Shown here: in pieces, positions 1-64,000 of the stretch
How positions within the stretch are numbered: position 1 is the first letter of the stretch
Layout: each line of letters starts with the position of its first letter
Assembly (NCBI GenBank): GCA_958295885.1
Contig: OY282380.1
Coordinates: 2,666,001 to 2,730,000, forward strand
Source of the DNA: Arenicellales bacterium
GTDB lineage: Bacteria > Pseudomonadota > Gammaproteobacteria > Arenicellales > JAJDZL01
Length of the DNA stretch: 64,000 nucleotides
Direction: 5' to 3'
The notes under the pieces: model-generated
Told to the model about the DNA's origin: nothing
Database searches by the model: none
What the model saw: only the letters and a program-made list of their open reading frames with translations
Made by a program: the position numbers and the translations under genes

Positions 1-1082
1 ACGATGGTTTTATGGTTCTTGCCTTTTCTGCACAAGGCAAGATAGCGCCCGCACAGACGTTTTTGTGCCTTCCACGCTCGCTCGCGGGCATAGGCTGAAG
101 CGTTTTTTGCCTTGCGCTGCAGATGATGCGTTTGGCGCGGTGCGAAACGATAGGTCCATGCGCTTTCGACCAGGACCCGCCGCACTGCGCCGTTGCCGGT
201 TTTGGTGATGCTGCCGGTGCGTCGTCGTCCGCCGCTGCTGAACTCGCTCGGCACCAGCCCCACATAAGCCATGAACTGTGGGGCCGAGCGAAATCGTCGC
301 AGGTCTCCGATTTCCGCTATGATCGTGATTGCAGCCAGGTAATCGACGCCGCGCCGCGCCCGCAGCGAATCGATCAGCGGCTGCCATTCGCAGTGCTTGG
401 CCTGAGCGATCAGATCCTGATCCAATTCCTCCAGGTGCCGCTGCTGCGCCGCCAGCGACGACGCCAAGGTGATTTGCTGCGCCGGCTGTGCAAACTTGCA
501 GTTCCTCATCCATGCAAAATGCTTTTCATTCCACTTCGTCGCCTTGTACGGATGTCCGTGGCGCAGCAGAAAATGACTGATCTGCTGGCGCTGTTTTTGG
601 ATGCTGCGTTTTAAATCCATCCGCCAGCGCACCATGTCGCGAAGTGCCTCCTGCGCTTCGCCCGGCACCCAGACCGGTGTTAAATATCCTAACAGCGACA
701 GCTTCGCCAACTCCCTGGCATCACGACGGTCCGTCTTGACTCGGTCACCAGACTTTTTCGGAATCAACGATGGCGCTGCCACCGCACACGAAATTCCCAA
801 CGCTCGAAGCTGACGCCAAATGACAAATCCACAAGGCCCCGCTTCATACACAAAATGCAACTCCTCCCTAAATTCGTCGCCCAATGCTGTCACTAAACGC
901 TTGATCGGCAGCGCTCGATTCGCAATCGAACCGCGATCCAAAACTTCCAGCCGACCACTATATTCACACCGCCGAGCCACCGCAACTACCACTGAGTCTT
1001 TGTGCACATCCAGTCCAATATGCACCGCCGCGGTCACAGCTTCTGACGGCTCTAAATCGGGTATGTTCGTATAAAATCCCAT
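1..1082 (-). CDS. IS110-family transposase, 3' end cut by window edge
   Basis: DEDD-type transposase that would move an IS110-family element through a bridge-RNA-guided reaction. Read in the minus frame from 1082 it is open to the window edge (about 360 codons). The N-terminal RuvC-like part starts IGLDVHKDSVVVAVA with the first Asp, then VYEAGPCG and KTDRRDA, the usual spacing of the acidic residues. The C-terminal Transposase_20 part is seen as PSEFSSGGRRRTGS. The start at 1082 is chosen because GGAGG lies 7 nt upstream. It abuts the truncated IS1595 gene on its right, so this IS110 probably inserted into that element. Confidence 0.85.
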   Translation of the reverse strand, partial: MGFYTNIPDLEPSEAVTAAVHIGLDVHKDSVVVAVARRCEYSGRLEVLDRGSIANRALPIKRLVTALGDEFREELHFVYEAGPCGFVIWRQLRALGISCAVAAPSLIPKKSGDRVKTDRRDARELAKLSLLGYLTPVWVPGEAQEALRDMVRWRMDLKRSIQKQRQQISHFLLRHGHPYKATKWNEKHFAWMRNCKFAQPAQQITLASSLAAQQRHLEELDQDLIAQAKHCEWQPLIDSLRARRGVDYLAAITIIAEIGDLRRFRSAPQFMAYVGLVPSEFSSGGRRRTGSITKTGNGAVRRVLVESAWTYRFAPRQTHHLQRKAKNASAYARERAWKAQKRLCGRYLALCRKGKNHKTI

Positions 1083-1132
1083 GCCTGTTCCTCCAATGGG
1101 TCGCTCTAATTTACGCATATGTTATATGCACA

Positions 1133-1688
1133 CTTAGACTTCGTGCGGGGAACAGGTCAAAACATACGGTCTTTCACAGCCTCCCTCAGCGCAGCGTTCG
1201 ACTGCCATTAGGACTAGGGTTTTCCCAGCGGCTCAGTGCCTTCGTTTGCCCGGGCGTTTGCCGCCTATGAAAGCGTCATCGACTTCGACCCAAGCGCGCA
1301 GCCGATACCGTTGGTCTTGTTACCCATGACGGTTCGAAATTTGTGCAGAATCCGCTGTGCGCTACACCAAGTGAGGCCCCATCATGTTCGCCAGTGGAGT
1401 GGCCGAAATGCCACCTTTGTCTGCACTTATCAGACAGATGGCGGCAAACCATTTGAGCAGGGGTAGTTTGGTGTGTTCAATGAGGGTGCTGGCGGTGACC
1501 GCGGCTGGATGGTGACACTTGGTACATTGATGTAGCAAAAGACGGGACCAAATCTGAGTCTGGTCGTGGTTGCAACGCGGGCACACAAAGCCGTTCGGTC
1601 AGCGATGACATTTGAGTTCTTCCAAGCAGGCTTGCTGAGTTGAATAAGTGCTGCGCCAGTGGACCAAATCAGTTTGTTTTTGTGGCAT
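1133..1688 (-). pseudogene. IS1595-family transposase, decayed and truncated
   Basis: Remnant of an ISXO2/IS1595-type transposase. The N-terminal zinc ribbon (GFVCPRCNHDQTQIW and QCTKCHHP), the KLPLLKWFAAICL helix and the first catalytic Asp in WVEVDDAFIGGKRPGKR are all readable on the minus strand. It carries a Trp-to-TGA stop between CHR and PNGFVC, another stop shortly after the DDAFIGG motif, and a frame change after GISA. The reading stops near 1133 at the IS110 boundary, so the C-terminal catalytic half is missing. Confidence 0.8.
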
Positions 1689-1836
1689 GATTGTGGTCTG
1701 TTTATTATAGTCTAATTAACTGAATTTATTGTATTAATTTAACTAAACCTATACTATATACTGAAACAGGAACAGAGGCATTATTCCTGATCAAGGTAAA
1801 GGTATTTTAACCACTTACAAAAGACTGAGTAATTAG

Positions 1837-2220
1837 TCACACTACTATAAAACCTAATGATGAGGTCAATGATTTCATATCAATATCTAAGGTAATAATT
1901 GCTAAATCCCTTGGATTGGGGGAGACATACAAGGCTGTAGCAACATGCCAGAGATCTGCACCCTTTAGATACCCTGCGCCAAGTATCTTATTAAATTCTT
2001 TGGTTAATGGTCGGTCTGGATAAACCCAGCTAATGCCCTCTAACCATTTTCTTGAATGAGTAAATCCTTCTCTAGCCAATGCTGAACAGAATTCGGCTTC
2101 AAGTAAATTGGAGGAAATTAGGAGTGGGAAATCAGCCAAGCGTTCTACAACACTTTCTCCACTGGGTTCAGCAAAGGCGATCGCTACCAGTGCTGATGTA
2201 TCAATGTAGGCGATACTCAA
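1837..2220 (-). CDS. vapC: PIN-domain toxin, VapC type
   Basis: 127-aa PIN-domain protein, a typical VapC length. VapC toxins are Mg-dependent RNases held inactive by their partner. The acidic residues expected in the PIN pocket are visible: Asp7 in YIDTSAL, a Glu in NLLEAEF (41 or 43), Asp89 in KGADLWHVA and Asp112/114 in TLDIDM. Its ATG overlaps the end of the upstream antitoxin by 4 bp (ATGA), so the two are translationally coupled. No disruption is seen, so the pair may be functional. Confidence 0.88.
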   Translation of the reverse strand: MSIAYIDTSALVAIAFAEPSGESVVERLADFPLLISSNLLEAEFCSALAREGFTHSRKWLEGISWVYPDRPLTKEFNKILGAGYLKGADLWHVATALYVSPNPRDLAIITLDIDMKSLTSSLGFIVV

Positions 2221-2492
2221 TTGTTGCGATCTTTCAAAAATCGTTTCAACGCGCCTGGCCGCGACGCAATGGGTTGAAATGATTTTTTACGAAATGGTGA
2301 AATTTCCAGCGCACCTCTCTTTTCCAATTCTTCAATTCGTTGATTAATCGAGCTGTGCTTTTTGGTTATGGGAACAACCTCTGCCACATCTTCACCCTGA
2401 TATGAAATGATCACACTTTTACCGCTTCTAACGATTCTAACCACTTCTGAAAAACGTGCTTTAGCATCGCTGGTGGAGTATCTGAGGTGCAT
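2217..2492 (-). CDS. vapB: Phd/YefM-family antitoxin
   Basis: 91-aa antitoxin of the Phd/YefM fold. The N-terminus has the family pattern TSDAKARFSEVVRIVRSGKSVIISYQGEDVAEVVP, in which the beta-alpha unit binds operator DNA. The C-terminal tail is basic and Pro-rich (RKKSFQPIASRP) and would wrap the PIN toxin encoded just downstream. The pair is probably autoregulated through the palindromic sequence upstream of this gene. VapB proteins are often AbrB- or RHH-type; a Phd-type partner is also common. Confidence 0.85.
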   Translation of the reverse strand: MHLRYSTSDAKARFSEVVRIVRSGKSVIISYQGEDVAEVVPITKKHSSINQRIEELEKRGALEISPFRKKSFQPIASRPGALKRFLKDRNN

Positions 2493-2540
2493 AGCAAATT
2501 TTCCTACTAATCTTATCTTGTGAAAACTATGTTAATATTG

Positions 2541-2555
2541 ACTAGTCAGACTAGT
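2541..2555. promoter_or_regulatory. Candidate operator of the Phd-PIN pair
   Basis: ACTAGTCAGACTAGT: two ACTAGT palindromes with the longer palindrome GACTAGTC across the first. It lies about 50 nt upstream of the antitoxin start in AT-rich sequence, where Phd-type antitoxins normally bind. Operator function is inferred. Confidence 0.45.
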
Positions 2556-2596
2556 ATACTATTGATTATAAAAAATTGATGAGAACCAATCAATAA

Positions 2597-2765
2597 GGCA
2601 GTTGTGCCGTGAACGATATTCATGCAATTTTGGAATTGACTGAATCCAAAATCATTGTCTGAGTCTCTGACAATCGTTCATTTGATGGCTCATTTTACGA
2701 ATTTCTAACCAATTGCACCGTCCATTGCAATCAAGCAGACGCGAATGACCTTCAACAGCTGGTAA
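2597..2765 (-). mobile_element. 3'-end remnant of the IS1182-like element
   Basis: Begins with GGCAGTTGTG and continues with a sequence closely related to the 3' non-coding ends near 33.3-33.5 kb and 44.0-44.2 kb, including the segment around CAATCGTTCATTTGATG. The transposase is absent. It is a solo end left after deletion. Confidence 0.6.
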
Positions 2766-3183
2766 CAACCGGCGTCAGCGGGCGTTTTACGGATTCCAAG
2801 CGCACCGCGGTCTCTTGGCCGCGGTTGTTAATTTCAATCCAATATTGACCCACCATTTCAACCGAAAACTGACCCACCCCAAAACTCCAGTGTGCCGTGG
2901 AAAGGCACTTCTTTTCAGTGGGTGCGAATCCCACTCAACAACTATCGCTCCTATACCATTAACGGATAGCAGTAGTTCAGTCAAATGAACTGCAGTTCAT
3001 TTGACTGAACTACTGCTGCTGGCGGCGACCGGGAGTTACCATGTCGCTCTTGGTGACATTGATCGCCTCAACCGGACTCGTACCTCGGTCGCTCTGCCAC
3101 TTTGAATTTCCTGTAGTAAGTTTGTACCCCGAGTACCAGTATAGGAACCGAAAAATCATGGTGGCCGCCAGCATTGACAATTG
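2766..3183. other. Gene-free stretch with IS-end-like repeats
   Basis: No credible gene is seen. Two direct copies of TGACCCACC (near 2850 and 2873) look like the multiple terminal repeats of an IS21-type end, but no IstA or IstB sequence is nearby. A perfect 50-bp palindrome, listed separately, lies in the middle. Confidence 0.35.
2968..3017. repeat. Perfect 50-bp palindrome
   Basis: Two 25-nt arms meet at CTGCAG (centre 2992.5) with no spacer; the left arm begins AGCAGTAGTTCAGTCAAATG. Every pair from 2968/3017 inward matches and the next outward pair does not. There is no T-run after it, so it is not an ordinary terminator. It would extrude as a cruciform or fold as a hairpin in single-stranded DNA. 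Confidence 0.9.
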
Positions 3184-3297
3184 TAATTAGTGTCTGCCAG
3201 AAAAATCATAATACATTGTTATTATAAGCATAAATGGTCAATCTCTCGGACGAAGATCAAACCTCTTTTGTATAATTAACGGAAATTCAAGTCCATT

Positions 3298-3677
3298 TTG
3301 ACAGATCTTCGAGGTATGAGGGCAATGAGAGTAGTGGAAACTCAGCAGATGCAGTTTGGCGAGCTCGTGATTGGCGACATTGAGATTGATCCGAAGTCGC
3401 GCGACGATGTGCCGGCGGTGCTCAAAGGTCTTCAATGGATTTACTGCCACGAACCCACGCGTCAGCGAGTATTTGAGCTGCTGCAGGAAAAGATACAGCC
3501 TGGGGTCGATATGAAGGTAGGTCGGCCCGGCATGCAGTTGTGGCGGGTGCTGGTGCTGGCGGTGCTCAAGCAGGGTTTGAACTGCGATTTTGATCGCCTG
3601 CAGGATTACGCCAACCATCACAATACGGTGCGTCAGATGCTGGAACACAGCGTCGGCTTTCACCGCGGCAAGCCGAG
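3298..3677 (+). pseudogene. ISNCY transposase, N-terminal piece
   Basis: N-terminal third of an ISNCY transposase, recognised from IGDIEIDPKSRDDVPAVLKGLQ and GRPGMQLWRVLVLAVLKQGL followed by the DFDRLQDYANHHNTVRQM helix. The frame is cut after HRGKPS by the IS3 at 3678. The next residues (KYQLQTLIDNV) resume at 4982, exactly in frame once the IS and one GAG are removed. Confidence 0.85.
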
Positions 3678-3747
3678 TGGTCCTACCCCGATAATGTAGA
3701 GACACTTTAATTGTAGAGTTTACCTAAGAACTGGAGGGAAAACCAAG

Positions 3748-4053
3748 ATGAGTAAAGTGATCTACCCGGAAGAATTAAAAGAGCATATCCTGTCGGAGCA
3801 TGAAGCGGGGATATCGGTGAGAGAGTTGGCTCGTAGATACGAGCCGTCGGCGACCACGATTCAGAATTGGAAGCGTCAAGCCAAGTTGAAGGCGAGTCAG
3901 CCGGAGGCGGGCGCTGGGAGTGAAGCGGAGTTGCGCCGTTGCAAGCGTCGTATTGAGCAGTTGGAGCAGGAGAATGCGTTCTTAAAAAAAGCCGCGGCCT
4001 GGTTCGCCGCGGACGGCGTGACCCACAGTGGTGGAACCAGGCGTACGAACTGA
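3748..4053 (+). CDS. IS3 OrfA, helix-turn-helix subunit
   Basis: 101-aa OrfA with an N-terminal helix-turn-helix (SVRELARRYEPSATTIQNWKRQ) and a C-terminal leucine-zipper helix (CKRRIEQLEQENAFLKK). TGGAGGG lies upstream of the ATG. Near its end is A AAA AAG inside the A7 run at 3984-3990, a classic -1 slippery site. Ribosomes slipping there would produce the OrfAB transposase. Confidence 0.88.
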   Translation: MSKVIYPEELKEHILSEHEAGISVRELARRYEPSATTIQNWKRQAKLKASQPEAGAGSEAELRRCKRRIEQLEQENAFLKKAAAWFAADGVTHSGGTRRTN

Positions 4054-4973
4054 TTGAAGTCGAGCGCAAAAATTTCACGATTCGTCTGATGTGTCGAGTG
4101 TTGGAGATTTCAGAATCGGGTTATTATCGGTGGCGCCAGCGCCAGCCGAGTCGTCGTTCGCAGCAAAATGAGAAGTTGCTGGCGTCGATTCGTGGCATCA
4201 TGGTTGCCAGCCAATGGAGCTATGGTGCGCCCCGCGTGGCGGCGCAGTTGTGCAGAAATGGAGTCAAGGTGAGCGTGAATCGAGTGGCGCGTCTGATGCG
4301 AGTGGCGGGTCTGTCGGCGTCGGTGCCGAAAAAGTATGTGCAGAGCACCCGTCGTGGTGCTCGGACGCATGGAATTGAAGATCGAGTCAATCGTCAGTTT
4401 GGCGTTGCCGAGCCGGATCAGCTGTGGGTGGCGGATGCGACCTATCTGTATACTTTGGACGGCACGCTGTATCTGGCGGTGGTGCAGGACGCCTGCAGTC
4501 GGCGCATTTTGGGTTGGGCGATGCAGACTTGCCAAGATGTCGGTTTGATGAGCCAGGCCTTGCAGATGGCACTTCGAGGTCGACGTTGCAAAGGTGTGAT
4601 TCACCATTCGGATCAAGGCACACAGTACAGTGCGAAGGCGTTTCAAGGGTTGTGTCGAGCGCATGGGATTGAGCAGTCGATGGGCAGTGTCGGCGACTGT
4701 TATGACAATGCGCAGGCGGAGTCCTGGTTTGCCACCTTGAAACGCGAAAGCGTGTTGCAGACGGATCCGTTGAAGTCGGCCAAGGAGCTCAGACGTCAGG
4801 TGATTCGTTATATTGAATCGTGGTATAACACCCGAAGGTTGCATTCGAGTCTGGGATACATGAGTCCGATCGACTATGAAGCGCAGCTGAAAAAAACGCA
4901 GTCGGAGTTTGCTTCCGCCCAATTGGGCGGAAGCAAACTCTCAAATACTAACGTCTCTACCAAATCGGGGTAA
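3990..4973 (+). CDS. IS3 OrfB, catalytic part reached by -1 frameshift
   Basis: rve-type DDE integrase domain. The frame opens directly after the A7 slippery run (SRGLVRRGRRDPQWWNQAY) and the first internal ATG is at 4089. Catalytic residues lie in LWVADATYL (Asp), IHHSDQGTQY (Asp) and AQAESWFATLKRE (Glu), followed by YNTRRLHSSLGYMSP. It is intact and probably made only as the OrfAB fusion. The last codons lie in a 36-bp palindrome. Confidence 0.88.
   Translation, partial: SRGLVRRGRRDPQWWNQAYELIEVERKNFTIRLMCRVLEISESGYYRWRQRQPSRRSQQNEKLLASIRGIMVASQWSYGAPRVAAQLCRNGVKVSVNRVARLMRVAGLSASVPKKYVQSTRRGARTHGIEDRVNRQFGVAEPDQLWVADATYLYTLDGTLYLAVVQDACSRRILGWAMQTCQDVGLMSQALQMALRGRRCKGVIHHSDQGTQYSAKAFQGLCRAHGIEQSMGSVGDCYDNAQAESWFATLKRESVLQTDPLKSAKELRRQVIRYIESWYNTRRLHSSLGYMSPIDYEAQLKKTQSEFASAQLGGSKLSNTNVSTKSG
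4905..4940. repeat. 36-bp perfect palindrome at the IS3 3' end
   Basis: Arms GAGTTTGCTTCCGCCCAA and its exact complement meet without a loop. It overlaps the last codons of orfB. No T-run follows, so it may block read-through or serve transposition rather than act as a simple terminator. Confidence 0.85.
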
Positions 4974-4981
4974 GGCTAGAG

Positions 4982-5768
4982 CAAGTATCAGCTGCAGACG
5001 CTGATCGACAATGTATCGCTGCTGAGCCCTGAGCTGCTGTCGGAGATCAGTCAGTTGGTGGTGGCCGGCGGTCACGAGCTGGTTGGACATAAGCCTGGTG
5101 AGCCATTACGCGGTCGCTGTGACTCGTTTGTGGTTGAGACCAACGTAAAGTATCCCACGGACGTAGGACTGTTGCGCGATGCGATCCGTTGCATGGTGCG
5201 CGAGACGGCGCGGGCGGCGGACCAATATGGACTGGCGGGCTGGCGTCAGCACAAGAAATTACTGAAAGAGTTGAGAAAGTTGTTCAATCGGGTACGCTCT
5301 TCGCGTGGGTGGAAGAAAAAGCGCAAGGTGAGGGACTATGTTGCCCATTGTCAGAGGTTGTTGAAGCGTTCTCAAGCGACGGTATCCGAGCTCAAAAGCA
5401 AACTTGAGCAACTTCCGCTTTTAGTACAGATGATTGAGAATTATCAAGGATATGGACTGCGTCAGTTGGATCAGGTGAGGCGTCGGCTGCTGGACGGTGA
5501 AACGATTGCGCACGAGGAAAAAGTGTTTTCGATTTTCGAGCCGCACACGCGCTGGATCGTAAAAGGCAAAGCCGGCGTGCCGGTCGAGTTGGGCCTGCCG
5601 GTGTGCATCTTAGAGGATCAGCATCAGTTCGTTTTGCATCATAAGATTCTGTGGCAAGGCTCGGATGTGGTTGTGGCGGTGCCGATGGTCAAGGAGACAC
5701 AGGCGCGGTTTTCCGATGTGCGGATGGTCAGTTTTGACAAGGGACTTCGTATGATTTGTCAAGTCTAA
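4982..5768 (+). pseudogene. ISNCY transposase, middle piece
   Basis: Catalytic core of the interrupted ISNCY transposase: KYQLQTLIDNVSLLSPELL, then VETNVKYPTDVGLLRDAIR with the first acidic residue, a basic coiled region (RSSRGWKKKRKVRDYV) and VFSIFEPHTRWIVKGKAG. The family sequence ends at VSFDKG (5743). The remaining codons to the TAA at 5766 belong to the inserted IS110. The missing end resumes at 11216 with FHSPHNRR. Confidence 0.85.
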
Positions 5769-5802
5769 AATCAGTAAGAATGTCCGATCCAATTGATTGA
5801 TT

Positions 5803-6290
5803 CTAGGCGGCCTCCTGCAGACTGCGTGGGACTTGATATAAGGAATTGCTGCGAAGCATGGCGCAGACTACGTTAAGTAGACGATCCCCGACCGTTCGCA
5901 AGGCTTGTCCATGAGATTTCCCTCGCTTACGCAAAGCCTGATATTTCTGCTTGCAGTGAGCATCGTGCAGACAGGCATTGGCCGCCCAGTGGTAAAGCGC
6001 GTTTTGGAGCAGCTGATTGACTGCGCGTCGTTGGCACACCACGAGTTTACGTCCGGAACGTTTGGTCACCGGTGCGACGCCACTGAGCGTGCGCAAAGCA
6101 CTATAGTTTCTTTGTTTCAGCGCCGGTTCTGCTTCTGAGAACAGCACCGCCATGGTGTTGATGCCGAGTCCGGGCACCGACTGTAAGATTTCAACATCAC
6201 TGTATTGTGTGTCGGTGGCGCTGGCATCGTCGTCTTCACTCGGAGAATTTTGCTTGGCGTCAATGATATCTTTGATCTGCCGATCGCAGG
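5803..6290 (-). pseudogene. IS110 transposase, C-terminal half
   Basis: Transposase_20 domain: ILQSVPGLGINTMAVLFSEA, then LRTLSGVAPVTKRSGRK and the typical NALYHWAANACL segment. Its frame continues upstream to NTCDRQIKDIIDAK at 6290 and stops at the GCAGG target duplication of the inserted element. The N-terminal half lies at 10030-10798. Confidence 0.85.
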
Positions 6291-6419
6291 TGTTGTACTC
6301 CTAATTAGTCCGTAGCAATAGTTCAAATTTCGAAATAAACCGAGCCCGTCCGTTCACAGCTGGCAGCCGTTCTGAAAAGCGGCCTTGGCTACACCAACGC
6401 CATTGACCGAACGCAAACA

Positions 6420-6456
6420 GCAGGGGCACCGCGGTCGCCGACCGCGGTGCCCCTGC
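6420..6456. repeat. GC-rich perfect hairpin near the left end
   Basis: 17-bp stem GCAGGGGCACCGCGGTC with a 3-nt loop, about 130 bp inside the left end of the TniAB-like element. Only CTTTAGATTT follows, so a rho-independent terminator is possible but weak. It could insulate the element from outside transcription. Confidence 0.7.
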
Positions 6457-6559
6457 CTTTAGATTTATACTCTTTGACTCAATCGCCGCATCCGCGTGTT
6501 TAGACCATCCGGATGCGACAGACCGTGTTTGAATCGTGCCGAATCAAGGAGCAATGGAC

Positions 6560-7162
6560 ATGCAGCTGCGCTACGACACACAACTGACTGTCAACGAGTA
6601 TATTAGCACCAAAGCCTGGGAAAAGGCAACTCTTTCGAGCTGTCCCAACCATCCCAAGGGCGGCTGCTCACTGGCTCGCCACGGCACCTACACCCGCAAG
6701 TGCGGGCGCGGACGCATCGCCCGGATCGCACGCTGGTATTGTGCCGACAGTCACACCACATTCTCTCTGCTGCCGGACTGTCTTGCGGCGCGAATGCCCG
6801 GCAGCCTCAGGCAGCTCGAACAAATTGCAGCGGCCATCGAACAAAATCAAGAACCGCTTGAAGCGATGAAGTGCTTTCGAGCCAACGCCGACCATGTCGA
6901 CCCGGCGGCACAACTTCGCTGGCTGGCGCGTCAGCTGCCGGCGCTGCAGCGGGTGCTGGTGACGGTGTGCGGGCTTTTGCCTGATGTTTTTGCCGGCTGC
7001 CCGCCGGCGGTGCTGCCGATGCGGGCGGCACTCGATGCGCCCTGGCTGCTGTCGGCGCTGCGAGAGCACTGCGCCGAACATCTGCACTGTCTGCCGCCTC
7101 CGCTTGGATTTTTTCAGATTCGTTCGTCGACCGACCCGCCACAGAGCGTCAACACTTGTTGA
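6560..7162 (+). CDS. Zinc-ribbon protein of the TniAB-like element (DUF6431-like)
   Basis: About 200 aa. The N-terminal part has Cys/His pairs suited to a zinc ribbon (SSCPNHPKGGCSLARHGTYTR and ARWYCADSHTTFSLLP), followed by a mainly helical region. Such small proteins precede the DDE transposase and ExeA-like ATPase in related elements and probably bind the transposon ends. AAGGAG lies 8 nt before the ATG at 6560; ATG 6554 in the same frame is too close to it. Function is inferred from context. Confidence 0.6.
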   Translation: MQLRYDTQLTVNEYISTKAWEKATLSSCPNHPKGGCSLARHGTYTRKCGRGRIARIARWYCADSHTTFSLLPDCLAARMPGSLRQLEQIAAAIEQNQEPLEAMKCFRANADHVDPAAQLRWLARQLPALQRVLVTVCGLLPDVFAGCPPAVLPMRAALDAPWLLSALREHCAEHLHCLPPPLGFFQIRSSTDPPQSVNTC

Positions 7163-7238
7163 ACTGGCATGTTGCGGGCGGATCGGTTAAAACGTGGGTC
7201 TGAATTGAATGCAACACTGCCAAGCATGGAGCAAATGT

Positions 7239-8042
7239 ATGAAAAAAGACCCTGAACAGCATCGTCTGGACGTGGCGCTGTTTCGCCACGGACTGATCTG
7301 CGAACTCTCGCGTCTGCGACCTGGTGCCGAAACCGCAGAACGCCTGCGCCAGCTGGCGGCACAGCCGCACCTCATTCCGGGTTCAACCCGCACTCGAGTG
7401 TCGGAACAGGCCCTGCGCGACTGGATGCGCCTGTATCGTCAGGGCGGCTTCAAAGCCTTAAAGCCCAAAGTGCGCCGCGACCGCGGCCAGTTCCGACGCA
7501 TGTCGGTCGAAACCATGGAATGTCTGATCTCAATCAAACGTGAAAAACCGCAGTTGGCGGTGCGCGAAGTCATCCAACAGGCAAAAACGCAGCTGCCGCC
7601 GAAGACGCAGCTGCGCGACTCAACGGTGCGGCGCCTGCTGCACCGCGAAGGTCTGATGCAGGCGGCCGCGGCAACCGCCCCGGACTGTCGGCGTTTCGCC
7701 TATCGCTACGCCGGCGAACTGTGGATGTCCGACGTCATGCACGGCCCCAAAATCAAGGTCGGCCAACGTCGTCATCGCAGTTATCTGACCGCCATCATTG
7801 ACGATGCCAGCCGCGTCATCCCCTATGCGGCCTTTGCCCGCTCGGAAAAGGCGCAGGACTTCCTGGTGGTGCTCAAACAGGCACTGCTGCGGCGCGGCCT
7901 GCCGCAGCGGCTGTACGTCGACAACGGTGCCAACTATCGTTCGCAGCATCTGGCCCTGGTGTGCGCCCGACTCGACATCGCGCTGATCCATGCGCGCCCC
8001 TATCACCCTGCCGGTAAAGGAAAAATCGAGCGCTTTGTGTAA
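7239..8042 (+). pseudogene. TniA-like DDE transposase, N-terminal and catalytic part
   Basis: rve-type DDE transposase interrupted by a MITE. A helix-turn-helix region (VSEQALRDWMRLYRQGGFKALKPK) precedes the catalytic core: ELWMSDVMHGP (Asp), LYVDNGANYRS (Asp) and PAGKGKIERF (Glu). The start at 7239 has GGAG 7 nt upstream. The frame is cut after CGCTT at 8035 and ends at a stop inside the insert; the original continuation is the FFRSARDGFVNRLE segment at 8508. Confidence 0.85.
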
Positions 8043-8504
8043 AGCTTTACACAAATCTTTTTATGTAAAGTTTATTGTTATGTAAAGCTCGCGGCAGCAA
8101 CTGCCTGAAAATAAAATGATTATCGGGCAAATTACTTTACATAAATTATGCCCTGGTCACAGCGACACTTTGCAGATGTCTCCAGTCACCTCCTGGATAT
8201 TCTCGAACGATTTAGCCAAAGCAAAAAATTGCGAACAGTGCTGAGCGCGCTCTCGATCATGGTCTGCGAAAGGTTCGCGCCACAGATGCTCGCAAAACTC
8301 AACGGGATATGCACTGAGCGGATCGAGCGTCAGGGTGAAATCCGGATCCGATTTGATTTTCACTGTCATGTGGATTCTCCTGTCGTGGATGACTTAAAGG
8401 AGAAGTCACCATGTATTTTTATGTAAAGCGATTTGACCGATAATCTATTGATAGTGAAGCAGTTTCTACTGAGTGCTTTACATAACAATAAACTTTACAT
8501 AAAG
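8036..8504. mobile_element. 469-bp MITE with iterated CTTTACAT motifs
   Basis: Inserted in the transposase gene with CGCTT duplicated at 8031-8035 and 8505-8509. The ends carry inverted copies of ATGTAAAGTTTATTGTTATG. ATGTAAAG or its complement occurs at least six times, mostly near the ends, as in elements with several transposase-binding sites. It encodes one small minus-strand ORF and no transposase, so it must be moved in trans. Confidence 0.8.
8157..8369 (-). CDS. Small unknown protein carried by the MITE
   Basis: 70-aa ORF starting MTVKIKSDPDFTLTLDPLSAY, with a Cys/Trp/His-containing middle (VEFCEHLWREPFADHD). CAGGAGA lies about 6 nt before the ATG, better than chance for a random ORF. 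No family is recognised. It could be a passenger or the relic of a transposase-linked gene. Confidence 0.45.
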   Translation of the reverse strand: MTVKIKSDPDFTLTLDPLSAYPVEFCEHLWREPFADHDRERAQHCSQFFALAKSFENIQEVTGDICKVSL

Positions 8505-8987
8505 CGCTTCTTCAGAAGTGCGCGGGACGGCTTCGTCAATCGGCTTGAATCGCCTTTGGAACTCGATGCGCTCAACCGCGAGCTGTGGAGCTGGATCGAA
8601 GGCGAGTATCATCGGCGTCCACACCGCGGCATCGACGCCCTAACGCCCTTGGACAAATGGGCGCAGTGCGCCGCCAACGTGCGCCGGGTGACGCCGCAGC
8701 TCGATCTCGATGACCTGTTTCTGTTCGAAACGCAGCGGCGCGTGTACAAAGATCGAACCGTACGCCTGAACTGCCACCTCTACGAGGTCGACGCCGCCCT
8801 GATCGGACAAACCGTCACGCTGCGCTATGACCCGACGCTGCCGCCGACGCGGTCCTTGCTGGTGGTACATCAGGGACAGAGCTTCGGCCAAGCCACGCTG
8901 CTCGACGAATACGCCAACACCAAAGTGAAGCGGACCCGACCTGGCATCTCATTCAGCAGCCTCGAACAGCAGCAGGAGGACGATTGA
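8505..8987 (+). pseudogene. TniA-like DDE transposase, C-terminal part
   Basis: Continues the interrupted transposase exactly in frame after the CGCTT duplication (RFFRSARDGFVNRLE), then WIEGEYHRRPHRGIDALTPLDKW and the Mu-type C-terminal beta-barrel (RRVYKDRTVRLNCHLYEVD). It ends one base into the ATG of the ATPase, so the two were translationally coupled. Confidence 0.85.
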
Positions 8988-9793
8988 TGTTCCAACAGCA
9001 CTTTGCCTTCACCCGCTATCCGTTCGAAGCCTCGCTCGCGGCCGACGAACTGTTCGACACCGAAGCGATGCGCGAAGCCAAGGCCCGCATCAACCACCTG
9101 CTGGAACTGCGCGGCCTCGGCCTGATCACCGGCGAAGCCGGCTGTGGCAAAACCACCTGCTGCCGGCAGGTCATGCAGCAGCTGCCGCCGGGTCTGTATC
9201 GACCGGTCTACGTGTCGCTGACCACCGGCAGCGCACTCGATGCCCTGAACTGCCTCGCACTCGAACTCGGACTGAGCGAACAGCGCCAGCGCGCCAGCCA
9301 ATGGCATGCGATTCGCAACGAAATCACACGCCTGGTGCAGCAGCAAAGACAACTACCGGTGCTGATCATCGATGAAGCCCATCATCTGCGCAACGAAGTG
9401 CTCGAAGACCTGCGTCTTCTGACCAACTTCGCCATGGACTCAGAACCGCGCATGTGCCTGCTGCTGATCGGACTGACCGAACTGAGAAGACGTCTGAACA
9501 TGGGCGTGCACCAATCCCTCAGCCAGCGCCTGGTCATCCGACATCACTTCGGCGCGCTGAACCGCGACGAAACCGAACGCTATCTGCAGCATCGGCTCAG
9601 CCTCGCCGGCGCCGCCGACAAGGTCCGACTGTTCGAGCCCAACGCCATCGAAATGATGCACGCCCAAGCCCGCGGCATGCCCCGCAAGATCAACCGTCTG
9701 GCACATTATGCGCTGTCAGCCGCAGCGCAGGACCAGGCTCGATGCGTTACCTTGCAGCACATGACTCAAGCTGTCGAAGAGTGGCAGGCCTGA
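8987..9793 (+). CDS. ExeA/TniB-like AAA ATPase
   Basis: About 268-aa AAA+ ATPase that would activate and target the DDE transposase, like TniB, TnsC or MuB. Walker A is GEAGCGKTT, Walker B is LIIDEAHH, and an arginine-rich C-terminal lid follows (GMPRKINRLAHYAL). AGGAGG lies 8 nt before the ATG at 8987, which overlaps the transposase stop by 1 nt. This copy is intact; partial copies occur at 22.6 and 28.5 kb. Confidence 0.85.
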   Translation: MFQQHFAFTRYPFEASLAADELFDTEAMREAKARINHLLELRGLGLITGEAGCGKTTCCRQVMQQLPPGLYRPVYVSLTTGSALDALNCLALELGLSEQRQRASQWHAIRNEITRLVQQQRQLPVLIIDEAHHLRNEVLEDLRLLTNFAMDSEPRMCLLLIGLTELRRRLNMGVHQSLSQRLVIRHHFGALNRDETERYLQHRLSLAGAADKVRLFEPNAIEMMHAQARGMPRKINRLAHYALSAAAQDQARCVTLQHMTQAVEEWQA

Positions 9794-10029
9794 ACCTGCT
9801 GCCGCCAGCCCAACCCAGCTGGAGCGCCCGCTCCAGCTGGAATCTCTCTTGTGCCTCTCAAAACATCGCCAAAATCCCTAGCTCAAGCCGCTGACGCACA
9901 TCGCCGCCAGCCACGTTGCCTCAATTTTGAATCCGACAATTTTGTTGGAACAATGTGATTCATTGAATAATTTCGTTCCGATTTAATTTGAATAAGCAGT
10001 TTCAACTTAATCTGGAATTCAACAGCAGG

Positions 10030-10798
10030 TTTCAAGCAGCTGGAGCAACAGCCGCAACTGCTGCACCAGGTGGTTGACTTGAAGGGCTCGCGCTGGGGCA
10101 ATCAGGTCGCTTCCTGGCAGCGGCGGCTGACGCAGGAGCTGCTGCAGGGTCGGGGCATCAATGCGACGAATGCGATGCTGCTTGAGTAATTTTTTCAAAG
10201 TGCCCAGCTGCAGTCGACGCGCCTGATCGGGGGTTGGAGCTTGGAGCAGAAGCTGCAGGAACCACTTTTGTGAGACATCTTTGACGGCTTCCAGGACGGC
10301 TGGGAAATAGGACCATAGAAGTTCTTTCAACTGATTGCAATCTTTGACTTTTTGCTTGACCAGCTGGTCTCTTTCATGAACCAAGGTGCGCAGCAGATGC
10401 TGTTGTTCGGTCAATGCTGGAGCAAGTCGAAAAGCATCGCTGTCGGTCGCAAGCGCACGGGCGATGACGAACGCATCGCGGCGGTCATCTTTGGCACCGG
10501 CAGGCGAGAGTCGGTCGCGGAAGCGGTTGGACTGCAGCGGATTGATGGAGAACACTTCCAAGTCGTGCGCCTGCAAGGCTAAGACCAGCGGGCCATGTGG
10601 CACTTCGAGCCCTATCTTCAGCTGCTGCGCATCGCCGCCTGTGGTCTGCAGCAACCATGGCGCCAGCTCAATGAGATGCTCAGAACAGTGATCCAAGGTA
10701 CGCCGAGCGAGGATTTGCCGATTAGCATCGAGCACACAGACTTCATGTCGAGTTCGTCCCCAGTCGATGCCGACATAGCAGTTGGATTGAGGTTGCAT
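10030..10798 (-). pseudogene. IS110 transposase, N-terminal half
   Basis: RuvC-like DEDD domain starting MQPQSNCYVGIDWGRTRHEV with the first Asp, then GLEVPHGPL and AKDDRRDAFVIARAL, followed by the coiled helical linker. GAGGAA stands 8 nt upstream of the ATG. It is cut at 10030 by the TniAB-like element, and the rest lies at 5803-6290. Confidence 0.85.
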
Positions 10799-11215
10799 GG
10801 TTAAGTTCCTCGGGGATGGGATTGAGTTATACTCAAAAACGGATGAGGCATCAACACCCAACGCCACGGAGCCTGTACTAGGGTTGTTAGAACACTGACT
10901 TCGTATAGGTGATCATTGGGCGTTACCCCATCTAGGCGCAAATCCCTTGCAGGTGTGCAAAGACGCTGGCTTTCACTAGGCCGCTCTAGATGGGGTGCCA
11001 AATCCGTTTCATGATGGCGATCATGCGCAAGTTCGTTCCATCCCATGTTCATCTTGTGCAACATCGCCGTGTTGAGTGAATCAATTCAAATTGATTGTCG
11101 TTTTCGCACAAAGTGGGATTTAAATCCCACTTTGTGCGAAGTATTGCAGTGATTGATCTTTCATCATAAAACATGACAGAATGAATTCAAATTGGTTGTT
11201 GGTTAATGGTACAGG
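10799..11215. ncRNA. Candidate bridge-RNA region of the split IS110
   Basis: About 417 nt without a gene between the IS110 transposase start and the right IS boundary, the place where IS110-group elements encode their bridge RNA. It holds a long-range pair CCCCATCTAG (about 10926) with CTAGATGGGG (about 10986) and a perfect 38-bp palindrome further right. Location and structure support the idea; transcription is not shown. Confidence 0.4.
11103..11140. repeat. 38-bp perfect palindrome in the IS110 left end
   Basis: Arms of 19 nt beginning TTCGCACAAAGTGGGATTT, centred on TTTAAA, with no loop. It may be part of the IS110 end structure or a transcription block. Confidence 0.85.
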
Positions 11216-11549
11216 CTTTCATAGTCCGCACAACCGTCGGCAATTGGATCAGATGCTGGAGCTCAATGCACTGCCGTGCAAAGGCAAATTGAGCAAAAAG
11301 AATCAGGCGCGGGAACAGGCGGCTGAATTCGTGGCGGCGCGCAAGCAGCATTCGGCGGTAGAATCGGCGGTGAACAATCTGGAGCATCGAGGTTTGGACC
11401 GGGTTCGCAGTCATGGTGCGGACGGTTTTGCACGCACGGTTTCGCTGTCGGTCCTGGCCGCCAATGTGCATCGCATTGGTCTGGTGCTGCAGCGCGCGGA
11501 ACGCGACCGGATTCGGCGGCAGAAAAAAGCACGTTTGCGCGTGGCCTGA
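11216..11549 (+). pseudogene. ISNCY transposase, C-terminal piece
   Basis: Conserved tail of the ISNCY transposase: FHSPHNRRQLDQMLE, CKGKLSKKNQAREQAAEFVAAR, then KQHSAVESAVNNLEHRGLDR containing the last catalytic Glu region, and ADGFARTVSLSVLAANVHRIG. It joins in frame to the piece ending at 5743. Confidence 0.85.
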
Positions 11550-11741
11550 CGCAACGGCGTCGCTCCCGGATGGCTTCAAATCCCCTCTCTGCAGGCACGG
11601 GGAGATAGGGACGCGTCTGTAAAACCCGCCAAAATCGCAAAATTCAAAGAATCGCCTGCAAATTGACGGCGGCGCCATCTTTTGTGCGAAATTCATCCAA
11701 AATATTCTGAAAATCCCCTAAGAAATTTGAAAAAAGAGGGG
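11550..11741. other. ISNCY 3' non-coding end
   Basis: No gene seen. AT-rich sequence between the transposase stop and the right terminal repeat. Confidence 0.5.
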
Positions 11742-11781
11742 TTTTCTGGCAGACACTAATTACTAGTGAAAGATCAAACGA

Positions 11782-11810
11782 GGTTCGGATACGTTGCGAC
11801 TGGGCCCACC
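11782..11810 (+). repeat. J-site 1 (left edge of the first Uma2 module)
   Basis: GGTTCGGATACGTTGCGACT followed by GGGCCCACC. The sequence to its right matches that right of J-site 15 from CCACCG onward, although the flanks to the left differ. Confidence 0.75.
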
Positions 11811-12054
11811 GAAACCTAATTCATCGCTGTAAAAGATCTTAACGTTTGAGTCGATCTGTTTCTTCGTATACGATTCAAGTCAATCTACGAAACTGCTGTT
11901 CACGACAGACAAAGTTCCTCTTTAGATCTTGAGAGCTTGAACCTGCTGAATACGAACCCCGAAGCAAGATGACAACTTTCTGCCGAACCGTTTGATTCAC
12001 CGCGCAACGATGGATTAGAATTGAACTAGAACAACTTTTAAACTGTGAGAGACG

Positions 12055-12708
12055 ATGAAGAAATTGCATTCAATTCAAGCCAATACAGCTTCACGTCAGG
12101 CGACCTATCAAGATGTGCTGGATGCGCCACAACACATGGTTGCGGAGATTGTCGATGGCAAGCTCTACACGCACCCGAGACCAGCTTTTGGTCATGCCTT
12201 AGCCAGTTCTGTGCTTGGACATTCTATTGGTCCTCCTTTTCACCAAGGCCGCGGCGGACCTGGTGGTTGGTGGATAGTTGACGAACCTGAACTCCATCTA
12301 GGCGAGGACATTTTGGTGCCTGACATCGCAGGATGGCGACGTGAGCGAATGCCTGTATTTCCAACCGGAGCCTACAGCACATTGGCTCCGGACTGGGTGT
12401 GCGAGGTGCTTTCCCCTTCGACCCGTAAGCTTGATCTTGGCGGCAAGCGAGCGATTTACGCCCGCGAGGGTGTTGGCTTTCTTTGGTTGGTAGATCCACA
12501 TGCCCGCTCGCTGGAAGCATTTGAGTTGCACGGTACTGAATGGGTGGTGATAGACAAGCTGTTCGATGATGCGTCAGTATCGTTACCGCCATTTGGGGCG
12601 GTCAGTTTCAATCTCGGTGATTTGTGGCCACCGCATGCTGTGCACCAAGAGCTGCCGAGCAAGCCGACTGCTGAAACTGAACCGGAGTCGATTGAAACCT
12701 CAAAGTAA
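12055..12708 (+). CDS. Uma2-family (DUF820) PD-(D/E)XK endonuclease-like protein
   Basis: 217 aa. The fold signature is complete: YQDVLDAPQHMVAEIVDG at the N-terminus, LHLGEDILVPDIAGWRRER with the catalytic Asp, and the block APDWVCEVLSPSTRKLDL...KRAIYAREGVGFLWLVDP with the Glu and Lys of the nuclease core. Uma2 proteins are abundant in cyanobacteria and sulfur bacteria; their biological role is unclear. A near-identical paralogue lies at 59650. About 240 nt of conserved leader separate it from J-site 1, and both copies share that leader. Confidence 0.85.
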   Translation: MKKLHSIQANTASRQATYQDVLDAPQHMVAEIVDGKLYTHPRPAFGHALASSVLGHSIGPPFHQGRGGPGGWWIVDEPELHLGEDILVPDIAGWRRERMPVFPTGAYSTLAPDWVCEVLSPSTRKLDLGGKRAIYAREGVGFLWLVDPHARSLEAFELHGTEWVVIDKLFDDASVSLPPFGAVSFNLGDLWPPHAVHQELPSKPTAETEPESIETSK

Positions 12709-12797
12709 CATTCAGTGGCTCAAACCTTGCTTTTCTGTTATTGTGAATTCTGGGATCAATTTCTCACCGGTGAGTAAGATGTTCATTGAGCGATGAT

Positions 12798-13145
12798 TGG
12801 TACTGACTCGATGATGTAGAGACGCTGTAATGACAGAGCAACCTTAACAGTTCGAGGAAAATTGAAGATCAGCAAGTGATTCATTCAAAAGAATTGAAGG
12901 TACGTGAATTATGAGTCAGAACCAGGCAGGAGCAATAAAAAACGGATTTCGGCTGTTTTTGAACCAATCTGTTTTATGTGATCAGCTGCACCTAGTCAGT
13001 CCAGAAAGTTGCCTTAGGCACTTTCTTCAATGCGTGGTGACTGTTCGTTAAACAGAACTCCTTTAGTAAAACATTTTTCTGGTTTTATTCAATACGGAGT
13101 GTTTCTCGAAGTCACTTCGTAGTCAACTAAGTGCCGTTCTTAACC
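12798..13145 (+). repeat. R1 repeat, copy a
   Basis: Begins TGGTACTGACTCGATGATG, an IS3-type left end. The first 110 bp align with IS3 including a ruined orfA start (ATCAGCAAGTGATT for ATGAGTAAAGTGATC). The remainder matches the R1 body, but the right end carrying a J-site has diverged or been lost. It directly follows the Uma2 gene, as copy g does at 60401. Confidence 0.7.
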
Positions 13146-13189
13146 ATAAGAATTCGTTCACTTAAGATCAGAAGCGCATTGGTCGTGAT

Positions 13190-13342
13190 ATGTGCAGCGC
13201 AATTTATGCTGATTCGGAAAAATATGGAATAGTCATCGCTAGAAACAAACCAATTGAACTTCGAAACGCGCATGAGTACCTGAATCTAGGAAAGGTGGAC
13301 AAGGTAAGGACGGTGCTGCAACATCTACTCAAGTTTCAATAG
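13190..13342 (+). CDS. Short hypothetical ORF
   Basis: 50 codons (MCSAIYADSEKYGIVIARNK...) open from a TAA 45 nt upstream. No clear Shine-Dalgarno sequence. It could be the remnant of a longer gene lost when R1 arrived. Weakly supported. Confidence 0.25.
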   Translation: MCSAIYADSEKYGIVIARNKPIELRNAHEYLNLGKVDKVRTVLQHLLKFQ

Positions 13343-13437
13343 ACCAACAAATTGAGAATTTCAAAGGACATGAATTCTACTATTTCTGTTTCTTCAACTC
13401 CTGACCAAGTAGTTTTTCAACAAATAGGAGACGAGTT

Positions 13438-13848
13438 GTGTTCAAACGAAATTTACTTTCCGTCAATCGCAATGCGCTACCTAAAGTGCATTCCTGTTAT
13501 AGTGCCGTATGGATTAATCCGAAAGGGTATTCTACAAAACGGTCTGAAAATCATGTCTTGAACATGCTGAGAGAAGGAGGCTCATGGATAAGGTTTAAAG
13601 ATATCAGCCCTGCCGTTAAATTGAATACAACCTACGACTTTGGTGACAGAAAGGTCGCTCTCGAAATTTCGAGAGCACATCAGTTGACAACTAGCAAGAT
13701 GTTAGCTGGAACCGTATTTCAAGCAAACTTCCATCACGAATCTAAAGAGCAGAATGTAGGTGCTCGTATATACCATTTAATCTCCATACTAAATTTATGG
13801 AAACGTGATCTAGACGATTCTTTTGATTTAGTAGACAAGTATTGTTAA
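13438..13848 (+). CDS. Hypothetical protein, first gene of an unknown pair
   Basis: 136-aa basic protein of unrecognised family (LPKVHSCYSAVWINPKGYSTK at the N-terminus, IRFKDISPAVKLNTTYDFGD in the middle). It overlaps the next gene slightly, which suggests one operon. An alternative frame from 13352 is shorter and less protein-like. Two-gene architecture and setting among toxin-antitoxin modules suggest a paired system; the function is not known. Confidence 0.45.
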   Translation: MFKRNLLSVNRNALPKVHSCYSAVWINPKGYSTKRSENHVLNMLREGGSWIRFKDISPAVKLNTTYDFGDRKVALEISRAHQLTTSKMLAGTVFQANFHHESKEQNVGARIYHLISILNLWKRDLDDSFDLVDKYC

Positions 13849-13856
13849 GAATTTTT

Positions 13857-14522
13857 ATGTCTGGGCAAACAGCACAATTTACCATCGAAAGTTCGACTAT
13901 TGACACGATACCGTCGTCAGAGGCATTTCGGCAAATTCAATTGTCTTGGAATTCTGATTCAGACGTTCAATTTCCAATGTACGGATACAACCGTGAGTGT
14001 TCATCAAATTGGCTGATGCCTGACTCTGAGTGGATGTTGCTTACAGCATCAGAAATACATCCACAAGTCGCTGAGAGCCTTTTTGGAGAATTACTCCTGA
14101 GGATTCAACAACAACTGGATAAAACGATTGAACGAAGGTGGTGGGATTCTCTAGCCGAGTATCTTTCACGTGGTGCAATCGGTTTCAGGGTGCAGCTTGC
14201 TCAAGCATTGGAAGAACTTGATCAAGTAGTGGACGAAGCACAGTCAGAGGGATATGAGATTCCAAGCAGTGACGCGATAGTTAATGCAAGACGCATAATA
14301 AAGCGCATTTATGATAATTTGTCGCACCCGTTTCAAGTCTATCCAATGCCAGACGGAGAAGTGGCCGTTGATATAGCAAACGACGATGGAAGTTCAGTGT
14401 TGATACTATGTTGCTCAGATGGTGGTACGCTTTGTTTTGTGAATATTAACGGAAATCAACGCAGGGCACACTATTCCAATTCCGATGCACTTCCGGATAG
14501 TTTCATGCATGAAGCCCTTTAA
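13857..14522 (+). CDS. Hypothetical protein, second gene of an unknown pair
   Basis: About 221 aa, acidic. A central helical region (RVQLAQALEELDQVVDEAQSE...RRIIKRIYDNL) is followed by a small beta-rich C-terminal part (YPMPDGEVAVDIAND, LCCSDGGTLCFVNINGNQRR). Tails of this style recur in small accessory-gene proteins of unknown role encoded next to a partner gene. The start at 13857 (MSGQTAQF) is preferred over an in-frame ATG at 13842. Confidence 0.5.
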   Translation: MSGQTAQFTIESSTIDTIPSSEAFRQIQLSWNSDSDVQFPMYGYNRECSSNWLMPDSEWMLLTASEIHPQVAESLFGELLLRIQQQLDKTIERRWWDSLAEYLSRGAIGFRVQLAQALEELDQVVDEAQSEGYEIPSSDAIVNARRIIKRIYDNLSHPFQVYPMPDGEVAVDIANDDGSSVLILCCSDGGTLCFVNINGNQRRAHYSNSDALPDSFMHEAL

Positions 14523-14565
14523 GAACTTCAACAGAATTTAGATTCGTAGTGACGAATCACAACAC

Positions 14566-14951
14566 AGTCCATCCGACTGAAGAACTCGGGCGGGGGGATA
14601 TTTTCAAGTCGTACTGCTCAACGGTCACGAACTGCAATACCGAAAAATGTATTTCTTGAAAGGAAAGGGAATACACGAATATCCGTTGATCGATTGAGTT
14701 TAGCGCCAGCAGTCGTAGCCATTCAAATTGCAGAGACAATTGCCAATCAGCGGAAGAGGAATTTTTACGGTTGGGCGATTGTCAGTGCTGAGAATGCGAG
14801 CTTGGATGGACGACGTGTGGAAGCTTCTCCGCTCCAGCACAATCAGTTTCATGCTGATATAGTTTTACCGCCTGAGGCAAAGGAAAGGGAAGAACAAATT
14901 ATGCATGCGCAGCTGTTGGCTGACGCGTCAAGCTGGTGTGCACGCCCTTGA
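14566..14951 (+). pseudogene. Frameshifted hypothetical gene
   Basis: Two overlapping frames read as one protein: YFQVVLLNGHELQYRKMYFL followed by KGIHEYPLID, then after a frame change RLSLAPAVVAIQIAETIANQ and AENASLDGRRVEASPLQ up to a TGA at 14951. It is unknown but clearly coding-like. The right flank is a truncated IS3-type end. Confidence 0.4.
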
Positions 14952-14973
14952 AGAAACAACGAACGCGGAAATT

Positions 14974-15053
14974 TGGTCCTACCCCAATTATGTAGAAACA
15001 TCATCATGACAGAGTAATCCAAGTTTCGGAGTTGAAAATCGCATTAAATTCCT
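14974..15053 (+). repeat. Truncated IS3/R1 left end
   Basis: TGGTCCTACCCCAATTATG and about 60 further bases related to the IS3 left end, cut by the IS4 remnant at 15054. Confidence 0.6.
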
Positions 15054-15780
15054 AAGTTAAGGGAGCGGGGTCACGTTCCACCGTATGGTTTCGGGGTCAA
15101 GTTGGAGACTGCTTTCGAAAAACTGTTCAAATTCTCGGTTCAAGGTGCAGACCAACTGCTTGACCGCGTCATCGGTCAGAGTATTCATCTGCTGGATGAC
15201 GCGTCCCATCAACGCGAGAAAATAATGCCACAGACGCCGCGCCAGGCTGAACTGATTGTGCCGGTCTTTGAACTGTCTCGGATTTCGCACAGATTGCCTC
15301 TGACGCCAGTCGAACTGGCATAAGTGAGAATCAGATGACGAACCGCACAAAGAAGCACCGGGGCGACGAATGAAGCGAAACTGCGAGTCTGTTCGGACAA
15401 AAACCCCAAATTTAGCTTAGCACCCTTGAAATAAACTTCCACTCTCCAACGTTTAGAAGAAATCTGCAGCAGCTTTTCGGCGCTCAATTGGTCGTCCTTG
15501 GATAGAAATAATGCCCAATCCTTGCGACTGCCGCCAGCTCCGTTTTCTTTCAGTGTGCACACGTATAGAAGCTGCACTGGATGCCAGCTCCGCTCTTGCA
15601 ATGGGTCACTCTGCCGTTCTGGTTCCACCGACCGGGAAACTGCCTATCAAGGGGCTCCGGGCAGCTTGCGCCAGTTCTTGCGCACGCACTTGGAATAGAT
15701 GTTCTTGGCATTGAGCAACTGTTTTTTGTCGTTTCCAACCTGTACTCAATTTTTGGTATTGCCTTTTTTCATGCGCAGCA
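15054..15780 (-). pseudogene. IS4-family transposase fragment
   Basis: Minus-strand remnants of an IS4-type DDE transposase: QQLLNAKNIYSKCVRKNWRK near the 5' side, then CTLKENGAGGSRKDWALFLS and SSKRWRVEVYFKGAKLNLGFL, the Y-x2-R-x3-E-like region. Two tandem stops, a frameshift near 15350 and loss of the N-terminus make it dead. It inserted into the AbiEii gene on its right. Confidence 0.7.
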
Positions 15781-15896
15781 GAAAAAAAGTTGTAGATAAG
15801 CAGTTCCTTTTCAATGGCGTTGCGCATATGGCTGAACTTGGAGTCGCTCACAGCGCGATTTACCAATTGTTCAAATTCGTTCTGGCGGTTATTCAT
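15780..15896 (-). pseudogene. abiEii: AbiEii-type nucleotidyltransferase toxin, N-terminal stub
   Basis: The first 38 or so residues (MNNRQNEFEQLVNRAVSDSK...HMRNAIEKELLIYNFFSA) match the start of AbiEii nucleotidyltransferase toxins of the type IV abortive-infection pair. The frame then runs into the IS4 fragment before the GGTSLR catalytic motif. The ATG overlaps the stop of the AbiEi gene by 1 nt (TAATG), the usual arrangement. Confidence 0.65.
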
Positions 15897-16417
15897 TAAA
15901 CTTCAGATTGGTCAACCAAGTGGACATTGCGTCCCACTCGCTTCAGGTCTCTATACGCGGCTGTTCTTGTTGCCATCCTCAAGGGTCGGCCAACCTGAAC
16001 GACATTTCCGATGATCTCCGATATGGAACGACTGGTATGTGTGAACTCAATCACACCGAAAGGTGTGTTGTATTCTCCTTCACGACCTGTAGTCATGACG
16101 GTTAGACGATCGACTGGAACTTGGGAAATCATGCCGTATGACGAAAGTGCCGTTTCCAAACTGACATAATTGTAGTGGCCGCGCCGCAACGATCTTGCAA
16201 TCAACTCCACGTTTTCTGCGTTGACGTTTCTCGAATACGCGTAGACGTAAATACCTCGGGCCGCGCGTTGCAGAATTCCGTTTTTCACGAGGCGTTTCAG
16301 TCCCGCTCGAAACGCATAGTGGCTGTCGTCTGAAAATATCTTTGCTAGATCTTTCGTCGTATAGACGTACCTTCCATCGATATCCAGTTCATTTAGGGTT
16401 TTTAGAGCCGATGTAAT
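15896..16417 (-). CDS. abiEi: AbiEi-type antitoxin/transcriptional regulator
   Basis: AbiEi antitoxin: winged helix-turn-helix (GRYVYTTKDLAKIF followed by AFRAGLKRLVKNGILQRA) and the conserved C-terminal domain (YVSLETALSSYGMISQVPVD and TPFGVIEFTHTSR). AbiEi represses its own operon and counteracts AbiEii. The coding similarity reaches about 16414, but the frame has no ATG/GTG/TTG there (only ATT or ATA before a TAA at 16430). The first canonical ATG is at 16288, which would lose the DNA-binding domain. The partner toxin is truncated. Confidence 0.7.
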   Translation of the reverse strand: MTSALKTLNELDIDGRYVYTTKDLAKIFSDDSHYAFRAGLKRLVKNGILQRAARGIYVYAYSRNVNAENVELIARSLRRGHYNYVSLETALSSYGMISQVPVDRLTVMTTGREGEYNTPFGVIEFTHTSRSISEIIGNVVQVGRPLRMATRTAAYRDLKRVGRNVHLVDQSEV

Positions 16418-16859
16418 ATTTATTATTGTTTACATGAGTGTTTCGAGGTAATTTTGTCGAATCAAATATTCCAGCCTCGGGAGCGGGAATGACAGTCGAT
16501 TCATGGAGTCGCGGAGTTGGTTGACCCTGAAAAGTTACTTTAAGTCGAGATTTGACACTCGATTCGTACACGCAGATCACACAGTTGGATTTGCGATCAG
16601 ATTCTGTCGAGTCACTTGCGTCACGGTTGGGAAACTCTGGAGTGCAATTAAGCTAGGATGACGGAATACGAGTTTTAACGGCAGAATAAGAGAGTGCTGC
16701 AGAGGTGAATAGGGAGATCGACCGATGTCTCAACGTTATGAAATTCTATGTTGAATTGTGTTGGAACAATCTGGGTGTTTCTGTCTTGCTTTCAAATAGC
16801 GAGGGACGCGAAAGTGCATTCATAATGACAAAATAGAAATGAATTGGATTTCAGATCTA
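16418..16859. other. Gene-free stretch with an IS5-type solo end
   Basis: No gene supported. GGTTGACCCTGAAAAG at about 16515 matches the ends of the IS5-type remnants at 41281 and 54155. The rest is unassigned. Confidence 0.4.
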
Positions 16860-16887
16860 GTTCGGACACGTTGCGGCCGCGCCCACC
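16860..16887 (+). repeat. J-site 2
   Basis: GTTCGGACACGTTGCGGCCG then CGCCCACC. It precedes an IS1595 remnant, the VOC gene and BrnTA. Confidence 0.65.
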
Positions 16888-16904
16888 ACTATATTTCAAT
16901 GCCT

Positions 16905-17190
16905 CTGAACATGCGTAAATATGCAGAATGTTTGAATGGCAGAAGTATTTCGCCGGCGAACGGGCTTGCATTCTCGAACTTGAACGTAATCGTCAGTGTG
17001 ACGGCTTCGTTGTCCGAACTGCCGTCATCAGCCGGGGTACCGCCTCAAGAATCATCAATTTTGCGAGTGCGAGACCTGCAAACGACAAGCCGAGGTGACC
17101 GCTGGCACTTTCTTCGAATATGCCAAGCTGCCGCTGACCAGGCGGTTTTCCGCCATTCGCCTGATGAGTGCCGAAAAGCGTGGCATCTAG
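16905..17190 (+). pseudogene. IS1595-family transposase N-terminal remnant
   Basis: Zinc-ribbon start (CDGFV, then CRHQPGYRLKNHQFCECETC after a frame change) and QAEVTAGTFFEYAKLPLTRR, with SAIRLMSAEKRGI. It stops at TAG and lacks all catalytic residues. It is a different lineage from the copy at 1133. Confidence 0.65.
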
Positions 17191-17304
17191 GATAATAAGA
17201 CTGTCGAAGCTGGGAATCGTAACGGCCTCGGTGCCTGATTCGGGTTGCTTTCGATCAAGTTCCGTTTCTAATTCGGCTAAGCATGTTTAGAGGAGTGTAG
17301 ATCG

Positions 17305-17670
17305 ATGTCAGCAGCGATTACCCAAATAATTCCTTACACTAAACGCATTGAAGAAATGATGGATTTCTATGAACTGCATTTCGGATTTACCGTCAGGCAT
17401 AGTGACAATGACCAATTGATAGAACTGCTTAATTCTACGCATTCTGTCAAATTGTTGCTTAATCCTTCTGGATAAGGTAGGAAAGAAGGCCAGGTGTGCG
17501 TGAAGTTGGTATTTGACGTTGAAGATGTTCCAGCCTTCTGCAGACAGGCTCGCAGGAATGGATTGGGATTCGGCCCAATTCACAAAGCTGACGGCTATGA
17601 ATTTGCCAACGCAAAAGATCCTTCTAAGAATTCTATTTCAGTTTCGAGTCGCGCATTTCGTAATAAATGA
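17305..17670 (+). pseudogene. VOC-family (glyoxalase-like) gene with an internal stop
   Basis: 122-codon frame starting MSAAITQIIPYTKRIEEMMD with the typical VOC opening and FYELHFGFTVRH. The second half contains VCVKLVFDVEDVPAFCRQA and GFGPIHKADGYEFANAKDP. A TAA interrupts after LLNPSG (about codon 58). GAGGAG stands upstream of the ATG. Probably inactive. Confidence 0.65.
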
Positions 17671-17872
17671 CGATTTCAATTTTCCAGTCCTTAGTGAAAT
17701 TCTTTTGGATTGGCGATAGAGAAATGATTTGAAATTTTAGATCTGCCAAGGTGCAAATTCTTTCCTTACGCGTCCACCAGGCTGGTTCGCCGCTGAAATC
17801 CATCAGAATTTATTTCCTGAGTTCTACGCTGATATGTAGTTACAATAATGTAATTACAATATTGGAGCGGTT

Positions 17873-18160
17873 GTGTTGTTGTGGACATGGGACAAAAATA
17901 AAGAGCAGCGAAATATTCGATCTCACGGGATCAGCTTTGAAACAGCTGTTCATGTGTTTGATGATCCTTTAGCCATTACAAATGCAGACCCATTCTGGGA
18001 TGAGCTACGCTGGCGAACAATGGGAACAATTGGTGTAAACATAGTTGTAGTTATTCACACGATGCCTGAAATTGACCATACTGGACGAGAGCTAGGACGA
18101 ATTATCAGTGCTCGAAAAGCTACCAAACTCGAAAGGCGAATCTATGAAAATGAAAGGTAA
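17873..18160 (+). CDS. brnT: BrnT-family ribonuclease toxin
   Basis: About 95-aa toxin of the RelE-like BrnT fold: WTWDKNKEQRNIRSHGISFE...VFDDP at the N-terminus, then RWRTMGTIGVNIVVVIHTMP and ISARKATKLERRIYEN, which match the family's conserved blocks including the His/Arg catalytic surface. The start is GTG at 17873 with GGAG just upstream. It overlaps the antitoxin by 17 nt. Apparently intact. Confidence 0.85.
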   Translation: MLLWTWDKNKEQRNIRSHGISFETAVHVFDDPLAITNADPFWDELRWRTMGTIGVNIVVVIHTMPEIDHTGRELGRIISARKATKLERRIYENER

Positions 18161-18428
18161 AAAATTCACTGACAAGCAAGTTGCCGAATTGAATTTTATC
18201 GAAAGCTTGCCAGAAGATCAGATCAATGTTAAAGAGATTCCTGAAATGTCGGACTGGTCAGGGGCTCGCCGCGGCTTGTTTTACAAGCCAATCAAACAGC
18301 AGATAACGTTGCGCTTGGACTCTGACATAATCCATTGGTTCAAGGCGCAAATGAAAGATGGCCGCGGCTACCAAACTGAAATTAATCGGGCTCTACGCAA
18401 CCATATAAGTCGGCAGGTGAATGAATAG
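18144..18428 (+). CDS. brnA: BrnA-family antitoxin
   Basis: 94-aa antitoxin with the BrnA pattern: acidic N-terminal part with EIPEMSDWSGARRGLFYKP, then a ribbon-helix-helix (KQQITLRLDSDIIHWFKAQM...GYQTEINRALRNHI) that binds DNA as a dimer. It is encoded downstream of its toxin as usual for this family and is expected to repress the operon. Confidence 0.85.
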   Translation: MKMKGKKFTDKQVAELNFIESLPEDQINVKEIPEMSDWSGARRGLFYKPIKQQITLRLDSDIIHWFKAQMKDGRGYQTEINRALRNHISRQVNE

Positions 18429-18742
18429 CATCAAGACGAGCATGGCGCTGAGAATCTGTTCATCATGACTGAAATTTCAAATTTAATCTCGTCAGAGTGC
18501 GTTTTCCCAATTCGGCATTTGTTGCATTTTTACCTACCAAACAGTGTGATTCTCGCCCATTGATACATGTATTGGTTGACAATAGAGTCATTGAGTGTTT
18601 GTGAACAACTGTCGAAGCGAAGGATGAAACTCTACATGTGCAAAGGTTCAATCACATTCCTGCCGTGCCCGCCAAATCCTGACTGATTAGCGTAAAAGAC
18701 CGCGCAATTTAAATTTATGTGTCGCTTCGTGTAAGGTTCAAG
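18429..18742. other. Gene-free stretch around J-site 3
   Basis: No gene supported. Contains J-site 3 and leads into R1 copy b. Confidence 0.4.
18645..18674 (+). repeat. J-site 3 (divergent)
   Basis: GGTTCAATCACATTCCTGCC followed by GTGCCCGCCA: both ends of the motif are kept while the centre differs. Included with lower confidence. Confidence 0.45.
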
Positions 18743-18924
18743 TGGTACTAACCCGATAATGTAGAGACGCTTTAATGACAGGGTAACCTTAACAGTTCGA
18801 GGAAAATTGAAGATCAGCAAGAGATTTATTCAAAAGGTTTGAAGGTGAATAAATATTTGAGTCAGAACCAAGCAGGAGCAATATATACGGATATAGGCTA
18901 TTGTTGAACCATTCTGGTTTTCGA
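18743..18924 (+). repeat. R1 repeat, copy b (truncated)
   Basis: Starts TGGTACTAACCCGATAATG and follows R1 for about 180 bp, then is cut by a GTAACT-type IS end. Confidence 0.7.
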
Positions 18925-19262
18925 GTAACTGCTCACCCGCTCTACTTGAGGAAGGACGAGATGTTAGAACTGTAGATTGAATTGCTTTTATTTGGACCAG
19001 TCGAGCATTTCAACCGCATCGAAGTCCTAACGTTTCAGCAGATCATCGGCATCATAGAAGCGACGATCCTCACAGCGGCACCCGATTTATGCGCCCGAAA
19101 ATACTCTTCAATCACCCAGCGCCACTCATGCCACTTACAGATACGCACCGCATTTGCTGCATCGGCTTCGCTGTCACTGCACAGCAGCAGGCAGTTCAAC
19201 GGCGGCTTGCCTTTGGGCGGTAAACATTCCATCACCGACACATCGGCAGCGGTGCGATGCAC
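18925..19262 (-). pseudogene. IS4-type transposase C-terminal remnant with IS end
   Basis: The left end GTAACTGCTCACCCG...CTACTTGAGGAAGGACGAG is the same IS end seen at 37012, 55011 and 61658. The minus strand reads RWVIEEYFRAHKSGA and DFDAVEMLDWSK, the C-terminus of an IS4-type transposase. The closest sibling is at 55011. Confidence 0.55.
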
Positions 19263-19690
19263 GCGGGCAGGTGAAAGTGAAAACCTGCGTCAGCATTGCC
19301 ATGGCCATCATGATGGCGCTTGCGCTGGGTGATTGTCGGGCCGAGCGGAAACATGAGATGCGCTCACCAGTCAAAACCAGGCGCTCTCCCAAAGAAGCCC
19401 AGCCAGCGCCTGATCGCAAAAGGATCGCCGCCAATGAGGCGGGCGAGGCCGCGGCGCGTCTGAAATCCAGAAAATAACCGCAGACGGCTGTTCTTGCCAG
19501 CTGCTGAACAGATGCTGAAGGTTATTTGGGTCAATTCGATTGCATTTGACGGTGCAAATGTTAGAAAATTCGTAAAATTAGTCTTAAAATGAACGATTGT
19601 GAGAGACTCAGACAATGATGTTTGGATTCAGTCTATTCCAAATTGTCCTGAAAATCTCTACCGCGCAGCCGCCTCGAATGCTGTTGCCCT
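19263..19690 (+). pseudogene. IS1182-like transposase 3' remnant
   Basis: VSIAMAIMMALALGDCRAER and the downstream tail correspond to the end of the IS1182-like transposase at 33.1 kb, followed by its non-coding end. Similar remnants precede all three coiled-coil nuclease genes. Confidence 0.65.
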
Positions 19691-19770
19691 GCTGCCTTGA
19701 GGAAAAATAACATGACAGTCAGGCTGAACACTGAATTTTATTCCTGAGAAAGCGATGTTCCTGCCTGACC

Positions 19771-20703
19771 ATGAGTCTGGCTGAAGTCAGAAAAACGATT
19801 ATGACAGAACAAAGAAATATGCAAATGAATGCAGAAAAGGAGAACGAGTCCGAATTAATTGAACAGCGAATCTTGAAAATGCGCGCTGAAATCGTTGAGA
19901 TTGAGAAGGAAATCGTTGAGATTCGCAAGGAATCCGAACGCCGCAGCGCCAAGATCAAGGCGGAGACCGAAGCGATTCGCAAGGAGACCGAAGCGATTCG
20001 CAAGGAGTCTGAAGCGATTCGCAAGGAGTCTGATCGCCGCAGCGCCGAGATGAAGGCGGAGAGCGATGCGATTCGCAAGGAGGCTGATGCGAAATGGGAA
20101 AAAAACAACCAAACTCTCGCAGAACTAAACCAATCTTTCGCAGAACTGAACGAAACCAATAGGCAATACGGCAAGCAGATCGGCGGCTACGGCAACCAGA
20201 TCGGAGATTTTACCGAGTCTTTGGCGATGCCCTCGATCAGACGGATTTTGGACCAGCGTTTCAACGCTGATTTCCAAGGCGATGTGAATTACGACTGGAA
20301 GGACCAGGACGGTCCTTTGCAAGTTGATGCCTGGGGCATCTCGCGCAACGGCGCTAAGGAGGTGTATCTGGTCGAAATCAAAAGAAAGTTCAAGCGCGGG
20401 CACATCCATCAGGTGAGGCAGATGGTAAAGAGGTTTCGCAGCTATTATGCCAACTACAGCGACAGTCCGATCTATCCGGTCATTACGGCGGTGAAGATCA
20501 GCGATATTGACCGCCGCAAACTATGGGAAATGGGGATGTATGTGATCGACATTGCTGATGGCGTGTTCAATTTGGCGACGCCACCTGCTGAAATCGGATT
20601 CGAACCGAAAGGCGGATATGGGATGCCAAAAGGGGTGCAAAGAGCGGTTCCGCCGCTGAATCTGGTCTGGGACCGCGAATCGCAGCAGCGAAAGGTACGG
20701 TAA
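19771..20703 (+). CDS. Coiled-coil PD-(D/E)XK nuclease-like protein, copy 1
   Basis: 310 aa. Residues about 20-130 form a long charged coiled coil built from 7-residue units (EAIRKES/T), encoded by 21-bp tandem repeats. The C-terminal domain has the restriction-nuclease core: LQVDAWGISRNGAKEVYLVE then IKRKF (Asp...Glu-x-Lys), and ends in GMPKGVQRAVPP. It resembles DUF3782-type proteins of unknown function. The start may be ATG 19771 or 19801. Its flanks are duplicated with copy 2. Confidence 0.7.
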   Translation: MSLAEVRKTIMTEQRNMQMNAEKENESELIEQRILKMRAEIVEIEKEIVEIRKESERRSAKIKAETEAIRKETEAIRKESEAIRKESDRRSAEMKAESDAIRKEADAKWEKNNQTLAELNQSFAELNETNRQYGKQIGGYGNQIGDFTESLAMPSIRRILDQRFNADFQGDVNYDWKDQDGPLQVDAWGISRNGAKEVYLVEIKRKFKRGHIHQVRQMVKRFRSYYANYSDSPIYPVITAVKISDIDRRKLWEMGMYVIDIADGVFNLATPPAEIGFEPKGGYGMPKGVQRAVPPLNLVWDRESQQRKVR

Positions 20704-21056
20704 CGAATCAGGCAATGTCGTACGGTGACCGAACCGGTACGGCATCACCATACCGAATCGGCGTTATGGAGCATGTGCCGGTGACGTTGCGACACCATGC
20801 TGCTGGCTGATACGATACGGTGCCGAGTTCACCGAAACCCACCGCCCGGTATTGCTCGGCGAACCGCGCTATGCCAGACAGCCCATGATGGAACGATTAC
20901 AGATCATGCCCGATGTCGATTTCATCTTCACCGCCAAGACCGCAGCGCGCGAGACTCTGTATGACCCACTTGCGTCGAAGCCTTGGAGCTCGCTTGCGGC
21001 CGTACACATCGCACTGAACGGCAATGCAGTTGAAATGCTCGATTAGTCCAAATAAA
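20704..21056 (+). pseudogene. Transposase 3' remnant ending in IS66-type tail
   Basis: After short GTACGG repeats the + strand reads EFTETHRPVLLGEPRYARQP, then MPDVDFIFTAKTAARETLYD and SSLAAVHIALNGNAVEMLD before a TAG. The last part equals the C-terminus of the IS66 transposase at 37076. A GTCCTTCCTCAAGTAGG-type IS end follows. Confidence 0.5.
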
Positions 21057-21119
21057 CTTAATTCAATCTACAGCCCTAAAAACTTGTCCTTCCTCAAGTA
21101 GGGGGAGGGGAGTAATCAC

Positions 21120-21512
21120 TTTCAGAAGTTAAGGTGTTTAAGGCAGATCAGCAGATCTGTTCATCCGGTCAGCAGGATTCATCTGACGCGTTTTGTGCAA
21201 AGGAAATCAAAGCCGGATTCAGTGAACTTGTGGATGCATGAGGAATTTATACAAGTCGTGCGTCATCACGATTGAAGAAAGTCGAAGTAATTGTATTTAC
21301 CTGTAGAATGCACAAATGGCAAGTTGTCGAATGAACTTAACCGCGGAATTGCTCTAGAAACAGTTTTTAGATCCAATTTTATTTGAGTTGCGATGGTTCG
21401 TCGGTTTAGACCAAGTTGCTTAAGTTGTTGAATATTCACTGCGAATTTCTGATAGCGCGGCTGCTCAGAAGAGTCGATCACATAAATTTCAATCGGGATT
21501 TCACATATGGTT
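21120..21512 (-). repeat. R2 repeat, copy a
   Basis: About 390 bp shared with 57329-57747 and in part with 52865-53126. The minus strand encodes a helix-turn-helix (LNRRTIATQIKLDLKTVSRA). Here the right end breaks off inside the J-site (GGTTCGCACCAACTGC, then unrelated). Confidence 0.65.
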
Positions 21513-21697
21513 CGCACCAACTGCTTTTCAAGGACGGAAGATAAATTGGTTCTTCCCCAGTTAGAGTGGGCTGCCGCGAAAAACATCGAGAATCTATTAA
21601 TGGACGACGCCTGTTTTCTGAAAATCGTTTTACTTTGATTGATGCTGTCGCTGTGAAACACGGAAAAAGGCGGTACATCATGACCGAGATCAGACAA
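21266..21697 (-). pseudogene. Helix-turn-helix protein fragment
   Basis: Open frame whose last 95 residues (VRTICEIPIEIYVIDSSEQP...LKQLGLNRRTIATQIKL) match the R2 products at 52.9 and 57.5 kb; the first part is unrelated read-in. The HTH resembles C-terminal DNA-binding regions of recombinases or transposases. No catalytic domain is present. Confidence 0.4.
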
Positions 21698-22090
21698 TCA
21701 CGCTGTCTGATTGAGAAAATTTCGCGGCGACCAGACATCAACCGACCCGAATCGCGGTTCCGTAAAGTCCCGCTTATTACCAGTAATCAGAATGGCGCCG
21801 CCTGCCGTTGCCGTCGCCAAATAAACCTCATCGTCAGAGTCGCGTAGACCGAACTCGAAATTCGCTGGCTCGACAATGACAGCCAATTGCTCGATCTCCA
21901 GAATTAATGATTTCAAGGTGCCGAAGTAAGGTGTCAGTCTAGGCCGTCCAGCCACGGCTATATATTCAGACAGAATCGGGGCAGACAGTATGACTTGATG
22001 GTGTCGCACAACTCTGTCGATTAATTCGCGGCAGGCGCCGTCCGTTTGGCCCGCTGATCTTAAGACATTGCAGTCCAATACTACATTCAT
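21698..22090 (-). CDS. PIN-family toxin (COG1569 type)
   Basis: 130-aa PIN protein: MNVVLDCNVLRSAG with the first Asp, LSEYIAVAGRPRL with a Glu, and FGLRDSDDEVYLATATAGGA plus LITGNKRDF with the remaining acidic residues. It overlaps the AbrB-type antitoxin gene by 4 bp. Apparently intact RNase toxin. Confidence 0.85.
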   Translation of the reverse strand: MNVVLDCNVLRSAGQTDGACRELIDRVVRHHQVILSAPILSEYIAVAGRPRLTPYFGTLKSLILEIEQLAVIVEPANFEFGLRDSDDEVYLATATAGGAILITGNKRDFTEPRFGSVDVWSPRNFLNQTA

Positions 22091-22380
22091 GTTTCATTGT
22101 CGCGTCGCTCACGGCGTGATGCGGATATTTCCGCGATCGTGTCTTCTATGACTTCGTCCTCGGAGCGGCCTCTATCCTCGGGCGGCACATGCACATCTGC
22201 AAGCGTCGAAGCAATTCTGTCAGCAACTGCGTTCCGGTCTACCACCTGTTTGACCCTCAACAGAACCCCGTCGTCGACGCGAATCGCTTCCATGATGTCA
22301 CCCTCCTGAAGATTGATGCTCTTGCGCAACTTGGCTGGAATGGTGACCTGAAACTTCGGCTTGACTGTGACTAGATCCAT
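22087..22380 (-). CDS. AbrB/SpoVT-family antitoxin
   Basis: 97-aa protein with a swapped-hairpin AbrB domain (VTVKPKFQVTIPAKLRKSIN...GDIMEAIRVDDG) and an acidic C-terminal tail for toxin binding (EDRGRSEDEVIEDTIAEI). First gene of the operon with the PIN toxin and presumably its repressor. Confidence 0.85.
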   Translation of the reverse strand: MDLVTVKPKFQVTIPAKLRKSINLQEGDIMEAIRVDDGVLLRVKQVVDRNAVADRIASTLADVHVPPEDRGRSEDEVIEDTIAEISASRRERRDNET

Positions 22381-22780
22381 GATGGTTCTGCACGAATATT
22401 GTTCGAAAGTTGGAAAGATATAAAGTTGTAATTTTGTACCATTAGGTTACGAATTCGACAAGTTCTACGTTCTAGAACGCCGAAAATACATTGGCCAAAT
22501 CTCAATTTTAGAGACTGATTACAAATCTCTGGAAATATATACTCAGTGGCTAATGGACATGCGCTTCGCAACGAATTCACACGTTTGGTGCAGCAGCAGA
22601 GACAGTTGCCGGTGCTGATCATCAACGAAACCCATCATCTGCGCAATTAAGTGCTCGTAAGATCTGCCACAATGTGCTTGATTTGTTTTCAATTATACCA
22701 GAGAAGTTTCATATTCGTCCAAGATTAAAACCAAATATACATATAATAACAATGGGTTAATAGTTATCTTGCAGATACGA
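22381..22780. other. Gene-free stretch with an ExeA ATPase scrap
   Basis: Bases about 22561-22660 align with the Walker B region of the ATPase at 9310-9400 but read LIINETHH instead of LIIDEAHH, then stop. The rest is AT-rich and unassigned. Confidence 0.5.
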
Positions 22781-22894
22781 AGGTGATTGTTCGTTAAACC
22801 GAACTCCTTTTAGTAAAGCATTTTTTTGGTTTTATTCAAAACAGAGAGTTTCTTGAAGTCAATGACTTCTGCTTTGAATGGCAGTTCCGGTAAA
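22781..22894 (+). repeat. R1 repeat, right part only
   Basis: Matches the last third of R1 (GTTCGTTAAACCGAACTCC...GAATGGCAGTTCCG) and runs directly into J-site 4. The IS3-derived left third is missing, so the right half of R1 is an independent unit. Confidence 0.65.
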
Positions 22895-22923
22895 GTTCGG
22901 ATACGTTGCGACCGTGCCTGCCA
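22895..22923 (+). repeat. J-site 4
   Basis: GTTCGGATACGTTGCGACCG then TGCCTGCCA. A minus-strand NYN gene remnant begins about 90 bp to the right. Confidence 0.7.
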
Positions 22924-23013
22924 AATTTCATTATTTTCAAATGTTACTTAGGTCTGCCAAGTCTGGGGTTACTGTATGTTGGTTTCAGGAATTGGAGATG
23001 GCAATTGATTCCT

Positions 23014-23352
23014 CTACAATGAGTTTTTTCGAATGTGGAGGTGTAAATCCGCGCATTGGTGCAGGTGAAGAGATGGATGTCTTCTATCAGGAGTATTTAG
23101 TCCGACATGTTTATTGAGCTGCTTTTTTACAATGCGCATTGCCTCTGAAATATCGCTGTCGTTCGTGACTGCCACTGCGGAATTGAATTCGTTCATCCAG
23201 GCGTCATTCAGCATGTGTGCAGCGAGATTCACATCTGAACCTTTTTCTTGAGTATGAACTATTTCGGTAGTTTTGGAGTCATTGCCAGGAAATCTCAATG
23301 GTGCTCGTTTAGTGGTTGTTTGAAAGCGTCCAAGATTTATCTCAACTGCGTG
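23014..23352 (-). pseudogene. NYN-domain nuclease, C-terminal fragment
   Basis: VHTQEKGSDVNLAAHMLNDA and VAVTNDSDISEAMRIVKKQL align with the NYN gene at 53324 (EEKGADVNLAVHLVND, VSNDSDLAEAMRIVKD). The N-terminal half is missing: the frame is open upstream to the boundary of the segmental duplication near 23352. Confidence 0.7.
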
Positions 23353-23372
23353 GCAATATGACTTTATGGCAA

Positions 23373-23650
23373 AAAGAGCGCCGCAAATGAGCCGGGCGAG
23401 GCCGCGGCGCGTCTGAAATCCGAAAAATAACCGCAGACGGCTGTTCTTACCAGCTGCTGAAGGCAGTTCGCGTCAATTCGATTGCATCTGACGATGCAAA
23501 TGCTTGAAAATTCGTAAAATTAGTCTTAAAATGAACGATTGTGAGAGACTCAGACAATGATGTTTGGATTCAGTCTATTCCAAATTGTCCTGAAAATCTC
23601 TACCGCGCAGCCGCCTCGAATGCTGTTGCCCTGCTGCCTTGAGGAAAAAT
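23373..23650 (+). mobile_element. IS1182-like 3' end remnant (duplicated segment)
   Basis: Near-identical to 19405-19690; together with the following nuclease gene and tail it forms a duplicated segment (about 19405-20933 versus 23373-24891). Confidence 0.65.
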
Positions 23651-23761
23651 AACATGACAGTCAGGCTGAACACTGAATTTTATTCCTGAGAAAGCGATGT
23701 TCCTGCTTGACCATGAGTCTGGCTGAAGTCAGAAAAACGATCATGACAGAATAAAGATAAT

Positions 23762-24658
23762 ATGGAAATGAATGCAGAAAAGGAGAACGAGTCCGAATTA
23801 ATTGAACAGCGAATCTTGAAAATGCGCGCTGAAATCGTTGAGATTGAGAAGGAAATCGTTGAGATTCGCAAGGAATCCGAACGCCGTAGCGCCAAGATCA
23901 AGGCGGAGACCGAAGCGATTCGAAAGGAGTCCGAAGCGATTCGCAATGAGTCTGATCGCCGCATCGCCGAGACGGAGGACAGGATCATTGCGATTCGTGA
24001 GGAGTCCGAACGACGCAGTGCCAAGATGAAGGCGAAGAGCGAAGCGATTCGCAAGGAGGCTGATGCGAAATGGGAAAAAAACAACCAAACTCTCGCAGAA
24101 CTGAACCAATCTCTCGCAGAACTGAACGAAACCAACAGGCAATACGGCAACCAGATCGGAGATTTTACCGAGTCTTTGGCGATGCCCTCGATCAGACGGA
24201 TTTTGGACCAGCGTTTCAACGCTGATTTCCAAGGCGATGTGAATTACGACTGGAAGGACCAGGACGGTCCTTTGCAAGTTGATGCCTGGGGCATCTCGCG
24301 CAACGGCGCTAAGGAGGTGTATCTGGTCGAAATCAAAAGAAAGTTCAAGCGCGGGCACATCCATCAGGTGAGGCAGATGGTAAAGAGGTTTCGCAGCTAT
24401 TATGCCAACTACAGCGACAGTCCGATCTATCCGGTCATTACGGCGGTGAAGATCAGCGATATTGACCGCCGCAAACTATGGGAAATGGGGATGTATGTGA
24501 TCGACATTGCTGATGGCGTGTTCAATTTGGCGACGCCACCTGCTGAAATCGGATTCGAACCGAAAGGCGGATATGGGATGCCAAAAGGGGTGCAAAGAGC
24601 GGTTCCGCCGCTGAATCTGGTCTGGGACCGCGAATCGCAGCAGCGAAAGGTACGGTAA
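23762..24658 (+). CDS. Coiled-coil PD-(D/E)XK nuclease-like protein, copy 2
   Basis: 298 aa, starting MEMNAEKENESELIEQRILK. The C-terminal nuclease domain is identical to copy 1 as far as read, while the coiled-coil arm differs in number and order of 7- and 11-residue units (adds RIAETEDRIIAIREESERR) and lacks the GKQIGGY unit. The upstream ATGACAGAATAA shows that the longer start used by copies 1 and 3 is closed here by a stop. Confidence 0.68.
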   Translation: MEMNAEKENESELIEQRILKMRAEIVEIEKEIVEIRKESERRSAKIKAETEAIRKESEAIRNESDRRIAETEDRIIAIREESERRSAKMKAKSEAIRKEADAKWEKNNQTLAELNQSLAELNETNRQYGNQIGDFTESLAMPSIRRILDQRFNADFQGDVNYDWKDQDGPLQVDAWGISRNGAKEVYLVEIKRKFKRGHIHQVRQMVKRFRSYYANYSDSPIYPVITAVKISDIDRRKLWEMGMYVIDIADGVFNLATPPAEIGFEPKGGYGMPKGVQRAVPPLNLVWDRESQQRKVR

Positions 24659-24891
24659 CGAATCAGGCAATGTCGTACGGTGACCGAACCGGTACGGCAT
24701 CACCATACCGAATCGGCGTTATGGAGCATGTGCCGGTGACGTTGCGACACCATGCTGCTGGCTGATACGATACGGTGCCGAGTTCACCGAAACCCACCGC
24801 CCGGTATTGCTCGGCGAACCGCGCTATGCCAGACAGCCCATGATGGAACGATTACAGATCATGCCCGATGTCGATTTCATCTTCACCGCCA
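24659..24891 (+). repeat. Downstream part of the duplicated nuclease segment
   Basis: Identical to 20704-20933 and breaks off at TTCATCTTCACCGCC, where the ISAs1 remnant joins. No separate gene. Confidence 0.6.
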
Positions 24892-24937
24892 CGGCAAGTT
24901 TTTGTTGGACCCATAGAACAATATTGCACGCTAAGTT

Positions 24938-25630
24938 TTGAGAACAATGCGTAAATCTGATCGAAACAAGAGGTATGACTGCGCACCTTTGTTCGAATTA
25001 TGTTCAGTCAGGGCAGGTTTCAATCGGTTGCTGAGCGAGTTTTCCGGCGACAGCTTGGATCAGGTACAGTCTGCCTGTTGCGGCGACTGTGATGCCTGCC
25101 GGATGAGTGATGGCGAAAATGGCAGATGGCGCGTCGGCTGCGCACCGTTTCAAATCATAGTAAAACGGCTGCGCTGCGTCGTCGGGTGTTCTTGGTCAGA
25201 CGCAGATAATCAAGCAGCAAACGTGCGTTACGATGAAAACCGATTCGGATTCAAGGGGGTGAGTCAGGTGTTTTGCATTGACCGCGACCGCGAAATGATC
25301 AAACAGCCCGGCAGCGCGAGTACCGCGACCGTTTACGGCATTACATCGGCACCAGCACATCAGGCGGATGCTGAAAAGCTTTTGCTGTGGAATCGAGGTC
25401 ATTGGACCGTAGAGGTGAACCATCATGTCCGCGACCGTACATTTGGTGAAGATGCCGGTTTAACCCGAACCAACAATGGACCGAGCAACCGTGCGATGTG
25501 CAACAACATTGTGCTGGCGTTGATCATTCGCAAAAACCGGTTCAAGTCCATACCCGAAGCCTTGCGTCATTTCAATCTCAATCGCCATGAGGCTTTCAAC
25601 GCGCTGAAGTCGCCGCCCGCGGCGCCCTAG
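24938..25630 (+). pseudogene. ISAs1-family transposase remnant
   Basis: The second half is recognisable: VFCIDRDREMIKQPGSASTA, VYGITSAPAHQADAEKLLLW, NRGHWTVEVNHHVRDRTFGE and ALRHFNLNRHEAFNALK. The first half of the open frame does not resemble the family and is probably scrambled, so it is dead. Confidence 0.65.
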
Positions 25631-25968
25631 GAGTTTTCAATTTCGCTGTGCAGGCGCCGAGATGTGCTTGGGAATGCACACGTCTACAATAAGGCGAACT
25701 GCGAAAACTTGTTCGTGTGCGGTACAAATGAGGCAGTTGCGAACAGAATTATCCGATAATGAGGGTCACAGACGCTGCGAAATCACTTTCTGCAGGTGCC
25801 GTCAGTCAGAAAATTGAGACTCAATAATAGCATGGGAAACACCTGCACCTGTATTGGTAAAGTTAGACGGTAAAATAGAAGCATCAAATGAGGGTTGTGG
25901 TTGCGTGCAAGATCGATAATTGTAGTTCCGCGCATCTGTTTTCACATATATTCTGCATCGAAATCAAC
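25631..25968. other. Gene-free leader before a DUF433 module
   Basis: No gene seen. An in-frame upstream extension of the DUF433 gene to 25888 exists but is not family-like. Confidence 0.4.
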
Positions 25969-26205
25969 ATGAAAATAAAAATTGAACCGGTACCAATCGA
26001 TAGGCATCCGAAGATTCTCGGCGGAACTCCTGTGTTTTCCGGGACCTGGGTTCCAGTTCGTATTTTGCTGGAACATTTGGAAGTGGGTGACCGAATTGAC
26101 GAATTTTTGAACGATTTTCCGACTGTATCGAGAGACCTGGCAGTAGCAGTTCTTGAGTATGCTAAAGCCAAACTGATAGGTGATACGCGTGAAAGCGCTG
26201 CTTGA
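25969..26205 (+). CDS. DUF433 antitoxin, copy 1
   Basis: 78-aa DUF433 protein: RHPKILGGTPVFSGTWVPVR followed by ILLEHLEVGDRIDEFLNDFP and VSRDLAVAVLEYAKAKL, the conserved family core with a winged-helix-like fold. DUF433 is normally encoded just upstream of a DUF5615 PIN-like partner, as here, with overlapping ends. Intact. Confidence 0.8.
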   Translation: MKIKIEPVPIDRHPKILGGTPVFSGTWVPVRILLEHLEVGDRIDEFLNDFPTVSRDLAVAVLEYAKAKLIGDTRESAA

Positions 26206-26515
26206 CGAATCCGTACCACGACAACTTGCTAAACTTTTCACCATCCCATTTGAGGTTTATCCAGTTCAGAAGATGGGTTGAGCGGGCACAGAAAACGGCC
26301 AATTAATCAAGATTGCTGCTGATCATCAGTTCGATACATTGATTACGGTTGTTCGAGGTTTCGAGTTTCAGCAGGATGTAAGCAACTTGCCTTTTGCAGT
26401 AATTATTTTGTTCGCATTGACGAATCGTTATAACGACCTTAATCCTCTTGTACCTGAGGTGATCTCAGTTCTCAAGTCCAATCCCAAGCGAGGCATTTAT
26501 CACATACGAGGATGA
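26189..26515 (+). pseudogene. DUF5615 PIN-like toxin with Trp-to-stop change
   Basis: 109-codon frame from GTG 26189: VKALLDESVPRQLAKLF, FEVYPVQKMG, TGA, then ENGQLIKIAADHQFDTLITV and the C-terminal YNDLNPLVPEVISVL. The sibling at 43.5 kb reads KMGWNKK at the same place, so the TGA replaces a TGG. A functional toxin is unlikely. Confidence 0.75.
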
Positions 26516-26576
26516 GTGTCCCTCGACAATGAAGCAATCGTCATAGAAAATCAATTCGAAAGCGAATTCTCGAAAA

Positions 26577-26606
26577 GGTTCGGGAACATTCCAACCGGGC
26601 CCACCA
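26577..26606 (+). repeat. J-site 5
   Basis: GGTTCGGGAACATTCCAACC then GGGCCCACCA; ends conserved, centre divergent. The HigBA operon to its right is on the opposite strand. Confidence 0.6.
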
Positions 26607-26660
26607 TTCTGGTTTTGAATTTCGATTGAATTGTTTTGAAGATTACTTGTTGACTGCTAT

Positions 26661-26951
26661 TCAGTCTGCTGGTGATAGCCGATTGACTTTAATTTGACTT
26701 TCGTTCTTCATTGCTTGCGCCATTTCATAACTGGCTTGCAGCCTATACCAAGTTTCCGCGCCACCACCAAAGGCTTTTTGGAGGCGGATCGCCATCACGG
26801 GCGAGATTCCGGCGCGGCAATTCACGATATCTGAAAGTTGTTTTCGACTGATCCCCAGTTGGCGCGCCGCTTCGGTAACACTAAGCCCCAACGGCTCCAG
26901 GCAATCGTATCGCACAGACAAACCTGGGTGAGGTGGATTTTTCATCGGCAT
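26661..26951 (-). CDS. higA: HigA-family antitoxin
   Basis: 96-aa XRE-type antitoxin: [20 protein letters not shown], then helix-turn-helix [20 protein letters not shown] and [20 protein letters not shown], which is the HigA/VapI signature. Second gene after the toxin, the order typical for HigBA. Intact. Confidence 0.85.
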
Positions 26952-26964
26952 TTCTCAAGTCCTC

Positions 26965-27243
26965 CTAGTGGTAATCGATCAAATCAACATCTTGGACATT
27001 GTCTCCTTCAAATCGAAAGATGATGCGCCAATTTCTCGATACTTTGACGGCCCAAAAACCCGCCAGATTCCCTTTTAAAGGATGAAGTGTGAATCCTGGA
27101 AGATTCATATCCTGTGCTTCTGATGCCTCATCAAGACGAGCAAGAATTCGTTTAATCTTCATAATGTGGAGGGGTGAAATTCGGCTGTGATCATCTTTTT
27201 CGTACAATCTCCTAAGAGCACGGTGGCGAAATCCGAGTATCAT
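26965..27243 (-). CDS. higB: HigB-family mRNA interferase toxin
   Basis: 92-aa RelE-superfamily toxin: MILGFRHRALRRLYEKDDHS, LHIMKIKRILARLDEASEAQ, LPGFTLHPLKGNLAGFWAV and NWRIIFRFEGDNVQDVDLIDYH. It cleaves mRNA at the ribosome in characterised homologues. Start 27243 gives the usual length; an ATG at 27267 in the same frame would add 8 residues. Intact. Confidence 0.85.
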   Translation of the reverse strand: MILGFRHRALRRLYEKDDHSRISPLHIMKIKRILARLDEASEAQDMNLPGFTLHPLKGNLAGFWAVKVSRNWRIIFRFEGDNVQDVDLIDYH

Positions 27244-27267
27244 CTGCCTATTGTAACCTATCACCAC

Positions 27268-27566
27268 TCAGGTTGCAAAATTAGATGTTTCAAATGCAAG
27301 ACTCTGCGCATTGTCTAATCGCCGTACGCAATGTATTTAGTGGTGAGTTCTACGCTGTAAGTTGCTACCGCTCGCCTATTCCAGCAGTAGACACAATGGA
27401 ACTACGAAGTGTCTGCGGCCGCTCACATTGTGATTGTCGTGGTAACGGCTTTGATTGTGTACAGGCATGAAGGAGATTCAGGCAATTCACTTGACATTCG
27501 ACAGGCCTTTGCAAATAAGTGCGCTTAGGTGCACTGAATTTTCACTAGTAGTGAAAGATTAGCAGA
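27268..27566. other. Remnant of a DUF5615 3' end
   Basis: No open gene. The sequence from about 27445 to the J-site matches the 3' end and trailer of the DUF433-DUF5615 module at 43.8 kb (GTGTACAGG-ATGAAG...CATTCGACAGGCC). Confidence 0.5.
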
Positions 27567-27596
27567 GGTTCGGATACGTTGCGACCGGGTCCACCA
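27567..27596 (+). repeat. J-site 6
   Basis: GGTTCGGATACGTTGCGACC then GGGTCCACCA. It precedes the second DUF433 module. Confidence 0.75.
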
Positions 27597-27728
27597 AGTC
27601 AAGTTGTTGAAGTAATGTGAAAAAGAAAATCATCAATCGTTCTGTCCGAGTGATTACAATAATTGCAACAAGGGTAGAGAATTGTCGGCACAGCAAGTCA
27701 ACAGTGAAATTAATATTGACATTGAGCA

Positions 27729-27971
27729 ATGGAACTCGAACACAATCGCGGCGAGACTGCAACAGATAACCTGATTGACAGAAATCCAGAGATCCTGGGA
27801 GGGACGTCTGTGTTTGCCGGTACCAGAGTTCCGGTTCGATTTCTGCTGGAACATTTGGAAGCGGGCGACCACTTAGATGAATTCCTGGATGATTTTCCCT
27901 CCGTATCGCGAGAACATGCGGTGGCGGTGCTTGAATGTGCGGTAGCCGAGTTGGTAGATAACGCACATTGA
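27729..27971 (+). CDS. DUF433 antitoxin, copy 2
   Basis: 80-aa DUF433 protein (RNPEILGGTSVFAGTRVPVR then FLLEHLEAGDHLDEFLDDFP). Intact, with the same leader as copy 3 at 43258. Its partner toxin is reduced to about 15 codons. Confidence 0.8.
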   Translation: MELEHNRGETATDNLIDRNPEILGGTSVFAGTRVPVRFLLEHLEAGDHLDEFLDDFPSVSREHAVAVLECAVAELVDNAH

Positions 27972-28012
27972 GGTTTTACTTGACGAATCCACTCCGAGGC
28001 GACTTACCTTTC
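27967..28012 (+). pseudogene. DUF5615 toxin stub
   Basis: ATT GAG GTT TTA CTT GAC overlaps the DUF433 stop and reads IEVLLDESTPRRLTF before an IS110 fragment cuts it off. The first codon is ATT, as in copy 3. Confidence 0.6.
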
Positions 28013-28467
28013 TTATGTCCATTAACTGATTGTAATCACGCAACAATTGAAACAAACGCGAATGCGACTCGTCTTTGGTCGACAGCTGACGAAAAGCGTT
28101 CAGTTCCGTTCGCAGCGCATCAGCGAGCACCCAGGCGTCGCGGCGGTCATCCTTGGCTCCGACCGGTGAATGTCGATCTCGAAATCGATTCGACTGCAAA
28201 GGATTGATGCTATACACCTCAAAGCCGTCACTCAGTAAAGTGCTCACCACTGCGCCATGCGGGGTCTCAATGCCGACGCGCACCGCACTCGGTGTGCTTG
28301 CTGTCAGCTGCAGACACCACTGCACCAACTGCGTCAGACCGTCACCGCTGTGAACGAAACTTTGGTTGCCGAGCACTTTGCCATCGGCACCCATCACGCA
28401 TGCCTGGTGATGCTGCCGTCCCCAGTCAATTCCCATCATCCAAATCGTCTGTGATTCCACCATCTTC
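28012..28467 (-). pseudogene. IS110-family transposase N-terminal fragment
   Basis: DEDD half of an IS110 transposase: MMGIDWGRQHHQACVMGADG, GIETPHGAVVSTLL and VGAKDDRRDAWVLADALRTE. It lacks the C-terminal Transposase_20 domain and is fused out of context to the DUF433 module on its left. It is related to but distinct from the copy at 10030. Confidence 0.75.
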
Positions 28468-28515
28468 ATCCTCCTCAAACTTATTACAATTTGGCTATCA
28501 CTACATGGTATAGGC

Positions 28516-29009
28516 ATGCGATTCGCAACGAAATCACACGCCTGGTGCAGCAGCAAAGACAACTACCGGTGCTGATCATCGATGAAGCCCATCATCTGCG
28601 CAACGAAGTGCTCGAAGACCTGCGTCTTCTGACCAACTTCGCCATGGACTCAGAACCGCGCATGTGCCTGCTGCTGATCGGACTGACCGAACTGAGAAGA
28701 CGTCTGAACATGGGCGTGCACCAATCCCTCAGCCAGCGCCTGGTCATCCGACATCACTTCGGCGCGCTGAACCGCGACGAAACCGAACGCTATCTGCAGC
28801 ATCGGTTCAGCCTCGCCGGCGCCGCCGACAAGGTGCAGCTGTTCGAGCCCAACGCCATCGAAATGATGCACGCCCAAGCCCGCGGCATGCCCCGCAGGAA
28901 TCAACCGTCTGGCACATTATGCGCTGTCAGCCGCAGCGCAGGACCAGGCTCGATGCGTTACCTTGCAGCACATGACTCAAGCTGTCGAAGAGTGGCAGGC
29001 CTGAACCGG
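28516..29009 (+). pseudogene. ExeA/TniB-like ATPase, truncated second copy
   Basis: Nearly identical to 9307-9793, beginning after Walker A is lost, with LIIDEAHH retained and a one-base insertion near the end (CCCCGCAGGAATCAACC) that shifts the frame. Ends at CTGAACCGG, the target duplicated by the next IS. Confidence 0.8.
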
Positions 29010-31511
29010 CCAATGGCATTTACTTAGTGATAAATACGTGTTGACTTAATAGTACGCACCTCGCGGACGACTGTTTTCATTGAAATATGTTACTTTATGC
29101 TACTGGTTCGTCGATGCCTGAGGTTGATTTCGTTTACGAATCCATTTGTTTCGCGGCTGTTTCGATTGCCGCGCATAGGAACGATCAGGACGTTGTTTCT
29201 GACGTTGCCTGCTGATGCTGCTGACGATGGCATTGACCGTAGAAGCAATCAGTTCTGCCTGTCGCAGCACCAGCTGTTCCAGACTGCGGGCCATCACCTT
29301 CAGCGCATGCTTGAAATTCACCTGTTTTCTGTCTTCTTCGGGCGCACCCTGGATTCGATCTTCACTGTAGTTGGTGAAGATTCTCGTGAGCGTGATCAGC
29401 ACAAAATGCGCATACAGTTCCTGTTTGACGCCGCGTTCTGATTTGGCATGAAACTGCTCGATGCTCATCCATGATTTGGAAATCTTGTACATCTCCTCGA
29501 TGCCCCATCTTTGATGGTACAGATCAGATAACTCCGAGATCGGATAGCGCACTGGATCCTGCAAAGTGACCGCGAGCGTGTAGGTGGTGTCGGCATGGGT
29601 GTATTTCACCAGTCGCAGTTTCAGCGGCGGACATTTCACCTGCGCATGGCGGCGGCGGATGCGAGTCCGGATTTGCGCGGTTGGCTCCACCTCGATGATC
29701 TCATCGGTGCGCTCTGAGTCCATGAACCGGTCCATCGCCACGGTCATGTTTTTCTGCAGACGGAAGACTGCCTCCACACCTCGCAGCCAGTGCGCATGCA
29801 GCATCTCGTAGCTGTAATAACCGCGGTCATAGACCACGACGTCGTTTTCGTCCAGCTGCTTCAGATGCGTCAGCGCAAGCTTTCGTTCATTGCCATGCGA
29901 TGCCAGCTCAAAGTCAATTGGAACGCGCGCCTTGAGCTGATACAGACAGCTCACAAGTCCCTGCGGATAATGCGCCTTGTCATTGGGCGTGCGATAACTG
30001 TTTTTAAGCAGTTTCCGCGGCAGGTTGAGCCGGCTGCCGTCAACCGCATGCAGACGATGTCCCTGCCACAGAAAGTCCTTTCGCTGCGCTTCGGAGCGCT
30101 GCAGAATGCGCTGCTGCAGGACCTTGAAAACCTGCTCATCCAGCTTGGCGCGCGCCCGGCTCATGGCGGCCGCAGTGACCGGCTGTGGCTGTGGCAGGCG
30201 GATCTCCAAGTCGCGGCACTGCGCCCATAATTCGTCCAAACAGGTGGCATAACCCTGTCGATTGTCAGAAAACACCAGCCGAAAGATAAACAGCATCAAC
30301 AACATCGTGTCGATCACTCGCCGCCGAACCCGCCACTTTTCATCAAATTCCGCCGCTACTTCCGAGATTTCGCCGATCAGATGCTGCCACAGCTGCACGA
30401 ATGAATCCGAACTCGCCAGCGGCTTCGGCATTGCTGCCTGCGCGCGTTTTTTGCGCTTCGCACGAGCCTTTTCACCGTGCGCTAAAATCTCTCGAAAACC
30501 TTCTTCCAAAGGATACACATAGACACCTTTAGGGGTTTTTCCAGAACGCTTCTCGGTGGTGCCCAGATACTGCCAGTTGGCCGCCCGATAACTGCTTGCC
30601 TCAAAGCGCGTCTCATCCACAAACGTCTCAATCAGCACCGGCCGACAGCCATGCTGGCACTGCCAGTCCTGCGGCAGCTGCCGACACACCAGCGACAAGG
30701 CCTTGGAAGCGAGATTTTTCACCCGCACCCACGGAAAGATCAGAAACCGACTGTTGTTGACCGCCAAGTGCAGATGTTTCTTGTGTTTCTGATCCTGCCA
30801 GCCAACCCACACATCCCGACACGGCAGCGCCTTGACTGCATACTGAAACAGGAAACAGCCCAGTTTGCGACCCTGCCCGTCAACGATGAAATAACGCAGG
30901 TTCGCCCCGATCGGATGCCGGTATCCCAGATAATGATAACGCTCCACCCATTCGTTGAATTCCCCTGCCTGATCCGCAGAAGTCACCAGCTGCACAGAAA
31001 GCGGCATCAGCTCCGACAGCTCCGCCTGCAGCTCCGCCTGTTCTTCGGTGCGCGCCGTCAGCGCCAGCGGCCTGCTCTTGCCGCGCTTAAGATGCGACTG
31101 CTTCGGCGGCAGCTGCACAACGCCCAATTGTTCCAGTTCCTCCAGCAGCAGCAGCGCTGACTGGTAGCGATTGACACCCTTTGATGTGTGCCAGCCTAAA
31201 TGCTCACTGATCGTCTGCGCCAGCTCAGTCCGACTCAAATTCTGAAACCGCGAAACTGTCTGTTGAATCTCACCCAACTGTCTGCGGGTAAAACGATGAC
31301 CGAAAAATGTCGTTGACTTCAACTTCTTAATGCGCTCATCCACCGCTGATCTCCTGACAAAATGATCCTTACCTCTATTTTGACAGTACTGCACAAGAAA
31401 GTCAAATGCGGATGTGCAATTTTTTTACATCCCTCGATTTGCCCGCTATATCAATCTGTTGCCATCTCTACAAAAATCTGCAAATACATTTATCCTATGT
31501 TAATGCCATTG
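29010..31511 (-). mobile_element. IS4-type element encoding a DruA-transposase fusion
   Basis: 2502-bp element with 9-bp direct repeats CTGAACCGG (29001-29009 and 31512-31520) and ends CCAATGGCATTTAC / GTTAATGCCATTG. It sits just after the stop of the truncated ATPase gene. A single long gene fills it and is undamaged, so this is probably the youngest insertion in this part. Confidence 0.85.
29100..31343 (-). CDS. DruA-like (DUF4338) domain fused to IS4-type DDE transposase
   Basis: 747 aa. Residues about 1-300 match the DUF4338/DruA family: FGHRFTRRQLGEIQQTVSRF, WVERYHYLGYRH, AVNNSRFLIFPWVRVKNLAS and ETFVDETRFEASSYRAANWQ followed by YLGTTEKRSGKTPKGVYVYP. Residues about 330-690 form a DDE domain: LHAVDGSRLNLPR (Asp), VVVYDRGYYS (Asp) and YHQRWGIEEMYKISKSW, a perfect Y-x2-R-x3-E-x6-K motif. 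The tail is basic. The GTG start at 31343 has AGGAG 7 nt upstream; an in-frame GTG at 31394 is less likely. Confidence 0.8.
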   Translation of the reverse strand: MDERIKKLKSTTFFGHRFTRRQLGEIQQTVSRFQNLSRTELAQTISEHLGWHTSKGVNRYQSALLLLEELEQLGVVQLPPKQSHLKRGKSRPLALTARTEEQAELQAELSELMPLSVQLVTSADQAGEFNEWVERYHYLGYRHPIGANLRYFIVDGQGRKLGCFLFQYAVKALPCRDVWVGWQDQKHKKHLHLAVNNSRFLIFPWVRVKNLASKALSLVCRQLPQDWQCQHGCRPVLIETFVDETRFEASSYRAANWQYLGTTEKRSGKTPKGVYVYPLEEGFREILAHGEKARAKRKKRAQAAMPKPLASSDSFVQLWQHLIGEISEVAAEFDEKWRVRRRVIDTMLLMLFIFRLVFSDNRQGYATCLDELWAQCRDLEIRLPQPQPVTAAAMSRARAKLDEQVFKVLQQRILQRSEAQRKDFLWQGHRLHAVDGSRLNLPRKLLKNSYRTPNDKAHYPQGLVSCLYQLKARVPIDFELASHGNERKLALTHLKQLDENDVVVYDRGYYSYEMLHAHWLRGVEAVFRLQKNMTVAMDRFMDSERTDEIIEVEPTAQIRTRIRRRHAQVKCPPLKLRLVKYTHADTTYTLAVTLQDPVRYPISELSDLYHQRWGIEEMYKISKSWMSIEQFHAKSERGVKQELYAHFVLITLTRIFTNYSEDRIQGAPEEDRKQVNFKHALKVMARSLEQLVLRQAELIASTVNAIVSSISRQRQKQRPDRSYARQSKQPRNKWIRKRNQPQASTNQ

Positions 31512-31746
31512 CTGAACCGGCTGCCGCCATCCCAACCCAGATGGAGTGCCCGCTCCAGCTGGAATCTCTCTTCTGCCTCTCAAAACATCGCCAATATCCC
31601 TAGCTCCAGCCGCTGACGCACATCGCCGCCAGCCACGCTGCCTCGACTTTGAATCCGACAATTCTGTTGGAACAATTTGATCCATTGAAAAATTTCGTTC
31701 CGATTTAATTTGAATAAGCCGTTTCAACTTAATCTGGAATTCAACA
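31512..31746 (+). mobile_element. Right end of the second TniAB-like copy
   Basis: Nearly identical to 9790-10024 and ends GGAATTCAACA like the intact element. Together with 28516-29009 it shows a TniAB-like copy that lost its left two thirds. Confidence 0.8.
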
Positions 31747-31755
31747 GAGCTTCAA

Positions 31756-33238
31756 ATGCCTGAAAACAATCCACAACTTTTTGCTTGGGAAACCGATGAC
31801 ATGCCGGAACTGCAGTGCTTGATACTGATTCTCGAACACCTGCCGTACCAGGAGATCGTCGCCAAATTTAAGTCTCAACGCGGCTGCGGCCGCAGCGACT
31901 ATCCGATCCGAGCCCTGTTCCGAAGCATGATCGCAGGCGTCGCGTTCGGACATGACTCGGTGAATTCTGCTGTGCGAACTGGCTCGAAACATGCAGCTGG
32001 CACAACTTTACGGCTTCAACCCACTGCCCCGGCAGAGCCTGCCGAAACAAGTGCTGCATTACGATGAGCAGGGCCAGGTGCGAGCGGTCACCGAAGAAGT
32101 CCAGCTGCTTCGTCCGTTATTGCCCGAAAGCTGGAATTTTTCACGACTTCTCAAACAGCTGTCCGAATTGGAAGCCGACACCGGCCTGGTCTCTGAGATA
32201 ATCGTCACGCTGCGCCATCAGCTGATGGCAGAAGTGCCGGATTTCGGGCGCTGTCTGGGCTACGATGGCAAAGTGCTCCACTCTCATTCCACCGGCAGAA
32301 CCCTCGCTGACAAAGATCGCACCTCGGATCCGGATGAATGCCGACTGGGGCAAACACAAGACCAGCGGCCTCCGTAAAGATGGCGCGCTGTGGGAAAAGA
32401 TCAAGAGCTGGTTCGGCTGCCGAGTGCATCTGATCGCCAACGCCCACTATGTAATTCCAGAAGCCGTAAAACTGCGCAAAGCCTCGCGCTCGGAAGTTGT
32501 CTGTCTGGGACGCTCCATGCTGCCACAGCTGTTCGAGCAACCCCCGGAGATGGCCGAACGCTGCCAGCAGTTTACTGCCGACCGCGGCCTTGAATGCGCG
32601 CAGCTCAAGGCTACCTTGTATGATCAGTACGAGATTCGTCCGCTGATTGACTGCAAAATGATGTGGCGACAGGAAAAACAGGATTAGAACTACGATCCGA
32701 ATGTGCCGGTCACGCGCCTGCTCAACGCCGGCGTTCGAACCGACAACATCGTATATGACGAGAGCGGCCAAGTGTATTGTGTGTGTCCTGAGACCCAACA
32801 ACAGCGGGAGATGATGTTCTGTGGATTCGAAAAAGATCGAAAGATCTTGAAGTACCGCTGTCCGGCTGCGGTCTATGGACTGGACTGCAAGGGGTATCGG
32901 GAATGTCACCAGCAGCGCGGCGGACAGGCTCCGACTACGGCCGCACAGCGCGCGTCAAGCTCGACAAGGACCGTCGCATCTTCACCCCTACGCCGCATCA
33001 CACCGTCACTTGGCAGAAGGGCTACAATCAGCGCATCACGCTGGAGCGAAATTTTTCTCGTTTCGACCAAGGCTGTCGTTTCAAGCGGCACTACATACGC
33101 GGCAAAATGAAAATGCAGCCCCGAGTCAACATTGCCGTGGCCATTATGATGGCGCTGGCACTGGCTCATTATCGGGCAGACTGCAAACATCAGATGCGCT
33201 CACTGGTCAAAACCTGGCAACTGCCCAAAGCAGCCTAG
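31756..33238 (+). pseudogene. IS1182-like DDE transposase, copy 1, frameshifted
   Basis: Reads as one transposase across several frames: MPENNPQLFAWETDDMPELQ, NDYPIRALFR-like region, FGHDSVNS, LGYDGKVLHSHSTGRT (catalytic Asp region), DWGKHKTSG and WFGCRVHLIANAHYVIPEAV, then KMKMQPRVNIAVAIMMALAL. At least three frameshifts and a TAG make it inactive. Its 5' non-coding end is replaced by the TniAB-like right end; the 3' end finishes near 33496 with CGCAACTGCC. Confidence 0.75.
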
Positions 33239-33496
33239 CCGCCGGATCGCAAAAGGATCGTCGCCCATGACGCCGGCGAGGCCATGGCGCGCCTGAAATC
33301 CGAAAAATAACTGCGGCCGCCGTTCTTACCAGCTACTCAAAAGCATTCGCGTCGGTTCGATTGCAATTGACCGGGCTAATGCATGAAAATTCGTAAAATA
33401 AGCCGTCAAATGAACGATTGTGAAAGATTCAGAACATGTTTCTTTTAGTTTCAGTCAACTCCAAATTGGGGTGAAAACCTCTACAGCGCAACTGCC
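33239..33496. mobile_element. 3' non-coding end of IS1182-like copy 1
   Basis: No gene. Ends in CTCTACAGCGCAACTGCC, the terminal repeat seen inverted at 43985. Confidence 0.6.
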
Positions 33497-33568
33497 TCGA
33501 ACTACTTGTGGACTCTCATGTATAATCATTTTTCATCCGAAAACTCCACATCAAATTGATAATAATAA

Positions 33569-33602
33569 ATAATCGTTCGATATTTTCGAACGATTATTTT
33601 TT
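33569..33602 (+). terminator. Rho-independent terminator-like hairpin
   Basis: AATAATCGTTCG and its complement CGAACGATTATT around a short AT loop, followed by TTTTTT. It would end transcription coming from the IS1182-like remnant before the porin gene. Confidence 0.6.
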
Positions 33603-33685
33603 AGTTTTTACGGATTAACCGGTTTAAAGGCGCATTTCGCTGCCAAATGCCACAAACCAGCAAAATCTTCACTTAATGGATTAAC

Positions 33686-33704
33686 ATTATTAATAATTAT
33701 TATC
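33686..33704. promoter_or_regulatory. Possible Fur box upstream of the porin
   Basis: GATAATAATTATTAATAAT on the minus strand agrees with the 19-bp Fur consensus at 13 positions. It lies about 140 bp before the porin start, and a related sequence is in the right arm at 35551. AT-richness makes a chance match possible. Confidence 0.35.
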
Positions 33705-33844
33705 AATTAGTTGAACGTTTTCTGGCAGACACTGATTAAAAATTAACAATTCCCATATTCTGGAGAATCAGGGACATACATGAGTAATGAAATTGAAACA
33801 TTTGCCGCGAGATTGCTGACACCAAGACCTCCGACACCGTCAAA

Positions 33845-35374
33845 ATGAGAACCATGTTCCGCAATCGATTCCGCACGCTTGTGCGCCGTTCTTGCCGCTG
33901 GAAATATCTATCTTTCGCGTCAGGTGCTTTGCTCATGCTAGTGCTGTCGTTGGCACCGGGTGTCGTTGATGCCCAATCTCTCGAGAGTCTGACCGAACGC
34001 CTCGACAGGCTGGAAGAAGTAAATCGCGAGCTTCGCAAAGAGATAAACGAGCTCAAGGCGAAACAGGCCGCCGAACAAACTGAACAGGTGCCATCCGCCA
34101 AAACAGCCCCTGAATCAGAGTCTGCCGGATTCCTCCGTTTCGATCCCGAATTCGGTTTCGCCATCCTCGATCCGAATACCTCCTTCAATCGCAAGCAGCG
34201 CCTCATACTCGATCGCAGGAAGGATGGAACTCTTGAGCGCGACAGCATGTACGTGCACGGTGCGGTTACCGCGATTGCCAACTACCAGAGCAGCAATCGT
34301 GCAGACAAGTTCGGCTACCTGATGCGCCATCCGACCGCCAGCAACCAAGTTGGGAAGGTGGTTTCGGAAGCGACAATCCATTCGGCGCAATTGGGATTCA
34401 CTGCCACGCTCGGTGACTGGATTACAGGTCACGCGATGATGCTTTTCAATCCGGAACAGAGCTTCGGCGCGGGTACAAACACCAATTTGGAGCGTAACCA
34501 GGTCCAGGTTCGCGAGGCGTATGTCCTCTTCGGTGATTTAGAGCGACGCCCCTTCTTCACCAGCCTCGGAAAGATGGCAGTTCCGTTCGGCCACACGGAC
34601 ACCGTCAATCCCTTCACCGCATCCACCGTCTGGCACGCTTTTGGCGGGTTGGCTAATGGCTTTACAGCCGGCTACGCGAGCGAAGGGTTGAACCTGACCG
34701 CGATGGCTATCCAAGGGGGCAGCCAGTTCCGCGCTGTCAACGCCCCGGTCGAGGGTACCAACGCGCCGAGCCGGTTGAACAATTTCGCGATTGATGTCAA
34801 TCACACCTTCCGGCTGGGCCAACACAAGACGCTTCTCGTCGGCGGGTCGTACCTGCACGGTTCGGCCTATTGCCAGGACTTCCCCGTGACGCACTTCATG
34901 TCGTGCCGGGACAACAATCCGGCCTTCGACATCTACGGCAAGCTTATGGTAGGGGATTACACATTTAAGAGCGAATTCGCGCGAACCACCGACGAGTGGC
35001 CCGGAACTTTCAATCCGGGCATACCGGAATTCGCGGCCAGCGACGTGACCGCATTCGATGTTGGCGTGAAGTACCGGACCGACTTCAACCATCGCCCGCT
35101 CGACCTCTCGGCAGAGTTTAGCCGCTTTGAGGCTGGCCCCGAAGGAGCACCGTGGGAACGTCAGAACCAGATAGTTTTGGGTGCCGCCTGGTTCGCTCGG
35201 CCTAGCGTGAATCTCTTCGCTGAATTCATCCGCGTGGACGGTTTCGCGCCACTCAACTTCATCAGCGGCGGCAGTGTCAAGGACGCGAACAACGAAGTAA
35301 TCCCGAATCGCACCATCAGCGATTCTACCGCCCGCTCGAACGTCTTTCTACTGGGCGTCAACGCGGCGTTCTGA
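33845..35374 (+). CDS. LbtU/DUF3573-family outer-membrane porin
   Basis: 509 aa. The N-terminus has a basic stretch, a hydrophobic core (FASGALLMLVLSLAPGVVDA) and an Ala-x-Ala-like cleavage site, then a short coiled coil (LTERLDRLEEVNRELRKEIN) as in trimeric porins. The remainder is beta-barrel-like with VREAYVLFGDLERRPFFTSL and GKMAVPFGHTDTVNPFTAS, the LbtU-type pattern, ending in Phe. LbtU imports a siderophore in Legionella; ligand specificity here is unknown. It is the only long intact non-mobile gene in the window. ATG 33854 is an alternative start. Confidence 0.75.
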   Translation: MRTMFRNRFRTLVRRSCRWKYLSFASGALLMLVLSLAPGVVDAQSLESLTERLDRLEEVNRELRKEINELKAKQAAEQTEQVPSAKTAPESESAGFLRFDPEFGFAILDPNTSFNRKQRLILDRRKDGTLERDSMYVHGAVTAIANYQSSNRADKFGYLMRHPTASNQVGKVVSEATIHSAQLGFTATLGDWITGHAMMLFNPEQSFGAGTNTNLERNQVQVREAYVLFGDLERRPFFTSLGKMAVPFGHTDTVNPFTASTVWHAFGGLANGFTAGYASEGLNLTAMAIQGGSQFRAVNAPVEGTNAPSRLNNFAIDVNHTFRLGQHKTLLVGGSYLHGSAYCQDFPVTHFMSCRDNNPAFDIYGKLMVGDYTFKSEFARTTDEWPGTFNPGIPEFAASDVTAFDVGVKYRTDFNHRPLDLSAEFSRFEAGPEGAPWERQNQIVLGAAWFARPSVNLFAEFIRVDGFAPLNFISGGSVKDANNEVIPNRTISDSTARSNVFLLGVNAAF

Positions 35375-35398
35375 CAGGCGAACGTGGCAGTCGAAACG

Positions 35399-35510
35399 GT
35401 TTCTAAGCGATTTGAAAGAATGGTTGGCGACGTTCTCACTGGAGTTGCACCCCGACAAGACTCACCGCATCGAGTTCGGCCTCTTCGCACTCGGTGAGTT
35501 CAATGACATC
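35399..35510 (+). pseudogene. Group II intron reverse-transcriptase scrap
   Basis: RFLSDLKEWLATFSLELHPD then KTHRIEFGLFALGE matches the thumb-proximal block of group II intron reverse transcriptases (LxxFxLxLHPxKTxxIEFG). About 37 codons only. It lies between the porin stop and the right inverted arm. Confidence 0.65.
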
Positions 35511-35519
35511 GCCCCCTAA

Positions 35520-35702
35520 CTAGTGTCTGCAAGAAAACTTTTAAAACAATGATAATAATGATTATTCATGTCATTCTAACAAGTGAATATTTTGCTGGTT
35601 TGTGGCATTTGGCAACGAAATTCGTCTCTGCACCCGTCAATCCGCCAAAACCGAAATTTCTTCGTTTGAAAATATCGCATGATTGTTAATTGATGTTTCA
35701 AA
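35520..35702 (+). repeat. Right arm of the porin-flanking inverted repeat
   Basis: Starts CTAGTGTCTGCAAGAAAAC and shares TTTTGCTGGTTTGTGGCATT and GAAAATATCG with the complement of the left arm. The tips face the porin gene, so the ISNCY-like ends point outward. Confidence 0.7.
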
Positions 35703-35827
35703 AGCACTTGCTCGATGGAATCCATAATCTTACAAATGTACTGGTAAATTATTACTCTAAATAACTCAATATCTTATTAAGAAATACGATAAATATTTAT
35801 ATTAGACCTAACGAGTGAGAAATTATC

Positions 35828-36025
35828 ATGAAGGTTATTGCGCTATCCCTGGAACCTAAACAGAATGAGAAACTTACTGATTTAGCCAAGCAATACGGGA
35901 TACCAAAATCCGCGATCGGTCGCTACTTAATCAATGTTGGGTATTCGGATTTGGAATCTACCCTGGACAACAATGAATGGTGGAAGGTTAGATACAGCGC
36001 GTTCGAACACTTGAACGACTGCTAA
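35828..36025 (+). CDS. Small CopG-like hypothetical protein
   Basis: 65 aa: MKVIALSLEPKQNEKLTDLA, then KQYGIPKSAIGRYLINVGYS, a beta-strand plus two helices as in ribbon-helix-helix antitoxins. GAGTGAG precedes the ATG. No partner toxin follows on the same strand. Confidence 0.45.
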   Translation: MKVIALSLEPKQNEKLTDLAKQYGIPKSAIGRYLINVGYSDLESTLDNNEWWKVRYSAFEHLNDC

Positions 36026-36031
36026 TCCTAC

Positions 36032-36220
36032 CTAAACCACCAATGAGCTGCCAGCAGCTACTCGATGTCCAGACGTTCCCCCAATAGACTCTAAGGTGCT
36101 GCTCATGTCGGTAATAATGGTGCCGATCATTGATAAGAGATCGCTCATCAGATACAACTGCGTAATACAGGGGCAACCCAGGAGAATGATCGCTATCGTT
36201 GCAACTTGGGTGATGCTCAT
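36032..36220 (-). CDS. Small membrane-type hypothetical protein
   Basis: 62 aa with one hydrophobic N-terminal segment (ITQVATIAIILLGCPCITQL). Its ATG overlaps the stop of the HNH remnant upstream (CGATGA), which suggests translational coupling. Function unknown. Confidence 0.35.
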   Translation of the reverse strand: MSITQVATIAIILLGCPCITQLYLMSDLLSMIGTIITDMSSTLESIGGTSGHRVAAGSSLVV

Positions 36221-36222
36221 CG

Positions 36223-36905
36223 GAGTTTACCCTTCATTCCGCGCTTTTTAATTATTTCTACATCGTCCGGAGTCGTATATTCAATTAGTTTATCCTCAAT
36301 TCGAAGATTCTCCCCGCATCCAATTGTTTGAGGATTGGAATTTTCTCTGAGAGCTTTGGTAACTTTAAGTCGGGTGAGTCTTCGACCATAGTTTTCATGA
36401 TGAAATTTGCAATGAAGGAATTAGATTTCGAGCGTAACATGTCCCACCTCCCGATTTTGGATAGACGTGGTGAGCGTGAATTACGCTCCGACTAACCTCT
36501 TCACCATAGATATAGCTGGCTTCATGTGCCAATTCCTTTGATGAAAGTTTAGATAAACAAGTTTGGCAGTGGCTTGAATAATGCTCGGATTTCAAAATTT
36601 CGATTTGTTCCTTTTCGATTTCAAGTGCTTGGTTGATACTGCCGCTGGATTCCAACTTCTTCCGACTTCCTCTATTCCCTTGAATATTTCTTGTCGGAGT
36701 TTTTGAAATAGGGGGGTGGGTCTGGAAGGTTACGTGCTGGGTCAAGCGCAAAAGGAGCGTGCCCTATAACTGCCTCCGTCGTATCTTCATTTCGGCCTCC
36801 AATTCTGTTTCAATTTGAGGACCATCGTTCAGGTAATCTTTCCGAAATTGTTGAAAACCTGGCCTGAAATCTCCATATTCACTGCTTGTTCTAACATGAA
36901 ATGAT
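36223..36905 (-). pseudogene. HNH-endonuclease-like gene, frameshifted
   Basis: The minus strand reads FRPGFQQFRKDYLNDGPQIE, then after shifts CQTCLSKLSSKELAHEASYI, IHAHHVYPKSGGG with the HH of the HNH motif, NLIPSLHCKFHHENYGRR across a one-base deletion, and DKLIEYTTPDDVEIIKKRGM. Cys pairs plus HH...N...H fit a zinc-supported HNH nuclease. Several frame changes make it inactive. Confidence 0.55.
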
Positions 36906-37075
36906 GCATTGTAAGTGCTGAGGGTTTAAATATTAGTTGCTTTGCGATTGCCATGTACTGCTCGCTAGAACTAGGCGTGCTACCAAAATTGATCCAAAAT
37001 ACTCTTGATTCGTAACTACTCCCCCCCTCCCGAAGCGGGTAGGGAGTTTTTTAGTAATTCTGATTGAGAATGATT

Positions 37076-37579
37076 TTACTGGGAGTGGTCGAGCATTTGC
37101 ACCGCATTGCCGTTGAGTGCGATCTGCACTGCGGCAAGCGAGCTGCAGCCTTGGCAGGACATCGACTGCAGGCAGCTGGAGATGCGACAGTAAGCTTGGG
37201 CGTGGTCGAAGTTTCGGAAGGTTCCTGAGACCTTCTGTTTGACTTTCGCCATTCGGATGTCGCGCTCGGCTCGACTGTTGCTGAACGGCACCTCGCTTTG
37301 GCGGGCGAAACGCAGGATTTCAGTTTCATAGGTTTTGAACGCATCGAGCAGCAGTTCTGCCTCGGATTTGGGGATGCGGCCTTTTTTTCCTTTGCGCGGC
37401 GGTCGTTCCGGCAATTCTCGTCTGCCTTCGGTGAGGATCGCGCGGTAACGCATGCTCACCTCCTCAAAGCGCGTTTCGCTGAGCTTTTTGGCGTCGGCAT
37501 CGGCTGCTTCCCGACAGGTATCAAGCAGCAGTCGGCGCATGTTTTTCGCCTGCTTGTGGCGGTGCCGTTCCGACACCAT
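37076..37579 (-). pseudogene. IS66 transposase, C-terminal half
   Basis: Matches the IS66 DDE C-terminus: KTYETEILRFARQSEVPFSN followed by SRAERDIRMAKVKQKVSGTF and AQAYCRISSCLQSMSCQG. The catalytic Glu lies in SRAERD. The N-terminal zinc-finger and first Asp regions are missing. Confidence 0.75.
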
Positions 37580-37852
37580 GCTGCTGGCTGAAACGATACG
37601 GCGTCGAGTTTACCGAAACCCACTACCGGGTGTTGCTTGACGACTCGCGGTATGCCAACCAACCCAAGGTGGAACGATTGCAGATCATGCCCTATGTCGA
37701 TTTCATCTTCACCGCCAAGACCGCAGCGCACGAGACTCTGTATGATCCCCTTGCGCCGAAGACGCGCCTCGTTACCCACCGTCGAAATCTTACAGCTCGC
37801 TTGCGGCCGTCGAAATCGCATTGAACGGCAATGCAGTTGAAATGCTCGATTA
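37580..37852 (+). pseudogene. Remnant shared with nuclease downstream regions
   Basis: + frame YGVEFTETHYRVLLDDSRYA, NQPKVERLQIMPYVDFIFTA and KTAAHETLYDPLAPK is the same conserved tract as at 20840-20960 and 24790-24890. The product is not recognised. Confidence 0.45.
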
Positions 37853-38037
37853 GTCCAAATAATTTTATTTCAGTCTACAGCCCTAGAAACTTGTCCTTCC
37901 TCAAGTAGGGGGGAGTATTTTGATTTATGTCCGCTGTGTTCATGAGTATCGCGATATCGTCTATCTTACCGATTTCAAGTGTAATCGGATCACATCTAAA
38001 AGTGTCGGATTCAATTGCGAAACGAAACTCTCGTTGG

Positions 38038-38386
38038 TGGTACTAACCCGATAATGTAGAGACGCTTTAATGACAGGATAATCTTAACAATTCGAGGAAA
38101 ATCGAAGAAAAGCAGGAAATTTATTCAAAAGATTCGAGGTGCATAAATATTTGAGTCAGAACCAAGCAGGAGCAATATATACGGATATAGGCTGTTGTTG
38201 CACCAATCTGATTTACGTGATCAACAGCATTTAGTCAGTCCAGTAAGTTGCCACAAGCGTTTGCTTTACTGAGTGGTGACTGTTCGTTAAACCGAACTCT
38301 TTTAGTAAAACACATCTGTGGTTTTGTTCAATTTGGAGAGTTTCTCGAAGTCAGCGATTTCTACTTTGAATGGCAGTTCCGAAAAA
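38038..38386 (+). repeat. R1 repeat, copy c (complete)
   Basis: Runs from TGGTACTAACCCGATAATG into J-site 7. The 125 bp before it are also shared with copy d, so about 540 bp (37870-38414 and 41826-42355) are duplicated. Confidence 0.75.
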
Positions 38387-38414
38387 GTTCGGATACGTTG
38401 CGACCGTGCCCACC
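38387..38414 (+). repeat. J-site 7
   Basis: GTTCGGATACGTTGCGACCG then TGCCCACC, the consensus form. The HipBA operon to its right is transcribed toward it. Confidence 0.8.
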
Positions 38415-38456
38415 AAGACAATTCAGACAAATTTAATCAATTTTCTATAGTGCAGT

Positions 38457-39716
38457 CTATTGTTCAGTCGAAAAAGTGTTTAGAAACTGTCTTCCCCATA
38501 GAAGTTTCTTGTCCGCATCGCTTAGTTCGGCCTCCTCGCATACGGTGTCCCAATGCTGTACGACAGTGGTAATGAGCTTTTCAAAAATGTTGCGAGCTTC
38601 CACTTCGGACAGCAAGAAGTTATGTGCCGTTTCGAGACAGGATTTAAGCCAGCTGAGGTTGTTGTTACCGCAGATCAGCATAGCTTGTGAGGCTTCATTG
38701 CCTGCGCGGTTTTGTGGACATATGTCATAGGCAGGCGTGAGTGTCAAGTCCTTGCCATCCCAAAAAGCAGCATGGTTGCGTGCGTGATCATCAGTATTGC
38801 CACAAAGAATGTTGAATACGAGCCGAGAGAATACTTCCTCGAGGGATTTCCTAGGATTTGTGAAGCGGTGACGGATGATTTCAGCAAAGGTTTCGTAACT
38901 GGCGTATCTCGCCATCATTTCATCAAGGCCAAGCAGCGTTAATGCAGAGACCTGGGCCTTACGCAGCCAGACACTGTGTTTCGGAATACGATCAAACCGC
39001 TCTATCAGGAGCACGTCTTTACCGACTGCCTTGGTCAGTTGGACCGGTGCAACATTCAGTTCCGCCAAATCCGCTAGCCGCATTGCGATGAACTCAGCTT
39101 TGACGACATTGTAAAGATCAGTACTAGAGGAAAACTTGGCAATGTACTTTCTGCTTTGATCTTGAATTAAGGCTTTTGGACGCGCACCGCCGATCGAACT
39201 GCCATGGAACAATGCTTGATCCAGTTCAGGTGTGAGAAGAACCCCTTTTTCAACCCGATCGGCGGACTCAATCAGCTCTTCTATGCTTGGGTTTGTCGCA
39301 GTACGCGGTACGTATTCAGTTGGTGAGCGTTGAAAATCGAGCGCACCGATCCGGTCTGAACCGGATTCCAGTAGATACGTTAATTCATCCAGCTCATCAG
39401 TATCCGTGTTCGCACCCTTGAGCCCTAATAGTCTATTGATGATTACACGTCGCCCCCACGCATCAGGTGAGGCATCCCGAATACAGCCGGGCATAGTCAA
39501 ACCTTCTGACAGGGGTAATCTCCCAGTTTGCAAGGGCAGTTCCGGTTCATAAATCGAAATGGCGGAATTACTACTGCCAATACGTTCAAGATAGCTCTTG
39601 CCGTAGTTGAACTGGACAGTGCCGTTATCAGCTTCCAACCGTCCGGCTACAACAGGTTCCGTTGCATTCGGCAACCATATCCAGACGAAAGCTTCTTTCC
39701 CGCTGCTAGAAGTCAT
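38457..39716 (-). CDS. hipA: HipA-family serine/threonine kinase toxin
   Basis: 419 aa, normal HipA length. N-terminal HipA_N region (VAGRLEADNGTVQFNYGKSY, LPLSEGLTMPGCIRDASPD), Gly-rich SSIGGARPKALIQDQ loop, AKFSSSTDLYNVVKAEFIAM with the ATP-binding Lys/Glu, and the catalytic NILCGNTDDHARNHAAFWD plus LTPAYDI metal-binding segment. HipA phosphorylates GltX in E. coli. Intact and overlapping hipB by 11 bp. Confidence 0.9.
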   Translation of the reverse strand: MTSSSGKEAFVWIWLPNATEPVVAGRLEADNGTVQFNYGKSYLERIGSSNSAISIYEPELPLQTGRLPLSEGLTMPGCIRDASPDAWGRRVIINRLLGLKGANTDTDELDELTYLLESGSDRIGALDFQRSPTEYVPRTATNPSIEELIESADRVEKGVLLTPELDQALFHGSSIGGARPKALIQDQSRKYIAKFSSSTDLYNVVKAEFIAMRLADLAELNVAPVQLTKAVGKDVLLIERFDRIPKHSVWLRKAQVSALTLLGLDEMMARYASYETFAEIIRHRFTNPRKSLEEVFSRLVFNILCGNTDDHARNHAAFWDGKDLTLTPAYDICPQNRAGNEASQAMLICGNNNLSWLKSCLETAHNFLLSEVEARNIFEKLITTVVQHWDTVCEEAELSDADKKLLWGRQFLNTFSTEQ

Positions 39717-40044
39717 CGCGCACCACCTTGGACTTGTTGCGAACAGACTTTGGCAACAATTCCAGCTTTTCTTCGGTACGGTGTAGATGCTTCGTCAGTG
39801 TGCTCTGATCGGCGTCAAATAGTTTTACACCGACTATAGCAGCGACTTCGAATACCATGCCAATTTCACACTTTAGATTGCCTTTTTCGATGCGCTGCAG
39901 CAGTCCTCTGGAGATTCCAGCGCGGTCTGCCACTTCCTGCGCAGTGTATTTGCGCTTTATGCGCGCTACACGAATCAGTCCTCCGAGAAGGGCGGATGCA
40001 GTTTGGGTATAGCGTGAGTAGGCGCGTGTTATGGATTTGGGCAT
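39706..40044 (-). CDS. hipB: HipB-family antitoxin
   Basis: 112-aa XRE-type repressor: LLGGLIRVARIKRKYTAQEV, then ADRAGISRGLLQRIEKGNLK as the helix-turn-helix. It is encoded upstream of hipA, as usual, and presumably binds the palindrome in front of its start. Intact. Confidence 0.85.
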   Translation of the reverse strand: MPKSITRAYSRYTQTASALLGGLIRVARIKRKYTAQEVADRAGISRGLLQRIEKGNLKCEIGMVFEVAAIVGVKLFDADQSTLTKHLHRTEEKLELLPKSVRNKSKVVRDDF

Positions 40045-40058
40045 TGACTGATTATTGT

Positions 40059-40070
40059 TTCATATATGAA
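40059..40070. promoter_or_regulatory. Candidate HipB operator
   Basis: TTCATATATGAA, a perfect 12-bp palindrome 15 bp upstream of the hipB start in AT-rich sequence. Operator function is inferred from position. Confidence 0.45.
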
Positions 40071-40410
40071 TCATAAAATAACTTTATGATCTTTCTGTGA
40101 ATCATTATAGTGATTTCTCACCACTTTGTCGAGACACAAGCGAACAATTCGGAATATGCCAAATATTTTTATGTGGTGCTAAGATATCAGTACGAAAAAC
40201 ACCAGATATTTCTACCGGAAGATTTTAAGTTACGTTTTCGGTCAATACTTTTTGGCTTCGCTTGCTACGACGCAACTAGTGTAAGCTTCTAAAGCGTTGA
40301 AAATCAGCCAAGGCAAATGCTGTCTAACAAATTAACGCGCTACAATTCAGGTGCGCAATCGAACTGATACCCACACTGAATTATTGAGTGTAGCACCCTA
40401 TTGAGAGTAG
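40071..40410. other. Intergenic region between hipB and the next gene
   Basis: No gene supported. A 60-codon open frame at 40110 has neither a ribosome site nor family features. Confidence 0.35.
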
Positions 40411-41036
40411 GTGATGAGTAGAGCAAAATATTTCGATTCAATATTGTTTTCTGAGTTTCGTTTTCCTCAGGTTGGTGACAAGCTGTTCAATCAATCCGAT
40501 ATTTATTTTCAAAGCGCCAACATTAACAAATTTGGACATTTTCGGCTTGAATATATGATTGAAGGTTACAAGCACGGCGCAGACTTGATGGTTGAACGTG
40601 CGTTGGAGGATCGTGTGGCACTGGATGTGCTCATTTTCCCAATAATTTTCTGTTATCGTCACTACATTGAGCTCTCTCTCTCAAGCACTTAATCGCAAAT
40701 TACGGAGCAATGGTAGGCGTTTCAAGTTTATGGAAAACTCATGATCTTTCAACGCTTTGGAACACAGTTAAAATTGTGGTCGAGTATTACGGCGTTGAGG
40801 GCGAAGATGATTCAGCATTAGTTGTCACTGATATCATCGCTGAATTTGAAAAGTTGGATCGAGGATCATTCTCATTTCGTTATCCTGTTGACAAAGAAGG
40901 CAATCTGATTAAATTCGAATTAGAATCGTGTGACTTGGTCAATCTCGCTGATGTTATGAAAGGATTCGAGGGTTACATAGATGGCCTTAACGGCCTTCTT
41001 GATAATCTCAAGCATGCTTCCGATAACTATTTTTAG
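40411..41036 (+). pseudogene. Conserved hypothetical (HEPN-like) gene with (CT)n frameshift
   Basis: Two frames read as one protein of about 208 aa: VALDVLIFPIIFCYRHYIEL then, after a shift, SSLWKTHDLSTLWNTVKIVV and IIAEFEKLDRGSFSFRYPVD. The YRHYxELSLK and HDLxxLW motifs recall HEPN-type helical proteins. The break is at CTCTCTCTCTC (40672-40682); with two fewer bases the frame reads ELSLKHLIANYGAMVG and continues. It may be phase-variable or dead. Confidence 0.5.
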
Positions 41037-41280
41037 ACTATCAACTACACACGCTTGACCAAGCGTTCTGATTGATCAATCCACCTTGCTTCATTGCTTC
41101 GTTTGTTTTGGTTGCATATATTGATCTCTTACCAGCAATTTTTATACAAAGATGCTTCAAATATATTGTGTTGGTAGAGGGACAGCAAACGTAAGAGAAT
41201 ATTGTTTCGCGCTTTAACGAATTTCGACGAAACTACGAAGACATTACCGAGAGGTAATTATGCAGATTGTAATTCAACTA

Positions 41281-41815
41281 GGTTAGTCGACCCTGAATAA
41301 ATCGAATTTCTGCCGATTTACGAATTTATGAAGATCAAGTTAAGACGAGTCATCGGAAGCTGAAACGGCTCTATGCTCCGTTCAACGCTACAACACCGAA
41401 CTTTGCTCCCGACAGCCCCATTTTTTGGCCAATAATATGACAAAAAATTCGGGCACAACTGTCCCTCTATCTTTCAGGATCACTCGTAGATTTTGTCTGG
41501 CACAGCTCAGAAGAACATTCATGCTTTTGCCTTGAGTGCTCTTTAGATAGTTGTGTCCCAGCCAGTTATCGTGTTTCAGATGACCAATGATCGACTCAAT
41601 CGTCTAACGCCGTATCAGACATTTCCGGATTCGAGCCGTATCCGCGCGCTATTGTCCCGAGATGTAAAGCACACTGTCTGTTTCATCATGACCGCGATAG
41701 CCACGGTCCACAAACATCTCCTCGATGCGCTGTCCACATAACGCGCGCATCTGGTCCAAGGTTCATTTTGAGGTGTGATTGTCATACAGGTTGCCCGGCA
41801 AGGCCAGGCCTTTAT
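41281..41815 (-). pseudogene. IS5-type transposase remnant
   Basis: The right part on the minus strand reads PGNLYDNHTS and RIEEMFVDRGYRGHDETDS (DDE Asp region), followed after frame changes by RLIGHLKHDNWLGHNYLKST. The left end GTCGACCCTGAATAAATCG matches the end at 54155. Multiple frameshifts. Confidence 0.6.
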
Positions 41816-41980
41816 TTCAATCTACAGCCCTAGAAACTTGTCCTTCCTCAAGTAGGGGGGGAGTATTTTGATTTATGTCCGCTGTGTTCATGAGTATCGC
41901 GAAATCGTCTATCTTACCGATTTCAAGTGTAATCGGATCACATCTAAAAGTGTCGGATTCAATTGCGAAACTCTCGTTGG

Positions 41981-42329
41981 TGGTACTAACCCGATAATGT
42001 AGAGACGCTTTAATGACAGGATAATCTTAACAATTTGAGGAAAATCGAAGAAAAGCAGGAGATTTATTCAAAAGATTCGAGGTGAATAAATATTTGAGTC
42101 AGAACCAAGCAGGAGCAATATATACGGATATAGGCTGTTGTTGCACCAATCTGATTTACGTGATCAACAGCATTTAGTCAGTCCAGTAAGTTGCCACAAG
42201 CACTTGCTTTACTGAGTGGTGACTGTTCGTTAAACCGCACCCTTTTAGTGATACACATCTGTGGTTTTGTTCAATTTGGAGAGTTTCTCGAAGTCAAAGA
42301 TTTCTACTTTGAATGGCGGTTCCGCAAAA
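41981..42329 (+). repeat. R1 repeat, copy d (complete)
   Basis: Nearly identical to copy c; leads into J-site 8. Confidence 0.75.
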
Positions 42330-42355
42330 GTTCGGATACGTTGCGACCGTGCCCA
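42330..42355 (+). repeat. J-site 8
   Basis: GTTCGGATACGTTGCGACCG then TGCCCA. The RHH-Fic leader begins here. The leader downstream matches that of J-site 16 within a few bases of this point. Confidence 0.8.
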
Positions 42356-42434
42356 TTATGATTCTTCTTCAATTTTTCTATAACTCCCAAATTTGGATAG
42401 TTTCAATTTGTTAATAACAAAAGATTGACATAGC

Positions 42435-42462
42435 ATGACACATCATGACAATCGCGTATAAT
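42435..42462 (+). promoter_or_regulatory. Promoter of RHH-Fic copy 1, apparently leaderless
   Basis: ATGACA, 16-nt spacer, TATAAT ending 7 nt before the RHH start codon. The transcript would therefore begin at or within a base of the ATG, and no Shine-Dalgarno sequence is present. Two direct CATGACA repeats overlap the -35 and spacer and could be the antitoxin's operator. The same sequence occurs in copy 2. Confidence 0.55.
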
Positions 42463-42469
42463 CGTCTCT

Positions 42470-42682
42470 ATGAAAAAAATCAAGATCAGTTCAAAAGTTG
42501 ACGAGGTTGTCTGGCAAGACTTCAAAGCACTGGCTCAGGAACGCCATCAGAATGTTTCCGGTTTGTTGACCGATGCTATTCGAGAATACGTTCAGCGACA
42601 GCGTATTAGACCGGTTGTATTAAAACACTTGGAATCGTCCATGGAACAAAACGAAGAATTGGGAAAATTGCTGGCTAGGTGA
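42470..42682 (+). CDS. Ribbon-helix-helix antitoxin of a Fic/Doc pair, copy 1
   Basis: 70 aa: KISSKVDEVVWQDFKALAQE then RHQNVSGLLTDAIREYVQRQ is the RHH DNA-binding part, and the tail (HLESSMEQNEELGKLLAR) would bind the toxin. The toxin gene starts at an overlapping GTG. Intact and nearly identical to the copy at 60888. Confidence 0.85.
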   Translation: MKKIKISSKVDEVVWQDFKALAQERHQNVSGLLTDAIREYVQRQRIRPVVLKHLESSMEQNEELGKLLAR

Positions 42683-43053
42683 TTCAGTTCTTGACTCTTG
42701 AGGAGATTCTTGCAATCCACGAGTCGGTAATTGAGCGATTTGGAGGTCAGCCCGGAATTCGGGACTACGGATTGTTGCTCAGCGCATTGTACAGACCTCA
42801 AACCGGATACTACAACGACTTAGCAGAGATGGGTGCCGCATTGTTTGAATCTCTGATCATTAATCATCCATTTATCGATGGCAATAAACGCGTGGCGTTT
42901 TTTGGCACAGATGTATTTTTTCGATTGAACGGCTACCAATTCAAAGTCGAACCGAATGACACATATCAGTGTTTGGTTGAGCTAATTCAGTCTCAGACAT
43001 GTGATTTTGATCATCTATTGCCTTGGATTCGAAAATCTATCGTTTCGATATGA
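42679..43053 (+). CDS. doc: Doc-type Fic-family toxin, copy 1
   Basis: 124 aa, the size of Doc. It has LTLEEILAIHESVIERFGG, GLLLSALYRPQTGYY and the Fic motif HPFIDGNKRVAFF with the catalytic His and the NKR phosphate-binding residues. Doc phosphorylates EF-Tu in phage P1. GTG start overlapping the antitoxin stop. Intact. Confidence 0.88.
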   Translation: MIQFLTLEEILAIHESVIERFGGQPGIRDYGLLLSALYRPQTGYYNDLAEMGAALFESLIINHPFIDGNKRVAFFGTDVFFRLNGYQFKVEPNDTYQCLVELIQSQTCDFDHLLPWIRKSIVSI

Positions 43054-43257
43054 GTCCAAGATCATCAAGAATGCATTACCACGGTTGCATGGCCTGAATT
43101 GATATGATGTTCTCGGTGATTGTTTGTGTCGATCTTAATTTTGTGAGATGGCTGCGAATCATCAATCGTTTCATCTCAGTGAATACGACAATTGCAACAA
43201 GATTAGAGACTTGTCGACACAGCAATTTAACAGTGAAATTATTATTGATGTAAAGCA

Positions 43258-43500
43258 ATGGGACTTGAACATAATCGCGGCGAGATTGCAACAGATGCCC
43301 TGATTGACAGAATTCCAGAGATCTTGGGAAAGAACCCTATGTTTGCCGGAACCAGAGTTCCGGTTCGCGTTCTGCAGGAGCATTTGGAAGCGGGCGATCG
43401 GTTAGATGATTTCCTGAATGATTTCCCCTCCGTATCGCGAGAACATGCGGTGGAGGTGCTTGAAAGTGCGGTAGCGGAACTTGTAGGTACCGCACATTAA
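43258..43500 (+). CDS. DUF433 antitoxin, copy 3
   Basis: 80 aa (RIPEILGKNPMFAGTRVPVR then VLQEHLEAGDRLDDFLNDFP). Shares leader and sequence with copy 2. A similar leader follows the second RHH-Fic pair, so the two modules were once adjacent there too. Confidence 0.8.
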   Translation: MGLEHNRGEIATDALIDRIPEILGKNPMFAGTRVPVRVLQEHLEAGDRLDDFLNDFPSVSREHAVEVLESAVAELVGTAH

Positions 43501-43817
43501 AGTTTTGCTTGACGAATCCACTCCGAGGCAACTTGCCTTTCTTATTCACGAATCATTTGAGGTAGACAGGGTTCAAAAGATGGGTTGGAACAAAAAACAG
43601 CATGTTGTTGCAACTTGCCTCTGAACACCAGTTTAACGCTTTAGTTAAGGTCGATCAAGGATTTGAATGTCAGCAAAATGCGAACACTCTGCCGATTCCA
43701 GTTGTAATCATGATCGCACAGACCAATCGTTTTCAGGACCTGCAGCCGCTGGTTCCTGACGTAGTGTCAATTCTAAACTCTAATCCCGAGATTGGCTTTT
43801 ATCGTGTACAGGGATGA
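43496..43817 (+). pseudogene. DUF5615 PIN-like toxin, frameshifted
   Basis: From ATT 43496: IKVLLDESTPRQLAFLIHES, VDRVQKMGWNKKQ, then a frame change at the A-run to LLQLASEHQFNALVKVDQGF, IPVVIMIAQTNRFQDLQPLV and ILNSNPEIGFYRVQG. All family blocks are present but not in one frame. The first codon is ATT, as in the stub at 27967. Confidence 0.7.
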
Positions 43818-43913
43818 AGTAGATTCTGGCAATTTATTTGACATCCGACAGGCATTACCAAATCACTGTGCTCAGGTTCACTGAATTTTAATTACTGGTG
43901 AAAGATCAAACGA

Positions 43914-43943
43914 GGTTCGGATACGTTGCGACCGGGCCCACCA
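43914..43943 (+). repeat. J-site 9
   Basis: GGTTCGGATACGTTGCGACC then GGGCCCACCA. Preceded by GGTGAAAGATCAAACGA, nearly the same left flank as J-site 1. Confidence 0.78.
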
Positions 43944-43984
43944 AATCGAAAGAACAGAGGAAATCAAAATAACATCCAACCAGA

Positions 43985-46005
43985 GGCAGTTGCGTTGTAG
44001 AGGTTTTCACGACAATTTGGAGTTGATCGAATCAAAAAAAAACGATCTGACTCTCTCGAAATCACACATTTGATGACTCATTTTACAAATATCCAAGCAT
44101 TGGCACTGTCAAATGCAGTCGAACCGAGGCGAATGCGGTTGAGCAGCTGGTAAAAGCAGGCGGCAGCAGTTATTTTTCGGATTTCAGGCGCGCCATGGCC
44201 TCGCCGGCGTCATGGGCGGCGATCCTTTTGCGATTCGGCGGCTAAGCTGCTTTGGGCAGGTGCCAGGTTTTGACTAGTGAGCGCATCTGATGTTTCCGCT
44301 CTGCCCGATAATGAGCCAGTGCCAGCGCCATCATGATGGCCATGGCAATGCTGACGCGGATTTGCATTTTCATCTTCCCGCGTATGTAGTGCCGCTCGAA
44401 ACGGTAGCCTTGGTCGAATCGAGAAAAAATACGCTCCAGCGAGGTGCGCTGATTGTAGTCCTGTTGCCAAGTGGCGGTGTGACGCGGCGTAGGTGTGAAG
44501 ATGCGACGGTCCTTGTCGAGTTTGACGCGCGGCCGTAGTCGGAGACCTGTCCGCCGTGCTGCTGGTGACATTCCTGATAGCCCTTGCAGCCCAGCCCATA
44601 GACCGCAGCCGGACAGCGGTACTTCAAGGTCTTTCGACCTTTTTCGAATCCACAGAACGCCATCCCCCGCTGTTGTTGGGTCTTTGGACACACACAATAC
44701 ACCTGGCCGCGCTCGTCATACACGATGTTGTCGGTTCGAACGCCGTCGTTGAACAGGCGCGTGATGGGCACATTCGGGTCGTAATTCTGATTCTGTTCTT
44801 CCTGTCGCCACATCATTTTGTGGTCAATCAGCGGACGAATCTCGTACTCATCATACAAGGTGGCCTTGAGCGGCGCGCATTCAAGGCCGCGGTCGGCGGT
44901 AAACTGCTGGCAACGTTCGGCCAGCTCTGGGATTTGCTCGAACAGCTGCGGCAGCATGGAGTCCGCAGACAGACAACTTCCGACCGCGAAGCTTTGCGCA
45001 GCTTCACAGCCACTGGAATTTCATAGTGCGTGTCGGCGATCAGATGCACCCGGTAGCCGAACCAGGTCTTGATCTTTTGCCACAGCGGGCCATCTTTACC
45101 GCGACCGCTGGTCTTGTGTTTGCCCCAGTCGGCATCGGGGTCCGAGGTGCGATCTTTGCCAGCGAGGGTTCTGCCGGTGGAATGGGAAGGTAGCGCTTTG
45201 CCATCGTAGCCCAGACAGCGACCGAAATCCGGCACTTCTGCCATCAGCTGATGGCGCAGCGTGACGATCATCTCAGAGATCAGGCCGGTGTCGGCTTCCA
45301 GCTTGGACAGCTGTTTTAGAAAACGTGAGAAATTCCAAGCCTCGGGCAGTGACGTACGAAGCGGCTGGACTTCTTCGGTGACCGCTTGCACCTGGCCCTG
45401 CTCATCGTAGTGCAGCGCTTGTTTCGGCGGGCTCTGCCGTGGCAGTGGGTTGAAGCCGCAAAGCTGTGCCAGCTGCACGTTTCGAGCCAGTTCGCGTAGC
45501 AGAGAATTCACCGAGTCATGCCCGAACACGACGCCTGCGATCATGGTTCGGAACAGGGCTCGGATCGGATAGTCGTTGCGGCCGCGGCCGCGTCGAGACT
45601 CAAGTTTGGCAACGATTTCCTGGTACGGCAGGTGCTCGAGAATCAGTATCAAGCGCTGCAGTTCCGGCATGTCACCGGTTTCCCAAGCAAAAAGATGTGG
45701 ATTGTTTTCAGGTATATGAAGCTCCCAGCGAGTGCCTTGATGTGTTGAAAATCATGGCCCTGAATTATCGCAAATACGCTGATGAATATCAAACATAACT
45801 TATTGATAATATATGGTATTATAATAAACTACAAGTTGACATCGGATGCCCGGTGAGGTGCTTATTTCCGACTGGGGTAGAATTGGCTGGAAAATTGGCA
45901 AAATGCTCAGGAAAACGCAGAAAACAGCGTTATTTTGGGGTAATAATTATTTCCGACCCTTGATTTACTCAATCAAATCAAACTCTTTCTAACAGCGCAA
46001 CTGCC
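43985..46005 (-). mobile_element. IS1182-like element, copy 2
   Basis: About 2.02 kb with inverted ends GGCAGTTGCGTTGTAGAG and, at 46005, the complement GGCAGTTGCGCTGTTAGA. Copies of its 3' end are scattered at 2.6, 19.3, 23.4, 33.3 and 55.5 kb. Confidence 0.75.
44242..45715 (-). pseudogene. IS1182-like DDE transposase, copy 2, frameshifted
   Basis: Better preserved than copy 1: MPELQRLILILEHLPYQEIV, DYPIRALFRTMIAGVVFGHD, FGRCLGYDGKALPSHSTGRT, DPDADWGKHKTSGRGKDGPL and WFGYRVHLIADTHYEIPVAV are in one frame to about 44970. Frameshifts follow before MLPQLFEQIPELAERCQQFT and again before RPRVKLDKDRRIFTPTPRHT. The ATG used by copy 1 reads ATA here, so MPELQ at 45670 is the first start. Confidence 0.75.
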
Positions 46006-46096
46006 TAGGATTGGTATAATTGAATCAGAATTTCGCTAGAGATGTCTTCGGCGCGCAAATTCCATATGTAACTCAAAAAAAAGGAAATTACTACCG

Positions 46097-46549
46097 ATGC
46101 AACAACAATTACGTTTGCCTATCGAAACTCTTAGAATCAGGAATGCCCTGTTTTTTACTTGTTTATGTCTTGTATTAGTGAGTTGTACCACACCTATACT
46201 CCCCAAGGAATCCAAGATATATCTAGAGAATGAACTGTCTCCACATGTTGGTAACAGCATTCATGGTGTAATTGATGATTTTGGGTATCCGACTAAATCC
46301 GAAACAGTTGCAGATACAAAGATTTATGTTTGGGAATTTTCAACTGAGACAAGTTCATACAGTCAGTCGGCTCCAAGTAGTAGCGGTTTCAGTTTTGGGT
46401 TGGGTTTTACGACCACTATTGAGTGCTTTGTGCGAGTCAAGGTGGATGAACAGGAAATTGTAACTGAATTTAGTGTCGACCAATCGTGGAATGGCTGCGC
46501 GCACATGATCAGAGACATTGACGAGAGAAAGAAAAATGAAGAAGAATAA
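46097..46549 (+). CDS. Lipoprotein, first of a tandem pair
   Basis: 150 aa with an N-terminal hydrophobic stretch and lipobox LVSC (LFFTCLCLVLVSC), so membrane-anchored after signal peptidase II. The mature part has HGVIDDFGYPTKSETVADTK, IYVWEFSTET and a second Cys in TTIECFVRVKVDEQEIV, with a third near the end. It shares this layout with the next gene. Unknown function; start 46097 follows AAGGAAAT. Confidence 0.6.
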   Translation: MQQQLRLPIETLRIRNALFFTCLCLVLVSCTTPILPKESKIYLENELSPHVGNSIHGVIDDFGYPTKSETVADTKIYVWEFSTETSSYSQSAPSSSGFSFGLGFTTTIECFVRVKVDEQEIVTEFSVDQSWNGCAHMIRDIDERKKNEEE

Positions 46550-46580
46550 ACTTGACCTAATTATTGTTGGGTAGTAAAGC

Positions 46581-46964
46581 ATGCGCTCGCCCATTGCTAT
46601 GGTTTTAATTTCTGTGTTTAGCTTGTGGGGTTGCGCAAACGTCAATCAAACTTTGGCGAACAAATTGGACAATTCAACCGGGCAGCATATTGATGAATTG
46701 ATATCGGTATTGGGTTTCCCGTCGGAAGAAAAAACATTTGCAGGAAGAAACGTATTTGTTTGGTATCACCAAGATACTGTTTCAACTTCACATTCATTCT
46801 TTACTGGCAGTTACTGGGATAAGACATTTGATTCCCGAACGGTTTATTGCCGCATCAGCATCGAAATTGACGATAGTCAAATCGTTCAGGGAAACAGTTT
46901 CGATTCCACCGATGGAGGTTGTGGGTACTATGTTGACAGAATTAACAGACTTGAAGGTTTGTAG
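46581..46964 (+). CDS. Lipoprotein, second of a tandem pair
   Basis: 127 aa, signal with lipobox LWGC (LISVFSLWGC). The mature part parallels its neighbour: HIDELISVLGFPSEEKTFAG, NVFVWYHQDT, YCRISIEIDDSQIVQG and a late GGCGYY. Probably a diverged tandem duplicate; 31 bp apart on the same strand. Confidence 0.6.
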   Translation: MRSPIAMVLISVFSLWGCANVNQTLANKLDNSTGQHIDELISVLGFPSEEKTFAGRNVFVWYHQDTVSTSHSFFTGSYWDKTFDSRTVYCRISIEIDDSQIVQGNSFDSTDGGCGYYVDRINRLEGL

Positions 46965-47009
46965 TTTGGTATTAACCCATCTTTGCCATTTTTCGAAATT
47001 TAGGAAAAA

Positions 47010-47560
47010 ATGTCCTTTGTATTTCAAACACCTAATTTTTTCGACTGATTTTGATGCCACTACTTCCGTGACCTTTTCTTCCTCCGGCCAGCGCCCGATC
47101 CGTTGCTTGCGCCGCCATTTCACACCCATCGCCGACAGCAGTCGCCGCTGCTCGACATTGGGTTCGGTATTCTGACGCACTCGTACCTGAACGCCCTCGG
47201 CCGCATTGTCCGATGCAGTGTCGCCAACCTGCGACGCACCGTCTTCCAACTCAGGCGCACTCCGTTCGAGCGCATCTTAAGACGCAGATAATGGCAGGCC
47301 TGGTAAGCCAAGACCGAAATGAACAGGTGCGCCTTGATACGCGCCAAGGCGCGATGATTCACCGGACGCAGCCCCAGTTCCGATTTCAAACTGCGGAATG
47401 TCGCCTCCACCTCAGAGAGCGTCCAGTACAGGTGCACGATCTTTTCCTCATCCCATTTCATCTTTGAGGTGCGCAAAAGATACATGCCCGCATTGGCGTT
47501 TCGCTGCGCCTGGCGGTGATTGAACGACCAGGTCACCTGAAGCGGAAGGCAAAATCCGGT
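47010..47560 (-). pseudogene. IS1634-type transposase C-terminal remnant
   Basis: TWSFNHRQAQRNANAGMYLL, LYWTLSEVEATFRSLKSELG and NHRALARIKAHLFISVLAYQ are typical of IS1634 C-termini; after a frame change RRLLSAMGVKWRRKQRIGRW follows. N-terminus missing. It abuts an IS1595 fragment on its right. Confidence 0.7.
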
Positions 47561-47963
47561 GCTGCTGGCGGTCGAACGTCGCGGCGAAGGCAGCGGTTAT
47601 GTGGCGGCCAAAGTGCTTGAACGCGTCGATCATCAGCAAGTCAAGCAGATCACCCAGTCGCTGGATGCCAGCGCCACCGTGCGTAGCGACGCCTATCCTT
47701 CGCTGAACATCAATGGCCAACATTGTGCGCACGAGGTGAAGGTGACTCCACTGGAGCAAGCCGCGCAGTGGTTACCGAAGGTGCACATTGTGATCTCCAA
47801 TCTGAAACGTTTCCTGTTGGGCACTTTTCATGGGGTCAGCGCAACGTATCTGCACGAATACATTAATGAATCTGTGTATCGTTTCAATCGCCGCCAATGG
47901 CAAAGCCAACTGCCACAGCGTCTGTTGAACGCCGCCGCCAATCACGCTAAAGTTGTTTTTTGA
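47540..47963 (+). pseudogene. IS1595-family transposase C-terminal remnant
   Basis: NPVLLAVERRGEGSGYVAAK, then VRSDAYPSLNINGQH and SNLKRFLLGTFHGVSATYLH followed by NESVYRFNRRQWQSQLPQRL. This is the DDE half of an ISXO2-like transposase without its zinc ribbon. Confidence 0.7.
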
Positions 47964-48018
47964 GTCAATTGAACTGAAACTTCTGCAGAAGCATAAATCT
48001 CTATTTGGAAAATGTGTC

Positions 48019-48420
48019 ATGTACGACGACAATACGACTCCAAGGTGGGCATTTCTCTGGACTCATGGATATCTTAGGGCATCACATCCACCAGGTGGGT
48101 GGACATTCGCTCATGTCTGGGACGAATCGAAAAATCCAAAAGCATATACCCACGTCGCAAATATAGTTATGCTGCCCGAATATTTGGCCGGTTTATCGGA
48201 TAAAAATGGACCACTGGTTGATGTTCTCAGATACCATTCGCAATTGAAATATGAATGGAGTCCAAACAATAAATCAATCAACAAAATTCCAAACGATTAC
48301 GATGAATTGGAATGGAGATATCTGGATTCCATATGCAACCCTCGAGATCAAGTCGAATGCCGATTGCGGGAGTTGAAGAACAAACGCGCTAAAGTTCTTT
48401 GCGAGCTTCTCGGTTTGTAA
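48019..48420 (+). CDS. HNH-like hypothetical protein
   Basis: About 133 aa from ATG 48019 (MYDDNTTPRWAFLWTHGYLR). PPGGWTFAHVWD, YTHVANIVMLPEYLAGLSDK and LRYHSQLKYEWSP resemble small HNH-type proteins with AH...N...DK...YxS spacing. An in-frame start at 47953 overlaps the IS1595 fragment and is unlikely. Intact; function tentative. Confidence 0.45.
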   Translation: MYDDNTTPRWAFLWTHGYLRASHPPGGWTFAHVWDESKNPKAYTHVANIVMLPEYLAGLSDKNGPLVDVLRYHSQLKYEWSPNNKSINKIPNDYDELEWRYLDSICNPRDQVECRLRELKNKRAKVLCELLGL

Positions 48421-48869
48421 ATGCGCACACGTAGGTATTTGTAATGTCAAGATCACTTGTTCTTGTGAAAGAAGTGGTTGTCACTTGAACTCAATCCGGA
48501 GGTCTAGGTTAATCAGGGTTCGACTACAGTCCTTCCGGGCCCAACAAGTTTAATTTTTATCACTCTACGGAACCCGCTTTAGTAAATTCAAAAGTTGGTT
48601 GCGTTGTTACGATTATCTAATATGTTCCGAAAGCGACGATGAAATTCCCACGCTCAATTGCTGTTCTCTAAAGAGCAGTTTGGTCGTTTTGAGTGTAGTA
48701 AAGTATTGTTGGCGCATGCGAATTCATTCTACAAGTCATATATGCACTCTAGAATATTGACCCACTATCGGCTCGAATAAATTGTTAAACTAAGTTAATT
48801 GTTCAAGTTAATTTGCAATTGATGTCATATTTACGTAATTTTCTGCACTAACTCGCAATCATCTAAATC
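48421..48869. other. Gene-free stretch with J-site 10
   Basis: No gene supported; AT-rich leader of the RHH-PIN pair. Confidence 0.4.
48517..48546 (+). repeat. J-site 10 (divergent)
   Basis: GGTTCGACTACAGTCCTTCC then GGGCCCAACA. Ends conserved, centre different; GCCCAAC is the only copy matching the integron RYYYAAC box exactly. Confidence 0.45.
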
Positions 48870-49106
48870 ATGACTCAATGGAATTTATCCATACCAGAGG
48901 AAACTGACCGAGCAGTTCGTACCTTTCTTAGCCGAAATGGGGGACAGATAGGAGATCTGTCTCAATTCGTCAATGATGCTGTCCGCCGCCGCCTTTTGGA
49001 ATTGACTGTTTCCAAAATCAAAGATAGAAACGCCCGCTGTGATCAGAGTGAAATCCTTGCGATAATTAACGAGGAGGTTGACGCTGGTCGTGAGGGTTGT
49101 TCTTGA
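48870..49106 (+). CDS. Ribbon-helix-helix antitoxin of a PIN pair
   Basis: 78 aa: WNLSIPEETDRAVRTFLSRN then GGQIGDLSQFVNDAVRRRLL, an RHH domain, followed by an acidic tail with AIINEEVDAGREG. The toxin's GTG lies inside its last codons. Intact. Confidence 0.75.
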   Translation: MTQWNLSIPEETDRAVRTFLSRNGGQIGDLSQFVNDAVRRRLLELTVSKIKDRNARCDQSEILAIINEEVDAGREGCS

Positions 49107-49506
49107 CACAAATATCCTCATTAGCGCCTTAATCACTAAGGGAACTCCTCCAGACATCCTGTATCAATCGTGGTTGAATGGTGAGATTGAAGTCGTAATG
49201 ACAGGCACGCAGGTTGCTGAAGTGAAAGATGTTCTTGCAGGAACTCGATTGTAGCAGCTTGTACACGCCGAAGAAGTTGATGCAATTATGGAAAATATTG
49301 GCGCCTATGCTCATGTTTTAACCACCTTCCAAGTGGAAAACATATCCCCGGACCCGAATGATAATCAAATTTTAGCTGAGGCTATCGATGGGAAGGTTGA
49401 TCTGATCGTATCAGGCGATAGGAAACATATGCTTGCGCTCGGAGAAGTTCGAGGAATTCCCGTTGTTACAGCCCGTGAAGCTGTGGAGTTGATGTCGTAC
49501 AGGTAA
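49090..49506 (+). pseudogene. PIN-family toxin with internal stop
   Basis: 139-codon frame from GTG 49090: VRVVLDTNILISALITKGTP with the first Asp, VAEVKDVLAGTRL, TAG at 49252, then VENISPDPNDNQILAEAIDG, DLIVSGDRKHM and IPVVTAREAVELM. All PIN motifs are present but the stop splits them. Confidence 0.75.
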
Positions 49507-49674
49507 CTTGAATTTTCTTTTTCAAGAGGTCAATCTCGGGGGCGATTTGATATGTTGATGTTTTCTTCAGTTGATTAATGCTACAAAGTTTGATTCCGGT
49601 GGTAGTAAACAATAGAACTGCTGTGTTGTCATTAGCGGCTGTAGAATTCCGAATCGAAAATTGAAAATTGCGGA

Positions 49675-49702
49675 GGTTCGGATGCGTTGCGACCGTGCCA
49701 CC
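49675..49702 (+). repeat. J-site 11
   Basis: GGTTCGGATGCGTTGCGACC then GTGCCACC. Confidence 0.7.
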
Positions 49703-49993
49703 GAATTATTTACAATTTACGGGATTGTAACGAAAGTCAATTGGACGATGAAATGCAACGACAGCCGAGTGCGTCCCAAAACCCGCATCAGACAGGCATG
49801 GATGCCGCAATAACCGAAGCTGTAGCAGGGGAAATACAGGCAAGCCAGTACAAGCTTGCAACGAATCCCTATATTCAAAACGTAATGGGCGACTTCAACC
49901 AACTAAAGTCGAAGATCAGGACCTGCGATAGCGGCATCCAGTTTGCGCGGTCAGCGCAGTTGACAGTCCTATTCGGCGCAATTTTCACGTGGC
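49703..49993 (+). other. Leader of the GNAT-methyltransferase module
   Basis: A 100-codon open frame from 49687 begins inside J-site 11 and does not resemble a family. Treated as non-coding. Confidence 0.3.
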
Positions 49994-50495
49994 AATGATT
50001 AGACACTGCGCAGATAACGAATTCGACCGCATACTTGCCATCATCAACGAGGCCGCACAGGTCTATAAGGGCATAATTCCGAATGATCGGTGGAAGGACC
50101 CCTACATGTCCGCTGAGGAGCTGGCGGACGAAATCACCGCTGGAGTTTCCTTCGACGGTTATGAAATCCCCCGGGTCGGGTTGGTAGGTGTGATGGGTTT
50201 CCAATTTGTCGAGGACATAGCATTGATTCGCCATGCCTATGTGGTACCTGAATATCAACGATCGAGGATTGGATCGGCGCTGCTCACTGGGCGGTGTGCG
50301 CGTTTGGATCGTCCTGTCCTGGTCGGCACTTGGGCTGGAGCCAAGTGGGCGATTGCTTTTTACCAGCGGCATGGGTTCAAAATGGTACCGATGTCGGAAA
50401 AGTCAACACTGCTAAGAAGGTACTGGACCGTTTCGGAACGGCAGATTGAGACTTCGGTGGTGCTTGCAGATTCACAGTGGCAATTCTCGCCATGA
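49994..50495 (+). CDS. GNAT-family N-acetyltransferase
   Basis: 166 aa: MIRHCADNEFDRILAIINEA start, LVGVMGFQFVEDIALIRHAY then VVPEYQRSRIGSALL (acetyl-CoA pyrophosphate loop, RSRIGS standing for the usual QxxGxG) and KWAIAFYQRHGFKMVPMSEK, the typical C-terminal motif. The substrate is unknown. It overlaps the methyltransferase by 4 bp. Confidence 0.8.
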
Positions 50496-51157
50496 GCGAT
50501 CTCACTCGGAATCAAAGTGCGAAACTTGCGCAGGAGGTTTCGGCTATAACGATTGCGAACTATGACCGCATGGCGGTTGCTTACAGTAATGGCACAGCAA
50601 ATCATGACGTCAGCCAGAACATCACAGCCTTACTCGAGGCGATCGATGTCGATGGCCCCAACGTCATTCTCGATCTAGGCTGCGGACCCGGTCGGGATTT
50701 GTGTCGGTTCAAGGCGCTCGGCCACGAAGTAGTAGGCCTGGATGGCTCGAGCGAGTTTGTCAGGATCGCCCGCACCAAAACGGATTGTGAGGTGCTGCAT
50801 CAAGACTTTCTCAAGCTTGATTTGCCATTCGCTCGCTTCGACGGGATTTTCGCAAACGCTTCGCTGTTTCATGTACCGATCAGTCAACTCGCCCAAGTCC
50901 TCGGCAACCTCGCTGCGACCCTCAAGCCCGGTGGTGTCCTGTTGTGCTCGAACCCGCGAGGCAACAATGAGGAAGGGTGGGTCGATGGACGATACGGATG
51001 TTTCCATGATCTGGAAACCTGGCGCAACTACGTTACCGATGCAGGTTTTCGGGAACTGTACCACTACTATCGCCCGACAGGGCGGCCGCGTGCGGAACAG
51101 CCATGGCTCGTCACGGTTTGGCGTAGGATTTCAGATATCAGCACGAATTTGTACTAA
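50492..51157 (+). CDS. SAM-dependent class I methyltransferase
   Basis: 221 aa: VILDLGCGPGRDLCRFKALG (SAM motif I), VVGLDGSSEFVRIARTK (motif II), FDGIFANASLFHVP and LKPGGVLLCSNPRG. The last few codons and the TAA come from an IS3-type left end inserted at about 51150, so a short native C-terminus may be lost. Overlap with the GNAT gene suggests a joint small-molecule modification role. Confidence 0.8.
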   Translation: MSDLTRNQSAKLAQEVSAITIANYDRMAVAYSNGTANHDVSQNITALLEAIDVDGPNVILDLGCGPGRDLCRFKALGHEVVGLDGSSEFVRIARTKTDCEVLHQDFLKLDLPFARFDGIFANASLFHVPISQLAQVLGNLAATLKPGGVLLCSNPRGNNEEGWVDGRYGCFHDLETWRNYVTDAGFRELYHYYRPTGRPRAEQPWLVTVWRRISDISTNLY

Positions 51158-51688
51158 CCCTCTAATGTAGAGATGCTTTTGTGATGGAGCAAACCTAATA
51201 ATTGGAGGAAAATACAAGATGAGTAAAGCAAACTACTCGGAAGAATTAAAGGAGCATATCTTATCGGAGCATGCACCTAGCGAATCGATTTCATCGTTGG
51301 CGCGCAAATACGAGCCGTCGGTGACTGCGATCCGCAATTGGAAGCGTCAGGCCAAGTTAAAGGCCAGTGGTGCTGAATCTAGCGAGAGTAAAGACCAGCA
51401 GCTGCGTCGACTAAGGCGTCAAAATGAGCAGTTAAGGCAGGAAAATGCGTTCTTAAAAAGCGGCCGCCTGGTTCGCCGTCAACGGCGCGATCGAGCGTGG
51501 TGGAAGCAGGCGTACCAGTTAATCGAGATGGAGAGGAAACACTTCACGATCCGCTTGATTTGTCGGGTATTAGAGATTTCAGAAAGTGGATATTATGCCT
51601 GGCGAAAGCGTAAGCCGAGTCCGCGTAGGCGGGACAATGAAAAGTTATTGGCTGAGATTTGTAGTATCTGGATTGACAGTAGATTTAC
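51152..51688 (+). mobile_element. IS3-type remnant with fused orfA-orfB
   Basis: Left end GTACTAACCCTCTAATGTAG; the open frame from 51219 reads OrfA (MSKANYSEELKEHILSEHAP, HTH and leucine zipper) directly into OrfB (SGRLVRRQRRDRAWWKQAYQ) without a frameshift because the A-run is shorter than at 3984. Truncated by R1 copy e before the DDE core. Confidence 0.75.
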
Positions 51689-51998
51689 TGGTACCAACCT
51701 GATAATTTAGAGATGCATTAATGACAGAACAACCTTAACAATTCGAAGAAATTGAATGAACATAATTTTGAGTCAGAACCAAGCAGGGGCAATAAATTCG
51801 GATTTCGGCTACCGTTGAACCAATCTGTTTTACGTGATCAACTGCGGCTAGTCAATCCAGTTAATTGCCTCAAGCACTTATTAATACTGCGTAGGGAACA
51901 CCCATTAAACCGAACTTTCTAAATTACAGCATATTTTTTAGAATTCGGTGTGTTTCTCGGAGTCAACAATTCCTACGTTGAATTGCAATTTGACTAAA
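51689..51998 (+). repeat. R1 repeat, copy e
   Basis: TGGTACCAACCTGATAATT to J-site 12. A slightly shorter, more diverged R1. Confidence 0.7.
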
Positions 51999-52027
51999 GT
52001 TCGGATACGTCGCGACCGTGCCTGCCA
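51999..52027 (+). repeat. J-site 12
   Basis: GTTCGGATACGTCGCGACCG then TGCCTGCCA. Confidence 0.7.
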
Positions 52028-52088
52028 ACCATTCTAAAATCTGCATGAATCCAATCGTTATATAGCCTCAAGGCTATATATTCATAGG

Positions 52089-52409
52089 ATATGGCAAGTG
52101 GGGTTTTATGAAATTGAAATGGCGGTACAAGACGCTATTTTGGTTAGCGAATAATTGTTGGAGAAAGATGGACCAAATCTGGGACGTCCCTACGCAGACA
52201 CATTGAGCGGATCAAAATTCGCCAAAGTGAAAGAATTGAGGTGTGCTGTCAGTAATGGTGAATGGCGCGTCGCATTTGCATTTGATGTTGACCGTAGCCC
52301 GATTTTACTGGTCGCTGGAAGCAAGGTGGGAGTAGACCAGAAGCGAAATTGCAATCGGCTGACTGTAGCAGCTGACAAACGTTTTGAGCGACACTTGATG
52401 TCGCGGTAA
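52089..52409 (+). pseudogene. HigB/RelE-type toxin with ATA start and internal stop
   Basis: Family-like frame WQVGFYEIEMAVQDAILVSE, TAA, LLEKDGPNLGRPYADTLSGS, KFAKVKELRCAVSNGEWRVA and FAFDVDRSPILLVAGSKVGV. The expected initiator before WQV reads ATA and the TAA follows codon 21, so the toxin is inactive. A shorter TTG start at 52155 would lack the first helix. Confidence 0.7.
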
Positions 52410-52420
52410 AGGAGAAAATA

Positions 52421-52756
52421 ATGGGCAGACCTTTAAATGAGATCATGAATCAACTTCCGAAAGACCGCCGCAATCGTGTTATTGCTGAGTCTGACCGTCT
52501 GGAAGCGGAGTATCTGACACTTCAAATGCTGCGCAAAGCCAAGAAACTCACGCAAGTGCAGTTGGCCGACAGTCTTAATATTCAGCAGGCGACAATTTCC
52601 AACATGGAAAAACGCAGCGATCTGATGCTATCCACCTTGCGCAGTTATGTTGAGGCTATGGGCGGTAAGTTGCGCTTGACAGTTGAGTTTCCAGGCCAAG
52701 GGACTGTAGTGCTTGAGGGACTTGGTGATACTGAACGACCGCCGTCGCGTCGGTAA
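52421..52756 (+). CDS. HigA/XRE-type antitoxin
   Basis: 111 aa: SDRLEAEYLTLQMLRKAKKL, then TQVQLADSLNIQQATISNME as the helix-turn-helix, and LRSYVEAMGGKLRLTVEFPG, characteristic of antitoxins of phage-derived HigB toxins. Follows the toxin by 12 bp. Intact. Confidence 0.85.
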   Translation: MGRPLNEIMNQLPKDRRNRVIAESDRLEAEYLTLQMLRKAKKLTQVQLADSLNIQQATISNMEKRSDLMLSTLRSYVEAMGGKLRLTVEFPGQGTVVLEGLGDTERPPSRR

Positions 52757-52864
52757 GGACTTCTTGGTTTCTCCCAACCATTTACCATGCTTTTTGATCA
52801 GTCAGACCTATGTGATCAGTTCCGCCAATATCTTCTGTGTTGGTTTCGTGCTCCGCCCAAATAA

Positions 52865-53126
52865 GAAAGTTGAAGTAACTGCATTTTCTTGTAGAGTGTA
52901 ATAATGGTCAGCTGTCGAATAAACTTAACCACTGAATTGCTTTTGAAATAGTTTTATAGTCCACTTTCAGTTGAGTTACGATGGTTCGTTGGTTTAGACC
53001 GAGTTACTTAAGTTGTTGAACTTTATCTGCAATTTTCCGATAGCAAGGTTGCTCAGAAGGGGCGACTGCATCACATTCAATTGGTATTTCACATACGGTT
53101 CGCACCAATTGCGACCGCGCCCACCA
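52865..53126 (-). repeat. R2 repeat, copy c (partial)
   Basis: The right two thirds of R2, ending in J-site 13. The minus-strand helix-turn-helix frame is broken here. Confidence 0.6.
53097..53126 (+). repeat. J-site 13
   Basis: GGTTCGCACCAATTGCGACC then GCGCCCACCA. CGGTTCGC and GCGACCG pair with one bulged T. Confidence 0.65.
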
Positions 53127-53222
53127 AAAATTCTCGATTGAATTTGTCTGGGGAAAGCCCATATAAGTGATAAATTTCCAGAGCACTTTGAATTTCAATC
53201 GATGCAGAATTGAAATTTTGGA

Positions 53223-53301
53223 TTTGCTAAAATTTAGCAAACTACCCCCGCCGTGTTCATCAGCGGGCCGCAGGGTCTTGGGAAGAAGTTCTTAAGACCC
53301 T
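53223..53301 (+). promoter_or_regulatory. Three-hairpin leader of the NYN gene
   Basis: Consecutive stems: TTTGCTAAA/TTTAGCAAA (53223-53241), CCCGC/GCGGG (53247-53267) and AGGGTCTT/AAGACCCT (53272-53301), the last 22 nt before the ATG. It could be an attenuator, a processing site or a small RNA. Confidence 0.5.
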
Positions 53302-53323
53302 TTGCTTTTTCTTGAAGAATTAG

Positions 53324-53944
53324 ATGCGAACAGCAATTTATGTTGATGGCTTCAATTTTTACTATGGAGCCCTCAAGGGAACAAACCATAAATGGTTAAA
53401 CCCAAAGCAACTGTGTGTTTCCATACTTAAACCTCATCACAATGTCGTTTCAATCGTTTATTGCACAGCTAAAGTCAGACCCAAAGCCACAGATCCAACT
53501 GTTCGGAAACGACAGGCAAACTACATTAAAGCAATTGAAACTTATATTCCAGAACTAGCAGTAATTTATGGACATTTCCTGGAAATCAAAGTACTTTGCA
53601 GGCCAGTAGATTCTAAACTTGGCAGCTTGGTAGAAGTTTTTCGTACGGAAGAAAAGGGGGCGGATGTTAACTTAGCGGTACACCTGGTAAATGACGCACA
53701 TAATGGACTGTTTGACTGTGTGGTAGTTGTTAGCAATGACAGCGACTTAGCAGAAGCGATGCGAATTGTAAAAGACGAATGCGAGAAAGCAGTGGGATTA
53801 TTCACTCCTTGGAGAAGACGTGCGTCAAAGCAGCTGATGCAACATTCAAATATTCAGAGAACGATTCGTCGTTCCAGTTTGAAAAATAGCCAACTTCCAA
53901 ATCCAATGCCAGGAACAGGAATTCACAAGCCTAGTGGTTGGTAG
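53324..53944 (+). CDS. NYN-domain (LabA/DUF88-type) RNase-like protein
   Basis: 206 aa: MRTAIYVDGFNFYYGALKGT with the first Asp, HNVVSIVYCTAKVRPKATDP, TEEKGADVNLAVHLVNDA and VVVSNDSDLAEAMRIVKDEC, which together give the acidic metal site of NYN (PIN-like) nucleases. Intact. A truncated relative is at 23014 on the other strand. Confidence 0.8.
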   Translation: MRTAIYVDGFNFYYGALKGTNHKWLNPKQLCVSILKPHHNVVSIVYCTAKVRPKATDPTVRKRQANYIKAIETYIPELAVIYGHFLEIKVLCRPVDSKLGSLVEVFRTEEKGADVNLAVHLVNDAHNGLFDCVVVVSNDSDLAEAMRIVKDECEKAVGLFTPWRRRASKQLMQHSNIQRTIRRSSLKNSQLPNPMPGTGIHKPSGW

Positions 53945-54154
53945 CTCAAGTTTCATTCGAGTCTGATATGTGGAAAATACAAATTAAATATCGAAAAAGC
54001 AATCAAGAAAAATTTGGTGACTGCAAGTACTCTTCTGTTAGAAGCCAGCGTGGGAGTGTTTGAAGCGTTTGAGTGAGAAAAATCCAATCACACTCTTGAT
54101 GATATTTGGTCAACGCCATTATGCAAAGTAAAGTCATTTTTGAAATTGATTTAG
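53945..54154. other. Gene-free stretch
   Basis: No gene seen before the IS5-type end at 54155. Confidence 0.35.
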
Positions 54155-54690
54155 CTGGTTGACCCTGAAAAAGTCGATTTTCTGCTGTTTTCTTATGCGG
54201 AGGAAGTGAAGTTAAGGCAAGCCATTTATGGTTGAGCTGGTTGTACGCGGTGTGCGACGCTCGATACCCGCATTTGGTGCCCGACAGAGCTCCTATCCAG
54301 CCTAAAAATCGGGCCAAAATATTTCGGGTACCACCATCCATCAAACGTTTCAACACCAGACGCAGATTGTGTCCGGCACAGCTCAGCAGCAAAATTATGC
54401 AGTCGCTGACACGCCCCTTGAGAGGATTGCGTCCCAACCAATCGTCGCTTTTCCGATGGCCGGTTCGGTTGCCTGACGACGTTTCAGACAACGTCTCAGC
54501 TGAGGCGCGATCCCTCGATTTTGTCCCGACATTTAATCAGCAAATTTGACTTCATCATGTCCTCGGTATCCACGGTCCACAAACACCTAATCGACGCTCT
54601 GTCCACTAAGACGATGCGCCTTCGCCAACACCGTTCGCAATGTATGACTGTCAAACCAATTGCCCGGAAAAGCCATGCCACCGAGCTCGA
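54155..54690 (-). pseudogene. IS5-type transposase remnant
   Basis: TGHRKSDDWLGRNPLKGRVS and LLSCAGHNLRLVLKRL on the minus strand, then in another frame VDRASIRCLWTVDTED. Left end GGTTGACCCTGAAAAAGTCG. Same family as 41281. Confidence 0.6.
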
Positions 54691-54694
54691 AGAT

Positions 54695-54795
54695 TGGTAC
54701 CAACTCGATAATGTAGAGACGTGTCAATGACAGAGTAATTTTGACAATTCGAGAAAAATTGAAAGTCAGCAAGTGATTTATTAAAAGGAATAGAA
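54695..54795 (+). repeat. R1 repeat, copy f (left third)
   Basis: TGGTACCAACTCGATAATG and about 80 bp of R1; the rest is replaced. Confidence 0.65.
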
Positions 54796-55010
54796 GGTAC
54801 ATAGCGGACGTATATGTCTTTGCGTGGCATGGTGATAGGCGAGATGAGATCTGTGATCACCGTGATGCGACTCAATGGCAATTTCTTGTTGTCAAGGAGC
54901 CAATGCTTCCTGAGGGTCAGAAAACGATTGGAATTACTCCACTCAAAGATATTTCAGTAGTTTGTGGAATCTCCGATCTAAGAGTAACGGTGGAGAAATT
55001 AAATTCAGAA
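54793..55010 (+). pseudogene. C-terminal fragment of a conserved hypothetical gene
   Basis: Open frame IADVYVFAWHGDRRDEICDH, RDATQWQFLVVKEPMLPEGQ, KTIGITPLKDISVVCGISDL. It is strongly coding-like and reminiscent of C-termini of restriction-type accessory proteins (ADVYVFxxH...QWxFxVV...QK). No start; cut at 55011 by an IS end. Confidence 0.45.
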
Positions 55011-55270
55011 GTAACTACTTACCCGCCCTACTTGAGGAAGGACGAGTTTTTAGAACTGTAGATTGAATTGACTTTATTTGGACCAGTCGAGCAATTCAAC
55101 CGCATCAAAGTCCAAACGTTTCAGCTGATCATCGGGATCATCAAAGCGACGATCCTCACTGCGGGCACCCGATTTGAGCACACCAAAATACTCTTCAATC
55201 ACCCAACGCCGCCGATCGTACTACTTACAGCTACGCCCCGCACTTGCTGCATCCGCTTCGACTTCACTGC
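55011..55270 (-). pseudogene. IS4-type transposase C-terminal remnant with IS end
   Basis: GTAACTACTTACCCGCCC end, then on the minus strand RRWVIEEYFGVLKSGARSED and DFDAVELLDWSK. Sibling of 18925. Confidence 0.6.
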
Positions 55271-55454
55271 ACGGCAACAGCCAGTACAATAGCGACCTGC
55301 CTTTGTGGGGGTGAACATTCCATCACCGACACCATCAGCAACGTTGCTCTGCTTTTGCACGGTTCCTCAATTGAACTTAGCCAATGCGCAACGACAACTT
55401 CACCTTACGCGGTTTGCGCGCCCGCCTGCCACCATGCCTGGCAATTTTGATGAT

Positions 55455-56110
55455 GCGCGTTGAAATCAACGGCAATGTCACCAGCAGTACGGCGGTCGGG
55501 TCTCCGACTACGGCCTTGTGGTGCGCGTCAGGCTCGACAGGAAACGTCGCATTTTCACGCCCGCGCGCGTCACGCGGCTGCCTGTAAAAGGCTGCAGTCG
55601 GCCCACCAGTCTGGAGCGTATGTTTTCGCGATTCGATCAACGCTGCCGTTTCGAGCGGCACTGAATACGCGGGCAGGTGAAAATAAATACCCGCGTCAGC
55701 ATTGCCATGGCCATCATGTTGGCTGCTTGCGCTGGGTCATTATCGCGCCGAGCGGAAACATGAGATTCGCTCACCAGTCAAAATAAGGCACTCTCCCAAA
55801 GAAGCCCAGCCGGTGCCTGATCGCAAAAGGATCATCGCCAATGAGGCGGGCGAGGCTCCAGCGCGCCTGAAATTCGAAATATAACCGCAGACGACCTGTT
55901 CTTACCAGCTGCTGAACAGCTGCTGAAGGTTATTCGCGTCAAATCGATTGTATTTGACGGTGCAAATGCTTGTAAATTCGTAATATGAGTCATCAAATGA
56001 ACGATTGTGAGAGGCATCAGATAGTGTTTTTTAGATTCAGACAATTTCAAATTGTCCTGACAGTCTCTACAGCGCAGCCGTCTCGAATTCTGTTGCCCTG
56101 CTGCCTTGAG
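55455..56110 (+). pseudogene. IS1182-like transposase 3' remnant
   Basis: VRLDRKRRIFTPARVTRLPV, TSLERMFSRFDQRCRFERH and VSIAMAIMLAACAG in shifting frames, followed by the non-coding end that also precedes nuclease copies 1 and 2. Confidence 0.6.
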
Positions 56111-56179
56111 GTAAAATATCATGACAGTCAGGCTGAACACTAAATTTTATTCGTGAGAAAGTTATGTTCCTGCTTGACC

Positions 56180-57004
56180 ATGAGTCTGAATGACATCAGA
56201 AAAACAATAATGACAGAACAAAGAAATATGGAAATGAATGCAGAAAAAGAGAACGAGTCCGAACGTATTGAACGGCGAATCTTGAAAATGCGCGCTGAAA
56301 TCGTTGCGATTGAGAAGGAAACAGCTGAGATTCGCAAGGAGACCGAAGCGATTCGCAAGGAAGCCGAAGCGAAATGGAACAAGAACAACCAAACTCTCGT
56401 GGAACTGAACCAATCTCTCGCGGAACTGAACCAATCTCTCGCGGAACTGCACGAAACCGACAAGCGTCACGGCAAGCAGATCGGCGGCTACGGCAACCAG
56501 ATCGGAGATTTTACCGAGTCTTTGGCGATGCCCTCGATCAGACGGATTTTGGACCAGCGTTTCAACGCTGTTTTCCAAGGCGATGTGAATTACGACTGGG
56601 AGGATCAGGACGGTCCTTTGCAAGTTGATGCCTGGGGCATCTCGCGCAACGGCGCTAAGGAAGTGTATCTGGTCGAAATCAAAAGAACGTTCAAGCGCGG
56701 GCACATCCATCAGGTGAGGCAGATGGTAAAGAGGTTTCGCAGCTATTATGCCAACTACAGCGACAGTCCGATCTATCCGGTCATTGCGGCGGTGAAGATT
56801 AGCGATATTGACCGCCGCAAACTATGGGAAATGGGGATGTATGTGATCGACATTGCTGATGGCGTGTTCAAGTTGGCGAAGCCGCCTGCCGAAATCAAAT
56901 TCGAACCGAAAGGCGGATATGGGATGCCAAAAGGGGTGCAAAGAGCGGTTCCGCCGCTGAATCTGGTCTGGGACCGCGAATCGCAGCAGCGAAAGGTACG
57001 GTAA
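56180..57004 (+). CDS. Coiled-coil PD-(D/E)XK nuclease-like protein, copy 3
   Basis: About 274 aa. The coiled coil is short (only EIRKET and EAIRKEA units) but the second repeat LAELNQS is expanded, and the nuclease domain matches copies 1 and 2 with a few substitutions (VEIKRTFKRG, FKLAKPPAEIKFEPKGG). ATG 56180 (MSLNDIRK) is the family-like start; ATG 56153 and 56210 are also possible. Confidence 0.68.
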   Translation: MSLNDIRKTIMTEQRNMEMNAEKENESERIERRILKMRAEIVAIEKETAEIRKETEAIRKEAEAKWNKNNQTLVELNQSLAELNQSLAELHETDKRHGKQIGGYGNQIGDFTESLAMPSIRRILDQRFNAVFQGDVNYDWEDQDGPLQVDAWGISRNGAKEVYLVEIKRTFKRGHIHQVRQMVKRFRSYYANYSDSPIYPVIAAVKISDIDRRKLWEMGMYVIDIADGVFKLAKPPAEIKFEPKGGYGMPKGVQRAVPPLNLVWDRESQQRKVR

Positions 57005-57117
57005 CGAATCAGACAATGTCGTACGGTGACCGGACCGGTTCGGCATGACCCTATCGAATCGGCGATATCGAGCATGTTCTGGTGCCGTTTCGACACCATT
57101 CTGCTGGCTGAAACAAT

Positions 57118-57320
57118 ACGGCGCTATCGCGCACCGTAGCCGTGACCGTCGTCTGAACTGGACGCGTATGGCGGCTGTTCTGCGTAACTTTCCGTTGCCT
57201 TCTGCACGTGTTGTGCATTCGATTTATGCCCGTTGAGCGAACCTGTTGCATGAGGAACCGAGTGCGTCAATCGCGCACGCTCGGGTCTGTGAGGAGCGGG
57301 GCCCGGTAACGACCCCGCTT
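57118..57320 (+). pseudogene. Group II intron RT C-terminus and intron 3' part
   Basis: HRSRDRRLNWTRMAAVLRNF then PLPSARVVHSIYAR resembles the X/D-domain end of group II intron maturases (LRRRSQ..LTWERM...LPxPRxxHP). The following GAGGAACCGAGTGCGTCAAT and CGGGTCTGTGAGGAGCGGGG look like the structured intron region after the ORF. No active RT. Confidence 0.5.
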
Positions 57321-57328
57321 ACTCGGCC

Positions 57329-57747
57329 TTTCAGAAATTAAAGTGTTTAAGGCAGATCAGTAGGTCTGTTCATCCGGTCAGCAAGATAAATCTGACGCGT
57401 TTTGTACAAAGGAAATCAAAGCCTGATTTATTGAAATTGTGGATGAATGAGGAATCTATACAAGTAGCGCGTCATCGAGATTGAAGAAAGTCAAAGTAAT
57501 TGCATTTACTTGCAGAATGCACAAATGGCCAGTTGTCGAATGAACTTAACCACGGAATTGCTCTAGAAACAGTTTTTTGATCTAATTTTAGTTGAGTTGC
57601 GATGGTTCGTTGGTTTAGACCGAGTTGCTTAAATTGTTGAACTTTCTCTGCGAATTTCTGATAGCACGGTTGCTCAGAAGAGTCGATCACATTAATTTCA
57701 ACCGGAATTTCACATACGGTTCGTACCAACTGCGTCCGCGCACACCA
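57329..57747 (-). repeat. R2 repeat, copy b (complete)
   Basis: About 420 bp. The minus strand encodes VRTVCEIPVEINVIDSSEQP and LKLDQKTVSRAIPWLSS, an HTH fragment of 85 residues. Right end is J-site 14. Confidence 0.7.
57718..57747 (+). repeat. J-site 14
   Basis: GGTTCGTACCAACTGCGTCC then GCGCACACCA; the most divergent of the R2-linked copies. Confidence 0.55.
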
Positions 57748-57810
57748 ACAACGAAATTCACCAAATTACCAAAAATAATTACCTGAAATCAGAAAGAAAT
57801 AAACCGGGAT

Positions 57811-58239
57811 ATGCGTACATCTGAACTGTATTTGGTTTCGTGCGTTAATAAGAAAGCGCCCATACCAAGAAAAGCGAAAAATCTTTACATTTCCCCTTGG
57901 TTCGGGAAAGCAAAAGCGTATGTAGAGAGTACAAAGCAACGTTGGTTCATTCTATCGGCAAAATATAGGCTTGTTGAACCGAACTGCAGAATTAATCCTT
58001 ATGAAAAATCATTGAATTCCATGCCAATCAAGGAACGACAGGAGTGGGCGGAAGATGTGTTCAAAAATTTAAGACTGCACATCACTGACATCGAAACAAT
58101 TTACTTTCTAGCTGGAAAACGTTATCGAGAATTTCTCGTACCAAAGTTACGTGATTATGATGATGTGAAGATATGTGTTCCGATGGAAGGCCTGCGAATA
58201 GGTGAGCAACTAAAGTGGTTTAATGAACGAACCAATTAA
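57811..58239 (+). CDS. DUF6884-type protein
   Basis: 142 aa: ELYLVSCVNKKAPIPRKAKN, WFILSAKYRLVEPNCRINPY, then IETIYFLAGKRYREFLVPKL. The C...K start and SAKYG-L-like motif are typical of DUF6884/YaaA-like proteins, often encoded with a GIY-YIG nuclease as here. Intact; the next gene starts within its last codons. Confidence 0.7.
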   Translation: MRTSELYLVSCVNKKAPIPRKAKNLYISPWFGKAKAYVESTKQRWFILSAKYRLVEPNCRINPYEKSLNSMPIKERQEWAEDVFKNLRLHITDIETIYFLAGKRYREFLVPKLRDYDDVKICVPMEGLRIGEQLKWFNERTN

Positions 58240-59005
58240 TGACCGTTTGAAAGAATTGAAGCGCTTTTATGATTTGCTTGCTCATCTGGAATACAAAAAT
58301 GGTACCAAGATAAATTTAAGTATTTGCAATGGAAAGATGAATTGGCCGAAACAGGGGATTTATGTTTTTTACGAAGCTGGTGAATCTCGGACTGAATCAG
58401 GCTAAGGGTGCAAAGCTGTAAGAGTCGGTACTCATGCATTGAAAAAGGGGTCAAAGTCTACCCTTTGGGGTCGGCTTCCAATCACAGGGGCTCACGTAGT
58501 GGATTAGGTAATCACAGAGGTTCAAATTTTCGCCTGCTTGCAGGTGTTTCACTTGCCAATCGAAATAATATACCGTTACCGACACGTTGGGGAGATAAGA
58601 AAGCCCGTCGTAAAAAAAGAGTCAACTAGAATTGAATGCAGAGTATGAACTGGAAAAAATGTGAGTGACTATATTTATGCCATGTCATTCGTATATTTGA
58701 AAGTCAGTTCCGATACTGGTCCAGAAAGTGACCGTGCATTCATAGAGAGAAATGCAATTGCCCGATTAAGCAATTGTTATAAACCAGATATTGATCAGTC
58801 TTCGTCAAATTGGTTGGGTCGAGATTGTGACCGTGAACGTGTGCGTTGTTCAGGCCTTTGGAATCAAAACCATGTTAAGGAGCAATACGATGCATCGTTT
58901 CTCGATAATATGGAAGATTGGGTAATGAAAACGGAACCAGTGTGGTGTGCAGGAATCCAACGGAAAAGTAGTTTTGATAAGTGGAATTTAGCAATTCCTA
59001 CATGA
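58223..59005 (+). pseudogene. GIY-YIG nuclease, several disruptions
   Basis: Reads across frames as GIYVFYEAGESRTESG, TAA, VRVGTHALKKGSKSTLWGRL, NHRGSRSGLGNHRGSNFR, PTRWGDKKARRKKRVN, then DYIYAMSFVYLKVSSDTGPE, AFIERNAIARLSNCYKP and VRCSGLWNQNHVKEQYDASF. These are the blocks of a GIY-YIG family nuclease. At least two stops and one frameshift. Confidence 0.7.
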
Positions 59006-59377
59006 TTGTTAAATGGTTTTCTGAATGACATGATGAGCATCAATTAGTAGGGTCCATGGTCAATTTGGCGACGGTAAGGTGATAGTTGTTGTAGCACCGT
59101 CAATAGTGCGGATAGGGAGTCAGATGCGTCCTCTTGTTGAAATGCTCAACAGTGTGCTAAGGAATTGAAAAGGCATGATATCCAGCGAAATTTTCGAATG
59201 GACATGGATAAAAGTCGTTTAAATCTTGTCTTCAGTAAAAATGATAATTTAATTCATTCCTGCGTTTTGTGGTTGTGACTGCGTGCATTTTAGATCTTAC
59301 TTTACACGAATCAATAATTGGCCTGCTTTTCGACGGATTAATTGATCACTCTCGTGCGGCAGTCTAATTCAGCAAAA
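59006..59377. other. Gene-free stretch
   Basis: No gene supported between the GIY-YIG remnant and J-site 15. Confidence 0.4.
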
Positions 59378-59405
59378 GTTCGGATACGTAGCAACCGTAG
59401 CCACC
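59378..59405 (+). repeat. J-site 15 (left edge of the second Uma2 module)
   Basis: GTTCGGATACGTAGCAACCG then TAGCCACC. Shared sequence with the first Uma2 module begins at CCACCGAAACC. Confidence 0.75.
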
Positions 59406-59649
59406 GAAACCTAATTCATCGCTGTAAAAGATTTTAACGTTTGAGTCGATCTGTATCTTCGAATACGGTTCAAGTCTATCTACGAATCTGCTGTTCACGA
59501 CAGACAAAGTTCCTCTTTAGATCTTGAGAGCTTGAACCTGCCGAATACGAACCCCGAAGCAAGATGACAAATTTCTGCCGAACCGTTTGTTTCACCGCGC
59601 AACGATGGATTAGAATTGAACTAGAACAACTATTAAACTATGAGACACG

Positions 59650-60303
59650 ATGAAGAAATCGCATTCAATTAAAGCCGATGCAGCTTCACGTCAGGCGACC
59701 TATCAAGATGTGCTGGATGCGCCACAACACATGGTTGCGGAGATTGTCGGTGGCAGGCTATACACTCACCCGAGACCAGCTTTTGGTCATGCCTTAGCCA
59801 GTTCGAGGCTTGGGAGTCGGCTCGGTACACCTTTTGATTTCGGTGACGGCGGTCCTGGTGGCTGGTGGATTATCGACGAACCAGAACTCCATCTGGGCGA
59901 GGACATTGTAGTACCTGACATCGCAGGATGGCGACGTGAGCGAATGCCTGTGTTTCCAACCGGAGCCTACAGCACATTGGCGCCGGATTGGGTGTGCGAG
60001 GTGCTTTCCCCTTCGACCCGTAAGCTTGATCTTGGCGGCAAGCGAGCGATTTACGCCCGCGAGGGTGTCGGCTTTCTTTGGTTGGTAGATCCACATGCCC
60101 GCTCGCTGGAAGCATTTGAGTTGCACGGTACTGAATGGGTGCTGATAAACAAGCTGTTTGATGATGCGTCAGTTTCACTGCCGCCATTTGAGGCGATCAG
60201 TTTCAATCTCAGTGATTTGTGGCCACCGCATGCTGTGCACAGAGAGCTGCCGAGCAAGCCGACTGCAGAAACTGAACCGGAGCTGATTGAAACCTCAAAG
60301 TAA
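59650..60303 (+). CDS. Uma2-family endonuclease-like protein, copy 2
   Basis: 217 aa, near-identical to the gene at 12055 except around residues 48-65, where SRLGSRLGTPFDFGDGG replaces SVLGHSIGPPFHQGRGG: a localised divergent patch in an otherwise conserved protein, suggesting gene conversion or selection there. The catalytic blocks are unchanged. Followed by R1 copy g. Confidence 0.85.
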   Translation: MKKSHSIKADAASRQATYQDVLDAPQHMVAEIVGGRLYTHPRPAFGHALASSRLGSRLGTPFDFGDGGPGGWWIIDEPELHLGEDIVVPDIAGWRRERMPVFPTGAYSTLAPDWVCEVLSPSTRKLDLGGKRAIYAREGVGFLWLVDPHARSLEAFELHGTEWVLINKLFDDASVSLPPFEAISFNLSDLWPPHAVHRELPSKPTAETEPELIETSK

Positions 60304-60400
60304 CATTCAGTGGCTCAAACCTTGCTTTTCAGTTATTGTGAATTCAAGAACTCTGGGCTCGATTTTTCACAGTTGAGTAAGATGTTTATTGAGCGATGAT

Positions 60401-60747
60401 TGGTACTGACCCGATGATGTAGAGACGCTTGAGCGACAGAGTAACATTAACAATTGGAGGATAATCGAAGAAGAGTGAGTCGATTATTCGGAAGCATTGA
60501 AGGCACATATATTATTGTGATAGACCAATCAGAAGCAGAATATACGGATTTCGGCTACCGTTTCACAAATCTGTTCTAAGTGATCAACTGCTGCTAGTCA
60601 AATCAGTTAAATGCCTTAAGCACTTTTAGATACTGCGTGGGGGACACTCGTTAAACCGAATTCATTAATCTACAATTTTTTGTTTTTTAGAATACGGTGT
60701 ATTTCTCGAAGTCAAAGATTTCTACTTTGAATGGCAGTTCCGCAAAA
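60401..60747 (+). repeat. R1 repeat, copy g (complete)
   Basis: TGGTACTGACCCGATGATG to J-site 16. Its left neighbour matches that of copy a (both follow Uma2). Confidence 0.75.
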
Positions 60748-60774
60748 GTTCGGATACGTTGCGACCGGGCCCAC
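60748..60774 (+). repeat. J-site 16
   Basis: GTTCGGATACGTTGCGACCG then GGCCCAC. Precedes RHH-Fic copy 2. Confidence 0.8.
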
Positions 60775-60852
60775 AATGTTTCTTCCTCAATTTTTCTATA
60801 ACTCCCAAATTTGGATAGTTTCAATTTGTTAATAACAAAAGATTGACATAGC

Positions 60853-60880
60853 ATGACACATCATGACAATCGCGTATAAT
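60853..60880 (+). promoter_or_regulatory. Promoter of RHH-Fic copy 2
   Basis: Same ATGACA-16-TATAAT arrangement and CATGACA repeats as copy 1, 7 nt before the ATG at 60888. Confidence 0.55.
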
Positions 60881-60887
60881 CGTCCCT

Positions 60888-61100
60888 ATGAAAAAAATCA
60901 AGATCAGTTCAAAAGTTGACGAGGTTGTCTGGCAAGACCTCAAAGCACTGGCCCAGGAACGCCATCAGAATGTTTCCGGTTTGTTGACCGATGCTATTCG
61001 AGAATACGTTCAGCGAAAGCGTATTAGACCGGTTGTATTAACACACTTGGAATCGTCCATGGAACAAAACGAAGAATTGGGAAAATTGCTGGCTAGGTGA
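60888..61100 (+). CDS. Ribbon-helix-helix antitoxin of a Fic/Doc pair, copy 2
   Basis: 70 aa, three or four substitutions from copy 1 (QDLKAL, QRKRIR, VLTHLES). With an identical promoter the two antitoxins probably cross-regulate. Confidence 0.85.
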   Translation: MKKIKISSKVDEVVWQDLKALAQERHQNVSGLLTDAIREYVQRKRIRPVVLTHLESSMEQNEELGKLLAR

Positions 61101-61471
61101 TTCAGTTCTTGACTCTTGAGGAGATTCTTGCAATCCACGAGTCGGTAATTGAGCGATTTGGAGGTCAGCCCGAAATTCGGGACTACGGATTGTTGCTCAG
61201 CGCATTGTACAGACCTCAGACCGGATACTACAACGACTTAGCGGAGATGGGTGCCGCATTGTTTGAATCTCTGATCATTAATCATCCATTTATCGATGGC
61301 AATAAACGCGTGGCGTTTTTTGGCACAGATGTATTTTTTCGATTGAACGGCTACCAATTCAAAGTCAAACCGAATGACACATATCAGTATTTGGTTGAGC
61401 TAATTCAGTCACAGACATGTGATTTTGATCATCTATTGCCTTGGGTTAGAAAATCTATCGTTTCGATATAG
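61097..61471 (+). CDS. doc: Doc-type Fic-family toxin, copy 2
   Basis: 124 aa with HPFIDGNKRVAFF intact and only scattered substitutions from copy 1. GTG start overlapping the antitoxin by 4 bp. Confidence 0.88.
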   Translation: MIQFLTLEEILAIHESVIERFGGQPEIRDYGLLLSALYRPQTGYYNDLAEMGAALFESLIINHPFIDGNKRVAFFGTDVFFRLNGYQFKVKPNDTYQYLVELIQSQTCDFDHLLPWVRKSIVSI

Positions 61472-61657
61472 AGTCCAAGAACATCAAGAATGCATCACCA
61501 CGGTTGCATAGCCTGAATTGATATGATGTTCTCGGTGATTGTTTGTGTCGACCTTAATTTTGTGAGATGGCCACGAATTATCAATCGTTTCATCTCAGTG
61601 AATACAATTATTGCAACAAGAAAAAAGACTTGTCGACACAGCAATTTAACAGTGAAA
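61472..61657 (+). other. Leader of a lost DUF433 module
   Basis: Matches 43054-43240 (the trailer of RHH-Fic plus the leader of DUF433) and is cut by the IS66-type end at 61658 just before the DUF433 gene would start. Confidence 0.6.
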
Positions 61658-62289
61658 GTAACTACTCACCCCCTCTGATTGAATCTTGATCGGCTGATCA
61701 TTGCCGTTGACGATACAAACGGGTAGAGGCATCGTGATCTGATTGTATTGCAGCAGATCATTTTACTCGCCCCTTGACATTACATGGTCGATAGTCTATG
61801 GTGTGGGCATGATTGAATACACACCAAATTTAGATGGACAACGCAAACTTCGACTCCAAAGCCACGGCCGGGCTGTGCCAGGCCATTATCGGGCGGATGC
61901 CACCTCAGCGCGTTTACATCGAATCGCATCTGGGCGGTGGTGACATCATGAAGCGCAAGTCGGCGGCGCAGTGGGGCATCGGCATTGAAATTGACGCGTG
62001 CGCCATTGGTCAGTTGCTCAAGATGATGTGCGGACGTCAGATTTCCGAAGCGACGCTTTTGAAATGGGTGCGGCGCCTGCATCAAACTCTGAGCGGCTGG
62101 GAACGCGCAGCCATGGAACGGCTGCTGGAGATGCCGGTGCTGCACGCCGATGAAACCTCGATCCTTGTGAACCGTAAAAATCACTGGATCCACAGCTGCT
62201 CCTTCGTCATCCATAGCCTGTTCTGTGACCGAGACCCAAATCTGTGCACTTTTTCATGTCGGCGACAGTGGACTTTGCGGATGACGTAG
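61658..62289 (+). pseudogene. IS66-type end with chimeric Dam-like/IS66 reading frame
   Basis: GTAACTACTCACCCCCTCTG end. From ATG 61834 the frame reads LCQAIIGRMPPQRVYIESHL then GGGDIMKRKSAAQWGIGIEI, the N-terminus of a D12-class adenine methylase (ESHLGGG for EPFLGGG). It switches at about 62000 to IS66 transposase LKMMCGRQISEATLLKWVRR and MPVLHADETSILVNRKNHWI. It ends in unrelated sequence. Confidence 0.6.
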
Positions 62290-62723
62290 TCAAAGCTTAT
62301 TCATCCTTTGGTAAGTCGCGTAACAACGACTGAACTTATGCGAACGCTTTGCTAGACAAAGCTCCAGCTAACAGACAATATGGGCGCCTTCAATTCCTCA
62401 GAATAGGTCGCTATACTCATCTAACATTCGCCTCCATCAATTCGCATTCCTCTTTCATTAAAGAGTCTCTACAAAATCGGGATGGTGCTAGGTCGGGCGA
62501 TTGCATCATTCTTTTTGCCGCTCTAACATCTGGGTCAGCTCGATGATTCCGAATCCCATTGTTCATTGTAAATTTTCTGACTTTATGGTTGTTATAAATT
62601 AAAATAGTAAGGATTATTTAGAAAAGTAGTTGTAAATAAGATAAATACAGCTATATAATAAATAACTATCTAATTTTATTTATTTGGAATAAAACTGAAA
62701 AGTCTAAAATGTGAAAAACAGTA
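62290..62723. other. AT-rich gene-free stretch
   Basis: No credible gene; 62570-62720 is very AT-rich and probably holds the promoter of the following pair. Confidence 0.4.
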
Positions 62724-62957
62724 ATGTATGAATCAAAAATTACTAAGAAGGGTCAGACCACGCTGCCTAAGCCAGTGCGTGAGATTCTTGGCGTACAGGG
62801 TAGTGACAAGATTCGCTACATCGTAACGAAAGATGAGGTGCGAATTGTGCCCGTGCGCCCTATCGCTAGGTTGTTCGGTTCACTGCGGCATGACGGTCCG
62901 CCTGTTACGGTGGAGCAAATGAACGAAGCTATAGCTGACGGGGCGACTGAAGGATGA
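62724..62957 (+). CDS. AbrB/SpoVT-family antitoxin
   Basis: 77 aa: YESKITKKGQTTLPKPVREI then LGVQGSDKIRYIVTKDEVRI is a standard AbrB domain. The tail PPVTVEQMNEAIADGATEG is the conserved toxin-binding stretch of this VapB class. It overlaps vapC by 4 bp. Intact. Confidence 0.85.
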   Translation: MYESKITKKGQTTLPKPVREILGVQGSDKIRYIVTKDEVRIVPVRPIARLFGSLRHDGPPVTVEQMNEAIADGATEG

Positions 62958-63346
62958 TCGCACTGGATACGAGTGTTCTTGTTCGTTATTTGGTTTGCGA
63001 TGATATAGAGCAGGCGGAAGCCGCTCGGAAGCTGTTGGAATCGTTAACCGCCCAACAGCCTGGCTACGTCTGTCGCGAAGTCGCTATCGAACTTGTCTGG
63101 GTGCTTGAACGAGCTTATGGCTTTTCCCGTGGTCGGATTGCAACGACACTGGAAAATCTCATCATTACCGAGGGTCTCGTAATTGAAGATGCAAAAGATG
63201 TAGCCCATGCAATATTTCCCTATCGTGAGGGTGGCGTTGGATTTTCCGATCTTATGATACTGGCGGCTGCTGAAAAGTCTGGAGCTCTTCCGTTGTACAC
63301 TTTCGACCGAAAATTGTCACAACTGGATGGCGTGTCGCTTCTTTAG
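62954..63346 (+). CDS. vapC: PIN-domain toxin, VapC type
   Basis: 130 aa: MIALDTSVLVRYLVCDDIEQ with Asp5, EVAIELVWVLERAYGFSR with the Glu, GFSDLMILAAAEKSGA and LYTFDRKLSQLDGV with the last Asp residues. Complete PIN active site; intact. Confidence 0.88.
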   Translation: MIALDTSVLVRYLVCDDIEQAEAARKLLESLTAQQPGYVCREVAIELVWVLERAYGFSRGRIATTLENLIITEGLVIEDAKDVAHAIFPYREGGVGFSDLMILAAAEKSGALPLYTFDRKLSQLDGVSLL

Positions 63347-63586
63347 GGAAGGCTATTCGTTGAAAACTGAAGCTGTGTATTTTCAGTGTTTTGGAACATT
63401 AACCATGCGTCCTTTCTAGAGATGCATTTAATTTATAGAAATAAAATTTCCTGCGAAATTGATTTGGAGCATATTTGCAGAGAAAATTCAGGTGAGGCTA
63501 GGATTCTCGATCTATGATCTGGAGCGTTAGCTCCGCAAAAGTTCGGATGCATTGCGACCGCCCCACCGTAACATGAGAAAAAAAAG
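63347..63586. other. Intergenic region with J-site 17
   Basis: No gene seen. Confidence 0.4.
63541..63567 (+). repeat. J-site 17
   Basis: GTTCGGATGCATTGCGACCG then CCCCACC. The DUF932 gene starts 20 bp to its right. Confidence 0.7.
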
Positions 63587-64000
63587 ATGATATACAACAA
63601 TTTCGAAGAAGGTTTGGACTCAATAATGTTTCCTATCCGGGAGGCAAATGTATATGTTGATACCGGCACCGGAACTGGGAGATATAGACTCATTCCCAAT
63701 AAGAAAGCTATAATCAATAGCAATACCAATAAGGTGCTATCCGTAGTAAGCGAAAATTACCAAGTTCTTCACAATTACACCGCTCTTGAACTTGCACGAA
63801 AGTGTTGCGAAGTGGCATTTCCCAATACTACCCCTGCCAAATGGGAAGTTTTTAGTGTCGAAGCGCCGCTTACACATGCTCATTGCCGTATCGACATTCA
63901 GCATAATGGCGAAATTCCTGACTATGACTGGTCTTTTGGGCAAGACAAAAAGGATCGATTCAAGCCATTTATTCGAGTTTGTAACAGTTACAACAGAACT
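63587..64000 (+). CDS. DUF932 phage/plasmid-like protein, cut by window edge
   Basis: 138 codons visible, open to the edge: MIYNNFEEGLDSIMFPIREA, NKKAIINSNTNKVLSVVSEN then YQVLHNYTALELARKCCEVA. DUF932 proteins are about 300 aa and occur on phages and plasmids; the role is unclear. An A-rich stretch before the ATG replaces a clear ribosome site. Confidence 0.7.
   Translation, partial: MIYNNFEEGLDSIMFPIREANVYVDTGTGTGRYRLIPNKKAIINSNTNKVLSVVSENYQVLHNYTALELARKCCEVAFPNTTPAKWEVFSVEAPLTHAHCRIDIQHNGEIPDYDWSFGQDKKDRFKPFIRVCNSYNRT

Follow-up and report, generated by a model that had tools for sequence, protein, structure and literature searches.

A nest of five mobile elements in an Arenicellales genome encloses a putative miniature recombinase-in-trio element

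Recombinase-in-trio (RIT) elements are widespread, site-specific and poorly understood. A likeness to them is found in Tn916 and Tn554, whose coupling-sequence-like junctions are made by tyrosine recombinases, although the enzymes differ, and to our knowledge no two-site palindromic joint is known for either. RITs have been described as about 3.5 kb long and variable at their ends, with an inverted repeat of 28-9 bp that a palindrome overlaps; one of them is located in a transposase gene (PMC3414803). The RIT literature covered here (section 11 of PMC3414803) leaves the ends and mobility of these elements unresolved and does not state a circle with two sites. Strand-biased circularizing integrative elements (SE) and GInts are, like RITs, three-integrase elements; the part of PMC10214605 covered, which also names Tn916 and Tn554, describes a circle joint whose short spacer ends up at one end, with bases of the target itself at the other. 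There, in contrast to RITs, a 6-bp spacer lies between two motifs, and the main text of PMC10214605 neither contains the term "palindrom" nor describes a palindrome. The insert reported below shares inverted ends, a palindrome beside one end and insertion into conserved genes, including transposase genes, with RITs, but spans 469 bp and has no intact recombinase gene. With MITEs it shares its short length, inverted ends, lack of an intact mobility gene and presumed mobilisation in trans, but it appears to be of the tyrosine-recombinase type, whereas MITEs are of the DDE type.

Nests of mobile elements of this kind are commonplace. The window analysed here, a 64,000-nucleotide stretch of the genome, contains one made of five mobile elements at four depths (Table 1): an ISNCY-family element holds an IS3- and an IS110-family element as siblings, the IS110 element holds a TniAB-like element, and the latter holds the 469-bp insert. 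A sequence-only reading had placed the same four containments here under the name "five-level"; the five elements stand, but the siblings leave only four depths, and the nest start it gave as 3184 is most likely 3189 for the ISNCY element. Because uninterrupted copies of every container occur in the same genome, each junction can be read against a true empty site. After in silico removal of the inserts, the TniA-like, IS110 and ISNCY open reading frames (ORFs) reach 434, 418 and 485 aa, respectively, the lengths found in the intact copies, whose DNA also aligns across each site. The restored transposase frames and the successive invasions anticipated by that reading are thus borne out, and, as far as these lengths and DNA alignments show, so is the agreement of the restored proteins with homologues. 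The order would be ISNCY, then IS3 and IS110 in either order, then the TniAB-like element, then the innermost insert, with the four outer elements probably representing ordinary successive insertions.

Table 1. Features of the nest, in positions of the window.
Feature	Position	Strand	Remarks
ISNCY-family element, outermost	3189..11757	+	Intact copy L009, 98-99.6% identical
Likely ISNCY target repeat AATT, 4-bp	3185-3188 and 11758-11761		
IS3-family element	3678..4978	+	Copies L018-L020, 98-99.8% identical; 3-bp target repeats GAG at 3675-3677 and 4979-4981
IS110-family element	5744..11213	-	Transposase split by TniAB-like element; intact copies L011-L013; 2-bp GG cores at 5742-5743 and 11214-11215
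TniAB-like element, ends TGTTG...CAACA	6291..10024	+	Copies L015, L016, L017; 5-bp target repeats GCAGG at 6286-6290 and 10025-10029
First ORF of TniAB-like element	6560..7162	+	No family match found
TniA-like DDE transposase gene	7209..8987	+	Interrupted at 8030-8508; intact copy L015
TniB-like AAA ATPase gene	8987..9793	+	
Outer 5-bp site o, GCGCT	8030..8034	+	
20-bp palindrome P, TTGTGTAAAGCTTTACACAA	8035..8054	+	
Inner 5-bp site i, ATCTT	8055..8059	+	
Putative mini-RIT core, 444-bp	8060..8503	+	
Left terminal inverted repeat, 86 bp	8060..8145	+	Motif TTATGTAAAG at 8061 and 8078, 17-bp period
RitC remnant TGDICKVSL	8147..8187	-	Cf. TGDIRKVSLWLGH
70-aa ORF	8157..8369	-	Terminates in RitC remnant
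Right terminal inverted repeat	8418..8503	-	83% identical to left repeat
Target-side 5-bp site r, GCGCT	8504..8508	+	

The intact ISNCY copy is uninterrupted at both the IS3 site (AAGCCGAGCAAG) and the IS110 site (GACAAGGGCTTTCATAG), and the GAG repeats reported around the IS3 element are present. Two pieces of the ISNCY transposase match NCBIfam NF033593, each below the whole-protein cut-off when scored as interrupted pieces; together with the restored length, these matches argue for membership of the ISNCY family. The IS3 assignment rests on a transposase profile score of 302.5 bits against a cut-off of 160 and on the 3-bp duplication, and a 2-bp core together with a DEDD transposase identifies the IS110 element. 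The insertion site of the TniAB-like element is uninterrupted in three IS110 copies, and the GCAGG repeats around this element were likewise recorded correctly. The TniAB-like element shows Tn7/Tn5053 traits, namely a DDE transposase with an AAA ATPase, a 5-bp duplication and TG...CA ends. "TniAB-like" is a fair functional nickname, but it does not establish membership of Tn5053/Tn7, since the best NCBIfam profile for the DDE protein is IS481, below cut-off as scored on the interrupted protein.

In the TniA-like transposase, the innermost insert interrupts the catalytic-glutamate motif KIERFF; in the reading of the interrupted gene, site o comprises the last base of the Glu codon, the Arg codon and the first base of the Phe codon. 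The direct repeat around it, where the intact copy L015 is uninterrupted, is AGCGCTT in all, which makes its 5-bp register ambiguous; the repeat itself had been noted before, but in the register CGCTT, and comparison with RITs favours GCGCT. Several features suggest a miniature RIT derivative: terminal inverted repeats of 86 bp with a motif repeated at a 17-bp spacing (8061 and 8078), insertion within a conserved coding motif, and a 20-bp palindrome placed 5 bp beyond a single end, a feature that was itself derived in this analysis from RIT loci. The insert is termed RIT-derived, not a complete RIT, because the trio of neighbouring, overlapping tyrosine recombinase genes is absent from positions 8035-8503, which hold only a RitC remnant. 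In the ORF that ends in this remnant, the N-terminal part resembles no RIT protein, and the ORF as a whole has no match in plasmids, Pfam or NCBIfam.

Searches for relatives of the insert gave no match in the 5 other genomes of the family, the 397 other genomes of the phylum or plasmids; the exact 18-bp palindrome core had no match in viral contigs, and a RitC C-terminal query of 185 genomes of the class matched this genome alone. The end motif, allowing at most 2 mismatches, was found in 8 other genomes of 369, but the sites in the three genomes inspected (L144, L147 and L149) were not counted as RITs because the motif follows the apparent end of a different tyrosine recombinase. The tniA target region as a DNA query gave one weak plasmid match.

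A second copy of the insert (L016) lies in a variant tniA allele, at the same codons and with its orientation reversed. Taken as 474-bp units, the two are exact rotations of one circle (474/474 identical), opened at either of the two 5-bp sites flanking the palindrome, and the reverse complement of site i, AAGAT, is the target of the other copy. Both alleles are also present empty (L015 and L017). Allowing at most 3 mismatches, just three places in the genome carry the palindrome, all at the same codons of tniA-like genes; the reversed palindrome used as a control occurs nowhere. The third place is a relic. The relic L041 retains the C-terminus of RitC together with a similar end and part of a target. 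A search leaving out RitB found no RIT trio in this genome, which thus lacks a supplier of the recombinase as far as that search reached.

Full-length RITs display a comparable layout. RitC relatives were found in 147 plasmid records; of 11 occupied plasmid loci inspected, 10 carry three consecutive tyrosine recombinase genes, the exception being L044. Among 41 RIT loci, 30 have the palindrome on a single side (16 on the ritC side, 14 on the ritA side), one has it on both sides and 10 on neither, compared with 2/41 in a shifted control; a degenerate 7/10 palindrome is present in three of ten below-threshold loci. Inverted ends were found in only 61/91 loci. Bradyrhizobium RITs repeat ATTATGCGGAG at a 17-bp period, as in the insert, and insertion targets include IS66 TnpB and strawberry-notch genes. 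Rotated pairs are 3411/3418 (Bradyrhizobium) and 3722/3725 (Sphingobium) identical. In 15 of 20 sphingomonad-type RITs, the reverse complement of the inner 5-mer recurs as a target-side 5-mer at other loci (random mean 0.04; forward reading 0); these RITs are related, so that the matches are not independent events. Site r equals the empty-site sequence in all five cases with an empty site at hand (L159 and L160, empty-site relatives for L059, are too diverged to decide between r and o), and o equals r in only 4/18, so 5-bp identity is not required, and the exact match in both copies of the insert could reflect history rather than targeting.

From the layout, rotation, empty sites and RitC remnant read in these fixed insertions, we infer a circle, recombinases acting in trans, a strand polarity and a record of an earlier target. 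Circle formation would be carried out by the tyrosine recombinases RitA/B/C supplied in trans. In the circle, the core ends would point towards one another, separated by [5 bp]-[20-bp palindrome]-[5 bp], creating two opposed attachment sites, either of which could be joined to a target; the palindrome would thus come to lie on one side or the other, in either orientation. In the integrated copy, the 5 bp beside the core (r) would belong to the target, those outside the palindrome (o) could derive from the circle, and the inner 5 bp (i) may record an earlier target. We consider it quite likely that this insert is a miniature RIT which is non-autonomous and moves as such a circle, the outer four elements being ordinary successive insertions. 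Against this reading stand the missing recombinase source, the N-terminal part of the 70-aa ORF, and the RIT loci in which inverted ends or the palindrome were not found.

A rather unlikely alternative is that neither 5-bp site is a trace of an earlier site and that both are fixed mimics of the target, having evolved to fit two common alleles. The sites do match this genome's two tniA alleles exactly. Against mimicry, 8 different inner 5-mers occur among the 20 closely related sphingomonad-type loci, and a 5-mer from the donor is required for the hybrid o/r junctions of L047 and L048.

Far less probable is a single ancestral insertion that was later flipped in place, whether by its inverted repeats recombining or by a site-specific event, and was carried along as the TniAB-like element spread. 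The long inverted repeats would allow this, and the Bradyrhizobium pair L047/L060, at the same IS66 site with flanks matching over several hundred bp, could be one insertion inverted in place. For the insert studied here, we rejected this reading: the flanks of the window copy and of L016 are different tniA alleles, each also found empty; inversion of the core alone would leave outer and inner 5-mers unexchanged; and the copies are 457/457 identical, whereas their hosting elements are ~97% identical. The earlier view of the insert as an ordinary DDE-transposon MITE flanked by a 5-bp target duplication is scarcely credible and was likewise rejected, for although inverted ends and a short direct repeat fit it, its ends should be symmetric and directly beside the duplication, whereas here the palindrome and inner 5-mer are one-sided, the second copy is exactly circularly permuted with inner and outer 5-mers swapped, a RitC remnant is present and full-length RITs share the layout.

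Read as a miniature RIT, the window copy and its sister would represent one circle inserted twice in a genome that also holds each site unoccupied, which allows exact junction sequences to be predicted and checked by PCR. These junctions probably show the insertion route of the whole RIT family. The two-site layout may account for why RIT ends appear variable and offers a frame for the question of why three recombinases are retained; a RIT without recombinase genes would also be a small, ready substrate for laboratory recombination. By a narrow balance, we favour a joint reading in which RITs generally travel as a circle whose palindrome lies between two opposed attachment sites and enter by either side and in either orientation, the 5-bp sites serving as a short travel log of earlier targets; in which miniature RITs exist and are mobilised in trans; and in which one lineage has specialised on a transposase's catalytic-glutamate codons and so silences other transposons.

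The nest of mobile elements is, as such, ordinary, and its innermost insert is a miniature RIT (recombinase-in-trio) element of 469 bp without an intact recombinase gene. Within the 4.42-Mb, single-contig genome, self-searches revealed intact or empty copies of every container. The ISNCY copy L009 lacks both of its inserts; the empty IS110 site in ISNCY reads GACAAGGGCTTTCATAG, which indicates a GG core for IS110. IS110 copies L011-L013 run uninterrupted across the TniAB site, with an alignment overlap of 6 bp. The TniAB-like ends TGTTGTACT...ATTCAACA are common to copies L015, L016 and L017, and in L015 the empty site of the innermost insert is AAAAATCGAGCGCTTCTTCAG. In-silico removal of the inserts gave ORFs of 434, 418 and 485 aa, the lengths found in intact copies, bearing out the proposal that excision restores the interrupted frames. 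The sequence-only reading thus described the nest correctly except in its count of five levels: by the empty and intact copies, five elements lie at four depths. ISNCY arrived first, IS3 and IS110 next (in either order), then the TniAB-like element, and the mini-RIT last.

Several observations concern the containers themselves. Provided the repeat is counted a single time, the sites occupied by ISNCY copies are palindromic, for example GGTGATTAATTAATCACC in L009 and GACTAGCTAGTC in L027. The IS110 copies L011-L014 and that of the window share one end, GGACTTCG, and the other, GGTACAGGC, beside differing flanks, and are therefore usable for testing guide RNA loops. TniAB-like elements prefer one target, namely GCAGG (window, 6286-6290 and 10025-10029), CCTGC (L016) and CCTAT (L017); the target of L015 is CCTGC, with one side short by one base.

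Features of the window and of the genome (C1)
Feature	Coordinates	Remarks
50-bp inverted repeat	window 2968-3017	immediately left of nest; opposite-strand self-match
Segments aligned to ISNCY copy L009	window 3175-3677, 4979-5747, 11214-11762	self-search alignment
ISNCY site for comparison with palindromic sites	window 3183-3188	
IS3	window 3678-4978	GAG on each side; single GAG in L009
IS110 junctions	window 5742, 11214	
Middle of mini-RIT core	window about 8188-8417	no origin recognised
Gene for presumed Uma2-like nuclease	window 12055-12708	many diverged copies in genome
TniAB-like copy L017	C1:1729383-1731515	ATPase gene broken by about 2.1 kb
Second mini-RIT copy	C1:2940266-2940741	within L016
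Relic L049	C1:163382-163428	palindrome at C1:163382-163401
Relic L041	C1:4402500-4402920	
Three-recombinase plasmid loci L045-L048, L056, L057, L059-L062		

The RIT ancestry of the insert can be read from a minus-strand 70-aa ORF terminating in TGDICKVSL. The DNA at its end matches relic L041 (41 bp, 88%), in which TGDIRKVSLWLGH and STEVYLRVDP...DAARQ make up a tyrosine recombinase C-terminus; downstream lie an end like that of the mini-RIT and a piece of the tniA target. This C-terminus has matches in 147 plasmid records (best, 62%). In 10 of the 11 occupied plasmid loci examined, the RitC-like gene comes last in a run of three tyrosine recombinase genes, the exception being the less regular L044; these three-recombinase loci are RIT elements as described in PMC3414803. 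Reported RIT insertion sites include radC and an IS66 tnpA (PMC2864759). Relic L041 is in turn interrupted: its sequence contains a small insert that has inverted ends, GGCTGTGAAAGTATT, and the direct repeat CCATAG. Separately, TTGTGGAAAGTAAGTGATTATGTAAAG stands at the very end of an apparently different tyrosine recombinase gene (L144, L147 and L149; three other genomes, same class).

RitC and RitA queries found no RIT trio in the genome; they matched distant tyrosine recombinases, read as other types, and RitC also matched relic L041. Because two near-identical mini-RIT copies imply recent movement, the helper has been lost, lies outside the assembly, or is an unrecognised enzyme. A literature search on RIT and MITE found no paper dealing with miniature RITs, and Ricker 2013, outside that search, may cover part of the end structure.

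The second copy is inverted in the same codons of a TniAB-like element 97% identical to that of the window, and its main block is identical at 457/457 positions. The surrounding tniA allele reads ATT GAA AGA TTT TTC, and that of the window ATC GAG CGC TTC TTC; both encode I-E-R-F-F, and both have empty versions (L017, ATT GAA; L015, ATC GAG). By manual count, 35 residues of the restored TniA-like protein separate the Asp of YVDNG from the Glu at the insertion site. As D-35-E spacing is typical of the integrase superfamily, the insert splits the catalytic motif.

Each copy comprises an outer 5-bp site (o), a 20-bp palindrome (P, TTGTGTAAAGCTTTACACAA), an inner 5-bp site (i), a 444-bp core and a target-side 5 bp (r). 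In that order, the window reads GCGCT-P-ATCTT-core-GCGCT and L016 reads AAGAT-P-AGCGC-core-AAGAT. Reverse-complemented, the 474-bp L016 unit (o, P, i and core) matches the window unit exactly after rotation; thus, a single circle, opened at either site flanking P, accounts for both. Across the whole genome, P occurs at three places with at most three mismatches (reversed control, none), the third being relic L049. There, AAGAT, a degenerate palindrome and ATCTT precede unrelated sequence, in a third occupation of the same codons in a tniA-like gene.

Five insertions could be paired with an empty site: the window (L015), L016 (L017) and the RITs L047 (L058), L048 (L055) and L057 (L158), with o, i and r assigned by eye in L048 and L057. 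The core-side r equalled the empty-site sequence in all five, and the palindrome-side o in three. Among 18 loci with both sites script-called, o equalled r in four, indicating that integration between unlike 5-mers is common. These junctions resemble those of SE elements, which receive the spacer of the joint at one end and retain the bases of the target itself at the other (PMC10214605). Reverse-complemented i equalled the r of another locus in 15/20 sphingomonad-type loci, which, these loci being related, shows the inner site to be target-like rather than how often it changes; random flank 5-mers gave a mean of 0.04 (maximum 1 in 1000 draws), and unreversed i gave 0.

Full-length RITs were surveyed by searching genome contigs with a RitC alignment (A1); the best 80 of 505 relatives, with 11 plasmid loci, made up 91. 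Inverted ends were present in 61, the remainder yielding none or being too short. Palindromes (at least 8/10 pairs) were sought in 41 of these 61, with 160 bp of flank on each side and E <= 1e-6, and were found on the ritC side in 16, on the ritA side in 14, on both in one (L068) and on neither in 10, compared with 2/41 control windows 100 bp away. In L068 the site of the same element was perhaps used a second time, and three of the 10 negative loci (L048, L056 and L057) carry a degenerate palindrome. Rotation identity reached 3411/3418 between L047 and L060 (Bradyrhizobium, same IS66 TnpB site) and 3722/3725 between L057 and L056 (two Sphingobium YBL2 plasmids). Judged from sequence, the mini-RIT and its sister copy offer the clearest junction evidence found here for a putative circular RIT intermediate that would open at two sites.

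Follow-up and report, generated by a model that had tools for sequence, protein, structure and literature searches.

Insertion sequences of the IS4 family are recognized by inverted terminal repeats together with a target duplication of about 9 to 13 bp, and the DNA-binding domains of IS4/Tn5-type enzymes are usually N-terminal. Other described systems close to the locus analyzed here are Mom of phage Mu, which acylates adenine N6 (PMC7824862), the DruA protein of the Druantia anti-phage operon, and the DUF4338 (DruA) domain of DndF proteins, which has previously been called a GNAT domain in a study whose authors raised proteins as possible targets of fused GNATs (PMC10853773). In the literature searched, we found no relation drawn between DruA and Mom and no DruA/DUF4338 domain described in transposases, the latter a weak absence because most subscription papers lay outside the search. 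Databases already contain such proteins, named, for example, "ISAs1 family transposase" or "DUF4338 domain-containing protein."

The window, a stretch of 64,000 nucleotides, contains at positions 29011 to 31511 a 2,501-bp IS4-family insertion sequence whose gene encodes a winged-helix-like segment, a DruA domain with a GNAT fold, and a DDE transposase in one frame. This element is an IS4 member plus an extra domain, and its features in window coordinates are as follows.

29001-29010: target-site duplication, left copy CTGAACCGGC, 10 bp, same letters as 31512-31521
29011-29027: left terminal inverted repeat CAATGGCATTTACTTAG, at the 3' end of the gene, 15 of 17 positions complementary to 31495-31511
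29100-31394, minus strand: single uninterrupted open reading frame of 764 aa (winged-helix-like segment, DruA/GNAT domain, IS4 DDE transposase)
29391-30065, minus strand: DDE_Tnp_1 transposase domain with YREK motif, residues 444-668 (Pfam E 3.5e-22)
30477-31022, minus strand: GNAT-fold DruA domain, residues ~125-306 (from Pfam, the structural model, Foldseek, and the Mom profile match)
30552-31049, minus strand: Pfam DruA match (PF14236), residues 116-281 (E 3e-36)
31095-31313, minus strand: winged-helix-like N-terminal segment, residues ~28-100 (AlphaFold2 model, assigned by eye)
31495-31511: right terminal inverted repeat, CAATGGCATTAACATAG on the minus strand, at the 5' end of the gene
31512-31521: target-site duplication, right copy CTGAACCGGC, same letters as 29001-29010

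With terminal repeats complementary at 15 of 17 positions and a 10-bp duplication, the ends are those of an IS4-family element, and the other copies of this insertion sequence have the same ends. The first-pass annotation had put the target duplication at 9 bp, which is wrong by one base pair. It had also given the gene as intact and spanning 29100 to 31343; the gene is indeed intact, but 31343 is an internal GTG (codon 18), and the frame is open to 31394. The length of 764 aa is counted from the first GTG, at 31394, and the internal GTG is also a plausible start. One open frame of 764 codons excludes a frame error or stop between the two halves.

Beside the element, at 27873-29027, a piece of an IS110-type transposase (PF01548) adjoins a fragment of an AAA ATPase (PF13401), which makes the insertion site a patch of other mobile-element remains. 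Adjacent HigB-like toxin and HTH antitoxin genes lie at 26661-27267 on the minus strand and are likely a HigBA-type toxin-antitoxin pair.

The DruA match scores 125.5 bits against a gathering cutoff of 27, which, with its E-value, excludes a weak or chance similarity to DUF4338. An earlier assignment of the entire N-terminal 300 residues to this family named the right domain but overstated its extent, as only about 170 residues match, covering positions 34 to 218 of the 297 in the profile. The roughly 100 residues N-terminal of the match are a separate helical, winged-helix-like region, with helices at residues 37-49, 55-65, and 77-89 (AlphaFold2, pLDDT mostly 70 to 96), and the C-terminal part of the profile, found in Druantia DruA, is missing from the window protein. 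The C-terminal half of the protein bears out the description of a DDE transposase with a Y-x2-R-x3-E-x6-K motif, which reads YHQRWGIEEMYKISK. This half also matches NCBIfam transpos_IS4_1 (E 2.1e-50, 171.7 bits against a cutoff of 115) and contains two aspartate motifs, VDGSRLNLP and YDRGYYS. Its identity rests on these profiles, since its structure was not predictable with a shallow alignment (mean pLDDT of 51 in the full-length prediction).

The genome, a single contig of 4.42 Mb, carries seven intact copies of the IS4 fusion that are 98 to 100% identical, an eighth copy with one stop, and older fragments. The 10-bp duplication is kept at four copies (the window copy and three others) and not at the copies L102, L104, and L106, located at genome positions ~29139, 3233407, and 4348307, respectively. 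The E-values, the seven near-identical intact copies, and the duplications at four of them together exclude chance as an explanation of the fusion, and near-identical copies with duplications suggest that the window element was recently active. At L104, the left 10-bp flank is the right flank of L106 (cttggctggg), and the right flank is the left flank of L102 (ctgtaccacg). This swapping of flanks among the three copies points to recombination between them and hence to chromosome rearrangement. Relative to a 95% identical copy, dN/dS was 0.20 for the DruA part and 0.23 for the DDE part; values for cross-genome DruA pairs with unsaturated dS were 0.09 to 0.18, and the range across comparisons was 0.09 to 0.33. 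Judged by these ratios, the DruA part is under purifying selection.

Searching the genome from which the window comes gave 65 matches, mostly to the DruA part. When copies were compared and their ends read, five families of insertion sequences with the domain could be delimited, so the window fusion is not a single oddity.

Family A: the IS4 fusion (window element), 10-bp target duplication
Family B: IS66 element of 2,792 bp, tnpC followed by a separate DruA gene, 8-bp target duplication
Family C: 2,425 bp, DruA/Tn5-type fusion of 783 aa, 7-bp target duplication
Family D: 2,114 bp, DruA/ISAs1 fusion of 592 aa, 9-bp target duplication
Family E: another ISAs1 type, its reading frame broken in the copies that were read, 10-bp target duplication

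Some copies in these families lack the target duplication. The tnpC stop and the DruA start of family B overlap as ATGA; on a rough reading of its copies, DruA is intact in about 13 of 20 and tnpC in about 5, but tnpC is twice as long, so the difference need not reflect selective retention of DruA in decayed copies. At L074:9482-14028 (genome ~1924482-1929028), a family C element lies inside a family D element whose outer ends keep a 10-bp duplication, a nested insertion of two DruA-bearing elements.

Beyond this genome, we fetched 79 loci from named genomes, chosen by IS66-type DruA motifs and many of them from one genome, so that proportions among them are uninformative. They came from Pseudomonadota, Thermodesulfobacteriota, Acidobacteriota, Bacteroidota, Planctomycetota, Nitrospirota, Bacillota, Lentisphaerota, Verrucomicrobia, and an ANME-2 archaeon. 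In this IS66-biased sample, one query detected an IS66 transposase at 63 of the 79 loci. Other partners of DruA elsewhere were Tn5-type transposases (fused and adjacent), ISAs1, an ISLre2-like UPF0236 protein, and a further DDE_Tnp_1 type. The IS66 locus at L282:1102-2802 has TnpB and then DruA, indicating that DruA is no simple replacement for the classical IS66 accessory gene and that the two can occur together. "Candidatus Accumulibacter" sp. ACC003 contains 79 DruA-domain copies, which fall into several multicopy groups, with frames of 286, 372, and 324 aa and fusions of 616 to 778 aa. Among the viral contigs searched, no relative was confirmed. As judged from these gene arrangements, it is well supported that the DruA domain is a recurrent transposon part, fused to or encoded beside transposases of at least six families.

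A tree built from 75 GNAT cores places the window DruA, with strong support (100/96), as sister to that of an IS66 element from a genome of the same genus, which indicates that the domain moves between transposon families. One of two related DruA proteins just outside that pair precedes an ISAs1-like open reading frame, and the well-supported branches require IS66 association to have changed at least seven times and Tn5-type association at least three times. On plasmids, the closest relative of the C-terminal half is an IS4 transposase of Robbsia andropogonis, an annotated protein without DruA; such IS4 transposases thus exist without the domain. Druantia-type and transposon-type DruA form separate groups joined by long branches in this unrooted tree, and the tree program warns that such branches may attract each other, so the direction of descent between the groups is not readable. 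The first-pass annotation had asked whether DruA-type domains originated as transposon modules or still act as such, and had proposed a DUF4338 phylogeny. That they still act as such is borne out by their presence in many insertion-sequence families, often in multiple copies, and by purifying selection; the tree documents swapping among these families, and DruA may also have originated there.

Structure prediction of the DruA half, which had likewise been proposed, was informative. AlphaFold2 with a 44-sequence alignment gave a model with a mean pLDDT of 88.3, in which a three-helix winged-helix-like segment is followed by an alpha/beta domain. A Foldseek search of the PDB with this model returned overwhelmingly GNAT acyltransferases (probability of 1.00), including the RNA cytidine acetyltransferases TmcA and NAT10 and, among the best solved structures, RimI and SpeG, which are protein or small-molecule acetyltransferases. 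Solved structures searched by sequence yielded no credible relative. According to the model, the DruA domain has a GNAT acyltransferase fold.

Within this fold, a profile of transposon-type DruA matched a profile of eleven Mom proteins with an E of 3.6e-11 (score of 81). Profiles of ordinary GNATs from the same genome scored at most 17.5, and 30 column-shuffled Mom alignments scored at most 21.5, which excludes ordinary GNAT similarity as the cause of the match. With the Pfam Mom model (PF25680), the window protein scored 16 bits over residues 148-292, and the best DruA protein (L116) scored 21.6 bits, both below the gathering cutoff of 27.1. Druantia-type DruA did not match Mom directly (profile E of 0.21), and its match to transposon-type DruA had an E of 2.8e-16. 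A Mom match in the transposon type only fits, without proving, the idea that the transposon type is nearer the ancestral form.

A joint alignment placed HY, N-x-x-S, F-x-D, and Y-x-A-x-N at positions common to DruA and Mom. Among 70 nonredundant transposon-type DruA proteins, R216 is invariant; H154, W199, S230, E256, and W274 are each conserved in 69, R193 in 68, and Y269 in 67. Position 260 is D in Mom and D, E, or Q in DruA, and Tyr155 is variable among Tn5- and ISAs1-linked DruA proteins. Substitutions in Mom at the counterparts of H154, Y155, D260, and Y269 are reported to abolish activity. The canonical (Q/R)xxGx(G/A) acyl-CoA loop is replaced across the DruA family by xxxNLAS, and the window insertion-sequence family lacks two otherwise near-invariant glycines, 266 and 282. 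Profile and conserved residues together point to a specific relationship between transposon-type DruA and the Mom family.

Our preferred explanation, with a probability of roughly 0.42, is that the locus is a recently active IS4 insertion sequence carrying a shared GNAT module that works as a Mom-like base modifier. The DDE part would carry out the cut-and-paste steps at the terminal repeats, and the GNAT part would be a DNA-acting accessory module that is shared and swapped among unrelated insertion sequences. Its activity would most likely be acyl-CoA-dependent base modification of the Mom kind, acylation of adenine N6. The substrate could be element or target DNA, delivered by the winged helix and the transposase, and the benefit might be that excised or transferred DNA is shielded from nucleases or that the ends are marked. 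We are nearly certain of the anatomy and of the module being shared among transposons. The catalytic step, read from sequence comparison, is tentative and somewhat short of an even bet: NLAS in the acyl-CoA loop, the variation at position 260, and the loss of glycines 266 and 282 cast doubt on Mom-like catalysis, and the conserved residues could also serve DNA binding. We consider less likely than not the wider proposition that a Mom-like domain for base modification is shared and exchanged by at least six insertion-sequence families, that transposases thereby modify DNA chemically in the course of transposition or for the survival of the element, and that Druantia DruA is a divergent relative of this transposon-borne enzyme.

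The best rival is that the DruA domain is a noncatalytic GNAT that, with the winged helix, forms a purely DNA-binding or architectural module of the transposase, acting in end recognition, target capture, or transpososome assembly. This reading, to which we give clearly less than even odds, accommodates the atypical acyl-CoA loop, the adjoining winged-helix-like segment, and a fusion at the N terminus, the usual site of DNA-binding domains in IS4/Tn5-type enzymes, but it has to contend with IS66 elements, where DruA has its own, translationally coupled gene, and with Tn5-type fusions in which the transposase retains its DNA-binding domain. A sequence-specific end-binder would also not easily pass between families whose ends are unrelated, and the conserved polar residues correspond to those of Mom. 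We consider it unlikely that the domain is an ordinary GNAT that regulates transposition by acylating a protein, such as the transposase or a host factor, since its sequence profile is like that of Mom and unlike those of ordinary GNATs, even though the fold, the RimI and SpeG matches, and the proposal that fused GNATs target proteins (PMC10853773) agree with such a role.

Searches by family, in relatives and across the phylum, yielded 34 transposon-type and 14 Druantia-type DruA loci. A recognizable transposase lay within 1.2 kb of DruA at 16 of the 34 and at none of the 14 (Fisher P = 0.0016; P = 0.008 once repeated proteins were removed). Given these numbers of loci, a DruA/DUF4338 match used alone as a Druantia marker will take in insertion-sequence proteins. 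The PADLOC Druantia models did not match the window protein and barely or not at all matched IS66 and Tn5-type DruA, whereas Druantia-type controls reached an E of 1.4e-211. The seven neighboring open reading frames, which are IS110, AAA ATPase, HigBA-like, and unassigned ones, gave no PADLOC match and include no defense genes; with no DruE helicase either, a Druantia operon is excluded. It is very improbable that a Druantia-type anti-phage gene rides here as cargo that protects the host or keeps other elements out, because the shared Pfam family and the profile match to Druantia-type DruA are set against the PADLOC results, neighbors free of defense genes, the transposase association, and the separate groups in the tree. 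A Druantia-like operon was seen on the Nitrosococcus watsonii plasmid pNWAT01 (18676-29425, L236), in which DruA is accompanied by a very large DEAD/DEAH helicase and two hypothetical proteins.

Base-modification chemistry is so far known mainly from phages and defense systems; if the domain modifies DNA, small transposons would be equipped with it as well, and Druantia DruA would gain an enzymatic hypothesis.

Compared with known systems, the element shares with IS4-family insertion sequences the DDE domain, the YREK motif, CAAT.. terminal repeats, and a 10-bp duplication, and window residues 341-751 are 43% identical to the Robbsia andropogonis transposase; unlike these relatives, the window protein has about 330 extra N-terminal residues with the DruA/GNAT domain. 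Families B to E resemble it in having a transposon-type DruA domain, terminal repeats, target duplications, and several copies, and differ in transposase family, ends, and duplication lengths, with DruA a separate gene in IS66. Druantia DruA belongs to the same Pfam family and has a GNAT core with RD-x-x-IGW; the window DruA lacks its N- and C-terminal parts, keeps Mom-like motifs that are absent from it, and is linked to a transposase rather than to DruB-E. The DndF-linked DUF4338 is likewise a GNAT domain fused as an N-terminal module, but in a defense ATPase context and with no transposase (PMC10853773). Mom has in common with the window DruA a GNAT-type core, the four shared motifs, the profile match, and a departure from the canonical acyl-CoA loop; it is, however, a stand-alone phage protein, while DruA has the RD-x-x-IGW insert region and sits on transposons.
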